Positions 1-43,693 of a DNA stretch of 43,693 nucleotides are shown here, piece after piece. This stretch comes from Spirochaetaceae bacterium (GTDB lineage Bacteria; Spirochaetota; Spirochaetia; Treponematales; Treponemataceae): the NCBI GenBank assembly GCA_017936345.1, contig JAGBFT010000016.1, forward strand, positions 1-43,693, in the 5' to 3' direction. The notes below the pieces were generated by a model. It saw only the letters and a program-made list of their open reading frames with translations. It searched no databases and was not told the origin of the DNA. The translations under genes and the position numbers were made by a program. Position 1 is the first letter of the stretch. The number at the start of each line of letters is the position of its first letter.

Positions 1-537
1 CGTATGCAGATTCAGGTTGAAGTATCCCAGCTGGTAGCTGAGGTAGACCGCATTGCAAGTCAGGCTCAGTTCAATGGAATGAACATGCTTACCGGTGCTT
101 TTGCAACGGACTCTGCTGTTGGTCGTGTAATGCAGCTTCAGGTTGGTGCGAACATGGATCAGAATGCACGTGTGTACATTGGTACCATGACAGCTCAGGC
201 ACTTGGTCTTGTTGGTGCTCAGGGTTCTGAGGAAAAAATTTCCATCAACTCACCTGAAACCGCCAACGTTGCCATTGGTTCTGTAGATGCAGCCCTTAAA
301 GTCGTTTCAAGACAACGTGCAGATTTGGGTGCATATCAGAATCGCTTTGAGATGGCCGCAGATGGTGTTGCAATTGCAGCAGAAAATTTGCAGGCAGCCG
401 AGTCTCGTATCCGTGATACAGACATGGCCGCTGAAATGGTCGAGTACACCAGAAACCAGATCCTGACACAGGCAGGAACTGCAATGCTGGCTCAGGCTAA
501 TGTACAGTCACAGAACGTATTGGCATTGTTGAGCTAA
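1..537 (+). CDS. flaB: Flagellin FlaB, 3' part (5' end outside window)
   Basis: C-terminal 178 residues of a class B flagellin, the core protein of the spirochaete periplasmic flagellar filament. The reading frame is open from base 1 (first codon CGT, Arg), so the ATG at position 4 is internal and the true start lies upstream. Visible family signatures are [16 protein letters not shown] in the N-terminal helix, GANMDQ, and the C-terminal stretch with [19 protein letters not shown] and GTAMLAQAN, ending in LALLS. The helices pack into the filament core; spirochaete flagellins lack large variable outer domains, and none is seen here. A hairpin follows the stop, then flaG and fliD. Assignment is very secure; which flaB paralogue this is cannot be told from the fragment. 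Confidence 0.96.
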
Positions 538-591
538 GTTAATTTTCATCAAAGAGATATCTGGATGTCATCTTTTTGGTGAGTTGAAGTT

Positions 592-625
592 AGGAGAGGT
601 GCGCCCCTCTCCTGATTCAATTTTT
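592..625 (+). terminator. Hairpin between flaB and flaG (terminator or attenuator)
   Basis: An 8-bp perfect stem, AGGAGAGG (592-599) with CCTCTCCT (606-613), and a 6-nt loop is followed by a short T5 run at 621-625. It lies just ahead of the flaG ribosome binding site (AGGAGG, 626-631). It may end most flaB transcripts and let some continue into flaG, which would fit the large excess of flagellin needed. The T run is short and seven bases from the stem, so termination may be partial. Confidence 0.6.
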
Positions 626-635
626 AGGAGGGCCC

Positions 636-1004
636 ATGAGAGGTATACAATCATTTGGGCAGAATTTGGCAATGGATGGCCGCCTTTACTACACAACTCA
701 CACTACTCCACCAGTAGTATCAAAGGAAATGGGAGTTTCTTTCCCGGATGCTGCTGATGTGGCCAAAGACCTTGCTGAAAATCTAGCCACAGTACAAAAA
801 CACACACAGGAGTTGCAACGCATTGCAAATTCCATGGGTAGGAAGGTTCTTTTTAATGTAAATGAAGAACTTGGGCAAGTTGTCGTCAAGATTGTCGACC
901 CATCTACCGATAAGGTATTAAGGGAGATTCCCTCTGTAGATATGCAAGAGTTACGAATCATGATGCGGCAAACCATTGGTGTGCTAGTTGACGAAAGGGT
1001 TTAA
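636..1004 (+). CDS. flaG: FlaG family flagellar protein
   Basis: A 122-residue FlaG-family protein. The conserved half is residues about 60-122: an RKVLFNVNEELGQVVVKIVD strand region, DKVLREIPSVDMQEL, then a terminal helix. FlaG genes sit next to fliD in many bacteria and influence filament length; the exact role in spirochaetes is not established. The ATG at 636 is preceded by AGGAGG with a short gap. The gene lies 28 nt ahead of fliD in the same direction and is probably cotranscribed with it. The N-terminal 55 residues are not recognisable and are probably flexible. Confidence 0.9.
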   Translation: MRGIQSFGQNLAMDGRLYYTTHTTPPVVSKEMGVSFPDAADVAKDLAENLATVQKHTQELQRIANSMGRKVLFNVNEELGQVVVKIVDPSTDKVLREIPSVDMQELRIMMRQTIGVLVDERV

Positions 1005-1032
1005 TCTCATTATCTACAGACATAGGTGAGCA

Positions 1033-3123
1033 ATGTCTGGAATCAGTATACCCGGTGTGGGGGATAAATACAAAACTAACGAACTCGTTGAAGCACTCAT
1101 TAATCAAGAGAGACTTCCTCTAGAGAGAGAACAGAAGACTCTTGATGAATACAAGGTGCAGAAAGATGCTTTGCGTAGTGTCAATCAGAATATGTCTTCA
1201 CTACGAGAGAGTGCTAGAGGACTTTACTCCTTTGATAATCCATTTAACAACAAGATGGGTGTCTCTTCTGACGAAGACGCTATTTCAGCCGTACCTGGTA
1301 GAAATGCTGCCTTTGAATCTTTTAAAGTAGATGTACTGCAACCTGCCACAACAGATAGATTTCTTTCAAATGAAATTGAATCAAGTTATAAGGTTGATGC
1401 GGGTAACTATATATTTAAATCCGGTGAAAAAGATGTAACAATGAACTGGAAGGGGGGAACCTTAAAGGACTTTGTTGCCGCATTAAATAGAAGAAGCAAG
1501 GATGTTGTAAAGGCAACCCTCATCGGTGTTTCCCCTGGTAAACAGGCCTTGATGATTGAATCCCTACAAACTGGTGAGGCAAATCGTTTAGTATTTGAGG
1601 GTGATGCCCTGGATTTTGCCCAGAACATTGGAATGATTCAAAAGGTTCAGCCTACAGGGACTCCCCTATCTTCTTCTAGTTCTATAAAAGAGGCTCCAAT
1701 AAATACAACTACAATCACAATAGGAGAAGAACAGGTTGGTATGCCAGGTCTTTCTTCTGAAGGGGTCACTGTAAAGGACGGAACTATTATTGTTCCCCCT
1801 CGGGGAAGTTTTTCTATAGATGTTCCTTCAGACATTGCCTCTGATTCCAATCAACGCATTGAATTTTCCATTGGACAAACGAATGTTGCAGATATTACCA
1901 CAGCATTGAACGAAGCATCACGGGAACCAGTTCTACCTGGACCGGGTGGAATTAATTTTAAGGGAATTCGTATAGACAATATTCAGTCCGACACAACCTT
2001 ACCAAAACACAGCTCGAATGTTCCTCAAACACCGCTAACACCTATCAACAACGACCAATTTGTGTCAATTAGAATGAAGGACGGAACAGAGATTCCACTT
2101 TCACATACAGATGGTCCACAAAATCAAGATGGAAGCAATCAGGTTTCCATCCAAGTATCGGATTATCCAGGTATTGATTCTATCATAGTACGCAATAGAA
2201 ATACGGGAAAAGAGTTAACTCTTAGTACCATCGAGTCCTTCAATAAAAATGCTGACTTAGGATTTGAACCTACAAATCCTGCTAGTGTAGCGCAAGATGC
2301 AAAGATTAAGTACGAGGGTATTACAATTACTCGTCCAAATAATGATATAGATGATGTAGTTCCTGATGTTACCCTGCACGTAAAACAAGAGACAGACAGA
2401 ACAGCTACCATTGAAATTAAACCAGATACTGAGTCCGCAAAAGAAAGCCTGATTACCTTTGTGGGAACATACAACCAGACTATGGCCGAAATTAACGTTC
2501 TGACAGAAACAAAAGAAGAGATTATTTCCGAGTTGGAGTATCTTTCAGATGAGGAAATAGAACAATATGAAGAATGGCTGGGACTTTTCCAAAGTGATTT
2601 CACACTAAAGAATGGAAAGAACGCCATGCAGTCAATTATGTCTTCACCATATATTGTTGAGGAAAATGAAGAAATATCGATGTTATCTCAACTAGGCATT
2701 TCTACCAGTGCCGATCAATATGCCAGTTTTTCGGCTAGCCGTTTGAGAGGTTACCTCGAGATAAATGAAGAAGAACTGGACAATGCACTGGAAAATAATC
2801 TGCTGGAGATTAAAAATATCTTTGGATACGACAGCGATGGGGATAATGTAATAGATAGTGGAATTGCATATCTTTTGGATAAGCGACTACAAAGCTTTGT
2901 TCAGTCTGGTGGTATTCTATCAACAAAAATTTCTGGTCTTGATACAAGAATTGCAAGTTCAGAGACTCGTATAGAAAAGCTAGAAACTCAGATTGAAGCA
3001 AAAGAGCAAGAACTAAAGCGTAAATACAGTCAAATGGAATCTACCCTTAATAGTCTTGACTCTCAATCACAGTCAATTACCAATACCTTTAACAATATGA
3101 ACAACTACAACAACAAAAAATAA
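1033..3123 (+). CDS. fliD: Flagellar filament capping protein FliD (HAP2)
   Basis: A 696-residue filament cap protein, which sits at the filament tip and helps flagellin subunits fold into place; in spirochaetes this occurs in the periplasm. The N-terminal FliD domain (about residues 1-105) begins MSGISIPGVGDKYKTNELVE with the coiled helices typical of the family. A long variable middle region follows. The C-terminal domain (about 470-690) ends in a heptad-like helix with ASSETRIEKLETQIEAKEQE and QSITNTFNNMNNYN. It is longer than enterobacterial FliD (about 470 residues), the difference lying in the middle domains. The ATG at 1033 follows AGGTGAGC. No dedicated fliS follows; two unknown genes take that place. 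Confidence 0.95.
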   Translation: MSGISIPGVGDKYKTNELVEALINQERLPLEREQKTLDEYKVQKDALRSVNQNMSSLRESARGLYSFDNPFNNKMGVSSDEDAISAVPGRNAAFESFKVDVLQPATTDRFLSNEIESSYKVDAGNYIFKSGEKDVTMNWKGGTLKDFVAALNRRSKDVVKATLIGVSPGKQALMIESLQTGEANRLVFEGDALDFAQNIGMIQKVQPTGTPLSSSSSIKEAPINTTTITIGEEQVGMPGLSSEGVTVKDGTIIVPPRGSFSIDVPSDIASDSNQRIEFSIGQTNVADITTALNEASREPVLPGPGGINFKGIRIDNIQSDTTLPKHSSNVPQTPLTPINNDQFVSIRMKDGTEIPLSHTDGPQNQDGSNQVSIQVSDYPGIDSIIVRNRNTGKELTLSTIESFNKNADLGFEPTNPASVAQDAKIKYEGITITRPNNDIDDVVPDVTLHVKQETDRTATIEIKPDTESAKESLITFVGTYNQTMAEINVLTETKEEIISELEYLSDEEIEQYEEWLGLFQSDFTLKNGKNAMQSIMSSPYIVEENEEISMLSQLGISTSADQYASFSASRLRGYLEINEEELDNALENNLLEIKNIFGYDSDGDNVIDSGIAYLLDKRLQSFVQSGGILSTKISGLDTRIASSETRIEKLETQIEAKEQELKRKYSQMESTLNSLDSQSQSITNTFNNMNNYNNKK

Positions 3124-3136
3124 GAGCGGGGTAACA

Positions 3137-3730
3137 ATGAAGATATACATCAATGGGCAAGTAGCGGACATTACCCTTGATTCAGAAAAAAATTTGGGTG
3201 AGGTACTTAAATCCTTTGAACTGGAATGTGCAAAGAATAATGCGACAACAATAAATATTGTCGTTGATGGGACAGAGGTAAACGCTGATGAATTTGAATC
3301 GTATACAGAAAGAACTATAGATTCAATTGATACCTTGGAATTAACCACAATCACGGAAGATGATGTGTTGTTGTCTTTTAAGGATATAGCCACTCGATTT
3401 GGTGAAATCACAGAGGGATTAAAGCTTATATCCGTTCAGTTTCAAAATGGACAGGATAAAAAGGCATTAGTTACGGTAACTCAATTAGCGGATAATGTGG
3501 ACTATTTTTGCAAGGTAACAGCATTGTCTACATTATTTCCAAATAAATTTGCCGATATGAATATAGATGGAGTAAATATTCATGATTTTTTTGGTGATTT
3601 TTTAAATGTCTTGGCTGAATTTGAAGATGCTATTAAAAATTCTGATTCTGTAATGCTGGGAGATTTAGCGGAATATGAAATTACACCAAGAATAGAATCC
3701 ATAATTACAATGATAGACTCAATAGAGTGA
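3137..3730 (+). CDS. Uncharacterised acidic protein downstream of fliD
   Basis: A 197-residue soluble protein with no signal peptide or membrane segment and a high content of Asp and Glu. I do not recognise a named domain. The first 75 residues look like alternating strands (MKIYINGQVADITL, TTINIVVDGTEV); the rest is mainly helical. It starts 13 nt after fliD with a GGGGT ribosome binding site and is followed by another small gene, then tsaE. T. pallidum has a gene of similar size in the same place, as I recall, so it is probably conserved in treponemes. Its position suggests, without proving, a role as an export chaperone or regulator of late flagellar proteins, the slot where FliS or FliT is found elsewhere. 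Confidence 0.8.
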   Translation: MKIYINGQVADITLDSEKNLGEVLKSFELECAKNNATTINIVVDGTEVNADEFESYTERTIDSIDTLELTTITEDDVLLSFKDIATRFGEITEGLKLISVQFQNGQDKKALVTVTQLADNVDYFCKVTALSTLFPNKFADMNIDGVNIHDFFGDFLNVLAEFEDAIKNSDSVMLGDLAEYEITPRIESIITMIDSIE

Positions 3731-3760
3731 TAGTATATAACCCGTTTTGGAGATGGATGC

Positions 3761-4027
3761 ATGCAGATACTTAAACTGAATAACGTAAAAAAGAGTGAGG
3801 GTGTAATATACTATCGTAGACAATATACTGCTGAAGCAGAAATTGAGCTGCCAAACTGTATAGAAAAGATTCCAGTCTCCTTTATTATTGAGACAGGTCC
3901 ATTGGGAGACAAACAATTTGAACTGGAATTTGACCCTCGTCTAATTAATTATCCTCTTGTCCCTGTAAAAAAGGCACTAAAAGAATACATTCTTAACATT
4001 GACCAAATGGGAGCCCTTCCTCTATGA
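3761..4027 (+). CDS. Small conserved protein of unknown function ahead of tsaE
   Basis: An 88-residue protein, soluble, beta-rich at first (VIYYRRQYTAEAEIELP, IPVSFIIETGPLG) and ending in a helix with VPVKKALKEYIL. No domain was recognised. The ATG at 3761 was chosen over two upstream out-of-frame ATGs (3753, 3757); GGAG at 3749-3752 is well placed. Its stop overlaps the tsaE start as ATGA (4024-4027), so the two are probably translationally coupled. It may belong functionally to either the flagellar or the t6A group. Confidence 0.78.
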   Translation: MQILKLNNVKKSEGVIYYRRQYTAEAEIELPNCIEKIPVSFIIETGPLGDKQFELEFDPRLINYPLVPVKKALKEYILNIDQMGALPL

Positions 4028-4458
4028 CATTTATAACTCAAACAGCGGAAGAAACAATTATTCTTGGAAAGAAAATTGGTTCCAAGCTGCAGCCAGGGGA
4101 TATTATTGCCATGGAAGGAGCTTTAGCTGCAGGGAAAACAACTATTACAAAGGGAATAGCAGATGCACTTGGAGTTCAAGACACCATCACAAGTCCTACC
4201 TTTACCCTGATTTCCGAATACGAAGGAAATATGCCCCTGTATCACATGGATGTATATCGCTTGGACTCCTGTGAGGACTTTATCAATTTGGGTGTAGAAG
4301 ATTTGATGTATGGAGACGGTATATCCATTATAGAATGGAGTGAAAGGGTAAGAGCCGAACTCCCCCCTTCAACCATCACCTTGCGTTTAGAAACAAGGGA
4401 TGATGGAGGGAGAACGATTTCACTTGAAAATTGGCCCTACGGAGAACTAGATGGATGA
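4024..4458 (+). CDS. tsaE: tRNA t6A biosynthesis ATPase TsaE
   Basis: A 144-residue TsaE (YjeE family) ATPase. It works with TsaB and TsaD to transfer threonylcarbamoyl to A37 of ANN-decoding tRNAs. The P-loop is GALAAGKT at residues 32-39, followed by TSPTF and a HMDVYRL strand typical of the family, and IIEWSER near the C terminus. The length is normal. It overlaps both neighbours by ATGA: the small gene upstream and tsaB downstream, forming a tight coupled set. Confidence 0.95.
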   Translation: MTFITQTAEETIILGKKIGSKLQPGDIIAMEGALAAGKTTITKGIADALGVQDTITSPTFTLISEYEGNMPLYHMDVYRLDSCEDFINLGVEDLMYGDGISIIEWSERVRAELPPSTITLRLETRDDGGRTISLENWPYGELDG

Positions 4459-5132
4459 AAGCATTAGCCATAGACAGCGCTGTGACCTGTATTAGTTTAG
4501 CAGCTTGCAACCAACAAAAAAAGAGCTCGATTACCTTGGATATAGGTATGAGACAATCAGAAAAAATCATACCGGCTATTGAATACGTATTGGAACAAGT
4601 TGAATTGGATGCTTCTCAATTGGATTTTATAGCTTTAAGTGGGGGACCAGGTTCTTTTACTGGCCTACGCTTAGGATTTGCAGCTGCCAAGGGCTTGCAA
4701 CTTTCTACCGGTTGCCCCGTTTACTCAATTCCTACACTTAAGGCTCAAGCAGAACCATTTTCCTCTTGGCCGGGAATAGTGATTTCTGTCATTGATGCAA
4801 AAAAAGATAGATTTTATATCCAGATTTTTTCGCAAGGAAAAGAGGTTACAGGAGCCTTGGATATTGGTGTAGAAGACATTGCAAAGGATTTGAGTGTTGA
4901 TTCTCATATTTTAATTGTGGGGCCAGACAAACAGCTTTTATTTGACAGATTACGGGAGTACAATCCACAACTGCATATTTGCCTGTTTCAAAATTTAAGC
5001 TCATCAGTTACCGATGCCCTGTTTAGTATGGCACTAAAAGCCCACGAAAACGGGGGAAAAAACCTAGAACCCTATGAAGGTCCCATATATTTGAGAAAAA
5101 GTGAGGCCGAAGAAAACAAGTCTATGGTGTAA
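4455..5132 (+). CDS. tsaB: tRNA t6A biosynthesis protein TsaB
   Basis: A 225-residue TsaB (YeaZ family), the non-catalytic partner that binds TsaD and TsaE in the t6A transfer complex. The ASKHA fold shows MKALAIDSAVTCISLA at the start and LSGGPGSFTGLRLG near residues 60-75. The ATG at 4455 is chosen because it begins with the family's KxLAID strand and makes an ATGA overlap with tsaE; an in-frame upstream ATG at 4431 would add eight unrelated residues. It is the last gene of the rightward flagellar/t6A run and ends before a strong terminator. The partner tsaD is at 35638-36660 on the other strand. Confidence 0.94.
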   Translation: MKALAIDSAVTCISLAACNQQKKSSITLDIGMRQSEKIIPAIEYVLEQVELDASQLDFIALSGGPGSFTGLRLGFAAAKGLQLSTGCPVYSIPTLKAQAEPFSSWPGIVISVIDAKKDRFYIQIFSQGKEVTGALDIGVEDIAKDLSVDSHILIVGPDKQLLFDRLREYNPQLHICLFQNLSSSVTDALFSMALKAHENGGKNLEPYEGPIYLRKSEAEENKSMV

Positions 5133-5144
5133 GACTTTAATGCC

Positions 5145-5185
5145 AAAATCCCAGAAATTATCAGACAATTTCTGGGATTTTTTTT
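5145..5185. terminator. Strong bidirectional terminator between tsaB and the 5184-7220 gene
   Basis: A perfect 15-bp stem pairs 5145-5159 (AAAATCCCAGAAATT) with 5167-5181, with a 7-nt loop. An uninterrupted T8 run covers 5178-5185, and an A4 run on the left gives U residues for the opposite strand. It lies between convergent genes and slightly overlaps the end of the leftward lipoprotein gene (stop at 5184-5186), so it can serve both. Confidence 0.88.
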
Positions 5186-7220
5186 ATCGTATATCGAAGT
5201 AAAAGCGATTTAAGTAAGTAAATCGATTTTGTGAACGCTCCCAAAATGGACTCTGTGGGTAAGAATCGATTACGTGTTTATAGGCTTTTTTTGCTTCCTT
5301 GACATTCTTTACGGGGGACTTGGACTCTAACACTTGGCCTTTTAAGTAGTAGGCAGCATCAAAATCCTTTACAGCTATTTCAAAAAACTTATTCAAGGTT
5401 TCTAACGAGGCTGGATAGTTCTCTTCATAAAAATATTCCTGGGCCTGAGCTAAAAGAGCATCCTGTTCTTCGTAGACATTCAATTGTTCTTCTTGACTTG
5501 GAGAAATTTCACTTGGATTTTTAATATCCGCAGTTCTCTGCTCTTCTAATTCTTTAGTTACCCAAGGCAAGCTCAAATCATCCATGGATAAGCCTGTTTG
5601 TGGATTATAGTTGTCCTGACTTGTATCCACAGAAGATGATGTCTCGGGTTCATACAACTCTTGCTGTAGTGGGGATGATTGTACAGGCGGTTTTGAACTG
5701 CCGGAATAAGTCGCAGTTTCACTTCTTGGGGGCACAATCATAGGAGCAGAATCACTAGTTGTTGCTTGAGTTGTTGTAGTTACACTCTGGGTTGTTGTAG
5801 CAGCCGCCGCTTGCAGAGGACTTGTACTTGTTTCCTGAGCTCCAGATGCTTGCTGAGGGCTTGCACTTGTTTCCTGGGTTCTAGAAGGAGCTGGCTGTTG
5901 AGGTCTTGTTGCGGCAGGGGGAAGATCTCCTGCAAGTGTTTGCACCCTGTCACTGGAGGGAGTATAAGCTGGAGTCTGGATTGCTGCTGAGTCAACAGAA
6001 ACCGATTCAACTGGTATTCCTGGCTGTGAAACCTCATTTGGTTCGGTAGCAGGCGTTTTGGACAAAGCAGCCTCAGCTTGAACAAAATCCCGTGGTTGAG
6101 GAATGTTGTCCTGATAGCCGGGAACAATTTTTTCGTAGCTTGGAGCAACTACCCGCAAACCATTCTCAGCTTCATCCCCAGTGATTGTAACCTCTAAAAA
6201 ATCATCAATAAAGGTAGCAGACAATACATCTTGCCTAAAGAAATGAAGGATTGTAGTACCTGGTTTGGTTGAACGCATGGTAAAGGAAGTATCCTCACTA
6301 GTTCTACGACGACCAAAATATGTCATGTGAGAACCACCTATAGACTCGCCCTCTTCTGTAACCTCACCAAGATACACCCATCCTGTTCCCGGATACCGTA
6401 TGTCAAGATATTGATTTTTGTCCATTACTACAGAACGAGACGGAGTGACAATGTCATCAAGAACACCTTGGGTTGAATTAACATCAACAGGCTCAGTATT
6501 TTCTTGAGTTATTACCTGCTCACTGTCTACAGGCTCCTCATCGACTGTAGCCGTTGCCGTAGATTGAGTTTCTGGCACTGTCTCAATGACCTCCTCAACT
6601 TTGGAAGAAGAATCAGGCAGCAAGGCAACAGTATTTGACGGGTCAACTATCTCAGATTCCCCGCTTGTTTCTTCTGGTTGCTCAACCACGAGGGCCTTGT
6701 CTTCTTCTACAAGGTCTATTGGTTCTGGTGGTGGAATTTCTTCATCTGTTATATTTGGTGTTTCCACCACAAGAGCAGACTCATCCTCTAAAATTACAGC
6801 CATATCATCAGTAGAGAGAAAATCACCTGCTTGTAATTCATCCTCAGTCATCAAATCAATGATTTCAATTTCTTGCAGGTAATCCTGATTATCATCTGGC
6901 TGCAAGAGGGCAATCATATCCTCTTCAGTTTCTTCTTCTGCAGAAGAAAGATCATCCTCCGTCAATTCAACTTCTTCACCTTCTTCGGATAATTCAGAAA
7001 CGTCTCTTGCAGGAGTTAAAGCTCCCTGCAAACCACTATCTTCCACAACTTCGCCAGAACCCTGCTCTTCTCCACCCTCTTTTGACGCAATCTCATTTTG
7101 CAGAGACTGTTCAACTTGAGCCTCCTCCTGAAGAACGGATTCCTCCACAGGTGGAGTTGATGCACATGAAATCATCAACCAACATGGGCAAAGCAGCAAC
7201 AAAAGAAAAAAACACTTCAA
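5184..7220 (-). CDS. Large acidic lipoprotein with C-terminal TPR-like repeats
   Basis: A 678-residue predicted lipoprotein. A hydrophobic signal (MKCFFLLLLLCPCWLMISC) ends in a lipobox-like LMISC. A very acidic, probably disordered region follows to about residue 260. A compact beta-type segment is seen at about 265-360 (YLDIRYPGTGWVYLGEV). Next comes a Pro/Gln/Thr/Ser-rich linker with a 13-residue repeat, and the last 95 residues form helices of TPR type (LLAQAQEYFYEENYPASLE). The start is TTG at 7218-7220, preceded by GGAGG and overlapping the upstream stop as TTGA. The architecture suggests a periplasm- or envelope-facing scaffold; no enzyme motif is seen. A YbgF- or BamD-like role is possible but unsupported. 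Confidence 0.85.
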   Translation of the reverse strand: MKCFFLLLLLCPCWLMISCASTPPVEESVLQEEAQVEQSLQNEIASKEGGEEQGSGEVVEDSGLQGALTPARDVSELSEEGEEVELTEDDLSSAEEETEEDMIALLQPDDNQDYLQEIEIIDLMTEDELQAGDFLSTDDMAVILEDESALVVETPNITDEEIPPPEPIDLVEEDKALVVEQPEETSGESEIVDPSNTVALLPDSSSKVEEVIETVPETQSTATATVDEEPVDSEQVITQENTEPVDVNSTQGVLDDIVTPSRSVVMDKNQYLDIRYPGTGWVYLGEVTEEGESIGGSHMTYFGRRRTSEDTSFTMRSTKPGTTILHFFRQDVLSATFIDDFLEVTITGDEAENGLRVVAPSYEKIVPGYQDNIPQPRDFVQAEAALSKTPATEPNEVSQPGIPVESVSVDSAAIQTPAYTPSSDRVQTLAGDLPPAATRPQQPAPSRTQETSASPQQASGAQETSTSPLQAAAATTTQSVTTTTQATTSDSAPMIVPPRSETATYSGSSKPPVQSSPLQQELYEPETSSSVDTSQDNYNPQTGLSMDDLSLPWVTKELEEQRTADIKNPSEISPSQEEQLNVYEEQDALLAQAQEYFYEENYPASLETLNKFFEIAVKDFDAAYYLKGQVLESKSPVKNVKEAKKAYKHVIDSYPQSPFWERSQNRFTYLNRFYFDIR
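5809..5886. repeat. Two-copy 39-bp in-frame tandem repeat
   Basis: Two adjacent, imperfect 39-bp units (about 5809-5847 and 5848-5886) lie in the linker of the lipoprotein. Each encodes 13 residues of the type QETSxSPxQAxxA. The core ACTTGTTTCCTG is identical in both. Such in-frame repeats can change copy number by slippage without breaking the gene. Confidence 0.7.
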
Positions 7221-7552
7221 GGAGCAGCCTCCAATACATCGGAAATAATCTCATCATTGGCTGTGTGGAGCGAATCCAACAGCTTTTGATCTGGAGGTGA
7301 AAACCATCTATCTATATCCTGCTGTGTCCATGTATAGTCCTTCGGTCGTACAAGATAATATTCGTCAGGAATAGACGGAGACTCTGGGGCTACAAGGGGT
7401 TGATGTAAAATAAAGGACTCATCAAATGTAACCTTTTTTTTACTAAAGAGCTTGCTTTCTCCCACCAAGATAATTATAACAGCAATAAGAAAAAAAGCTA
7501 GTAGAATTATTATACCAATCTTTACAAATTTAGGAATGTCAATTCGATTCAT
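7217..7552 (-). CDS. Small single-pass membrane protein upstream of the TPR lipoprotein
   Basis: A 111-residue protein with a single N-terminal membrane helix (about residues 12-31, IGIIILLAFFLIAVIIILVG) and a hydrophilic remainder of about 80 residues, probably periplasmic because the short N terminus is basic. No named domain was recognised. It overlaps the end of smc by 14 nt and its stop overlaps the TTG start of the lipoprotein, so the three genes are probably translated from one message. A shared envelope role with the lipoprotein is plausible from this coupling only. Confidence 0.78.
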   Translation of the reverse strand: MNRIDIPKFVKIGIIILLAFFLIAVIIILVGESKLFSKKKVTFDESFILHQPLVAPESPSIPDEYYLVRPKDYTWTQQDIDRWFSPPDQKLLDSLHTANDEIISDVLEAAP

Positions 7553-10466
7553 GGTGATTATCTCCAGAAACTATAGGTTTATTGCGTTTTGGTGGATGGG
7601 GTGGGATAAAAACATCTTCATCCAAATCCACATCTTCTTCTTCAAATGGCTCCACGTCCGGCAATGTAGCACCACCACCAGCCCCCTCATTTTCAAGTCG
7701 GATTGTAATTACCTTGCTAACACCAGATTCTTCCATGGTAACACCCAACATAGTACCTGCGCCAGAAACGGTCTTTTTGTTATGGGTAATAACAATGTAC
7801 TGGCTTACATTGGCAAAGTCCCTAAGAGTGTGAATAAAACGCAAGACATTCTGTTCATCCAGGGCAGCGTCAATCTCATCCAAGAGACAAAAGGGAGAAG
7901 GTCTTACCATATATGTTGCAAAAAGAAGGGACACAGCAGTCATGGTTTTTTCCCCACCAGACAGCAGGGCAATGTTCTCCAATTTCTTTCCAGGAGGCTG
8001 GGCAAAAATATCAATGCCAGATTCCAGTACATTTTGGGGATTAACCAGGCGCAATTCTGCCCTACCACCACCAAAGAGCCGCCGGAACATATTGTGGAAA
8101 TTCTTCTTGATTTTATTGTATGTGGCTAGGAACAATTCTGTGGATTCAGCTCGAATTTCTTCAGTGATACGTTGCAAGTCATCTTTTGCCTTTTGCAAAT
8201 CTGCAATTTGTCCTGAGAGAAAGTCATACCGTCCCTTTGTTTCTGCAAATTCTTCTGGAGCAGAAAGGTTTACGTTTCCCAACTCCTTCATGGACTGACG
8301 TGCCATTGCCAATTTTTCTCGTAACTCAGCAACGGGAGTTGTAATAACATACATCCTCTCCTCAAATTCCATTAGGTCACGGGAATGATTTTCTCTGAAG
8401 TTTTCCTTTACATTACAAATATCATTCTTAATGGTTGCCAAATCAAGAGTATATTTTTCCACAAGGGCCTGATATTTTGATAAGTCCCCGGTCTTTTTTT
8501 GAATCTCTTCTTTTTTTCCAGAAACATCACTGTTCCGACAGTTGATGTCTTTTTCCAAAACCTCTAATTCACCAGTCATGGCAACACCACGGTGTTCGAT
8601 GGAAGCAATTTCCCCTTCCAGGTCAATTAATTGTTCATGAACATCTTCAAAACGATTTTTTTCTACAAACAGCTCGTTATCAACCTCACGTAGGGAAGCC
8701 TCTTCGGAGGCGAGATTACGACGCAATAGTCTGATTTTGTCTTCCGCAGACTGAATATTGCTTTGCATTTGAGCCTTTTGAATACGAAGTTCCTCCAGGG
8801 TAGCCCTGTACTCATCAATTTTTCCCACAAGATTTGCATTTTCACTTTTAAGTGTAGAGATGCTTTGTCGCAGACTCTCTTGCCGCTCCTGTATCTGCAG
8901 AATTTCCCTGTCTATGGAACGTTTCTTTGTGATAATACCCTCTGGAGCCAAAAAGTCATCGATGAATTGTGGGGTAAAATCAATATATTGAGAAATAGCC
9001 TCTTTTAATTGTTGCAGCAGAGTTTCAATTTCCGTAAAAGATTCCACACCTGTCTTAGTAATTTTACCTGCATCAGAACCAGAAGGGTTAGAAATAGATG
9101 CAAAGTCACTAAAAATATTTTTTCTACCAGTAGCCAAGGCCAAGAGCTTTCCCAGCAAGGTATCCACTCGTTCTCGGGCGGCGGCGCAGGCAGAGGATGA
9201 ATAGCCAGCATCCTTTAGTCGAGAATCCAACTCGGTAACAATATCCTCCGTAATTGACTCCAAGTCCTTTCTAAAATCAATGGACTTGAGGGATAAATCC
9301 TGGATTGTTTTTTCATAGTGGGCAGCTTGATGGTCATTTTCTGTGATTTGGCTGCTGGCAAGGTTAATGTTTTCTTCAAAGGAAGAAATATTTCTGCCTA
9401 CATCCTCAATTCGCCGCCGCTGTTGATGGAGTCCCGACTCTTGCTCATCAATATCTTCTTGAAGACTTTCAATCTGTTCCCTTAGAAAGACCTGCCTACC
9501 TTCGAGTTGGGTGAGCTTTTGTTTGATTTCGCCTTGATGTTGGCTTAACTGTTTTGCCTGCTGCTCCTTGCCCTTTTTTTCTATTGCAAGACCGTGAATC
9601 TGTTTTTCTAGCTCCACCAATCGATTTTCCATGGCATTAACTTCTTCCATGTTTTCTGACAAGGAAGCGGTAATATCAGCGATTTCTTGGTCAACCTGCG
9701 TCCGCAACTGAGATGCCTTTTTTAATTCCTTGTCCTTATGCTCCTGGTCTACAATAAAACCTTTTAAGCGGAGAAGCTGTATATCAAGCTCAAAATTAAA
9801 AATATCGTCTCTTAAGGTACGGCAGGCAATGGCCTTATCCGCCTGAACCTTCAAAACATCATAGGAGCGTTTTACTTCTCCCATAATGCCTTCTATCTGG
9901 CGCATATTTTCTTCTGTACGCTCTAGTTTTCTTTCTGCTTCCGCTCGCTTTACTTTAAATCGAGTAATACCAGCTGCTTCCTCAAAAAGATACCGCCTGT
10001 CTTCCGGTTTGCTAGAAAGAATTTGGTCAATCTTGCCCTGTTCCATTACAGAATAGGCAGCCTTTCCTACACCGGTGTCCCAAAACAGCTCTCTGATATC
10101 CTTAAGTTTTACATGGGTATTATTGATATAGTATTCACTTTCTCCAGAACGATACAGACGCCTTTTAATGGTAATTTCACTCAAATCCAAGGGAAGCAGG
10201 GATTTTTCGTTGGCAATAGTTAGGGTTACTTCCGCCACATTTAATGGCTTACGAGTTTCTGTGCCGTTAAAGATAATATCTTCCATCTTTTCCGCACGCA
10301 TATTCTTTGCACTCTGTTCACCTAAAACCCATTTTACCGCATCAACAACATTACTTTTTCCACAACCATTTGGTCCAAGCAAGGCTGTAATACCATCAGA
10401 AAACTCAATGCGAGTGCGATCAACAAATGATTTGAAGCCAAATATTTCAAGACTTTTTAGAAACAC
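7539..10466 (-). CDS. smc: Chromosome segregation protein SMC (short form)
   Basis: A 975-residue SMC ATPase of the condensin family, which extrudes and organises chromosome loops. The N-terminal head carries Walker A GPNGCGKSN near residue 32 and the Q-loop region WVLGEQSAKNMR. Two long coiled coils follow. The C-terminal head carries signature LSGGEKTMTAVSL, Walker B FCLLDEIDAALDE and the switch ITHNKKT. It is about 200 residues shorter than the usual 1150-1200 because the centre (about residues 400-510) does not resemble the SMC hinge and shows none of its glycine motifs. The start is GTG at 10464-10466, with AGAGGT about 6 nt upstream. No scpA or scpB is in the window. The family call is certain; the missing hinge is inferred by eye. 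Confidence 0.95.
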   Translation of the reverse strand: MFLKSLEIFGFKSFVDRTRIEFSDGITALLGPNGCGKSNVVDAVKWVLGEQSAKNMRAEKMEDIIFNGTETRKPLNVAEVTLTIANEKSLLPLDLSEITIKRRLYRSGESEYYINNTHVKLKDIRELFWDTGVGKAAYSVMEQGKIDQILSSKPEDRRYLFEEAAGITRFKVKRAEAERKLERTEENMRQIEGIMGEVKRSYDVLKVQADKAIACRTLRDDIFNFELDIQLLRLKGFIVDQEHKDKELKKASQLRTQVDQEIADITASLSENMEEVNAMENRLVELEKQIHGLAIEKKGKEQQAKQLSQHQGEIKQKLTQLEGRQVFLREQIESLQEDIDEQESGLHQQRRRIEDVGRNISSFEENINLASSQITENDHQAAHYEKTIQDLSLKSIDFRKDLESITEDIVTELDSRLKDAGYSSSACAAARERVDTLLGKLLALATGRKNIFSDFASISNPSGSDAGKITKTGVESFTEIETLLQQLKEAISQYIDFTPQFIDDFLAPEGIITKKRSIDREILQIQERQESLRQSISTLKSENANLVGKIDEYRATLEELRIQKAQMQSNIQSAEDKIRLLRRNLASEEASLREVDNELFVEKNRFEDVHEQLIDLEGEIASIEHRGVAMTGELEVLEKDINCRNSDVSGKKEEIQKKTGDLSKYQALVEKYTLDLATIKNDICNVKENFRENHSRDLMEFEERMYVITTPVAELREKLAMARQSMKELGNVNLSAPEEFAETKGRYDFLSGQIADLQKAKDDLQRITEEIRAESTELFLATYNKIKKNFHNMFRRLFGGGRAELRLVNPQNVLESGIDIFAQPPGKKLENIALLSGGEKTMTAVSLLFATYMVRPSPFCLLDEIDAALDEQNVLRFIHTLRDFANVSQYIVITHNKKTVSGAGTMLGVTMEESGVSKVITIRLENEGAGGGATLPDVEPFEEEDVDLDEDVFIPPHPPKRNKPIVSGDNHHESN

Positions 10467-10498
10467 ACAAACCTCTAAGAAAACAATCCAAACGAAAA

Positions 10499-10584
10499 TT
10501 GGCTAAAACCAGCCCCTCTATCCTTGTAAACAATTATCAGTTCAATTCCTTACAAGCAGGGGAAATTGTACCAGTTTTAGCCAA
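10499..10584 (-). other. 86-nt nested inverted-repeat element before smc
   Basis: Three nested inverted repeats form one long imperfect hairpin. They are TTGGCTAAAAC (10499-10509) with its perfect 11-bp complement at 10574-10584; CCCCT (10513-10517) with AGGGG (10558-10562); and CTTGTAA (10523-10529) with TTACAAG (10550-10556). On the minus strand it falls between the FadL-like gene and smc, and TTTT follows the closing stem. It may end the upstream transcript or form a structured smc leader. It lacks tRNA landmarks. Confidence 0.6.
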
Positions 10585-10600
10585 TGGTTTCAATATAGTA

Positions 10601-11740
10601 TTAGTAATAGAACGACAAGGTAAATCCACCATGAATCTGAGGTGAAGCGCCAGGATCAATTCCCTTTTCCTTACCATAAATTGCCATAGACATATGGAAG
10701 GGGCCCAAATCAACTCCAAAACCTGCTGAAAGGTATGGACCAACGAGACCAAATCGCAAGGCTATGGTTTTAAACAACACTGCTTCCATACCTGTTGAAA
10801 GATACAACAAGGGATGAGGTGAAAAAACCGATACTTTTTTGTTAAATACTTGGGTTATATTTGTGTAGTCAAGATAAACGGCAAAGGAGGTTAAAACCTT
10901 CTTCAAGATGCCTGTTGGCACTTGAACACCCAAGCCTAAGGCAAGGTCACCATCATATAGGAATTTTTTCCACTCCTCTTCATCGGAAAAGGACATGGAG
11001 GATATAGCTCCAAGATTTTTGCCCATTCCTAAGTACAAATCCTTCCAGACAGCTGATACAGACAGGATATCCCATACGTTGTAGGTTACACCTACATCAA
11101 AGCCTAAACCCAGGGTCATTTCTGCAGGAAGATTGGAATAATCTATGGATGTAAGGCCGGTTACAGACCCCTTGTGGGATACACTGAATCTACCAAGAAG
11201 TTTTGTCGTTAGACCAATAGAAAGCTTGTGAGTATCCCCACGAAGAACAGGACAAGAAAAACCTCCGACAAGAAGCAAGTCACCACCAGCCACAGCGGAC
11301 ATGGAAGAAACGGAAGGCAAATCTGCCCTAAGGAAAACGTTGTTGTAAAAGCCAATTCCCCAGTTGTTTGCAACCCTAGAAAAGGTCAACGGCAGGGTAA
11401 TATCACCATCTATGTAAATACCATCACTTTTTTTCAATAAATCCACCAATGTATCAACAATCTTATCTGAATCAGGATTTCTAATTATTTCAAAGAGCTT
11501 GGCAGGTGCTGAGGGCGGCAAACCAAAATCGAAGGACAAGGTTGGCAGCAACACTTGCTTTCCACTAAACATCATTCCACTGGGATTGTTGAGCATTACA
11601 AAGGGTTGATTAAAATCACAGAGATGGCTTCCACCCATTCCAGAGGAACGAACATCAACTACGGTAGGAACAAAGAAATCTGCGGAAAAAGCTGCAAAAG
11701 AAACCAGTGTCAAGGAGAAAAGGCAAAGGATTTTTTTCAT
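10601..11740 (-). CDS. FadL-like (UPF0164-type) outer membrane beta-barrel protein
   Basis: A 379-residue exported protein with a typical signal peptide (MKKILCLFSLTLVSFAAFSA). The mature N terminus has the pattern seen in FadL-like and spirochaete UPF0164 barrels: VRSSGMGGSHLCDF, then NNPSGMMF (compare GMGGA and NPAGL in the family). The rest shows alternating amphipathic strands with glycine and aromatics, and a terminal aromatic residue (LSFYY), as expected for a barrel folded by BAM. The substrate is unknown; long-chain fatty acids are a possibility suggested by the family. The start overlaps the stop of the upstream lipoprotein as TAATG, so the two are coupled and may act together. Confidence 0.72.
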   Translation of the reverse strand: MKKILCLFSLTLVSFAAFSADFFVPTVVDVRSSGMGGSHLCDFNQPFVMLNNPSGMMFSGKQVLLPTLSFDFGLPPSAPAKLFEIIRNPDSDKIVDTLVDLLKKSDGIYIDGDITLPLTFSRVANNWGIGFYNNVFLRADLPSVSSMSAVAGGDLLLVGGFSCPVLRGDTHKLSIGLTTKLLGRFSVSHKGSVTGLTSIDYSNLPAEMTLGLGFDVGVTYNVWDILSVSAVWKDLYLGMGKNLGAISSMSFSDEEEWKKFLYDGDLALGLGVQVPTGILKKVLTSFAVYLDYTNITQVFNKKVSVFSPHPLLYLSTGMEAVLFKTIALRFGLVGPYLSAGFGVDLGPFHMSMAIYGKEKGIDPGASPQIHGGFTLSFYY

Positions 11741-12528
11741 TAATTACCTCCCGTCATCTTGTCCAAAAGCTCGCCCATATCGTAGCCGCCAAAGCTAACA
11801 TCAGAAGCATCATCCTTTCTATTGGGCTTCCCATCTCCTGCTGTTCCTGCCAATACATGGGTTGTATTCATGGCTACAGTTAGACTTTCTATCGATTCCG
11901 GGCTAAACCCCTTTGATTCCAGCTCACTCTTAAACGTAGCCTCATCAAATTTTTCACCAGAATTTGCAGCGGCGGAGGCAGCTTTAAAATCATTCATCTT
12001 TGTGTCTACAGAATCCCCCTTGGACTCATCCTTTATTGTAGCCACAATGAGACTGGCAGTGGACAGGGTAAGAGTTGAAGCATCCGCATTGGCAAGCACC
12101 TCATCATCCTTGAGGATGGTCTCCAAAACCTTTGTATTTACATCTGGAGAACCATTGCAAAGGGTTTCTACAACCTTGTTGTAATCCGCATTTTCCTTGT
12201 CTTCCATAACAGTATCCACCACACCACCCAACTGGGAAGTGGGAAGAATGGCCCCAATACCAGCCTCCAAAACCTTTTCCTTATCTCCACGGGAAAGACT
12301 GGCAATTTCTTCTTGGTTACGACCGCTTAATTCATTTAAGACGTCAGCAGTCTTTTCAGGGTCTGAAGCAAACTTGTCAACACTGCCAACCAAGTCATTT
12401 GTTGACATGGACTCAATTTGACTTGAAATATCCCTTGATACACGATATACCGGCTCGGCAAAAAAATCACAGGAGACCAGCAAAACGGCAAAGGAGAAAG
12501 AAATCAAAATAAAAACAATTCTTTTCAT
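11740..12528 (-). CDS. Helical lipoprotein coupled to the FadL-like barrel
   Basis: A 262-residue predicted lipoprotein. The signal MKRIVFILISFSFAVLLVSC ends in a clear lipobox (LVSC). The mature part is mainly helical, with many short helices rich in Ser, Asp, Glu and Lys and no recognised domain; it ends in a Gly/Asp-rich tail. A strong ribosome binding site (GGAGGAGG) precedes the ATG, and a good sigma70-type promoter lies at 12551-12579. Its stop shares a base with the start of the barrel gene (TAATG). The pairing suggests a periplasmic partner of the barrel, analogous in layout only to lipoprotein/porin pairs. Confidence 0.8.
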   Translation of the reverse strand: MKRIVFILISFSFAVLLVSCDFFAEPVYRVSRDISSQIESMSTNDLVGSVDKFASDPEKTADVLNELSGRNQEEIASLSRGDKEKVLEAGIGAILPTSQLGGVVDTVMEDKENADYNKVVETLCNGSPDVNTKVLETILKDDEVLANADASTLTLSTASLIVATIKDESKGDSVDTKMNDFKAASAAANSGEKFDEATFKSELESKGFSPESIESLTVAMNTTHVLAGTAGDGKPNRKDDASDVSFGGYDMGELLDKMTGGN

Positions 12529-12550
12529 GGAAACCTCCTCCTACAAGGCG

Positions 12551-12579
12551 ATTATAGCAAAAACAAAGGTAATACTCAA
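12551..12579 (-). promoter_or_regulatory. Promoter for the lipoprotein/barrel operon
   Basis: On the minus strand, TTGAGT (12579-12574) and a perfect TATAAT (12556-12551) are separated by 17 nt. Transcription would start near 12544, giving a leader of about 16 nt that holds the GGAGGAGG ribosome binding site. Confidence 0.7.
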
Positions 12580-12653
12580 TGGAAAACCAATATAAAGAAG
12601 TAATATCATATATAGTATCGGAACAACTTATAAAATAACAGACAGGGAGATTT

Positions 12654-13250
12654 ATGAGGTACAGATTGCATATTTTAACCATGCTGCTCTTTTCTTGGGG
12701 TTTAATTTTTGCAAATTCCAATAATGAGATTTTATCACAAAAAAAACAGATTGAAGGTGATTTTTTCTCATACGGAATTTTTAGCAGTATTGATTCTATT
12801 AAAACAACCGTAAATCTGGAAGTAGGTTTTAGTCTCTATAGAAAAAATGACTTTCAAATAAAAAGCCTGACGTCCATTACCGGCAGCAAGATTTTTGACG
12901 ATGAGTCAAATCTATACCAGCTAGGCTTGATGGAAAAAATAACCTTTGGACAGACTGATTTTTATCAAAATGAGATTACATCTTCTCGATATGGCTTCTT
13001 TTTTGCAAGCTTTGGATTTATGTCCTTTGATAAAAATCGACAAACAAAATTTCTTTTTGCAAGCCCCTATTACTGGGAAATTGGCGGAGGAGCCGGAGTA
13101 AATATCAGACTGAAAAAAACAGTTGCATTTCTGGCTGAACTTGGCGGTGGGCTTCATCTTGTGCAGAACGGGAAAGGGGATTTTATCAAGAAACTGCAAA
13201 AGGCTGGCTTTGGAAGAATGAGTATGGGATTCAGGTATTTTTTAAAATAA
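12654..13250 (+). CDS. Small exported protein, probably an outer-membrane barrel
   Basis: A 198-residue protein with an N-terminal signal (MRYRLHILTMLLFSWGLIFA, probable cleavage after IFA-NS). The mature part is a series of short amphipathic strands with aromatic ends (TTVNLEVGFSLYRK, YGFFFASFGFMSF, YYWEIGGGAGVNIRL) and ends in SMGFRYFLK. This pattern fits an 8-stranded barrel of OmpA/OmpW size, but no family was recognised. AGGGAGA lies upstream of the ATG. It is divergent from the lipoprotein operon and convergent with ferritin. I found no convincing sigma70 promoter in the 125-nt gap for this direction. Confidence 0.75.
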   Translation: MRYRLHILTMLLFSWGLIFANSNNEILSQKKQIEGDFFSYGIFSSIDSIKTTVNLEVGFSLYRKNDFQIKSLTSITGSKIFDDESNLYQLGLMEKITFGQTDFYQNEITSSRYGFFFASFGFMSFDKNRQTKFLFASPYYWEIGGGAGVNIRLKKTVAFLAELGGGLHLVQNGKGDFIKKLQKAGFGRMSMGFRYFLK

Positions 13251-13285
13251 AAAACCGGCACTAAAAGACATCCGCTAGTACCGGT
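13251..13285 (-). terminator. Terminator of the ferritin gene
   Basis: Read on the minus strand, ACCGGTACTA (13285-13276) pairs with TAGTGCCGGT (13263-13254) with one mismatch, and a T run follows into the end of the convergent barrel gene. On the plus strand no T run follows the stem, so it serves mainly ferritin. Confidence 0.75.
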
Positions 13286-13301
13286 CTTGCAAGGAAAAAA
13301 A

Positions 13302-13814
13302 TTACAAGGTTAAACTAGGTGCGGTATAGGTACGGCTACCCAAATCGGCATCTAAAAGATAGAGGGAACGGGAATCACCACCAAAGAGCTCCATCTTGGA
13401 GATTAATTCATGGGTATTGGCTTCTTCCTCACCCTGCTCTTTAACAAACCAGTCCAAGAACTGCATAGTACGATAGTCTTTTACTTCCTCTGCCGCAGCA
13501 TAAATTTCGTTGATGGTAGCAGTTACACCACATTCATGGGCAAGGGCAAAGCGCAATGGGTCATCCAGCTTTTCGTAGGTCTTGTTGGGACGAGAAATAG
13601 TATCCAGCTCAACATACTCATTATTGTTGTGTAAATACTGATACATCAACATACCATGGTCACGTTCTTCCTGAGCTTGAATCTTAAACCAGTTGGCAAA
13701 TCCTTTTAAGCCCTTGTGTTCATAGTAATTTGCAAAATCAAGGTAAAGATAGGCGGAGAAAAACTCATTGTTCACCTGTTTGGTAAGCAATGATACAATC
13801 TTAGGATTAAGCAT
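13302..13814 (-). CDS. ftnA: Ferritin
   Basis: A 170-residue bacterial non-haem ferritin, the iron-storage and ferroxidase protein that forms a 24-subunit cytoplasmic cage. The ferroxidase ligands of E. coli FtnA align by position without gaps: E17, E50, H53, E94, Q127 and E130. The four-helix core is intact and the length is normal. The C-terminal tail is short and lacks a His/Met-rich extension. The ATG at 13814 follows GGAGG. It has its own promoter and terminator and so is probably monocistronic. A 16-bp inverted repeat in the leader might be a regulatory site. Confidence 0.96.
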   Translation of the reverse strand: MLNPKIVSLLTKQVNNEFFSAYLYLDFANYYEHKGLKGFANWFKIQAQEERDHGMLMYQYLHNNNEYVELDTISRPNKTYEKLDDPLRFALAHECGVTATINEIYAAAEEVKDYRTMQFLDWFVKEQGEEEANTHELISKMELFGGDSRSLYLLDADLGSRTYTAPSLTL

Positions 13815-13831
13815 TATATACCTCCAAAACT

Positions 13832-13890
13832 ATAAGTATGTTCTTATGTATTTCTTATTTAAATATATCCTTCTACAAAAATAAAAGCAA
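13832..13890 (-). promoter_or_regulatory. Ferritin promoter with a downstream inverted repeat
   Basis: On the minus strand, TTGCTT (13890-13885) and TATATT (13867-13862) are 17 nt apart. Downstream lies ATAAG-N6-CTTAT (13832-13847), an inverted repeat that would sit in the early transcribed leader. It does not clearly match the Fur or PerR consensus. The promoter is plausible; the operator is a guess. Confidence 0.5.
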
Positions 13891-13904
13891 GACATCAAAG
13901 CAAC

Positions 13905-15938
13905 TTACTCGACTCCCAACAAGGAATTCTCCACCCCTTGCAAAAACAGCTGCATTTCGTCACCTCTCCCCGTTCCCTGCAGCTCACAGGAAAGCACGTA
14001 GACATGTGTAGCCTCATTCCGATTCTGGAAGGTAACTCCCTTGGGATACAAAACCTTATCTATATAGGTAAAGGTCCTGTAATCATAGGGAATACCGTCG
14101 TAGGGAGCCACCTTGTCCCGCTTTTGCTCCCAAGCTTGCAATGTCTCCCTCTGCCCCTCGGAGCTGGGTGCCAACTTGCGACTCAATACAAGGTACTTAT
14201 AGTCTCCCTTTGTCACATCGGAATAAATTCCTATGGAACGATTTTCAAGCTCCAGCCCTTCCGCCTTGGAACGATATCCCAAAGAAAGAGAGATGGTGGT
14301 TTTATCGTCAACCTTGAACAATGAGTCAGAAAGGGTAAACCCCATCGTTCCATTAAAAATTCTTGTATCATCGCCAAGCCGCTCTATTTCAAGATTCTGC
14401 AATACGGCTGGTCTCTTTCCACAGACATCTTCCGGCAATGAAAGGAATTCCTGCCACTGTTCAAGGGTGCCGACATAGCCGGCAAGGACAAAATCCGTAA
14501 GATAGGCGAGATCCTGGGTGAATCCATTAAGAATGCTTGCAGTGGAAGCCAAGCCGTACATTACATACAGTCCACTAGGAAGCGGCAAGGCATAGGACAA
14601 GACCATGGCATCCGCAAAGGGAAGCTGATAATAATTCACCTGCCAGGTTCGTTGAAACATATCCTGGTGAAGGCTCGTCTCTACAGGCTTCCCAAAGGAT
14701 TCAATACCGATGGATTCGGAACCTATGTTCCGGGTAATTTTTTTTGCAGCAAGCAAATATTCCATATATCGCTCAGGATTCAGGAATAAGGACTCCAGGC
14801 TAACATTGTCTGGCTTCACAATCATTCCCATGGTCAATCCCATCATGCTGCCAATTGTTACAGAGCCATTTCCCTCCAGCTCCTGTTCTGCCAGAGAACC
14901 TGGCGTTCCAAATTGCCATAGCCCGGTATCGCTCAAGTACAGTGTAAAGGGAAAATTGGGAAGGAAATCATTTATCTGCCGTTCCACCCTGCCCAATCCA
15001 GTGGTCATTCCCTGCTTCCCGTCAGGAGAAAACTGTTTTTTAAGACTGGACACAATTTGTTCTGTATAAGATTTGAATTCCGCTGTCAACTTCCTTTTTA
15101 CCTCATCAATAGGAAGTGGCAATGGCACCTGATAGGAAAACTTATGGTAAAACCTTTCGGAGAAAATATTTGGCAAGTTGTAGTAGAATGTTTGCTTCAT
15201 GGAGCCAGTGCCGGCAGGAAGCTTTTGGGTGTCGGCAAAGGCAAGGGCATAGTTCAGATTCTCATTCTCACTTTTCATGGTGATAATTCCCAGAACCATA
15301 CCATTGGAGTCAACCAGGGGACCACCAGAATTCCCTGGACTGGCGGCAGCGGAAAAACGAAGCCACTTCCACTCGCCATTCTCATTCTCGTAGGTTTGGC
15401 TGGTGAGAATACCGTTTCTGATGACAATTCCCTCACCCAGGGCATTCCCTACGGAAAATACCTGGGAATTCAGTTTGATGGAATCCTGTACCTGCAGCCC
15501 ACCTGTTGCAGGCATCTTAAAGTCTTTTACGGTAAAGGATATATAGTCCCTATCGGTGGAAAAACCAGTAATTTTGTCTATGGGATACAGCTTACCATCC
15601 CTGTCTCGTAAATAAAAGTTGCCATACAAGGTATCTCCATACAGATTGAATACGTGGGCTGCAGAATAAAACTCATGGGCATTAGTGCCGGTATGAGCGG
15701 AATCCACCAAAAAAGCTGTTCCCAAAGGATGGTACCTGTCATTACGGATGGCAAAGGCAATACGATACAGGGGCAGTTCCTTTTCATACACCAGACTTCC
15801 CTCGGATGGTTTTTCCACCACCACCTCAAACACCGCATTCTGAACCTTCTCCAAGATAGCTGGCTCCAAGATTGTCTGGGAAAAACCCAAAGAGCACACA
15901 AAGGCTACAATGCAAAGGAAAACACACCTTTTAGTCAT
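13905..15938 (-). CDS. Secreted trypsin-like serine protease with large C-terminal domain
   Basis: A 677-residue exported protein (signal MTKRCVFLCIVAFVCSLGFS). The protease domain, about residues 25-250, has the triad of the trypsin/Do fold: His in YSAAHVFNLYG, Asp in TDRDYISF, and Ser in SPGNSGGPLVDSNG, so it is predicted active. There is no PDZ domain. The remaining 420 residues are unrecognised and show mixed strand and helix. The ATG at 15938 is chosen because AGGAG is 7 nt upstream and a signal peptide follows at once; an in-frame start 60 nt earlier has neither. It overlaps the DUF1266 gene by 8 nt (ATGACTAA), so the two are coupled. The substrate is unknown. Confidence 0.85.
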   Translation of the reverse strand: MTKRCVFLCIVAFVCSLGFSQTILEPAILEKVQNAVFEVVVEKPSEGSLVYEKELPLYRIAFAIRNDRYHPLGTAFLVDSAHTGTNAHEFYSAAHVFNLYGDTLYGNFYLRDRDGKLYPIDKITGFSTDRDYISFTVKDFKMPATGGLQVQDSIKLNSQVFSVGNALGEGIVIRNGILTSQTYENENGEWKWLRFSAAASPGNSGGPLVDSNGMVLGIITMKSENENLNYALAFADTQKLPAGTGSMKQTFYYNLPNIFSERFYHKFSYQVPLPLPIDEVKRKLTAEFKSYTEQIVSSLKKQFSPDGKQGMTTGLGRVERQINDFLPNFPFTLYLSDTGLWQFGTPGSLAEQELEGNGSVTIGSMMGLTMGMIVKPDNVSLESLFLNPERYMEYLLAAKKITRNIGSESIGIESFGKPVETSLHQDMFQRTWQVNYYQLPFADAMVLSYALPLPSGLYVMYGLASTASILNGFTQDLAYLTDFVLAGYVGTLEQWQEFLSLPEDVCGKRPAVLQNLEIERLGDDTRIFNGTMGFTLSDSLFKVDDKTTISLSLGYRSKAEGLELENRSIGIYSDVTKGDYKYLVLSRKLAPSSEGQRETLQAWEQKRDKVAPYDGIPYDYRTFTYIDKVLYPKGVTFQNRNEATHVYVLSCELQGTGRGDEMQLFLQGVENSLLGVE

Positions 15939-17706
15939 AAACAACTCCTGTAATTTGCTGTATCCACTCCTTGATTCCCTCTGGAAGCTCAAAGCCACTT
16001 TCCTCCGCCCCTACAAGAGCGGAAAGGGCTTCCATTGCATACTGCCTGTTCACCTCGTAATCAGGAGAAGTACCGATTTTATTTGCATAGGCCATGCCAC
16101 GAAAATACAGGAAGGTTCCATTCTGTTGCAACTGAAGGGGAAGACCACTGTAGGACTCCAAGACTTTATCCAGATTGCCAAAATGGAAGGACAAAATCAT
16201 TTGTATAACATAAAAATCCTCCCAGATTCTGCTGGTAGCGGGCAGCTTTTTTATATTTGCCTCATACTCAGCCTGAAAGGTATAGGCTTTTTGGTATTTT
16301 TGCTGCATATACAACATTTCCAGATACATCAGTCCAATGCCGGCGTGATTCGGATACCTTTCCACAAGGCTGCGGGCTGTTTCCAAGTCTTTTTCAGTTG
16401 GGTTCTCCTTTGCGTTCACTGCCATGACAGGCTCCCATTCAATGGCCTCATCGGAGGGAATATAGGCTGTATCGGTGAAGGAAAGAACTGGATTTGTATT
16501 TGTAGCCTTCCCCTTCATGGGAAGAACGCTGACACACATAAAGTTATCTACACTTTGGGCTGAGTCCAATGCCTCCCGCTGCAGGGTGCCATAGGTGTTT
16601 TCATTCAGTCCCATAAATCCACGGCCAATGATATAGTGGGACATATAATCCTCCCAGCTAGAATAGGAACTTTCAATTTTTTCCACATAGGGAGCTGCCA
16701 GCTCCAGCGCCTCCTGATGGGTGATATACCCTGCCGCCAAGGACCATCGAATCAAGTTGAGACTCCTCCCCTCATCCCAAGCAAGCAAGCCCTGCTCACC
16801 AAGTTTTGGAGCCATAGCCTCAACAAAAAACAGACGGTTTGTCTCCAATACCGTCAACCCCTGCTTACAGGCAATAGCCATACAGTCCATAGCTGGATAG
16901 TCAACAAAAAGCGATCGGAGCTTGTTGAAACTCCCGGCCTGACCGCCCTGGGACAGGTCCTGGAGATGCCACAACAAGTCATCCCGGCTTTCAATACCCC
17001 AGGAATTTTTTAGGATATCCATAGACTTGTTATCACCATCCCAAACCTTGGGATTGAACTGATCGATGGTCAATTTGTTGATATTCAATAAATTGGAAGA
17101 AAAGGCACAGGCATACTTCTCCACATGGGGAAGCTTTGCCCATCTGATTGTATCCTTTTGAGCCTCATATCTGGCAACAGGGTCAACTATAATCTCATCA
17201 TTCCTCCATTCTAGGGAAAAAAGGTGAAATTTATTGTCGGGCGTAAAGGTAACCGACAGCTGTACGGTGGGATTTTCCTTCCAGACACCATAAAGCACCG
17301 GATAAAACTCCACCACAGAAACAGAGCTTTTCCCTCGCACCTTCTCATAAGCCTTCCATGACTCGTGGACAGTAAAGATTTCAGAATCAGACAGAGCCCT
17401 GAGCCACTTGTCCTTGGTGGCATCCACGGTCATTCCTTGAGAAACAAACCACTGGGGAATCCCTGCTGGAGATTTTTCATCGATGATGAGGATTAAATTG
17501 TAACCGTTTCCATACTTGACGTTCTTGCAGTTTCTGCTGAGCAGAGCTATTTCTGAGTAGGAGAACTCATTTTTGCTGGTAGGAATCCTCAGCTCAAAGG
17601 TTTCAGGAATAAACCAATCCTGGAGAAAAAAAGGCATGGAAAATAAACTGGAAGCACATGAAAGAATGAAAAGAAGGGAGAGAAAATATCTAAAAAAAAT
17701 CCTCAT
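15931..17706 (-). CDS. Exported DUF1266-domain protein with C-terminal helical repeats
   Basis: A 591-residue protein with an N-terminal export signal (MRIFFRYFLSLLFILSCASS); ILSC could be a relaxed spirochaete lipobox. The first 185 residues are an unknown domain. Residues about 190-370 match DUF1266: SWGIESRDDLLWHLQDL, then AWDEGRSLNLIRWSLAAGYI and SSYSSWEDYMSHYIIGRGF, with the Trp/Asp/Arg pattern of that family. The last 170 residues are TPR-like helices. The ATG at 17706 is preferred: the only good promoter has its -10 box 7 nt upstream, and earlier in-frame starts (17715, 17742) would lie inside that promoter. DUF1266 function is unknown; most members I know of are cytoplasmic, so export is notable. 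Confidence 0.78.
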   Translation of the reverse strand: MRIFFRYFLSLLFILSCASSLFSMPFFLQDWFIPETFELRIPTSKNEFSYSEIALLSRNCKNVKYGNGYNLILIIDEKSPAGIPQWFVSQGMTVDATKDKWLRALSDSEIFTVHESWKAYEKVRGKSSVSVVEFYPVLYGVWKENPTVQLSVTFTPDNKFHLFSLEWRNDEIIVDPVARYEAQKDTIRWAKLPHVEKYACAFSSNLLNINKLTIDQFNPKVWDGDNKSMDILKNSWGIESRDDLLWHLQDLSQGGQAGSFNKLRSLFVDYPAMDCMAIACKQGLTVLETNRLFFVEAMAPKLGEQGLLAWDEGRSLNLIRWSLAAGYITHQEALELAAPYVEKIESSYSSWEDYMSHYIIGRGFMGLNENTYGTLQREALDSAQSVDNFMCVSVLPMKGKATNTNPVLSFTDTAYIPSDEAIEWEPVMAVNAKENPTEKDLETARSLVERYPNHAGIGLMYLEMLYMQQKYQKAYTFQAEYEANIKKLPATSRIWEDFYVIQMILSFHFGNLDKVLESYSGLPLQLQQNGTFLYFRGMAYANKIGTSPDYEVNRQYAMEALSALVGAEESGFELPEGIKEWIQQITGVVYD

Positions 17707-17713
17707 ATAAAAC

Positions 17714-17742
17714 ATGATACAATTATTGGATTGTTTTGACAA
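17714..17742 (-). promoter_or_regulatory. Promoter for the DUF1266/protease operon
   Basis: On the minus strand, TTGTCA (17742-17737) and TATCAT (17719-17714) are 17 nt apart, each 5/6 to consensus. Only 7 nt separate the -10 box from the ATG at 17706, so transcription would begin at or one base before the start codon. The -35 box lies in TTGTTTTGACAA (17731-17742), a 12-bp imperfect inverted repeat resembling joined Rex half-sites. Confidence 0.65.
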
Positions 17743-17750
17743 TAAAAAAC

Positions 17751-17779
17751 TTCACAAAAAATCCAATGTGATTTATACT
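17751..17779 (+). promoter_or_regulatory. Promoter for rex-rlmK with a Rex-like half-site
   Basis: TTCACA (17751-17756) and TATACT (17774-17779) are 17 nt apart, each 5/6 to consensus. Six bases separate the -10 box from the rex ATG at 17786, so the transcript is probably leaderless. TTCACAA (17751-17757) is a perfect half of the Rex operator consensus and overlaps the -35 box, suggesting autoregulation; a full 18-bp palindrome is not present. Confidence 0.65.
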
Positions 17780-17785
17780 GGAACT

Positions 17786-18436
17786 ATGGCAAAGCAAAAG
17801 ATTCCTGCAACACCGTCAATTCGACGTTTACCTTCTTATCTTCACCTCATCAAGCAAGTTCGATCCGAAGGGTATGAGTTTATTTCTGGAACAGTAATTG
17901 CACAGGAGCTTAATCTTGAGCCCATTCAGGTGAGAAAAGACCTGGCAATTACAGGTATTATTGGAAAACCGAAACGAGGATATCCTGTAGCTCCCCTCAT
18001 TTCCGCCATAGAACACTTTTTAAGCTGGGATAGTGCAAAAAAAGCTATTCTAGTTGGAGCAGGAAATTTGGCTACAGCCTTAACAGGGTATGCAGAGTTT
18101 CAGTATCATGGACTGGACTTTGTGGCAGCCTTTGACAAAGACCCGGATAAGATTGGACGAGAAATTCATGATGTACCAGTTTTTTCCATCGATGAAATGG
18201 ACAGGAGAGTGAATGCCGAGGAGGTTTCCTTGGCTATTTTGACGGTTCCTTCAATTTGTGCACAAGAGACAGCAGACCTCATTGTAAAGGTTGGAATCAA
18301 GGCTATCTGGAACTTCACCAATGCAAAGCTAAAGCTTCCTGATGATGTTGTCTGCCAGCAAGAAGATTTAACCTCTGGCTATGCAATGCTCTGTGTTATG
18401 ATGGATAGTGAGAGGGAGAAGCCTGTAAAAGAATGA
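17786..18436 (+). CDS. rex: Redox-sensing transcriptional repressor Rex
   Basis: A 216-residue Rex repressor, which senses the NADH/NAD+ ratio and represses fermentation and respiration genes when NAD+ is high. The N-terminal winged helix (residues about 5-75) shows SIRRLPSYLHLI and the recognition part LEPIQVRKDLA and GKPKRGYPV. The Rossmann domain follows with ILVGAGNLATAL (GxGxxA) and FDKDPDKIG. The C-terminal domain-swap helix is present. The ATG at 17786 gives the normal length; the in-frame start at 17714 would add 24 unrelated residues and overlaps the promoter. It shares an ATGA overlap with rlmK. Its own region holds Rex-like half-sites, so it may control itself and the divergent DUF1266/protease genes. 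Confidence 0.95.
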   Translation: MAKQKIPATPSIRRLPSYLHLIKQVRSEGYEFISGTVIAQELNLEPIQVRKDLAITGIIGKPKRGYPVAPLISAIEHFLSWDSAKKAILVGAGNLATALTGYAEFQYHGLDFVAAFDKDPDKIGREIHDVPVFSIDEMDRRVNAEEVSLAILTVPSICAQETADLIVKVGIKAIWNFTNAKLKLPDDVVCQQEDLTSGYAMLCVMMDSEREKPVKE

Positions 18437-19473
18437 ACCAACAACCTATGGTCTCCAGTTCTTCCCTTGAAAAGACAGCGTATCAGGCTCAGTTGTTGAG
18501 GAATCGTCTTGCAAAGCGTTTTCAGCACCTGAGAAAATGGGCTCGTCGCAATGGTGTAGGATGCTATCGTCTCTATGACAAGGATATTCCAGAGATTCCC
18601 TTGGCCATTGATGTTTTTAATCTACAGAATGACAATTCTCAGGGTGATTTTGAAACCTATCTACGAGTGTACCTGTATCAGCGCCCCTACGAACGGGATG
18701 AAAAGGAAGAGATGAGTTGGCTGGAGGCTATGACGCAGGTTGCAACTCAGGTAGTGGGAATACCCGAAAATAGGGCTGTATCAAAAACCCGTATGAGACA
18801 AAGGGGTACGGACCAATACGAAAAACAAGAAACCAGAGATTCTATTACTGGTATTGTACAAGAACAGAACCATAGATTTTTTGTTAATTTAAGCAACTAT
18901 CTTGATACAGGGCTTTTTATGGATCACCGTCCCTTGCGTAAGATTGTTGAAAATGAAGCGAATGGAAAGGCAGTGCTTAATCTTTTTTGTTACACAGCAT
19001 CTTTTTCAGTATATGCCGCTGCTGGAGGGGCCCAAAAGGTAGATTCAGTGGATTTGTCCAATACCTATCTTGCGTGGGGAGAAAGGAATTTTACCTTGAA
19101 CGGATTTGCAGACAGGGAAAGGTATCGGTTTATTCGCAGCGATGTGGCTGAATTTTTACGAGAAACAAGGGATAAATGGGATTTGGTTGTGCTGGATCCC
19201 CCTACTTTCTCAAATTCAAAAAAAACTAGGGATACCCTGGATATAAATCGGGACTGGCACAAGTTGGTAAATGCTTGTTTGGGTCACCTGAACCCTGGGG
19301 GAACCCTGTATTTTTCTACCAATAGCCGGCAGCTGCATTTTGATGAAAACTTACTAAGACTACCAAATAATCAAGTCTCCTGTGAACTAGGAGTAAAAGA
19401 TATTACCCCCTCCACCATTCCGGAAGATTTTAGAAACCAAAAAATTCACCGCTGTTGGAAAATTACCATTTGA
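18433..19473 (+). CDS. rlmK: RlmK-type 23S rRNA (guanine-N7) methyltransferase, stand-alone
   Basis: A 346-residue class I SAM methyltransferase that matches the C-terminal half of the enterobacterial RlmKL fusion, the half that makes m7G2069 in 23S rRNA. Shared landmarks are RLAKRFQHLRKWARRNGVGCYRLYD read across residues about 24-48, the NLSNYLDTGLFMDHRPLR segment, SAM motif I VLNLFCYTASFSVYAAAGGA, and catalytic-region DPPTFSNSK. No THUMP or RlmL half is present, so this is a single-function enzyme. It overlaps rex by ATGA, an unusual partner. The convergent RND gene ends 7 nt away. The position specificity is inferred from the family. Confidence 0.88.
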   Translation: MNQQPMVSSSSLEKTAYQAQLLRNRLAKRFQHLRKWARRNGVGCYRLYDKDIPEIPLAIDVFNLQNDNSQGDFETYLRVYLYQRPYERDEKEEMSWLEAMTQVATQVVGIPENRAVSKTRMRQRGTDQYEKQETRDSITGIVQEQNHRFFVNLSNYLDTGLFMDHRPLRKIVENEANGKAVLNLFCYTASFSVYAAAGGAQKVDSVDLSNTYLAWGERNFTLNGFADRERYRFIRSDVAEFLRETRDKWDLVVLDPPTFSNSKKTRDTLDINRDWHKLVNACLGHLNPGGTLYFSTNSRQLHFDENLLRLPNNQVSCELGVKDITPSTIPEDFRNQKIHRCWKITI

Positions 19474-19480
19474 TAGGATT

Positions 19481-22400
19481 TTACAAGGGACTTGTCTGAG
19501 TCATAACCTCAACGGTGCAAGCCGCGGTAGAAAAATTTATCTGCTCTTCCAAAAGTACAATTTTTTCATTAATGCTTTCTATTTCAGCTTGCAGCACCTC
19601 ACGTCGGGAACCATAGCCAGAGGCAACAAGCTGCTTTTTTTGGGCAACCTGGGACTGAGCCGTCTGAATCTTTAGCTGCTGATAATGAATTTTTAACCGA
19701 GCCATCGTCATTGCATTGATTTGGCGGGAAAGCTCCAGTTTGATGGAGGAACGGGCCTGTTCAATATCAAGTTCTGCACTCTTCAACTGGGATGCACTAC
19801 GTTTTAACTGGTTTATTTTTTTTCCCCCATCCCATATGGTAGTTTTTAACCCCAGAGAAATGTTGGCTACCAAGTCTGATTTGACCTCACCCTCCCCTTT
19901 GAATAGTTTTTCCATGTCTCCATTAAAACCAAAGGTCACCTGCAAGGCAATATCTGGCTTGCCATAAATATTTCCAGAGGCAAGCCTTTTGCTGTACTCT
20001 GCCACATCGTAGAGTTTTTCTAAAATGGCAAGGGATTCTTGGGCTGGATTTAGGGCGAGGTTTTCTAGGGTGGAAGAATCTTGCTGGGCTAAAATCATAA
20101 AGTCTTCCTGAAAGCCTGCAATTTCTGGGAGATGGAGTATTTGAGAAACTTCAAGCTGTGGCAGCCCTGTTAATTCCCGCAGGTCTTGGAGAACAAGGTT
20201 TTTATTGTGGCTGACTTGCTCAAAACTCAGGGGAACAAGGGCTTGTTGGGTTTTTGCCTCCAGCACATCCTGCTCCAGAAGGACTCCTTGCTGGTGGGCT
20301 GCCACCGTGAGATTTACCAATTCCTGGGTATAATTTTCCTGTTGAAGCAATAATTCTTCTATCTGGGAAAGATATACAAGGGCTAAAACTTGTGCTTTTA
20401 AGGAAGCCTGCCTTTGTTTTTTTATGGATGAAAGCTCCAGCTGCCGTACCTCTTCCACTGCGGAATAAATCCTTACACTGTTGGTAATTTTTCCCCAGGT
20501 AAAGACTGGTTGTTGTAAATCAAGCTGAAAGCTATAACCAAGTCTAGGCATTCCATCAAAAACCTTTAAATCTTCGTTCGGAATGGGAACCGATATTAGA
20601 GAACTGGTGGCGGGATTAATTATGGGAATAGAACCAAATTCACCCCTAGACAAGGAGATTTCCTTAATGAGGGGATTAGCCGTGTAGCTGCCTGCCAGAG
20701 TCAGGTCAATAGTGGGATGATAGCCCGCCCTGGCATCCTTTGTATCCAGCTGAGCCTGGATGAGGTTTTCACGAGCCTGTTTTAAATCCAAATTGTTTAA
20801 TTCCAAGGCAAGCAGCAAGTCGCTAAAAGAATGGGGAGAAGTCTCCGGTACTGGAAGTTTCTCCAAGGCAACCGCCTGAGGATTTACTTGAGGGACTTCC
20901 TGAGCAAGATTCTGAGAAGGGTCACTCTGGCTTCCCCCACCATCCATTGGTGCACCATCTTCAGTCCCAGAATTATTTTGGGCAAAACCGATCTGGGGAA
21001 TCAAAAGAAATAAGAGGGGAATAAAAATCACCATGCAGGAGGATGCGGCTCTTTTTTTCTTCTTTTTTGTCAGCACACGCAATTCCGTAACATAATACAA
21101 AACCGGAATAATAAACAGGGTAATCAAGGTGGAGGTAAGCAAGCCTCCTGCAATAGCCTGACCTAGGGGTGCATAGATTTCAGAGCCTTCGCCCTTGGCA
21201 AGAGCCATTGGCACAACACCCAGCATGGTAGTAAGGGTTGTCATAAAAATTGGACGAAGGCGACTGGCAGAGCCTCTAACGACACAATGGCGGAGCTCTT
21301 CTTCTGTTTCAACCCCTTCCTTTGAGCTATCTTCGCCATCAAGCTTTGACACAGAACGTTTGCGCAATAAGTTGATATAGTCCACCAGAATAATTCCATT
21401 GTTCACAACAACTCCTCCCAAGGAAATAACACCTAGCAGGGCTACCAGACTCATGCTGGAGCCAAACATTAAAAGCCCCAACACAACACCTATGAGACAA
21501 AAGGGTATAGTAGCCATAACAATCAGTGGCTGGCGGAATCGTTGGAATTGCAGCACCATTACGGTATAAACTAAAAACCAAGCAATGGCCAGGGCTGTAA
21601 TGATGGCAGGGAGGGAGTCTCCTATCAACTCTGCAACACCGCCAGCCTGGGTTGAAATTCCTGGTGACATGGGATTTTCCCTTAACCATTGCTGTGTCCT
21701 GCTATCTACTCCAGCTGTATTTTCAGATACAAGGGTGGCAGACACTGTTATTGTTTTTGCACGGTTTGTATGGTTAATTTGGGAGATACTTTGCTCACGC
21801 TGTATTTCACTGATATTTGAAAGGGAAACAGGAATTCCTGCAGAAGAAATAATTTTGATGGAGTTAAAGTCATCCAGGGTAATAGCTGCATCTGTCTTAT
21901 CGGAATAAAGACGAATATTATACCTGTCATCACCGGATCTAAACCGACCTATATCCATTCCTTGGAATAAAATGGCACTAGTAATCCCTGCCTCATAACT
22001 TGTAATTCCCAAGGAACTCATATATTCATGGACAATATCTATGGTCAAGGAATTGGTATCAAAATTAGTGTCCATTTCTACACTCACAACCTCCCTATCC
22101 TGCTGGAGATAATCGGCATAGGAGGAAGCTGTGGCGTGGAGGGTATTGATATCTTCACCCACAAAGGTAAGGCCATAACCACCACCGTCGGAAACGTAAC
22201 CCAGCAATTTATCAAAGCCACCATTTGAAACCTTTGCACTGACTCCAGGAATTGAGCCAGAAATTATCTGCTGGCACTGTAAAATTATTTCATGTATAGA
22301 ACGATTTCTTTCTGCCACGGGAACTAGAACCACGTGAATATATCCCTCATTACTGACACCTTGATTAGTACCCACAGATTCTGACAACCCCACAAAGAAA

Positions 22401-24256
22401 ACTGCATTCTGGATTTCCGGCACCGTTTCGTACAATAAATCTGCCACCCTCTCCATTTGTGAATTTGTTTTTTCAAGGGGATAGCCACCAGGAAATTTTA
22501 GATTTATATAATAATCGCTATTGTCGGTGGAGGGAATAAAGGCTAATCCAAGAGAACCAAGTACCAAAATGGTGGCTGCCAATACAACTATAGCCAGGAA
22601 AATGATAAATCTCCAAGAAGCAAGGCTCCAGTCCAGCATTTTTCGATACTTTGACTCTATAGATTCCATAACCCTATCTACACCCATTTTCATGGCAAGA
22701 AGGGGCTGTTTTTTGGTGGTAGATTGCCCTTTACCGCTATCCTGGGAGAGGTTTCCAGCGTTTTCTGGTTTTAGCAGGAGTTTCATCAAAAATGGCACAA
22801 TGACTACAGCTGATAACAATGAGGCTGTAAGAGCCATTATGAGGGTAAGAGATACATCCTTTAAAATCATTCCCACTACCCCAGTCAGGGCTGCTATGGG
22901 AACAAAAACCACTACAGTTGTTGCAGTACTTGCAAAAATGGATAACCCGACCTCATCCGCACCCAACAGGATTGCAGCTTCCGGGTTGGCTCTATGGCGT
23001 GGATTGTTATAATGGCGGAACACCTGCTCAATCATAACAATGGAGCCGTCCACAACCATACCCAGAGCCACAACCATACCAGAAAGACTCATTAGGTTAA
23101 CTGTAACCCCTGTAAGCTTCATTGCAATGAAGGTAAAAAGCAGAGAAAGGGGAATAGACAGGGCTATAATCATGGTTGCCCGTAGATTTCCTAAAAACAG
23201 GAAGATTACAAGAACTGCCATGATAATTCCACCAATTCCAGACATAATTACAGTTTTCATAGAGGCTGTAACAATACGACTATCATCGCTGATTATGTTA
23301 TACTCCAGGGCTCCCCCGCTTTCTTCCTCACTTTGAGCCAAAACCTCCTTGATTTCAGAGGCAATTCCCAGGGTATTTCCATCGCTCCGTTTCATTACCT
23401 CCACCAGAATCAGGGGATTATATCCGTCGGTAACATAGTGGTCTTGAGGTGGATAGGACAGGCTTATATCAGCTACATCCTGGAGGCGAATAACCACATT
23501 ATCAGAGGTACTGCCTACTGGAAGCTGACGAATATCCTCTAGACTCGTCAATTCCCCTCTATAACGGATGGCAACCTCTTCTCCCTCATAAATGGCAGTA
23601 CCAGCCGGGAGAAATTGATTGCTATACTGGAGAATCTGGTATACAGCAAGGGCAGAAATTGAACGAGCCTCCAGCTGTTCCAGATTGAGCTTGATATTTA
23701 CCTGTAATTTCTGGTCACCGGAGACTTGGACATTTGACACTCCACTAATGGCTGTTAAACGGGGACGAAGGGTGTCATAAATATAGTCTGTAATAGCACC
23801 AGCTTCTTCTTGAGAGCTACTACGTACAGAAAAGGAAAAAATGGGAAGCATTTCAGCTCCACCAACAAAAACTTCCGGTGTCCCCTGCAAACCAGAAGGC
23901 AAATCCACCATGAGTTTATTGATTCTATCTCGTACCTCAGTAATTCTATCGTAGGGGTCAACCCCATCTCTAAAGGTTATTTCTACAGTGCTGACAGAAT
24001 TGGCAGATGAGCTAGATACGGATTTAAAATCTGGCAAGGTAACAAAATTATCTTCTAAAACTGTGGTGAGGTCTTCTTCCACATCCTCTGCGTCTGCTCC
24101 AGGATAAATGGAAACTACTATAATGGATGGAGCTGAAACATCTCCCATAAACTCCACATTGATGGAGGACAGAGAAAAAACACCAAAAACCCCCAGCACA
24201 ATGAGGAGCATTCCAATTATAACAGGGTGACTAACAGAAAAATGAGACAACCTCAC
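19481..24256 (-). CDS. RND efflux pump fused in frame to a TolC-like outer membrane protein
   Basis: One ORF of 1591 residues. Residues 1 to about 1060 are a complete HAE1/AcrB-type RND pump: N-terminal HFSVSHPVIIGMLLIVLG, PGADAEDVEE, the TM4 segment GMVVALGMVVDGSIVMIEQ with one proton-relay Asp, two six-helix halves and two periplasmic porter regions, ending PVLYYVTELRVLTKKKKKR. A 17-residue hydrophobic segment ending IPQIGFA then looks like a signal peptide. After a Gly/Ser/Pro linker comes a full TolC-type OEP of about 460 residues (SFSDLLLALELNNLDLKQAR, KSDLVANISLGLKTTIWDGG). The preferred start is GTG at 24256: GGGAG lies 8 nt upstream and it overlaps the adaptor stop (TAGTG); a TTG at 24271 would add five residues. 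Fusion or frameshift is discussed in the findings. Confidence 0.9.
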   Translation of the reverse strand: MRLSHFSVSHPVIIGMLLIVLGVFGVFSLSSINVEFMGDVSAPSIIVVSIYPGADAEDVEEDLTTVLEDNFVTLPDFKSVSSSSANSVSTVEITFRDGVDPYDRITEVRDRINKLMVDLPSGLQGTPEVFVGGAEMLPIFSFSVRSSSQEEAGAITDYIYDTLRPRLTAISGVSNVQVSGDQKLQVNIKLNLEQLEARSISALAVYQILQYSNQFLPAGTAIYEGEEVAIRYRGELTSLEDIRQLPVGSTSDNVVIRLQDVADISLSYPPQDHYVTDGYNPLILVEVMKRSDGNTLGIASEIKEVLAQSEEESGGALEYNIISDDSRIVTASMKTVIMSGIGGIIMAVLVIFLFLGNLRATMIIALSIPLSLLFTFIAMKLTGVTVNLMSLSGMVVALGMVVDGSIVMIEQVFRHYNNPRHRANPEAAILLGADEVGLSIFASTATTVVVFVPIAALTGVVGMILKDVSLTLIMALTASLLSAVVIVPFLMKLLLKPENAGNLSQDSGKGQSTTKKQPLLAMKMGVDRVMESIESKYRKMLDWSLASWRFIIFLAIVVLAATILVLGSLGLAFIPSTDNSDYYINLKFPGGYPLEKTNSQMERVADLLYETVPEIQNAVFFVGLSESVGTNQGVSNEGYIHVVLVPVAERNRSIHEIILQCQQIISGSIPGVSAKVSNGGFDKLLGYVSDGGGYGLTFVGEDINTLHATASSYADYLQQDREVVSVEMDTNFDTNSLTIDIVHEYMSSLGITSYEAGITSAILFQGMDIGRFRSGDDRYNIRLYSDKTDAAITLDDFNSIKIISSAGIPVSLSNISEIQREQSISQINHTNRAKTITVSATLVSENTAGVDSRTQQWLRENPMSPGISTQAGGVAELIGDSLPAIITALAIAWFLVYTVMVLQFQRFRQPLIVMATIPFCLIGVVLGLLMFGSSMSLVALLGVISLGGVVVNNGIILVDYINLLRKRSVSKLDGEDSSKEGVETEEELRHCVVRGSASRLRPIFMTTLTTMLGVVPMALAKGEGSEIYAPLGQAIAGGLLTSTLITLFIIPVLYYVTELRVLTKKKKKRAASSCMVIFIPLLFLLIPQIGFAQNNSGTEDGAPMDGGGSQSDPSQNLAQEVPQVNPQAVALEKLPVPETSPHSFSDLLLALELNNLDLKQARENLIQAQLDTKDARAGYHPTIDLTLAGSYTANPLIKEISLSRGEFGSIPIINPATSSLISVPIPNEDLKVFDGMPRLGYSFQLDLQQPVFTWGKITNSVRIYSAVEEVRQLELSSIKKQRQASLKAQVLALVYLSQIEELLLQQENYTQELVNLTVAAHQQGVLLEQDVLEAKTQQALVPLSFEQVSHNKNLVLQDLRELTGLPQLEVSQILHLPEIAGFQEDFMILAQQDSSTLENLALNPAQESLAILEKLYDVAEYSKRLASGNIYGKPDIALQVTFGFNGDMEKLFKGEGEVKSDLVANISLGLKTTIWDGGKKINQLKRSASQLKSAELDIEQARSSIKLELSRQINAMTMARLKIHYQQLKIQTAQSQVAQKKQLVASGYGSRREVLQAEIESINEKIVLLEEQINFSTAACTVEVMTQTSPL

Positions 24257-25401
24257 TATTGATTCTCCCAATCAAGTTCCAAAAAATGTCCCACCACTGA
24301 TTGACCTGGAAGAATCTTTTCGTGCCCTTCCACAACAAAGGTTGCGTATCTATATTCATCAGGAACTACAATCCACTGATTGTCAGAAAGAGAATCCACA
24401 AGAGTCAAGCTGTCAACAGTTCCCCGTATGCCATCACCCCCTGTCATAGATTCGTTGCCTGTAACGATGATTTTTTCATCGTCATTTCCAGCATTTTCCC
24501 CCTCAAAATAGAATGCTGTGCCATCGCTTTTAACGGCAGTAATGGGAAGAAGGGCTACGTTTTCTTTTATACTGAATATAATTTTTACCCGTACAAACAT
24601 ACCAGGACTAAGGTTTTCACTTCCCTCTTCCAGATTAAAAACAGCTTCAAAGGTTTTGGAAGCCCCGTCAATATAGGGTGCAAGGGTGTCAAGTTTTCCA
24701 TAGGCAATTTTATCCTGTAACTGGGGTAAAGAGATTTGTGCCTGTATTCTATCTTTATGTTGTGAGAAATAAGAAAAATATTTTTCAGGAACCCGAAGAC
24801 GCACCACTAAATCCTGTAAATCAGCTATCACAGCAACTGGCTGGGGGGCTGCCGCAACACTCCCGGTAGACAGGGGGGCTGTTAACACAGTTCCTTCTAT
24901 AGGGGAAGACACACTGGCATATCCAAGCTGTAACACAGCCAAGTCGTACTGAGCCCTTGCTGCATCCCGTTGAGCCTTCACTGTATCGTATTCCTGACGG
25001 CTTGCAGCTCCTCCCTGATACAAGGCCTCCACTCGCTTAAAGCTACTTTCGTAACCGGTATAAGCTGCCTGGGCCTGTAACACTTGCTGCCGAAAGGGTT
25101 CCGGGTCAATTTGGGCTAGAATTTGCCCCGCTTTTACCTTTTCTCCAGCTCGGGCAGGATAATCTACAATGGTTCCGCTTACCAAGGGAATTACTGGTAT
25201 CATGGAACGGGTTTCTATATGTCCATTTATTGTGATGGATTCTTCCATTGTTCCACTAACAGGCTGGGCAAGTGTAACTGCTGCCAAGGGAACTGAGTAG
25301 GAAAAGGTTTCCTTTGTGGAAATAATTTTTACTCCAAAAACTATACCAAAGGCAAGGGCAACAACTACAAAATATTTTGCAATACCTCGTTTTTTCTTCA
25401 T
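24256..25401 (-). CDS. RND periplasmic adaptor (HlyD/AcrA-type membrane fusion protein)
   Basis: A 381-residue membrane fusion protein that links the RND pump to the outer-membrane channel. It has an N-terminal membrane anchor (residues about 8-27, AKYFVVVALAFGIVFGVKII), a first half of the lipoyl domain (VSGTIVDYPARAGEKVKAGQ), an alpha-hairpin (QVLQAQAAYTGYESSFKRVE to RAQYDLAVLQL), the second lipoyl half (VSSPIEGTVLTAPLSTG), then beta-barrel and membrane-proximal domains. There is no lipobox. It is first in the operon, with a good promoter and GGAAGG upstream of its ATG, and its stop overlaps the pump start by one base. No regulator gene lies beside it. Confidence 0.94.
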   Translation of the reverse strand: MKKKRGIAKYFVVVALAFGIVFGVKIISTKETFSYSVPLAAVTLAQPVSGTMEESITINGHIETRSMIPVIPLVSGTIVDYPARAGEKVKAGQILAQIDPEPFRQQVLQAQAAYTGYESSFKRVEALYQGGAASRQEYDTVKAQRDAARAQYDLAVLQLGYASVSSPIEGTVLTAPLSTGSVAAAPQPVAVIADLQDLVVRLRVPEKYFSYFSQHKDRIQAQISLPQLQDKIAYGKLDTLAPYIDGASKTFEAVFNLEEGSENLSPGMFVRVKIIFSIKENVALLPITAVKSDGTAFYFEGENAGNDDEKIIVTGNESMTGGDGIRGTVDSLTLVDSLSDNQWIVVPDEYRYATFVVEGHEKILPGQSVVGHFLELDWENQ

Positions 25402-25419
25402 ATAAGCCTTCCATGATTA

Positions 25420-25449
25420 AATATAATTACTAAGACAAAAAACTGTCAA
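25420..25449 (-). promoter_or_regulatory. Promoter for the efflux operon
   Basis: On the minus strand, a perfect TTGACA (25449-25444) and TATATT (25425-25420) are separated by 18 nt. The start would be near 25413, leaving a leader of about 12 nt that contains GGAAGG. No clear operator is seen, so expression may be constitutive. Confidence 0.7.
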
Positions 25450-25508
25450 CGGGAAAGAGGTATTTATCATTAATAAGCGGTACAAGGAAACAAAGGCGAA
25501 CAAACCAT

Positions 25509-25541
25509 AAAAAAAAAGACAACCCATCTCTGAGTTGCCTT
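25509..25541 (-). terminator. Terminator of tRNA-Leu
   Basis: On the minus strand, GGCAACTC (25539-25532) pairs with GGGTTGTC (25525-25518) with two G-U pairs, extended by A-T pairs, and an uninterrupted T9 run follows (25517-25509). It begins directly after the tRNA 3' end. Confidence 0.85.
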
Positions 25542-25625
25542 TGCCCGGAACAATACTTGAACTTGCACACCCTTACGAGCTCTAGTACCTGAAACTAGCG
25601 TGTCTACCAATTCCACCATCCGGGC
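25542..25625 (-). tRNA. tRNA-Leu (anticodon CAG)
   Basis: An 84-nt class II tRNA. The acceptor stem GCCCGGA/TCCGGGC is perfect with discriminator A; CCA is not encoded. The D arm has the leucine pattern GGTGGAATTGGTAGAC, the anticodon stem CTAGT/ACTAG closes a loop TTCAGGT with anticodon CAG (reads CUG), and a long variable arm follows. The T loop reads TTCAAGT, but the base after it is A instead of the near-universal C61, so the G53-C61 pair is lost. It has its own promoter and terminator. Confidence 0.93.
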
Positions 25626-25642
25626 TAATCTTTATGTACAAG

Positions 25643-25671
25643 GGTATATCATAAGATTAGAATAATGTCAA
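25643..25671 (-). promoter_or_regulatory. Promoter of tRNA-Leu
   Basis: On the minus strand, a perfect TTGACA (25671-25666) and TATACC (25648-25643) are 17 nt apart, so transcription would start about 10 nt before the mature tRNA 5' end. Confidence 0.65.
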
Positions 25672-25822
25672 TAATTATTCACCATAATTCTATAAATTTT
25701 TCATTCAAAGGAAAGCCCAGCCCGTACCAGCTGCACACTCTTTCCAGCAGCACGATTCACTTCATTCTCAAAAGAAACCCTTACCGCTGTAACCAAACAG
25801 ACAAAATCCTTTGGGGAATTAC
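25672..25822 (-). other. Unassigned intergenic stretch between rsfS terminator and tRNA promoter
   Basis: About 150 nt without a convincing ORF. The only structure I see is a hairpin with GGAAAG (25710-25715) pairing with CTTTCC (25740-25745) and an inner CAGC/GCTG (25718-25721 with 25730-25733). It lacks the conserved loops of SRP RNA and of tmRNA. It may be an unrecognised small RNA or spacer. Confidence 0.3.
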
Positions 25823-25858
25823 AAAAAACTCCCAGGGTACAAACACAGGTACACTGGG
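25823..25858 (-). terminator. Terminator after rsfS
   Basis: On the minus strand, CCCAG and GTAC (25858-25854, 25852-25849) pair with GTAC and CTGGG (25840-25837, 25835-25831), one mismatch between the two blocks, followed within two bases by T6 (25828-25823). It ends the leftward rplU-to-rsfS gene run. Confidence 0.8.
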
Positions 25859-25900
25859 GTTGCTATAAAAATATGGTTCTAAGGACTAAAAATGCTCAGT

Positions 25901-26245
25901 TTACCGCAGCACCTCTCCCTTGTGCCAAAGTTTTTCCAACTCATAGAACTCTCGAGCAGCTTCAGACATAAGATGAACTACTACAGTTCCAATGTCAATC
26001 AGATTCCAGTCGTCACCGTCGGGAGTCCTTTTATTTGTAACATGGATTTCCATATCGTTGTCACGAACATAATCCTTTACAATCTTGTACAAGCCCTTCC
26101 AGTGAACAGAGCTATTTACCGTTACAATGACAAAGTAATCTGTCCAGCTATTGAGCTGAGAAACATCAATTACCGTAACATCCCGTCCCTTTCCATCTTC
26201 CATCAACTGGGCAATTTCCAAAGCCTTTTCTCTCTCAGTTTTCAT
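25901..26245 (-). CDS. rsfS: Ribosome silencing factor RsfS
   Basis: A 114-residue RsfS (Iojap/YbeB) protein that binds L14 on the 50S subunit and blocks subunit joining during starvation. Family landmarks are LNSWTDYFVIVT, WNLIDIGTVVVHLM and REFYELEKLW. The ATG at 26245 is chosen because GAGAGG lies 5 nt upstream; the GTG at 26251 would leave no room for a ribosome binding site. It follows the LCP gene by 11 nt and is last in the run obg-nadD-yqeK-LCP-rsfS, the same context found for rsfS and nadD in many bacteria. Confidence 0.95.
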   Translation of the reverse strand: MKTEREKALEIAQLMEDGKGRDVTVIDVSQLNSWTDYFVIVTVNSSVHWKGLYKIVKDYVRDNDMEIHVTNKRTPDGDDWNLIDIGTVVVHLMSEAAREFYELEKLWHKGEVLR

Positions 26246-26256
26246 TTTCACCTCTC

Positions 26257-27459
26257 TTACCGCACATAGCGGCCGTCAAAATCCTTTCCAAGAATAATTG
26301 TAAAGTCAACACGGGATTCCGCTTCCATTCCAGCACTCTCCGGCAGAATCTCCTCCGTAATTATATTTTTACAACTAATTATATCTCCTAAATTTTTGGC
26401 AACCTCATCATTGCCAATATGATTGATAATCACCGTCTCCTCGTAGTCGTTCCTGTCGGCATTGACGGAACTCAGCACGTCGAATCCAAAGCCCTGCAAT
26501 AAAATTGAAGTATTCCGTGCCAGCCCCTGTACAGTGGTTCCGTTTTGAACTTCAAGTACATAAATTCGATCGTAAATCGTATCCACTACGGATACAAGTG
26601 AACTTACCGTCTGCTTGAACAAGTCCTTTACAAGTTCTCCATCATAGTGGGGGAACAACAGGGACTTATCATCAACAACACGCACAGAACCAGTGATACT
26701 TCTAGGAGCAAGTCTTTCTGAATCCACGTGTGCAACAGTTTCCAAAACGATTCTAAAATCGTCCTTTTCTAGGTTTGTTTGGAATAAATCATCGTATTCA
26801 TTAAAATTATCAACTTGAAACATGGTGTCCAAGTTTTTATTCAAAGCTGCAAGAAAGGCAATCATTACATTTTGATACCTATCTTGAACCTCTCCATCTG
26901 TTTCTTCCGGTGATTCATAGTATAAATAGGTGAGAATTTTATCCCCATCCAAATTGTTCACTCCAGAGGGTAAAAGCCACCGTTCTCCATTTGGAGAAAC
27001 AATATCTACCTCATAGGGAATAAATATCTTTAGACCACCCAACAAGTCAGTAAGAGTACCAAAATCCTCCACAGAGCAGACCACAGAAAAAGGTATGCTT
27101 TGACCGGAGAGTTTTTCAATTTCTTCTCTGTAAGCGTCGATTCCCTTTTCCTTGTAAACAGCATCAATTCTGTCTACCCTTCCTAGACTACTATAAATTG
27201 CACCGGTATTTCCTGGAATATTAAATACAGCACCTCGCCCTGACACAGGATAGTAAATAAAAACGTCAGTAAAAAGAACCCTTTCCTCATTCTCAAGAAC
27301 AAAAAGAATCTTAATGGGTTCTTCATTTTTAATAATCTCTTCTACAGGATTTACCTGTAGTGCGGAAACAATAATGATAGAAGTAACAATGATAATAAAA
27401 AATACGAGAAACAAGAAAATTAAGCTTTTTTCCATCCTTCCAGTCGATTTACCTTTCAT
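26257..27459 (-). CDS. LytR-CpsA-Psr (LCP) family protein with LytR_C domain
   Basis: A 400-residue membrane-anchored protein. One N-terminal helix (about residues 12-34) is followed by a periplasmic LCP domain (about 50-240; TDVFIYYPVSGRGAVFNIPG, GRVDRIDAVYKEKG, then DLLGGLKIFIPYEVDIV and LDGDKILTYLYYE) and a C-terminal LytR_C domain (about 290-395; VLEVQNGTTVQGLA). LCP enzymes transfer undecaprenyl-linked glycopolymers to peptidoglycan or proteins in Gram-positives; the acceptor in spirochaetes is unknown. It overlaps yqeK by one base (TAATG). The LCP catalytic arginines are less obvious than in Gram-positive members, so activity is uncertain. Confidence 0.85.
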   Translation of the reverse strand: MKGKSTGRMEKSLIFLFLVFFIIIVTSIIIVSALQVNPVEEIIKNEEPIKILFVLENEERVLFTDVFIYYPVSGRGAVFNIPGNTGAIYSSLGRVDRIDAVYKEKGIDAYREEIEKLSGQSIPFSVVCSVEDFGTLTDLLGGLKIFIPYEVDIVSPNGERWLLPSGVNNLDGDKILTYLYYESPEETDGEVQDRYQNVMIAFLAALNKNLDTMFQVDNFNEYDDLFQTNLEKDDFRIVLETVAHVDSERLAPRSITGSVRVVDDKSLLFPHYDGELVKDLFKQTVSSLVSVVDTIYDRIYVLEVQNGTTVQGLARNTSILLQGFGFDVLSSVNADRNDYEETVIINHIGNDEVAKNLGDIISCKNIITEEILPESAGMEAESRVDFTIILGKDFDGRYVR

Positions 27460-28025
27460 TATCCCTCCAAAAATGAAAGCAACTTTAAAGAAGCCGGGGC
27501 AATTTTCTTTCCCTTAGCCTTTAAAAAGTCAATGTTTTCCTTCAAGACAAAATAAAGTGCCTCGTCCAAGTTCATGGCATAGATGCGCTCCAAGTACTCC
27601 TCGGTTACCTGGGGGCGTCCAGGCTCAATTTTATCTGCCACGTACAGAACCTTTGCCAAGTCTCCCATTTGAGGAGCACCAAAGGTATGCAAACCAACAG
27701 CTTCCAGCACATCTCCGTCAGCTACGAAAAAATCCTTTTTCAAAACAGAAGCGGCTGCTCTCCCATGAAGCAAGCTAGGCTTATCTTGCTCAAGTTTTTC
27801 CACAGGCTTACCATCCAGTCTAGCCAAGGAAAGAACTAAATCAGCCTTCATTTCCTTGCAAATATCGTGGGCAATACCTGCAAAATATCCTTTTTCCGGA
27901 TCCAAACCATGAATCTCACAGAGCCTTCCAGCCATTTCTGCCGTCCTCAGCGAGTGTTCATAGCGTTTTTGAGATACCATTGTCATGGCATATTTTCGTA
28001 CAAGTTCAGTTAGCTGCGCATCCAT
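27459..28025 (-). CDS. yqeK: YqeK-type HD-domain hydrolase (symmetrical Ap4A hydrolase)
   Basis: A 188-residue HD-domain protein of the YqeK family, which cleaves diadenosine tetraphosphate to two ADP. HD metal-site motifs are RYEHSLRTAEMA (His), GIAHDICKEM (His-Asp) and LLHGRAAA; KVLYVADKIEPGRP is typical of the family. The ATG at 28025 is chosen because the protein then starts like its relatives; the longer in-frame version would begin inside nadD with 41 unrelated residues. It overlaps nadD by 20 nt and the LCP gene by one base. The nadD-yqeK-rsfS order matches Firmicutes. Confidence 0.92.
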   Translation of the reverse strand: MDAQLTELVRKYAMTMVSQKRYEHSLRTAEMAGRLCEIHGLDPEKGYFAGIAHDICKEMKADLVLSLARLDGKPVEKLEQDKPSLLHGRAAASVLKKDFFVADGDVLEAVGLHTFGAPQMGDLAKVLYVADKIEPGRPQVTEEYLERIYAMNLDEALYFVLKENIDFLKAKGKKIAPASLKLLSFLEG

Positions 28026-28605
28026 ATAAGTTTCTCTGTATAATATACTGGCAAACTGATTCAGGAACAAGATACCGCCATGAACCAGAGTCTGTTTCCC
28101 TGGCCTTTCTAATTTGACTGGATGAAACAGGAAAAATCCCATTTTCAAGTTCTATATGGGGATAGGGAAATTCCTTCCTGACAGAACCATCCCAGCAAAT
28201 ACGACGGGCTAAAATTATATCGGCTAGTTCCGGCAACTGTTGATAATGCTCCCATTCTTCAAAGCCATCAACCAAATCATCGCCCATTATTAGACCTAAT
28301 TTTCCCTCCATCTTGTTGGCATATTTCTTTCCCAAATATTCCAGGGTATCATAGGTGTAGGAAATTCCCCCTCGCTCCAACTCACAAGTTTCCACCACAA
28401 AGTGGGGATTGCCAGAAATAGCCAGCTCAATCATATCAAGTCGTTGCCAAGAAGCTGCCCCTAAAGCAAGTTCCTTGTGGGGAGGAATATTCACTGGCAC
28501 AAAGAGAATCTTATCATATCCCAAACGGTGACAAACCTCATCAGCCAGCAAAAGATGACCTACATGAATGGGATTATAACTTCCTCCAAGCATTGCAAGT
28601 CTCAT
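28006..28605 (-). CDS. nadD: Nicotinate-nucleotide adenylyltransferase NadD
   Basis: A 199-residue NaMN adenylyltransferase that makes deamido-NAD from nicotinate mononucleotide and ATP. The nucleotidyltransferase motif is GGSYNPIHVGHLLLADEV (HxGH within), with VPVNIPPHKE and the C-terminal FPVSSSQIRK motif (consensus SSxxIR). Length and start are normal. It lies 27 nt after obg and overlaps yqeK by 20 nt. Confidence 0.96.
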   Translation of the reverse strand: MRLAMLGGSYNPIHVGHLLLADEVCHRLGYDKILFVPVNIPPHKELALGAASWQRLDMIELAISGNPHFVVETCELERGGISYTYDTLEYLGKKYANKMEGKLGLIMGDDLVDGFEEWEHYQQLPELADIILARRICWDGSVRKEFPYPHIELENGIFPVSSSQIRKARETDSGSWRYLVPESVCQYIIQRNLYGCAAN

Positions 28606-28632
28606 TGTATTCCTCCAACTTAATTACAAACC

Positions 28633-29787
28633 TTATTCGTCCCTATCCTCGTTGTCGGTTCCAGGGTACTGAATAGGAGCAACATCACAAACAGAGCGAC
28701 TTTTCATAAAGTCGGACCTAGCTGTATTTTCCTCAGGGGCAATTGTCCTTGCGGTGGTGGGACTCGTATAACCGGAGGCCTCCATCCTTTGGACCAGAGC
28801 AAGTATCTCCCGACGAACCTGATCCAAACCTGTTCGGGCAAAGATTGAAAGAGGAATCACCACCTGCTGAGAATCCTTTTTATGAATCTCCTCGGCTATT
28901 ATCTTGGCTCTTTCGGGAGCTCTCTCCGTGTCCATCTTATTACAAAGAATAAGGCGCGGTTTTTTGGCCAATTCTGCTGAAAATGCCTCCAATTCTGCTT
29001 GCAAGGTATCGTAGGCTGAAAGACAGTCATCGTTGGAACAGTCAATCATAAACAAAAGACCTGCCGTTCGGGAAATATGCTTTAAAAATCGAATTCCCAA
29101 GCCAGCACCTTCGGAAGCTCCCTCAATAATTCCTGGGATATCTGCAATAATAATATCCCTGTCCGCATCAGCGTGAAGAACACCAAGGTTGGGTATCTTT
29201 GTGGTAAAAGGATAGGGAGCAATTTTTGGCCGGGCATTGGTAAACAAATCCAACAAAGATGATTTGCCCGCATTTGGAAAACCAACCAATCCCACATCGG
29301 CCATAACACTTAGTTCAACCCTAAGCTTTCTAACCTCTCCAGGCTTTCCTTCATGTGCGTAGCGAGGAGCCTGGTTAGTGGAGGACTTAAAGTGGGTGTT
29401 TCCCCAGCCTCCGTTACCACCTTCCAAAAAAACAAAAACCTCATCCTCTGTTTCTGTGGTAAACTCCCGAATCAACTCCCCTGTATCGTAGTCAAAAATC
29501 GAGGTTCCGGGGGGCACGGGAACAACTACATCCTCGCCATTTTTGCCAAATTTATTAGCCCCCTCTCCATCTCCACCATTGCGGGCTTTAAATACCTGCT
29601 TATAACGCATATGGGCTAAGGTTCGCAGGTTTCTTTTAACACAGAATACCACACTCCCGCCCTTTCCACCGTCACCACCAGCAGGCCCACCCATGGGAAC
29701 ATATTTTTCCCGGCGAAAGGCAACACAACCATTGCCCCCCTTCCCAGATCTCACCTCAATTACTGCCTCATCTGCAAATTGAATCAC
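28633..29787 (-). CDS. obg: GTPase Obg (CgtA)
   Basis: A 384-residue Obg GTPase, a late 50S assembly factor. The glycine-rich Obg fold occupies residues 1-158 (VRSGKGGNGCVAFRREKYVP, GGPAGGDGGKGGSV). The G domain follows: G1 GFPNAGKSSL, G3 DIPGIIEGA, G4 NKMD. The C-terminal tail is short and acidic; the OCT domain of longer Obg proteins is absent. AGGTGAG precedes the ATG. It lies downstream of rplU-prp-rpmA but after a terminator, so part of its expression may depend on read-through. Confidence 0.97.
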   Translation of the reverse strand: MIQFADEAVIEVRSGKGGNGCVAFRREKYVPMGGPAGGDGGKGGSVVFCVKRNLRTLAHMRYKQVFKARNGGDGEGANKFGKNGEDVVVPVPPGTSIFDYDTGELIREFTTETEDEVFVFLEGGNGGWGNTHFKSSTNQAPRYAHEGKPGEVRKLRVELSVMADVGLVGFPNAGKSSLLDLFTNARPKIAPYPFTTKIPNLGVLHADADRDIIIADIPGIIEGASEGAGLGIRFLKHISRTAGLLFMIDCSNDDCLSAYDTLQAELEAFSAELAKKPRLILCNKMDTERAPERAKIIAEEIHKKDSQQVVIPLSIFARTGLDQVRREILALVQRMEASGYTSPTTARTIAPEENTARSDFMKSRSVCDVAPIQYPGTDNEDRDE

Positions 29788-29799
29788 AATCTCACCTAT

Positions 29800-29837
29800 A
29801 AAAAAATACCCGAAGAAGGGCTAGCCTGCTCCGGGTA
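29800..29837 (-). terminator. Terminator/attenuator between rpmA and obg
   Basis: On the minus strand, TACCCG (29837-29832) pairs with CGGGTA (29812-29807) around an inner GGCTAGCC, followed by T7 (29806-29800). It lies 12 nt ahead of the obg start and probably lowers obg expression relative to the ribosomal proteins. Confidence 0.75.
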
Positions 29838-29866
29838 CGTAATCAGTCAACAAAAATTCTTGTGAC

Positions 29867-30124
29867 CTATGCCTCAACTGGTGCAATGGAAGCCAATTTG
29901 CGACCCTTGCGCTCGTGATACACTACAGTTCCTGTAACTGTAGCAAAGAGGGTATCATCCTTTCCTCTTCCTACATTCTGGCCAGGATGAATCCTTGTAC
30001 CACGCTGGCGAACCAAGATTGAGCCGGCAGAAACAAACTCTCCACCGTAAACCTTTACACCAAGATATTTAGGATTTGAGTCACGGCCGTTCTTTGCACC
30101 GCTACCACCCTTCTTACGTCCCAT
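29867..30124 (-). CDS. rpmA: 50S ribosomal protein bL27
   Basis: An 85-residue L27, located at the peptidyl transferase centre of the 50S subunit. Sequence landmarks are [20 protein letters not shown] and [20 protein letters not shown]. It begins directly with MGRKKGGSG, without the short hydrophobic N-terminal extension that Prp removes in Firmicutes. The start is firm: GGAGG lies 6 nt upstream of the ATG. It is 14 nt downstream of prp. Confidence 0.98.
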
Positions 30125-30138
30125 AGTATTCCTCCGCT

Positions 30139-30471
30139 TTATTCAGCAATTATTTCCGTAAAAGCTACATGCTTCGGAAACTCATTCTGCAAGGATTCAA
30201 ACCCTGCCCTCAAAAAATCCGACGCATATATCAAACGGGATTTATCATCAATCCCTTCCTGAACTGAAAACTCCAAGATTCCCGGCTCAGGTGTATCCAC
30301 TAAAACCGATGCCCCATACTCCTCCGACAAAACCTGCAAGACTGTTCTCAGCAAGACCGTTGCCGCAGCACAGACAATATCAGAGCCAGAGGGAGCATAT
30401 CCAGCATGTCCTTTCCCACAACAGGAACAAAATGAACCGTCCCTGCTACAAGTCAGGCGAACCTGCACCAT
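30139..30471 (-). CDS. prp: Ribosomal-processing cysteine protease Prp family protein
   Basis: A 110-residue Prp (YsxB) protein lying between rplU and rpmA, its standard place. The catalytic pair sits in [18 protein letters not shown] (His, then Cys 11 residues later), matching GHAxxxxxGxDIVCAAxS of the family. In Staphylococcus aureus Prp cuts the N-terminal extension of L27. Here L27 has no extension, so the protease either has another substrate or another role. The N terminus is slightly extended by a Cys-rich stretch (CSCCGKG). Confidence 0.9.
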
Positions 30472-30485
30472 CCTAGGCCAGTACC

Positions 30486-30800
30486 TTAGGCTCCAACAAT
30501 TTCCTGTACACGAATTGTCGTGTACTGCTGGCGATGGCCAATAGTCCGGTGGTAATCCTTCTTGCTCTTGTACTTGTATACAATAACCTTCTTATCCCTG
30601 AAGGAATCTTCCACAACAGCCTTGACCTTAGCACCCTTTACATAGGGAGCTCCTACGCTGACTGAACCCTCATTGCTTACCAAAAGAACGGTATCAATTT
30701 CGATTTCGGTTCCCTTCTCGGCATCAATCTTATCAACCCGAATCAGGGCATCCTTCTCTGCCTTATACTGCTTGCCCTTATACTCAACAAGTGCGTACAT
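30486..30800 (-). CDS. rplU: 50S ribosomal protein bL21
   Basis: A 104-residue L21 that binds 23S rRNA in the 50S subunit. Landmarks are MYALVEYKGKQYKAEKD, GAPYVKGAKVKAVV, and the C-terminal KSKKDYHRTIGHRQQYT. It is the first gene of the rplU-prp-rpmA-obg set, with a good promoter and a structured leader of about 90 nt upstream. Confidence 0.98.
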   Translation of the reverse strand: MYALVEYKGKQYKAEKDALIRVDKIDAEKGTEIEIDTVLLVSNEGSVSVGAPYVKGAKVKAVVEDSFRDKKVIVYKYKSKKDYHRTIGHRQQYTTIRVQEIVGA

Positions 30801-30892
30801 CTGTTACCTCTGTATTTCTATAATCTGGGACAAAGTATCCCACCCACGCTCCGGTACCAACGGGACATACCGAAATCGTATTACAATGATTG
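30801..30892 (-). promoter_or_regulatory. Structured 5' leader of rplU, candidate L21 autoregulatory element
   Basis: Three segments on the minus strand can pair in two exclusive ways. GTATGTCCC (30870-30862) can pair with GGGATAC (30841-30835), or GGGATAC's GGGA/GGGAC part can pair with GTCCC (30831-30827) as a compact hairpin. This resembles a switch between two folds and fits known L21 control by leader RNAs in other bacteria, but the sequence was not matched to a known class. Confidence 0.45.
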
Positions 30893-30997
30893 AAACCCAT
30901 TATATCGAACTTTATGCAATATAGTCAAGTATAAAACTAAACACCATGAGAATAAAGCCGATAATGGCAACCCAAATAAAGCAAGGGCTGCCAGCAT
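30881..30997 (-). CDS. Possible 38-residue hydrophobic peptide downstream of argS
   Basis: A short ORF that starts (ATG) five bases after the argS stop and encodes a strongly hydrophobic peptide (MLAALALFGLPLSALFSWC, then LVLYLTIL) followed by a basic, polar tail with HKVRYN. It would form one membrane helix. There is no ribosome binding site of its own, so it would depend on coupling to argS. It also spans the rplU promoter, and T-rich DNA easily encodes hydrophobic residues by chance. Function unknown; existence uncertain. Confidence 0.25.
   Translation of the reverse strand: MLAALALFGLPLSALFSWCLVLYLTILHKVRYNGFQSL
30899..30928 (-). promoter_or_regulatory. Promoter of the rplU operon
   Basis: On the minus strand, TTGACT (30928-30923) and a perfect TATAAT (30904-30899) are separated by 18 nt. 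Transcription would begin near 30892, giving a leader of about 90 nt. Confidence 0.75.
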
Positions 30998-31002
30998 CAA
31001 AA

Positions 31003-32796
31003 CTACATTGTTTCCAAGAAGGGAACAAGAATTAAATCAAGTCCATTATCCAGAACCTGCCTTGTACAGTTCGCCAAAAGGAGTCTGGCAGCTGCCAACT
31101 GGTTATTTTCCTGAGCTAGAGCCAGGGTGGGACAATCGTGATAGAAACGACTGAAGGCCTTGGCTACATCATATAGATAACCTGCTAGTTGTGATGGGTC
31201 AAGATTTTGTGCAGCCTTTACCAAAATCTTTGGGTACTGCTCAAGAACCTTTACTAACTCCCATTCAGCTTCATGGGTTAAAAGAGCGGCAGCCTCACTT
31301 GGCGCTATGGGAGAAAGACCCTGGGTCTGAGCCTTTCTCAAGATGGAGCAGATTCTTGCTCCCATATACTGAAGATATGGTCCAGTATCACCATTGAAGG
31401 AAAGGGATTCCTTGGGATTAAACAGCATATCCTTGGTGGGGGTTGCCTTCAGCAGGTAGTAATGGAGGGCCCCCAGGGCAATCTTTTCTGCAACGGCAGC
31501 AGGGTCTCCCACAGCCTCTTCCCGACCCTTGGATGAAATTTCTTCCAGGGCACCGTCACGCAGACTATCGATTAAGTCGTCAGCATCAACTACAGTACCT
31601 TCTCGACTTTTCATCTTTCCTTCCGGAAGGTTTACCATACCATAAGATAGATGGTACAGCTGGTCTGACCACTGGTAACCCAATTTCTTCAATACATAAA
31701 ACAGAACTTTGAAATGATACTGCTGCTCGCTTCCTACAACGTAAACAAGCTGGTTAAAGGGCCAGTCACCGTGACGATAAATTGCGGTACCAATGTCCTG
31801 GGTCATGTAGAGGGCAGTTCCATCTTTTCTCAACAAAACCTTCTTGTCTAGATTAATTTCCTCCAGGTCAACCCAAACAGAACCATCTTCCTCCTTGTAG
31901 AAGATTCCATCCTCCAGGCCCTTCAGGATTTCATCCCTACCCTTGAGATAGGTCTCACTTTCGTAGTAAAGCTTGTCAAAGGAAACTCCCGTCCGCTGGT
32001 AGGTTTGTACAATACCTTGAATTGCCCAGTCGTTCATCTGTTTCCATAGCTTATGAACCTCTTGATCCCCCTGCTCCCACCGGACCAAAAGGTCCTGGGC
32101 CATTTTCTCCGCAGAAGAATCCTCCTTGTTCCACTTGTCGAATTCAACGTAGCAATCGCCTACAAAGCGGTCACTTTTAATACCCAAGCTTTCAGGTGTC
32201 TCATTTTTTTTCTGATGAAATTTCTGATAGGCCAACATGGACTTGCAGATATGGACACCACGGTTGTTAATGATATTTACCTTAAAAACCTCTGCACCTG
32301 CGGCCTTGAGAATGCGAGAAATACTTTCACCTAGGGCATCGTTTCTAAGGTGACCAAGGTGCAAGGGCTTATTGGTATTTGGGCTGGAAAATTCCACCAT
32401 CACACGGCGGCCGTCGAGGGGCTTTTTACCATTCTCCTGGTAGGTACCATATTCACTTTCTTGTGTGGTAATTTTTTCCAAGACAGCAGAAATAGCCGCA
32501 GCCTTGTTAAGTTTAACATTCACGTAAGGACCAATCGCCGCAAAGATTCCCACCCGAGCTGCAGAATCTTGTGTCTGCAATAAGGCTGCAATTTTTGTAG
32601 CAATGGCAGCAGGAGATTGCCGAAAAGATTTGGCAAAGTGAAACATGGGGATACCTATATCTCCCATTTCCGGATTGGGAGGAGTTTCTACTACCAAAGA
32701 TTCAGCCGTAACAGTATTGTCCGTTCCCAATTCTTTTCCAAAAGCATTCAACGCATCTGCCACTAAAAGTCGACACTGCTCCTTCAAGTCTGCCAT
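31003..32796 (-). CDS. argS: Arginyl-tRNA synthetase
   Basis: A 597-residue class I synthetase that charges tRNA-Arg. It has an N-terminal ArgRS additional domain (residues about 1-110), the HIGH-type motif PLHLGHLRND, the KMSKS-type motif GKMKSREGTVVDADDL, and a C-terminal DALR anticodon-binding domain ending DLILVPFLETM. Length is normal. The ATG at 32796 is preceded by AGGATGG. A candidate promoter lies at 32827-32855. It is followed by the rplU promoter region; no strong terminator is seen between. Confidence 0.97.
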   Translation of the reverse strand: MADLKEQCRLLVADALNAFGKELGTDNTVTAESLVVETPPNPEMGDIGIPMFHFAKSFRQSPAAIATKIAALLQTQDSAARVGIFAAIGPYVNVKLNKAAAISAVLEKITTQESEYGTYQENGKKPLDGRRVMVEFSSPNTNKPLHLGHLRNDALGESISRILKAAGAEVFKVNIINNRGVHICKSMLAYQKFHQKKNETPESLGIKSDRFVGDCYVEFDKWNKEDSSAEKMAQDLLVRWEQGDQEVHKLWKQMNDWAIQGIVQTYQRTGVSFDKLYYESETYLKGRDEILKGLEDGIFYKEEDGSVWVDLEEINLDKKVLLRKDGTALYMTQDIGTAIYRHGDWPFNQLVYVVGSEQQYHFKVLFYVLKKLGYQWSDQLYHLSYGMVNLPEGKMKSREGTVVDADDLIDSLRDGALEEISSKGREEAVGDPAAVAEKIALGALHYYLLKATPTKDMLFNPKESLSFNGDTGPYLQYMGARICSILRKAQTQGLSPIAPSEAAALLTHEAEWELVKVLEQYPKILVKAAQNLDPSQLAGYLYDVAKAFSRFYHDCPTLALAQENNQLAAARLLLANCTRQVLDNGLDLILVPFLETM

Positions 32797-32826
32797 AGCA
32801 CCATCCTAAAAATAAACTGAGAGGAC

Positions 32827-32855
32827 ATGATACCAAAAAAAACGTATTTGTTCCA
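32827..32855 (-). promoter_or_regulatory. Candidate argS promoter
   Basis: On the minus strand, TATCAT (32832-32827) lies after a T8 tract; 17 nt upstream is TGGAAC, a weak -35. The predicted start near 32820 gives a leader of about 25 nt containing the ribosome binding site. It is the only good -10 in the 111-nt gap between pgeF and argS. Confidence 0.4.
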
Positions 32856-32907
32856 TACGAGGTGAAAGGACAAGTTTTATTCCAGGTTGCCATGAGTATT
32901 GAAAATT

Positions 32908-33831
32908 TTAGCAAACAAATGCCATCATAGTGGTAAAATGTCTAAGTTTTTCCTCCAAGCTCATGGAATCTGGTAGATGTGAAGCCTGTCTTCTAAAAGA
33001 ACCAAATCTACTGTCACAACAAGTACAATCCGAGCAACAGAGAATATTGTCCTCTGGTACTCCCAAATCCACCAACAAATTGCAGTTGGCTTGGGCAAGG
33101 TTGAGATTGTTTGGGGGAAGTATACAGGATTTCCCAAAATTAGAGGTAAAGAATTCAAGTCTTTCCTGTTCCACCTGATAACAACAAGAGTGAATGTGGG
33201 GACCAATTACTACAGAAAAATCAAAGGCCCTGGCACCAAATTCCTTTTCTGCCAATTTAATTGCTTCCCTTACAATGCCTGTGCCCTTCCATCCGGAATG
33301 AACCACTCCCCTACAAGCAGTTTTTGGGTCATACAGGTAGATGGGAAGACAATCCGCCACCGTTACCACAGGAACGAGATTGCCATTGGTTGTTATCAAA
33401 CCATCACCTCGCCACAAATCCATTGCATCCGGATGGCTACCCCGCCTTGCCAAAAGCTGGGGAAGCCCATCCATTCCCTGTTCTATAGCGTACACCACTT
33501 GGGAGTGAATCAACTCTACAGGAACAGAAAGCTTCTGGCTCAAAGCTAAAATCTGAGGGTAGCCAGAAGGGGGAGCCAAAGGAGAGGGGCTTGTTGCAGC
33601 ACCGGTCGTGGGAGAGATAATATTTTGCTGGAGAAGGAAATTTTTTCGTGTGGGATTCTCCTCATTCCAACGGAAACGCATAGAACCTGCATTTATTGTG
33701 GTTAGGTGACACTTGGGATGTAAATTCTGGGAAGAATCTTGAACAAGAGGTCTTCCAGCAGAAAAAAACGGCAGGGATAAAATATCATCCCTACCAGAAC
33801 AGGAAAGACTAAAGGCTGAATCAATAATCAC
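32908..33831 (-). CDS. pgeF: PgeF/YfiH-type polyphenol oxidase (laccase-domain) protein
   Basis: A 307-residue protein of the YfiH/PgeF family, linked to peptidoglycan editing (removal of wrong muropeptides) and to copper or zinc-dependent hydrolase or oxidase activity. The metal-site residues are visible: His in ELIHSQVVYAI, Cys in VTVADCLPIYLYD and His in GVVHSGWKGTG. Also present are VIGPHIHSCCYQV and a Cys-rich CCSDCTCCD segment before FGSFRR. The start is GTG at 33831, with AGGTG 6 nt upstream just after the stop of the upstream gene. The first 70 residues are longer than in most relatives and not recognised. Confidence 0.9.
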   Translation of the reverse strand: MIIDSAFSLSCSGRDDILSLPFFSAGRPLVQDSSQNLHPKCHLTTINAGSMRFRWNEENPTRKNFLLQQNIISPTTGAATSPSPLAPPSGYPQILALSQKLSVPVELIHSQVVYAIEQGMDGLPQLLARRGSHPDAMDLWRGDGLITTNGNLVPVVTVADCLPIYLYDPKTACRGVVHSGWKGTGIVREAIKLAEKEFGARAFDFSVVIGPHIHSCCYQVEQERLEFFTSNFGKSCILPPNNLNLAQANCNLLVDLGVPEDNILCCSDCTCCDSRFGSFRRQASHLPDSMSLEEKLRHFTTMMAFVC

Positions 33832-33839
33832 TGGTTCAC

Positions 33840-35519
33840 CTAACGAATTGTTTCAAGATCTTTAATGATTTCCAATGCCCTTTCAAAACCATATTGCATT
33901 TCGTCAAGCTTATGACGAAATTTCTCGTTGTACTGCCCTTGGATTGAAGAAAGATTGGACAAGGTGTCATAACGGGCATTTCTAGCACCAGTAATAATAC
34001 CCTTGATAATGAGCTCTATGGTACGTGCCGATGCACACCACTGGGCAAGAATCAGAGCTGCATCTGTTTCCAAGGATTTTAATAAAGAATCCAACTTTGC
34101 CTTGTCCCGTGGATCCAGCAAATTCTCCTTCATTAAATTCTCAAACATAATGCCTCCCTCTCCAGTGGGGGCAACGCTAGCCTTAAACTTATTCAAGGCA
34201 GCCCTTTGTTTATCTAGTTCCGAACAAACATCTGTCAGCTCAATAAGATTTTCCTTTTGATAGAAAACGCCTTCCACCATAATAATCTTGAGCAGCTTCG
34301 AGTATTCTGGATATACTTCATCGTAGAAGGCAGAAAGGAAGCCCATCACATAGTCGTACATGAAAGAAATGCCACCAAGAATTTTTTTCCAAGGACGACA
34401 AGGTAATACAGGAAGAGATTTAAAGCCAAAGACCTGACGCATAGAGTCTTCTGCAATATGTTTTTTCCTTGCAGCTATCCACTGATCCCACTGCTTGTCG
34501 AAATTTCTCCTCCAAGCCGACTTAAACTTTACAAACCAGTCTTCACTACCCTCTGGCTTGTCTGGAACCCAAAAGGCATCAAACCAGACAACGGAACCAA
34601 GGGATCGCAGAGGAACCGTAGAAATAAACATCTTTATGAGAGAAATATTGGAAGCCGCTTCCTCCATGTATTTTGATGTCTTTTCGCTGAAATTTTCCTT
34701 GTTTCTTTCTATCAAATTGTATGAGAGCACAAAAAAAGCTTCAAGAACCTCAGATTGGATGGTCTTGCCATTGCATAACACCTTTGCAAACTGGGATATT
34801 TCATTCTTTACACTATCAAAGGGACAAACCAACTGGCCATTTTCCTCAGTAAAAGCAGCGAGAATCCGGTTAAAGGGAAGGTGAACAAACTGGCGAATCC
34901 ATTCTGTATTACAAACAGCACTATACAAGGCAGCCCGCTTAATTGATGGCATGGACTGTAAGGTGGATTCAAGATTCCTTACCATGGAAAGACGCAGCTC
35001 ACTGGTAACCTCCCGAGAAAACGGAAGTGTCAAAGGATTCATCTCTTCCGCTATTTTGCCATTTATTTCCGGGGCAATCAAAGAGGAAAGGAAAACATAA
35101 AATCCCCCTTGGTCCGCATCATATATTTCAATTCCATCGGTAAAAAAATCAGCGCACCTTGCCAATTGTTCAACCTGGTCATAAAAGCCTTTTAAAAATA
35201 CTCGCTTTGTAATATCAATAAGACCAGGTTCCGTTTTTTCAATATTATGTCCTTTCTTAACGACAATCTGGGCATTGTACAAGGTCTTGATATCAGTATT
35301 TGTAAACACAGACTTAATCATCAGCCAGATACGAACAAAGAATGACTCATTCTTTAGCTGCAACTCTATGTCGGGAACAATTTTTGGACCTTGCATTTCA
35401 ACCGATGCAAGGGACTGGCTTTCAGGATTAACAATAGCCTGAACCTTTTCCAACATTGAGGCCCGCTCTGCCGGAGTAAGAGAAATAACCATACGATCAA
35501 AAGATGAGTAAGAATCCAT
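33840..35519 (-). CDS. Spirochaete-type conserved protein, probably DUF5312 family
   Basis: A 559-residue soluble protein, mainly helical, without signal peptide or catalytic motif that I recognise. Recognisable stretches are SLTPAERASMLEKV near the start, then SFFVRIWLMIKSVF and FFTDGIEIYDADQGGFYVFL, and a long helical C terminus. The composition and length fit the spirochaete family DUF5312, from memory. It has an excellent promoter whose -10 box is 8 nt from the ATG, so the transcript is nearly leaderless. pgeF starts 9 nt after its stop and is probably cotranscribed. Function unknown; a cytoskeletal or regulatory role is speculation. Confidence 0.72.
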   Translation of the reverse strand: MDSYSSFDRMVISLTPAERASMLEKVQAIVNPESQSLASVEMQGPKIVPDIELQLKNESFFVRIWLMIKSVFTNTDIKTLYNAQIVVKKGHNIEKTEPGLIDITKRVFLKGFYDQVEQLARCADFFTDGIEIYDADQGGFYVFLSSLIAPEINGKIAEEMNPLTLPFSREVTSELRLSMVRNLESTLQSMPSIKRAALYSAVCNTEWIRQFVHLPFNRILAAFTEENGQLVCPFDSVKNEISQFAKVLCNGKTIQSEVLEAFFVLSYNLIERNKENFSEKTSKYMEEAASNISLIKMFISTVPLRSLGSVVWFDAFWVPDKPEGSEDWFVKFKSAWRRNFDKQWDQWIAARKKHIAEDSMRQVFGFKSLPVLPCRPWKKILGGISFMYDYVMGFLSAFYDEVYPEYSKLLKIIMVEGVFYQKENLIELTDVCSELDKQRAALNKFKASVAPTGEGGIMFENLMKENLLDPRDKAKLDSLLKSLETDAALILAQWCASARTIELIIKGIITGARNARYDTLSNLSSIQGQYNEKFRHKLDEMQYGFERALEIIKDLETIR

Positions 35520-35527
35520 ACCTTATC

Positions 35528-35556
35528 ATTTTAGAACAGAACAAATCACCTGTCAA
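35528..35556 (-). promoter_or_regulatory. Consensus promoter of the DUF5312-like gene
   Basis: On the minus strand, a perfect TTGACA (35556-35551) and TAAAAT (35533-35528) are 17 nt apart. Only 8 nt lie between the -10 box and the ATG at 35519, so the predicted leader is about 1-2 nt and the AAGG just before the ATG would be untranscribed or nearly so. Confidence 0.75.
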
Positions 35557-35574
35557 CCAAGTTTAATTTAAATA

Positions 35575-35608
35575 AAGAAATTTCAATCGAGGTTAAAAAA
35601 AATTTCTT
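35575..35608 (-). terminator. AT-rich hairpin after tsaD
   Basis: A 9-bp inverted repeat, AAGAAATTT (35575-35583) and AAATTTCTT (35600-35608), lies between the tsaD stop and the next promoter. On the minus strand TTTATTTAAATT follows. The stem is weak, so it is at best a modest terminator. Confidence 0.35.
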
Positions 35609-35637
35609 CGAGCCTGGATTTTATAGGAAAGAATGAA

Positions 35638-36660
35638 CTAGGATTTTGCCTTCAGCCCTCTTTTGAACTGAGGTATACGGGCAGAGGCTGTTGTATTCCA
35701 AGGGCTTGTTTCCCCTCGCTTTAGATACTGATACCCAAGACCTGCAATCATGGCACCATTGTCTGTACAGAGATTCAATGGTGGAAAAACACAGGCAAGC
35801 TCTTTCTTTTGGGCAAGCATTTCTCGTAAGCGGGAATTTGCCGCAACACCACCACCGGCCACAATGGTTGTAAGGCCAGTGTCCTCCACTGCCCGGAGGA
35901 GTCTACCCACAAGAATCCTTACAGCAGTTTCTTGAAAGGCTGCACAAATGTTTTCTGGCGTTTTAGGAAAATCCTTATTCCAGAACTGGTCAATTTGATT
36001 AATTACAGCAGTCTTCAGACCAGAATAAGACACATCATAGCGATGCTCTCCCTTGTGCAGCGAGGGAATGGGAAAATTTGCAGCCTTTGGATTTCCTTCT
36101 TTAGCCAATCTATCGATAACAACCCCACCTGGATACCCTAAATTATAGAACTTGGCAACCTTGTCAAAGGCTTCTCCCGGAGCATCGTCTACGGTAGTAC
36201 CAAGGACGGTAATATCATCAAAGCCTGCTACCTTGCAAATAATGCAGTGTCCACCAGAAACTAAAAGGCCAAGGTAGGGATAGGGTATATCCTCAGAAAG
36301 ATGGGCGGCATAGAGATGGGCCAACATATGGTTCACTGCAATAAAGGGCTTGTTTTTTGACCAGGCCAAGGCTTTACCAAAGGTAAGTCCCACCAGCAGG
36401 GAGCCCATCAAACCGGGACGATTGGTGGCGGCAATACCATCTATCTGGTCCAGGGTAAGTCCTGCCTCTCCCAGAGCCTGATGTACCACAGGCATAATCC
36501 ATTCAGCATGCTTGCGGCTGGCAATTTCTGGCACAACACCGTTGAATTCTTGGTGGAAAGGGATTTGGGTGGCTACAACATTGCTAATGATGGTTCTTCC
36601 ATCCTCCACAATTGCTGCTGCTGTCTCGTCACAGGATGACTCAATTCCCAAAATTTTCAT
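35638..36660 (-). CDS. tsaD: tRNA t6A transferase subunit TsaD
   Basis: A 340-residue TsaD (Gcp/Kae1), the catalytic subunit that transfers threonylcarbamoyl from TC-AMP to tRNA A37. Landmarks are MKILGIESSCDETAAAIVED, the iron-binding motif HMLAHLYAAHL (HxxxH), LLVSGGHCIICK and VAGGGVAANSRLR. The ATG at 36660 has GGAGG upstream, inside the end of the deacetylase gene (20-nt overlap). The partners tsaB and tsaE lie 31 kb away on the other strand; tsaC is not in the window. Confidence 0.97.
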   Translation of the reverse strand: MKILGIESSCDETAAAIVEDGRTIISNVVATQIPFHQEFNGVVPEIASRKHAEWIMPVVHQALGEAGLTLDQIDGIAATNRPGLMGSLLVGLTFGKALAWSKNKPFIAVNHMLAHLYAAHLSEDIPYPYLGLLVSGGHCIICKVAGFDDITVLGTTVDDAPGEAFDKVAKFYNLGYPGGVVIDRLAKEGNPKAANFPIPSLHKGEHRYDVSYSGLKTAVINQIDQFWNKDFPKTPENICAAFQETAVRILVGRLLRAVEDTGLTTIVAGGGVAANSRLREMLAQKKELACVFPPLNLCTDNGAMIAGLGYQYLKRGETSPWNTTASARIPQFKRGLKAKS

Positions 36661-37852
36661 ATAAACCTCCCACAGTTGAAAAGGAATAGCCTTGCGATTT
36701 TAGCACAGGATACAATTCCTGAAGAATTTGTGCAAGATTACCTCCTGACCAAACGTGACCAATCATTATGGCATATCCTTTTTTATTAGCCACAGCCAGT
36801 CCTCGTTCTATTTGAAGAAGAATGTCCGAGCGGTTTTGTGTGTTATCCAGAAAGATGTCTCGCTCCCAAATCTTTGCTCCCAATTCCAGGGCAGCTTGGG
36901 GAGCGGCGGTGGCAGCAGAGGTTCGAGAATCCAGAAAGAATATGCCCTGTTGCTGACAAATTTCTATTACCTTTCCTATTTTAACCTTTGACTCTGTAAT
37001 GAGGGAACCCTCGTGGTTGTTCATCCCTGCAACAGGGCCGATTTGTGCCAAGTTTTTCTTGACGAGGGTTTCTATTTCTGTGGTTGTCATGGTGGGAGCA
37101 ATTGCACCCGGCCCGGGATTGACGGAAAGATTTATAGCCTGCATAGGCTGATGAAGGAGCAGCTCATGGCGGCCAGAGGAACGAATCCGTTTGGCAGATT
37201 CTACCGAATTGGGTAGCTGGGGCAAGACAGCAATATCAACAGGGAATGGAAGATTTAAGTAGTGCTGGAGGTCAGAAAGATTTTGGCCGCCATCGTCAAA
37301 GACGAACACAAGGGTAGCTCCGGCAGTGGCTGGAGGAATGGTGTAGTCTTTTTTTACAGCCGGTGAAGATGGGCTTGTGGTAGTTTTTGGGGCAGAGGCT
37401 TCCTTGTTTCCCATGGCAAGACCAGTGTCCCTTGAGGGGGAATTCCTTGCTGCAGCAGCCTGTTCAAGAGCCCTTTCTTGGGCTGCAAGAGCTTCTGAGG
37501 CCTTTTGGGAAGCAATTTCTGCAGCAGACTCAGCCTTGGTGGCCCGCCTTTCCGCTTCCTTTGCCCGCTGTTCTGCCTCTCTAGCCCGCCGTTCAGCCTC
37601 TTCCAATTGAGCCACCACCTGGGCAACTCCAATATCACCGGAAGATGGGGCGGCCTCTGCTGAGGATGAATTTTCATAGACTGCCGGAGAGCCTTCTGAG
37701 GAAACAGGTGGCTCATCTTTGATGGCAGTTTTAGGAGAGGTAAGAATTGTCACCGTAAGCATACAGGCACAAACTGCCACGATGGTGGAAGCAAGAATGA
37801 TTACCTGATTTTTTTTTAAAATTACCTTTGGTCTTTTCTTTTTTTGTGCCAT
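36641..37852 (-). CDS. Divergent polysaccharide deacetylase with membrane anchor and coiled coil
   Basis: A 403-residue protein. A basic N terminus and one membrane helix (about residues 17-38) are followed by an Ala/Glu/Arg-rich coiled coil (about 78-135, repeating ERRAREAEQRAKEAERRATK) and a Pro/Ser/Thr linker. Residues about 175-403 match the divergent polysaccharide deacetylase 2 (YibQ/DUF610) family: LVFVFDDGGQNLSDLQHYLN, GMNNHEGS, FFLDSRTSA and AIMIGHVWSGG. The Asp and His of the deacetylase fold are retained. It probably acts in the periplasm on an unknown glycan. The coiled-coil spacer is unusual for the family and may reach across peptidoglycan. TAATG overlap with the upstream gene. 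Confidence 0.85.
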   Translation of the reverse strand: MAQKKKRPKVILKKNQVIILASTIVAVCACMLTVTILTSPKTAIKDEPPVSSEGSPAVYENSSSAEAAPSSGDIGVAQVVAQLEEAERRAREAEQRAKEAERRATKAESAAEIASQKASEALAAQERALEQAAAARNSPSRDTGLAMGNKEASAPKTTTSPSSPAVKKDYTIPPATAGATLVFVFDDGGQNLSDLQHYLNLPFPVDIAVLPQLPNSVESAKRIRSSGRHELLLHQPMQAINLSVNPGPGAIAPTMTTTEIETLVKKNLAQIGPVAGMNNHEGSLITESKVKIGKVIEICQQQGIFFLDSRTSAATAAPQAALELGAKIWERDIFLDNTQNRSDILLQIERGLAVANKKGYAIMIGHVWSGGNLAQILQELYPVLKSQGYSFSTVGGLYENFGN

Positions 37853-38724
37853 TATTCAGCGTCCTCCCTTGATTTCTTGTGTATGAGGGAAAAATACAAG
37901 GGACCCCTTCCCTCCGCCCTATCTGGAAGAACATGAAATCCCAGCTCAGTTCTTTCTGGCTCTGGTAAACTTTCCTTGCAAAAACGTGACACAGAATCTG
38001 GAACCGGGGGAAGATTGTGGATGAATTCCACACCCTCAAACTTAGATTCTAATCGTGCCACAAGTTTGTCATTTTCTTCGGGAGAAAGGGCACAGGTAGC
38101 ATAGAGCAAATAGCCATCCTGATTCAGCATTCGGTAGGCTGAAGACAATAGGGCCCACTGGGCCACAACCTGGGTTTTAATTCTGGCTGGTGACCACTGC
38201 TCCAGATAACGGGGAGAGGTTAAAACGTGGCGCTCGGAAGAACAGGGAGCATCCTGCAAAATCCTGTCAAAGCGGTTGGCAGGATTTCGACACAAGGTAG
38301 CCCCGTCCTTTCCACAAATTGATACCCGTTTTCGTACCGACTCACTCATGTGTTGGTCTGCCACACGAACCAATCTGACAAGTCTTTCCCTGGAACGTTC
38401 GTTGGAAAGAAGCCTGGCATCCTCATCCATGAGGGAAGACAATACCAGGGTTTTTCCACCAGGGGCGGCGCAAAGATCCAGTATCTGGAAAGCACCCTGA
38501 AGGGGAAGGCTTACAGCGGCACGAATGCTGGCGGCATCAAGATAGTAAGAAGGCAGCTTTTCCTCTGATTGCCAAGCTACAGGAGAGGCCTCTTGCAACA
38601 ATGCTTCTCTTAGGGCAGGCCAACGAGTGTCAAAAAGCTCTCCGTAATATTCTTCAAAACCAGCACTACCCCGTAGCTTTTGAGAACTTGATGCAGTCAT
38701 TTTTTTAGTATTCTTCCTTCTCAT
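37852..38724 (-). CDS. RsmB/NOP2/Sun-family RNA (cytosine-C5) methyltransferase
   Basis: A 290-residue m5C RNA methyltransferase. SAM motif I is ILDLCAAPGGKT, motif IV with a catalytic-loop Cys is DAPCSSERH, and motif VI with the nucleophile Cys is YATCALSPEENDKLV. There is no NusB-like or PUA domain, so it is the minimal catalytic form, shorter than RsmB and RsmF; the target RNA cannot be told. The ATG at 38724 is chosen because AAGGA lies 6 nt upstream; an in-frame TTG at 38754 has no ribosome binding site. Its stop overlaps the deacetylase start (TAATG). Confidence 0.92.
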   Translation of the reverse strand: MRRKNTKKMTASSSQKLRGSAGFEEYYGELFDTRWPALREALLQEASPVAWQSEEKLPSYYLDAASIRAAVSLPLQGAFQILDLCAAPGGKTLVLSSLMDEDARLLSNERSRERLVRLVRVADQHMSESVRKRVSICGKDGATLCRNPANRFDRILQDAPCSSERHVLTSPRYLEQWSPARIKTQVVAQWALLSSAYRMLNQDGYLLYATCALSPEENDKLVARLESKFEGVEFIHNLPPVPDSVSRFCKESLPEPERTELGFHVLPDRAEGRGPLYFSLIHKKSREDAE

Positions 38725-38788
38725 TTCTATCCTTAGGTCTGCGAACCTATACAAATATAAAGATTATCGACACAATAATCCAGTTTTT

Positions 38789-39616
38789 TCAGTGCAAAAA
38801 CTCTGTGCAGACCTGCCACAAAGTGTCCATTTTTGGTGGCAGACAGGTAAAACTAAGTTTTTCTCCTGTCATCGGGTGACTAAACTCCAGTTTCCAGGCA
38901 TGAAGACGAATGCCTCCAATTTTTTCGGATCGTTTTGCCCCGTACTTCAAATCCCCTTTAATGGGACGACCAATAGCCGCAAGCTGACATCGAATTTGGT
39001 GGCTACGACCAGTGAGGGGCTCCACCAGCAAAAAGTCGTATCGCTCCCCCTGCCCCAGAACCTTGTATCGAAGGGAAGCATTGTTTTTCCCTCCTGCCTC
39101 AGCCTTTACAATCCGGGCCTTTTGGAGGCCACCATCAAAGGTCATAAGACAGTCCAGCTGCACCCATTGCTCTTCCCCGGCAGGTGGGGATTCCTGGACA
39201 AGGGAAGCACTCCTCCGCTCTGTGATGGCGCAGTAGCTTTTTTTTACAGACCGGGAGGCAAAACATTGGGACAAAAGCTTTATGCCCTGCTCAGTCAAAC
39301 CTAAAAGACAGAGACCGCTCACTGGTTGGTCAAGGCGGTGTACGCATTCGCAGCGGAAAACCCGGTGCCCAAGCCTTTCTTCAACAAGGGGACGAAGGCG
39401 ATTGGACAGGGAGTGGGGAGCCCCCTCTTCGCAAACCTCTCCTGTTTCCTTTACCACCACCGCAAAATCCTCATCAAGATAGATGATGGAATCTCTCTGC
39501 AACACACTTTCTCCAACAGCAACAGCTCCAGAATCGGAGCTTTCCAGCGGGGACCTGTTTTTACCAGCTGTATATTCAGAACCAGAATCTAGTTTTTTTT
39601 GTAAATTGAAGCTCAT
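38789..39616 (-). CDS. RluA-family pseudouridine synthase
   Basis: A 275-residue pseudouridine synthase of the RluA family. The catalytic motif is HRLDQPVSGL (Asp), followed by KSYCAI and the C-terminal PLTGRSHQIRCQLAAIGRPI. There is no S4 domain. The first 40 residues are polar and probably disordered. Target (rRNA or tRNA) not determinable by eye. It overlaps the GH3 gene by ATGA and is probably coupled to it. Confidence 0.93.
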   Translation of the reverse strand: MSFNLQKKLDSGSEYTAGKNRSPLESSDSGAVAVGESVLQRDSIIYLDEDFAVVVKETGEVCEEGAPHSLSNRLRPLVEERLGHRVFRCECVHRLDQPVSGLCLLGLTEQGIKLLSQCFASRSVKKSYCAITERRSASLVQESPPAGEEQWVQLDCLMTFDGGLQKARIVKAEAGGKNNASLRYKVLGQGERYDFLLVEPLTGRSHQIRCQLAAIGRPIKGDLKYGAKRSEKIGGIRLHAWKLEFSHPMTGEKLSFTCLPPKMDTLWQVCTEFLH

Positions 39617-40959
39617 AGACCATCACCAAAGGCAGCAGCATACAGTTCCTGTCCCTGGGCATAAGAAGCCTGGAACTCTTTTTCATTCCAGGAAGCAAAA
39701 CCATTCTCATCGCAAGCTGAAACGAGGGTCAATCCATTTTCCCCTTCCTGAAAATCCATGAGTCCAGCCCTAACCTTTGCCAAAAGTATCCTTTCCACTG
39801 AGGCATCCAACAAGGATTTAAACTCCGGGTCTTCCTGACTCTTGTTAAGGAGAAGCTTCAAAACAGAGCCAAATTTCTTTTCAGAAAGCATTATGACATC
39901 AACCCCAGCTTCTATAGCCATAACAACAGCCCTTTCCGGGGGAAAACCATTTTTTTCCAGGGCTGCCATAAAAATGTCATCAGAAAAAATCAGCCCTTGA
40001 TAGCCAAAATCCTTCCTCACCTTTTTTGTAACCCAAAAGTGGGATAGGCAAGCAGGATTTTCCGGGTCATGGGCAGAGGTACGGGCATGGGACATGAGAA
40101 GACCCCAAGGCTCACCTTTTTCCAGAATACGGCGAAAGGGTTCAAGATATAGTTCCTGCAATTCTTCTTGATTTAAAGGAATTTCTGGAAGTCCCGTGTG
40201 GGGATCATCGTTGGTATTGCCGGGAAAATGCTTTGCAACGGCTCCAAGCCCTGCTTGCTGAAAACCACAGATTGCGGCGGCAACATAGCCTTCCATAACA
40301 CTAAGGTCTCCGTAGCTGCGGGTGTCCAAAAACTCTTGGTTGTAAATGCTCGTAGCCTCTGCCACTGGGGCAAGATTGAGGTGGAAGCCCAGCTGTCTCA
40401 TTTGGACTGCCTGTAGGAAATAAAGCTGCTGTGCCTCAGCTACACTCATGGTTTGGGCAACACTTTGGGCAGAGGGCAAGGAAGAGGTGATGTCTCTCAA
40501 GCGATTAACCATGCCACCTTCTTGGTCTACGGTGAGCAAGGGGGGGACAAACCCCTGCTCTTGACAAAAACTTTGGATGGAGGCAGTAAAGCCCGCCACT
40601 TCACGGGGAGTCTTTGCCACATTGTATGAAAAGAAAATATAGCCGCCGGGAACGAGGGGTTGTTCTTCCTTCTCCTCCCATTGAAGGAACTCCACAGGAT
40701 AAAAATCCAAGTTGCCCTCCAGATTTACCAAAAAAAGTTGGCTATAACGATGAATTGGGTCAAGACCTTGTACATAGGACTGAATTGCAAGGGATTCTTT
40801 TTGCTGTCGTTCAAGGATCTCTTGCTCTTGAATCATCTGTTCAGTGGGGACAGTTTCCCCTACCGCATCTTCTTTTGACTGTGTGTCAACCTTGGAACAA
40901 GAAATAAAAAATACCAAAGATAAAATTAAAAACAACAGGGCAGCTTTTTTTTCCATCAT
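39613..40959 (-). CDS. Glycoside hydrolase family 3 lipoprotein (NagZ-like)
   Basis: A 448-residue GH3 protein with a lipoprotein signal (MMEKKAALLFLILSLVFFIS-C). GH3 motifs are LLTVDQEGGMVNRL, AKHFPGNTNDDPHTGLPEI (the KHFPG(H/N)xxT..D loop with catalytic acid His of NagZ-type enzymes) and IFSDDIFMAAL (nucleophile Asp). It probably cuts beta-N-acetylglucosamine from peptidoglycan fragments in the periplasm, in contrast to cytoplasmic NagZ. The start is the ATG at 40959 (or 40956); an in-frame upstream start at 40983 would lie inside the promoter. The -10 box is only 6 nt from the ATG. Confidence 0.9.
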   Translation of the reverse strand: MMEKKAALLFLILSLVFFISCSKVDTQSKEDAVGETVPTEQMIQEQEILERQQKESLAIQSYVQGLDPIHRYSQLFLVNLEGNLDFYPVEFLQWEEKEEQPLVPGGYIFFSYNVAKTPREVAGFTASIQSFCQEQGFVPPLLTVDQEGGMVNRLRDITSSLPSAQSVAQTMSVAEAQQLYFLQAVQMRQLGFHLNLAPVAEATSIYNQEFLDTRSYGDLSVMEGYVAAAICGFQQAGLGAVAKHFPGNTNDDPHTGLPEIPLNQEELQELYLEPFRRILEKGEPWGLLMSHARTSAHDPENPACLSHFWVTKKVRKDFGYQGLIFSDDIFMAALEKNGFPPERAVVMAIEAGVDVIMLSEKKFGSVLKLLLNKSQEDPEFKSLLDASVERILLAKVRAGLMDFQEGENGLTLVSACDENGFASWNEKEFQASYAQGQELYAAAFGDGL

Positions 40960-40965
40960 AGTCCC

Positions 40966-40994
40966 ACTATAGCTGAAAAGCAAGATTTTTCCAA
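40966..40994 (-). promoter_or_regulatory. Promoter of the GH3/RluA genes, near-leaderless
   Basis: On the minus strand, TTGGAA (40994-40989) and TATAGT (40971-40966) are 17 nt apart. Six bases separate the -10 box from the ATG at 40959. The box-to-start sequence TATAGTGGGACTATG closely resembles that of rex (TATACTGGAACTATG). Confidence 0.65.
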
Positions 40995-41017
40995 GGGAAA
41001 ATTATAACGATAAACTC

Positions 41018-41725
41018 CTACCGAACCCTTCTTACATTGTCTTCAATCCCTACCACCTTTCCCTTGTCCATGGTGATAATCCTATCAGCTACCAGCCGCG
41101 CCTCCTCCAGGTCGTGGGTGACAAAGATGCCGGCGAAACCGAATTCCTCCTGCATCTGACAGATATCCTGGGCAAGTCGGCGGCGCAAAGGTGCATCCAG
41201 GGCAGAAAGCGGCTCATCAAAGAGGATGAGCTTGGGACGAACAATGAGGGTCCGGGCAAGGGACACACGCTGGGCCTCACCACCGGAAAGGGATTCTGGA
41301 CGACGCCGGGCAAAATTACTGAGGCCAAAGGATTCCAAAAGTTCTGTAGCCTTGGCTCTGGCTTCCTTTTTTTCCATTCCACGACAACGCAATCCATAGG
41401 CAACATTGTCGTCTGTTCGAAGGTGGGGGAAAAGGGATGCCTGCTGAAATACCATACCAATGTGGCGTCTTCCCGCAGGAACAGAAAGGATATCCTGTCC
41501 CTCCAGTTGAAGGATGGTTGGCCTATCTTTCACTGTGTCCGGTTCCAGAAGCCCCGCAACAAGTCGCAAAACGGTGGTTTTTCCGCAACCGGAAGGTCCC
41601 AGAAGGGCAGCCATTTCTCCTTGCTTCAAACCAAGGGAAAAATCTATCTCCAAGGATTGTTCAACGGAGTTCCAGTATTTTCGCAGATTTTTTGCTTGGA
41701 AAAAAAACTCATGCTTGCTGTTCAT
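41018..41725 (-). CDS. ABC transporter ATP-binding protein (ThiQ/PotA-like)
   Basis: A 235-residue importer ATPase. Walker A GPSGCGKTT, Q-loop VFQQASLFPHL, signature LSGGEAQRVSLA, Walker B LILFDEPLSALD and switch FVTHDLEEA are all intact. There is no C-terminal TOBE domain, which fits thiamine (ThiQ) or iron (FbpC short) types. It overlaps the permease gene by 17 nt and follows it in the operon. Substrate is inferred from context only: T. pallidum has a similar three-gene thiamine importer. Confidence 0.92.
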   Translation of the reverse strand: MNSKHEFFFQAKNLRKYWNSVEQSLEIDFSLGLKQGEMAALLGPSGCGKTTVLRLVAGLLEPDTVKDRPTILQLEGQDILSVPAGRRHIGMVFQQASLFPHLRTDDNVAYGLRCRGMEKKEARAKATELLESFGLSNFARRRPESLSGGEAQRVSLARTLIVRPKLILFDEPLSALDAPLRRRLAQDICQMQEEFGFAGIFVTHDLEEARLVADRIITMDKGKVVGIEDNVRRVR

Positions 41726-43544
41726 TTGTTCTCCTCAAAAAACTCCTTCTTTTTGACATCAAAGGTTTTTCTCCAAAAAAGAAGATGGGCATGGTTAAAA
41801 TTGCCAGTATTACACCGCTGCAACAGGCTTCATAAAATCGATATGCTCCAGCCAGGTTATAGGTATACAAGGCTAGGGTTTCAAAGCGGGGAATTGCCAA
41901 AACCAAGGGCAGGGTGGTATCTCCACAACCGAGGGCAAAGCAAAATCCCAAGGAGGCAAGAATTTTTTTTCTGCACAGAGGAAGATACACCCTAAAGACC
42001 TTGTCAAGGGGGAATGGAGAAAGGATTTTAGCGGCATCCCGAGTGGAATCAGGGATTTTATCCAGGGCTCCATAAATCTGGCGGAAGGCAAGGGGCCAGT
42101 GCAGGGCCGCCTGGAGCAGCACCAGCATCCATGGGCTGCCCCTAAGAGCCGGTAAACCCAGGGTGGTAAGGGAGGTGGCACCAATGGCCAGGACTACAGA
42201 AGAAACGGCCATGGGAAGCAAGGGCAGTATTCGACCCAGTCCCAGGGAGTTTTTGCGGATAAAAGCTCCTCTTTTGGCAAAAAAACTGCTGGCTAATTTA
42301 CCGTCACTCCATTCTTTCAAAAAAAGACTGTAAAACAGGGCTCCAATCACTGCCACAACAGAAGAAAGACTGGCACTAATCAGGGTATTTTTAAGAGCAA
42401 GGTAAAAGCTGGGACGAGAAAAGAGATTGGAAAAGTTTTTTAAGGAAAGGTTTGAAAAAAAACTACCCATGCTTTCATTCCCTCCCTGATGAGGAGAACC
42501 CAGCCTTGCAGTAAAGGCAGACACAAGGAGCTGCAATAGTGGCAGAAAAAAGAACAGACCAATAGCAAGGACAAGGAGGGTAAATCCCGTTCCTTCCTTC
42601 CAACCTCCTATTTTTTTTAGGGAAAAGCCTGCCTCATCCCATGCCAACCCCTTGTTTTCTTTTCCTCGCCCCTCCACAAGGCTATAGACTGCCACCACCA
42701 GCAAGGCCAGCAGGGTTTCTACCAGGGCAAGGGATGCAGCGAGGGGAAAATTAAGCCGGGAACGAGCCGCCTGATAAATCTCCACCTCCAACACAGTAAC
42801 GCCCACACCCCCAAAGACAAGGACAATAACAAAGCTAAAAAAACAATACAGAAATACCACCATGGCGGAAGTGGCAATGGCAGGCAAGAGCTGCACCAAG
42901 GTGATGGTTCTAAAAACACGCAAAGGACTGGCACCCAGCAAGAGGGCAGCATCCCTTTGGTTTGTCGGAAGTTGACTCCAGCTGTCACTACAGGTCTTCA
43001 TCACCAGGGGAAAGTTGTAGAAGCCCTGGGCAAGAACTATACCTACAGGAGAATACAAAAAGGTAAAAGCTGGTTCATTTGTTCCCAGTACAGCAGCTGC
43101 AGCACTATTGGCCACACCCTGCATTCCCCAGAACATGACATAGCCCAGGGCCACCAGCAGCGGCGGCAGGCACAAGGGAACAGCTGAAAGGGAAAGCAAA
43201 AATCTTCTTCCAGGAAAGCTACGGGTAGAGGTAAAGAAGGCGGCAGGAATTCCTGCAAAAAGGGCCAACAAGGTAGAAAAGAAGGCCAAAGCAAGGGTTC
43301 TTGAGGCTATTTTTAGTACTGTTGGAGAAAAAATAAGGGACAAAACTGGGGGAGATGTATCACCGGGCATTCTCACTCCCCCAGCTAGTGACCATTGGGG
43401 AAATAATGGAAGAAGGGAAAAAATCAAGGGAAGAATAAAGGCTACCAGCAAGCATAGAAGAAGAAGAGCAGAGAAGGTGGTTGCACCTATCTGCATTCCA
43501 GTTACTAGCTTTCTGGTCAAGTTTTTACTTCCAATTTTTTTCAC
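41709..43544 (-). CDS. ABC transporter permease, two fused domains (ThiP/FbpB-like)
   Basis: A 611-residue permease with two copies of the binding-protein-dependent permease domain (about residues 75-290 and 375-590), about 12 membrane helices in total. Each half carries an EAA-type cytoplasmic loop: DAALLLGASPLRVFRTITL and DAAKILSPFPLDKVFRVYLP. This layout is typical of thiamine (ThiP) and ferric iron (FbpB) importers. The start is GTG at 43544 with AGGA upstream. It lies between the partial binding-protein gene and the ATPase. Confidence 0.9.
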   Translation of the reverse strand: MKKIGSKNLTRKLVTGMQIGATTFSALLLLCLLVAFILPLIFSLLPLFPQWSLAGGVRMPGDTSPPVLSLIFSPTVLKIASRTLALAFFSTLLALFAGIPAAFFTSTRSFPGRRFLLSLSAVPLCLPPLLVALGYVMFWGMQGVANSAAAAVLGTNEPAFTFLYSPVGIVLAQGFYNFPLVMKTCSDSWSQLPTNQRDAALLLGASPLRVFRTITLVQLLPAIATSAMVVFLYCFFSFVIVLVFGGVGVTVLEVEIYQAARSRLNFPLAASLALVETLLALLVVAVYSLVEGRGKENKGLAWDEAGFSLKKIGGWKEGTGFTLLVLAIGLFFFLPLLQLLVSAFTARLGSPHQGGNESMGSFFSNLSLKNFSNLFSRPSFYLALKNTLISASLSSVVAVIGALFYSLFLKEWSDGKLASSFFAKRGAFIRKNSLGLGRILPLLPMAVSSVVLAIGATSLTTLGLPALRGSPWMLVLLQAALHWPLAFRQIYGALDKIPDSTRDAAKILSPFPLDKVFRVYLPLCRKKILASLGFCFALGCGDTTLPLVLAIPRFETLALYTYNLAGAYRFYEACCSGVILAILTMPIFFFGEKPLMSKRRSFLRRTNEQQA

Positions 43545-43586
43545 CGCTTTCTTTCCTCAATGGACAAAGTCTAAATGGATTTAAGC

Positions 43587-43693
43587 CTATTCCGCCAGCA
43601 GGCTCATCACCGCCTCCACAGCCGCCGCCAGCGTCCCATTGTCCACCGTCAGGGCCTTGCCTGCCTGGGGAGCCGCCTGGTAGGAGGCGGGCA
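43587..43693 (-). CDS. C-terminal end of upstream gene, probably the ABC binding protein
   Basis: An open frame enters from the right edge and ends at TAG (43587-43589), 42 nt before the permease start. The visible 34 residues include SYQAAPQAGKAL, TVDNGTLAAAVEAVM and SLLAE. Position suggests the substrate-binding protein of the importer; the fragment is too short to confirm by sequence. By my count this stretch is about 70% G+C, well above its neighbours. Confidence 0.6.
   Translation of the reverse strand, partial: PASYQAAPQAGKALTVDNGTLAAAVEAVMSLLAE

Follow-up and report, generated by a model that had tools for sequence, protein, structure and literature searches.

The window (the whole stretch of 43,693 nucleotides that was analysed) contains a single gene encoding an RND pump that continues in the same frame into a TolC-type outer-membrane channel. 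With a probability of about three in four, its product is a polyprotein that is cut by signal peptidase I, yielding a pump with 13 helices and a free channel. This mechanism, which had been proposed in an earlier note on this DNA, is the best available one. The window genome is a metagenome-assembled genome of a Treponemataceae genus (1.8 Mb, 75% complete, 135 contigs).

Positions 19481-24271(-) form a single open frame of 1596 codons counted from the first TTG. The GTG codon at 24256 shares a base with the stop codon of the adaptor gene (TAGTG) and aligns with the ATG or GTG starts of relatives. By this comparison it is the likely start of the fused gene, with a product of 1591 aa, and the coordinates 19481-24256 given in the earlier note are correct. 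The uninterrupted RND-OEP frame described there was borne out by the open frame, by its Pfam domains and by nine further genomes. The features of this region are:

25420..25449, minus strand: promoter-like site TTGACA-18-TATATT upstream of the adaptor gene (consensus scan, 11/12 matches)
24256..25401, minus strand: periplasmic adaptor (RND_mfp / HlyD family) of 381 aa (TIGR01730 with 156 bits vs a cut-off of 94.9; HlyD_D23, HlyD_3)
19481..24256, minus strand: fused pump-channel gene, 1591 aa, with a GTG start overlapping the adaptor stop
21089..24247, minus strand: RND pump domain (ACR_tran) of the 12-TM type, nearest solved structure MdtB
21050..21067, minus strand: basic stretch KKKKKR, n-region of the putative internal signal peptide, cytoplasmic by the positive-inside rule
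20981..21037, minus strand: hydrophobic core and c-region CMVIFIPLLFLLIPQIGFA with GFA|QN as putative site, predicted to become TM helix 13 of the mature pump
20834..20980, minus strand: flexible linker of 49 residues (AF2 pLDDT <50 over most of its length)
19484..20833, minus strand: outer-membrane channel with OEP/TolC fold (Pfam OEP; AF2; Foldseek)

The fused protein thus consists of the RND pump, KKKKKR, a hydrophobic stretch ending in IPQIGFA, the 49-residue linker, and the OEP channel. The adaptor gene lies directly upstream, which supports the proposal of a tripartite pump made from two genes. The promoter-like site, located after a tRNA-Leu gene, is the top-scoring one of the region, as a sequence match only and no sign of function. 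Together with the convergent orientation of the genes downstream of the fused gene, it makes adaptor and fused gene look like a two-gene unit. Elsewhere in the window genome, two RND pump genes lie in tandem (G000:C75 39319-43906). The genome also has at least two more RND pumps as well as separate OEP genes, so the fused channel is not the sole TolC-type protein there.

The pump part matches Pfam ACR_tran at residues 9-1061 with 701 bits (numbering from TTG), and the profile is covered nearly end to end (2-1019 of 1021), as in a full-length domain. The cut-offs of the curated NCBIfam subfamilies were not reached, the best being RND_permease_2 with 587 bits vs 1250, and the HME model gave 403 bits vs a cut-off of 701. 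By these profile scores, the pump is closer to HAE than to HME and lies outside the named subfamilies. The AcrB-type proton relay, consisting of two Asp in TM4 and a Lys in TM10, is absent from the pump: TM4 reads VDG where MdtB has VDD, placing Gly at the position of AcrB D408, and the TM10 Lys of MdtB is replaced by Asn. Proton coupling must therefore differ from the textbook AcrB relay. The same replacements are found in relatives such as L128. Within the fused clade, dN/dS of the pump part is 0.07-0.11. The C terminus of RND pumps is cytoplasmic.

The nine further genomes carrying the same pump-channel frame are separate assemblies, and one copy is split across two contigs. The ten carriers, among them Treponema sp. 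RGIG7474 and Candidatus Treponema excrementipullorum, belong to two Treponemataceae genera of the gut Treponema group. In the window genus, eight of ten genomes have the fusion and the other two are without this pump; the second genus contributes two genomes. Elsewhere among 274 family, 394 order, and 393 phylum genomes, this pump family showed no further fusions, and the unfused pump is present in about 60 other genomes of the family. Maximum-likelihood analysis of 50 pumps placed the fused ones in a single clade (SH-aLRT 100) with one change of state, and at the level of this tree a single origin of the Treponemataceae fusion is shown. The earlier note had suggested searching related genomes for the fusion and had regarded a frameshift, with separate pump and channel genes in all close relatives, as the outcome that would speak against it. 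The search led to the fusion in both genera, and that outcome was not encountered.

In sister genera and further relatives, the adaptor gene is followed by those for the pump, for a lipoprotein of ~400 aa, and for the channel, usually with overlapping ends. In the sister Treponemataceae operon (G020 L043, G035 L042, and the g4 genus), adaptor, pump, and channel are orthologous and in the same order, the pumps being 50-59% and the channels 31-38% identical to the fused protein. In contrast to the fused clade, pump and channel are separate genes there, with the lipoprotein gene between them. The channels closest to the fused channel part are those of the same sister genera. A profile search, which readily found the lipoprotein in three controls, found it in none of the ten fused genomes. 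Judged from these gene orders, the lipoprotein gene and the intervening stop codons were probably lost, which joined the channel in frame to the pump with the channel's signal peptide kept.

The lipoprotein between pump and channel genes of spirochaete RND operons (L042 3156-4373(-), L043 3197-4438(-), L133 2770-4128(-)) has the lipobox ...SC|SSVF and no Pfam match, and its family is undescribed. Its AF2 model predicts Ig-like beta-sandwich domains in tandem, similar to Gram-positive pilins. The TolC-binding lipoprotein YbjP (PMC13095208) was considered as a counterpart. This was unsupported, as the model matched beta-sandwich domains of pilin type and YbjP was absent from the 50 matches listed.

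The junction of the window reads ...YYVTELRVLTKKKKKRAASSCMVIFIPLLFLLIPQIGFA|QNNSG..., with a putative cut at A1097|Q1098 (numbering from TTG). The hydrophobic stretch after KKKKKR had been interpreted as an internal signal peptide, and the corresponding anatomy is found in all relatives: each of the 10 junctions, including that of the tenth copy in G008, has a net positive n-region, a 13-residue hydrophobic core with a mean hydropathy of 2.0-3.2, and, immediately ahead of Q/E, a small residue. A composite rule of basic n-region, hydrophobic core, and small-residue site matched once per fused protein, always at the junction (9/9 fused proteins), and neither in 32 unfused pumps nor in the fused pumps' own twelve helices; having been devised after the junctions were seen, it demonstrates specificity and is not an unbiased test. 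The motif small-x-small|Q/E follows the core in 9/9 cases, compared with an expectation of 3.8 from shuffled sequences (P 0.0003). In L036 and L014 the -1 position is occupied by Thr, an unusual residue there. Instead of its own cleavable signal peptide at the N terminus, the fused channel has this internal segment, and the separate channels of the sister genera carry an ordinary N-terminal signal peptide that aligns with it. With dN/dS values of 0.15-0.39, which rest on 34-39 codons, codon comparison indicates that the junction is under purifying selection. Genes of the signal peptidase I family are present in the window genome.

Alternatively, translation could start internally near the junction and yield the channel as a separate product, the fused frame being a by-product. 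ATG and GTG codons do occur near the segment in the window, and an unrelated pump-lipoprotein fusion of two other spirochaetes (G550 and G554, see below) keeps a ribosome-binding site and an ATG. However, no start codon is conserved across the junctions. Three of nine members (L036, L008, L014) have no ATG, GTG, or TTG from TM12 to the core, starts being possible in the others, and there is no convincing Shine-Dalgarno sequence except for a weak one in L037. The junction codons, moreover, remain open and under selection. Internal initiation is therefore unlikely, and cleavage of the polyprotein is preferred.

The distance from the putative site to the channel varies among the fused proteins: it comprises 49 residues in the window, ~52 in L038, ~9 in L036, 7 in L014, and 3 in L039/L040. 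The two membranes bridged by MexAB-OprM are separated by 23 nm, with the RND pump accounting for 7 nm and the OMF for 10 nm (PMC4754349). This leaves ~13 nm from the inner membrane to the tip of the channel (23 minus 10; PMC4754349). The possibility that the protein stays uncut and spans the envelope as a tethered pump-channel chain would be compatible with the linkers of the window and L038 if these are stretched, and the 49 residues of the window could bridge the gap only if nearly straight. With 3 or 7 residues, however, an uncut chain could not reach the outer membrane, and the ~9 residues of L036 likewise stand against such a gap. As the signal-peptidase-like sites are also conserved, a permanent tether appears improbable, even more so than internal initiation.

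Pfam OEP was detected in two stretches from residue 1155 (101 bits, numbering from TTG), and both repeat copies are above the cut-off. The AF2 model of the channel part has four main strands and long helices (pLDDT 80). Its best Foldseek matches are all OMFs, including TolC, VceC, CmeC, and OprJ, with TM to target mostly 0.67-0.86. By its modelled fold, the channel part is a complete OMF. Apart from the unusual architecture, nothing suggests that it is non-functional or never exits the cytoplasm. This is very improbable in view of the OMF fold, the conserved signal segment, and dN/dS values of 0.09-0.19 where not saturated.

Programmed frameshifting in the lysine stretch, which would produce the pump alone in addition to the fusion, could take place at the heptamer A_AAA_AAG, which is in the right phase in the window. 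Since this heptamer occurs in only two of the 10 junctions and frame -1 continues for ~30 codons to a stop, frameshifting is scarcely to be expected. A frameshift or missing stop introduced by sequencing or assembly, as might be suspected from the fragmented, incomplete genome and the run of A at the junction, is ruled out for practical purposes by the open fusion in ten genomes, nine of them other assemblies, with differing junctions, one clade, and purifying selection.

Cleavage of the polyprotein is likely given the short linkers compared with the intermembrane gap, the lack of a conserved start, the signal peptidase I genes, and the complete OMF fold. In the proposed mechanism, the RND pump would insert co-translationally with its 12 helices, its C terminus ending in the cytoplasm. 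The K/R-rich stretch and the hydrophobic segment would then act as an internal signal peptide in N-in/C-out orientation, i.e. as a 13th TM helix, and restart the Sec-dependent export of the channel part. The cut by signal peptidase I would fall just behind the small-residue site (in the window, GFA|QN), so that the pump would retain the signal segment as an extra helix. The released channel would enter the Bam pathway and trimerise in the outer membrane. Pump, channel, and the translationally coupled adaptor would assemble into an ordinary tripartite efflux system from two genes. In this scheme, the cut itself, its timing, one-to-one amounts of pump and channel, the insertion into the outer membrane, and the substrates are inferred.

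Other candidate fusions were found in spirochaetes. In G550 and G554, which belong to another spirochaete family, a pump is fused in frame to the lipoprotein (L128 1235-5470(+), L129 1037-5167(+)), with the lipobox LVGC|S inside and the start signals mentioned above retained. This is a second, separate internal-signal fusion, perhaps for signal peptidase II. Apparent pump-channel fusions in G552, G497, and G507 (frames of 1701-1737 aa) were rejected, as translation shows several stop codons between the domains. Similarly, in the long adaptor-pump frames of G089, G275, G263, and G208, a stop codon separates adaptor and pump. G050 has adaptor and pump in one 1397-aa frame (L053 4758-8951(-)) with a garbled adaptor end, which is probably due to a frameshift at this end and not a true fusion.

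Fusions of the same general architecture are present in Bacteroidota, where many CusA/CzcA proteins of ~1,440-1,480 aa have a C-terminal channel (OEP) and are annotated only as CusA/CzcA. They were reached by a plasmid search with a Bacteroides TolC query; a plasmid search with the window's own channel part gave no match. The first example was the plasmid protein WP_044000500.1 of Hymenobacter swuensis, with 1482 aa and an OEP domain. In each of 43 plasmid records, one place covers at least 80% of this protein, mostly but not always as a single frame, from Cytophagia, Saprospiria, Flavobacteriia, Bacteroidia, and others. In Hymenobacter sp. BRD128 (L151) the same region is split into overlapping pump and TolC genes. 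The fusions compared are:

L144 1575-6023(+) and L146-L150: Bacteroidota CusA/CzcA-OEP fusions

A hydrophobic core is present at all six junctions and a small-x-small|Q site at most of them, with weaker basic stretches. With a relaxed charge threshold, the composite rule picked up the junction in three of the six, along with other matches. As in the Treponemataceae fusion, an RND pump and a C-terminal OEP are encoded in one frame with a hydrophobic segment between them. In contrast, the Bacteroidota proteins belong to the heavy-metal RND family, have the adaptor gene downstream, and possess a less basic n-region. As heavy-metal pumps from another phylum, they indicate that such fusions arose at least twice. 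A convergent assembly strategy is somewhat more probable than not: in no fewer than two phyla and two RND families, the channel would form the C-terminal end of the pump polypeptide until signal peptidase releases it at an internal signal peptide. The pump would be left with 13 helices, and both parts would be available one-to-one at the same place and time.

The earlier note knew of no described RND-OMF polyprotein. This still holds for the literature, where a search that was thin on subscription journals retrieved no paper describing the Treponemataceae or Bacteroidota fusion, but not for the sequence databases, which contain the Bacteroidota proteins. A survey of outer-membrane pore families describes fusions of such proteins as rare and, in its relevant passages, names none with an RND pump (PMC4827864).

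That such fusions evolved independently in Treponemataceae and Bacteroidota points to a selective benefit, and a pump-channel polyprotein would be a natural way to couple the production of both components. An outer-membrane protein located behind twelve TM helices further suggests that outer-membrane biogenesis can make use of an internal signal peptide. Natural pump-channel fusions may be usable for assembly studies, and annotation pipelines hide channels within proteins named only RND permeases.

In the standard account, the three proteins of a tripartite pump are made separately, with the channel being exported and inserted on its own. The fusion is a variant of such a pump and not a new kind of system, albeit one that is surprising to the specialist. 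Adaptor and fusion represent the same three component families as MexAB-OprM and AcrAB-TolC, in which, unlike in the fusion, these are three separate polypeptides and the channel has its own N-terminal signal peptide. A polytopic membrane protein that is followed by an exported protein and split from it at an internal signal peptide is known from FbcH, the cytochrome b/c1 precursor of Bradyrhizobium japonicum. FbcH, in contrast to the pump-channel fusion, belongs to a respiratory complex, and its product stays in the inner membrane.
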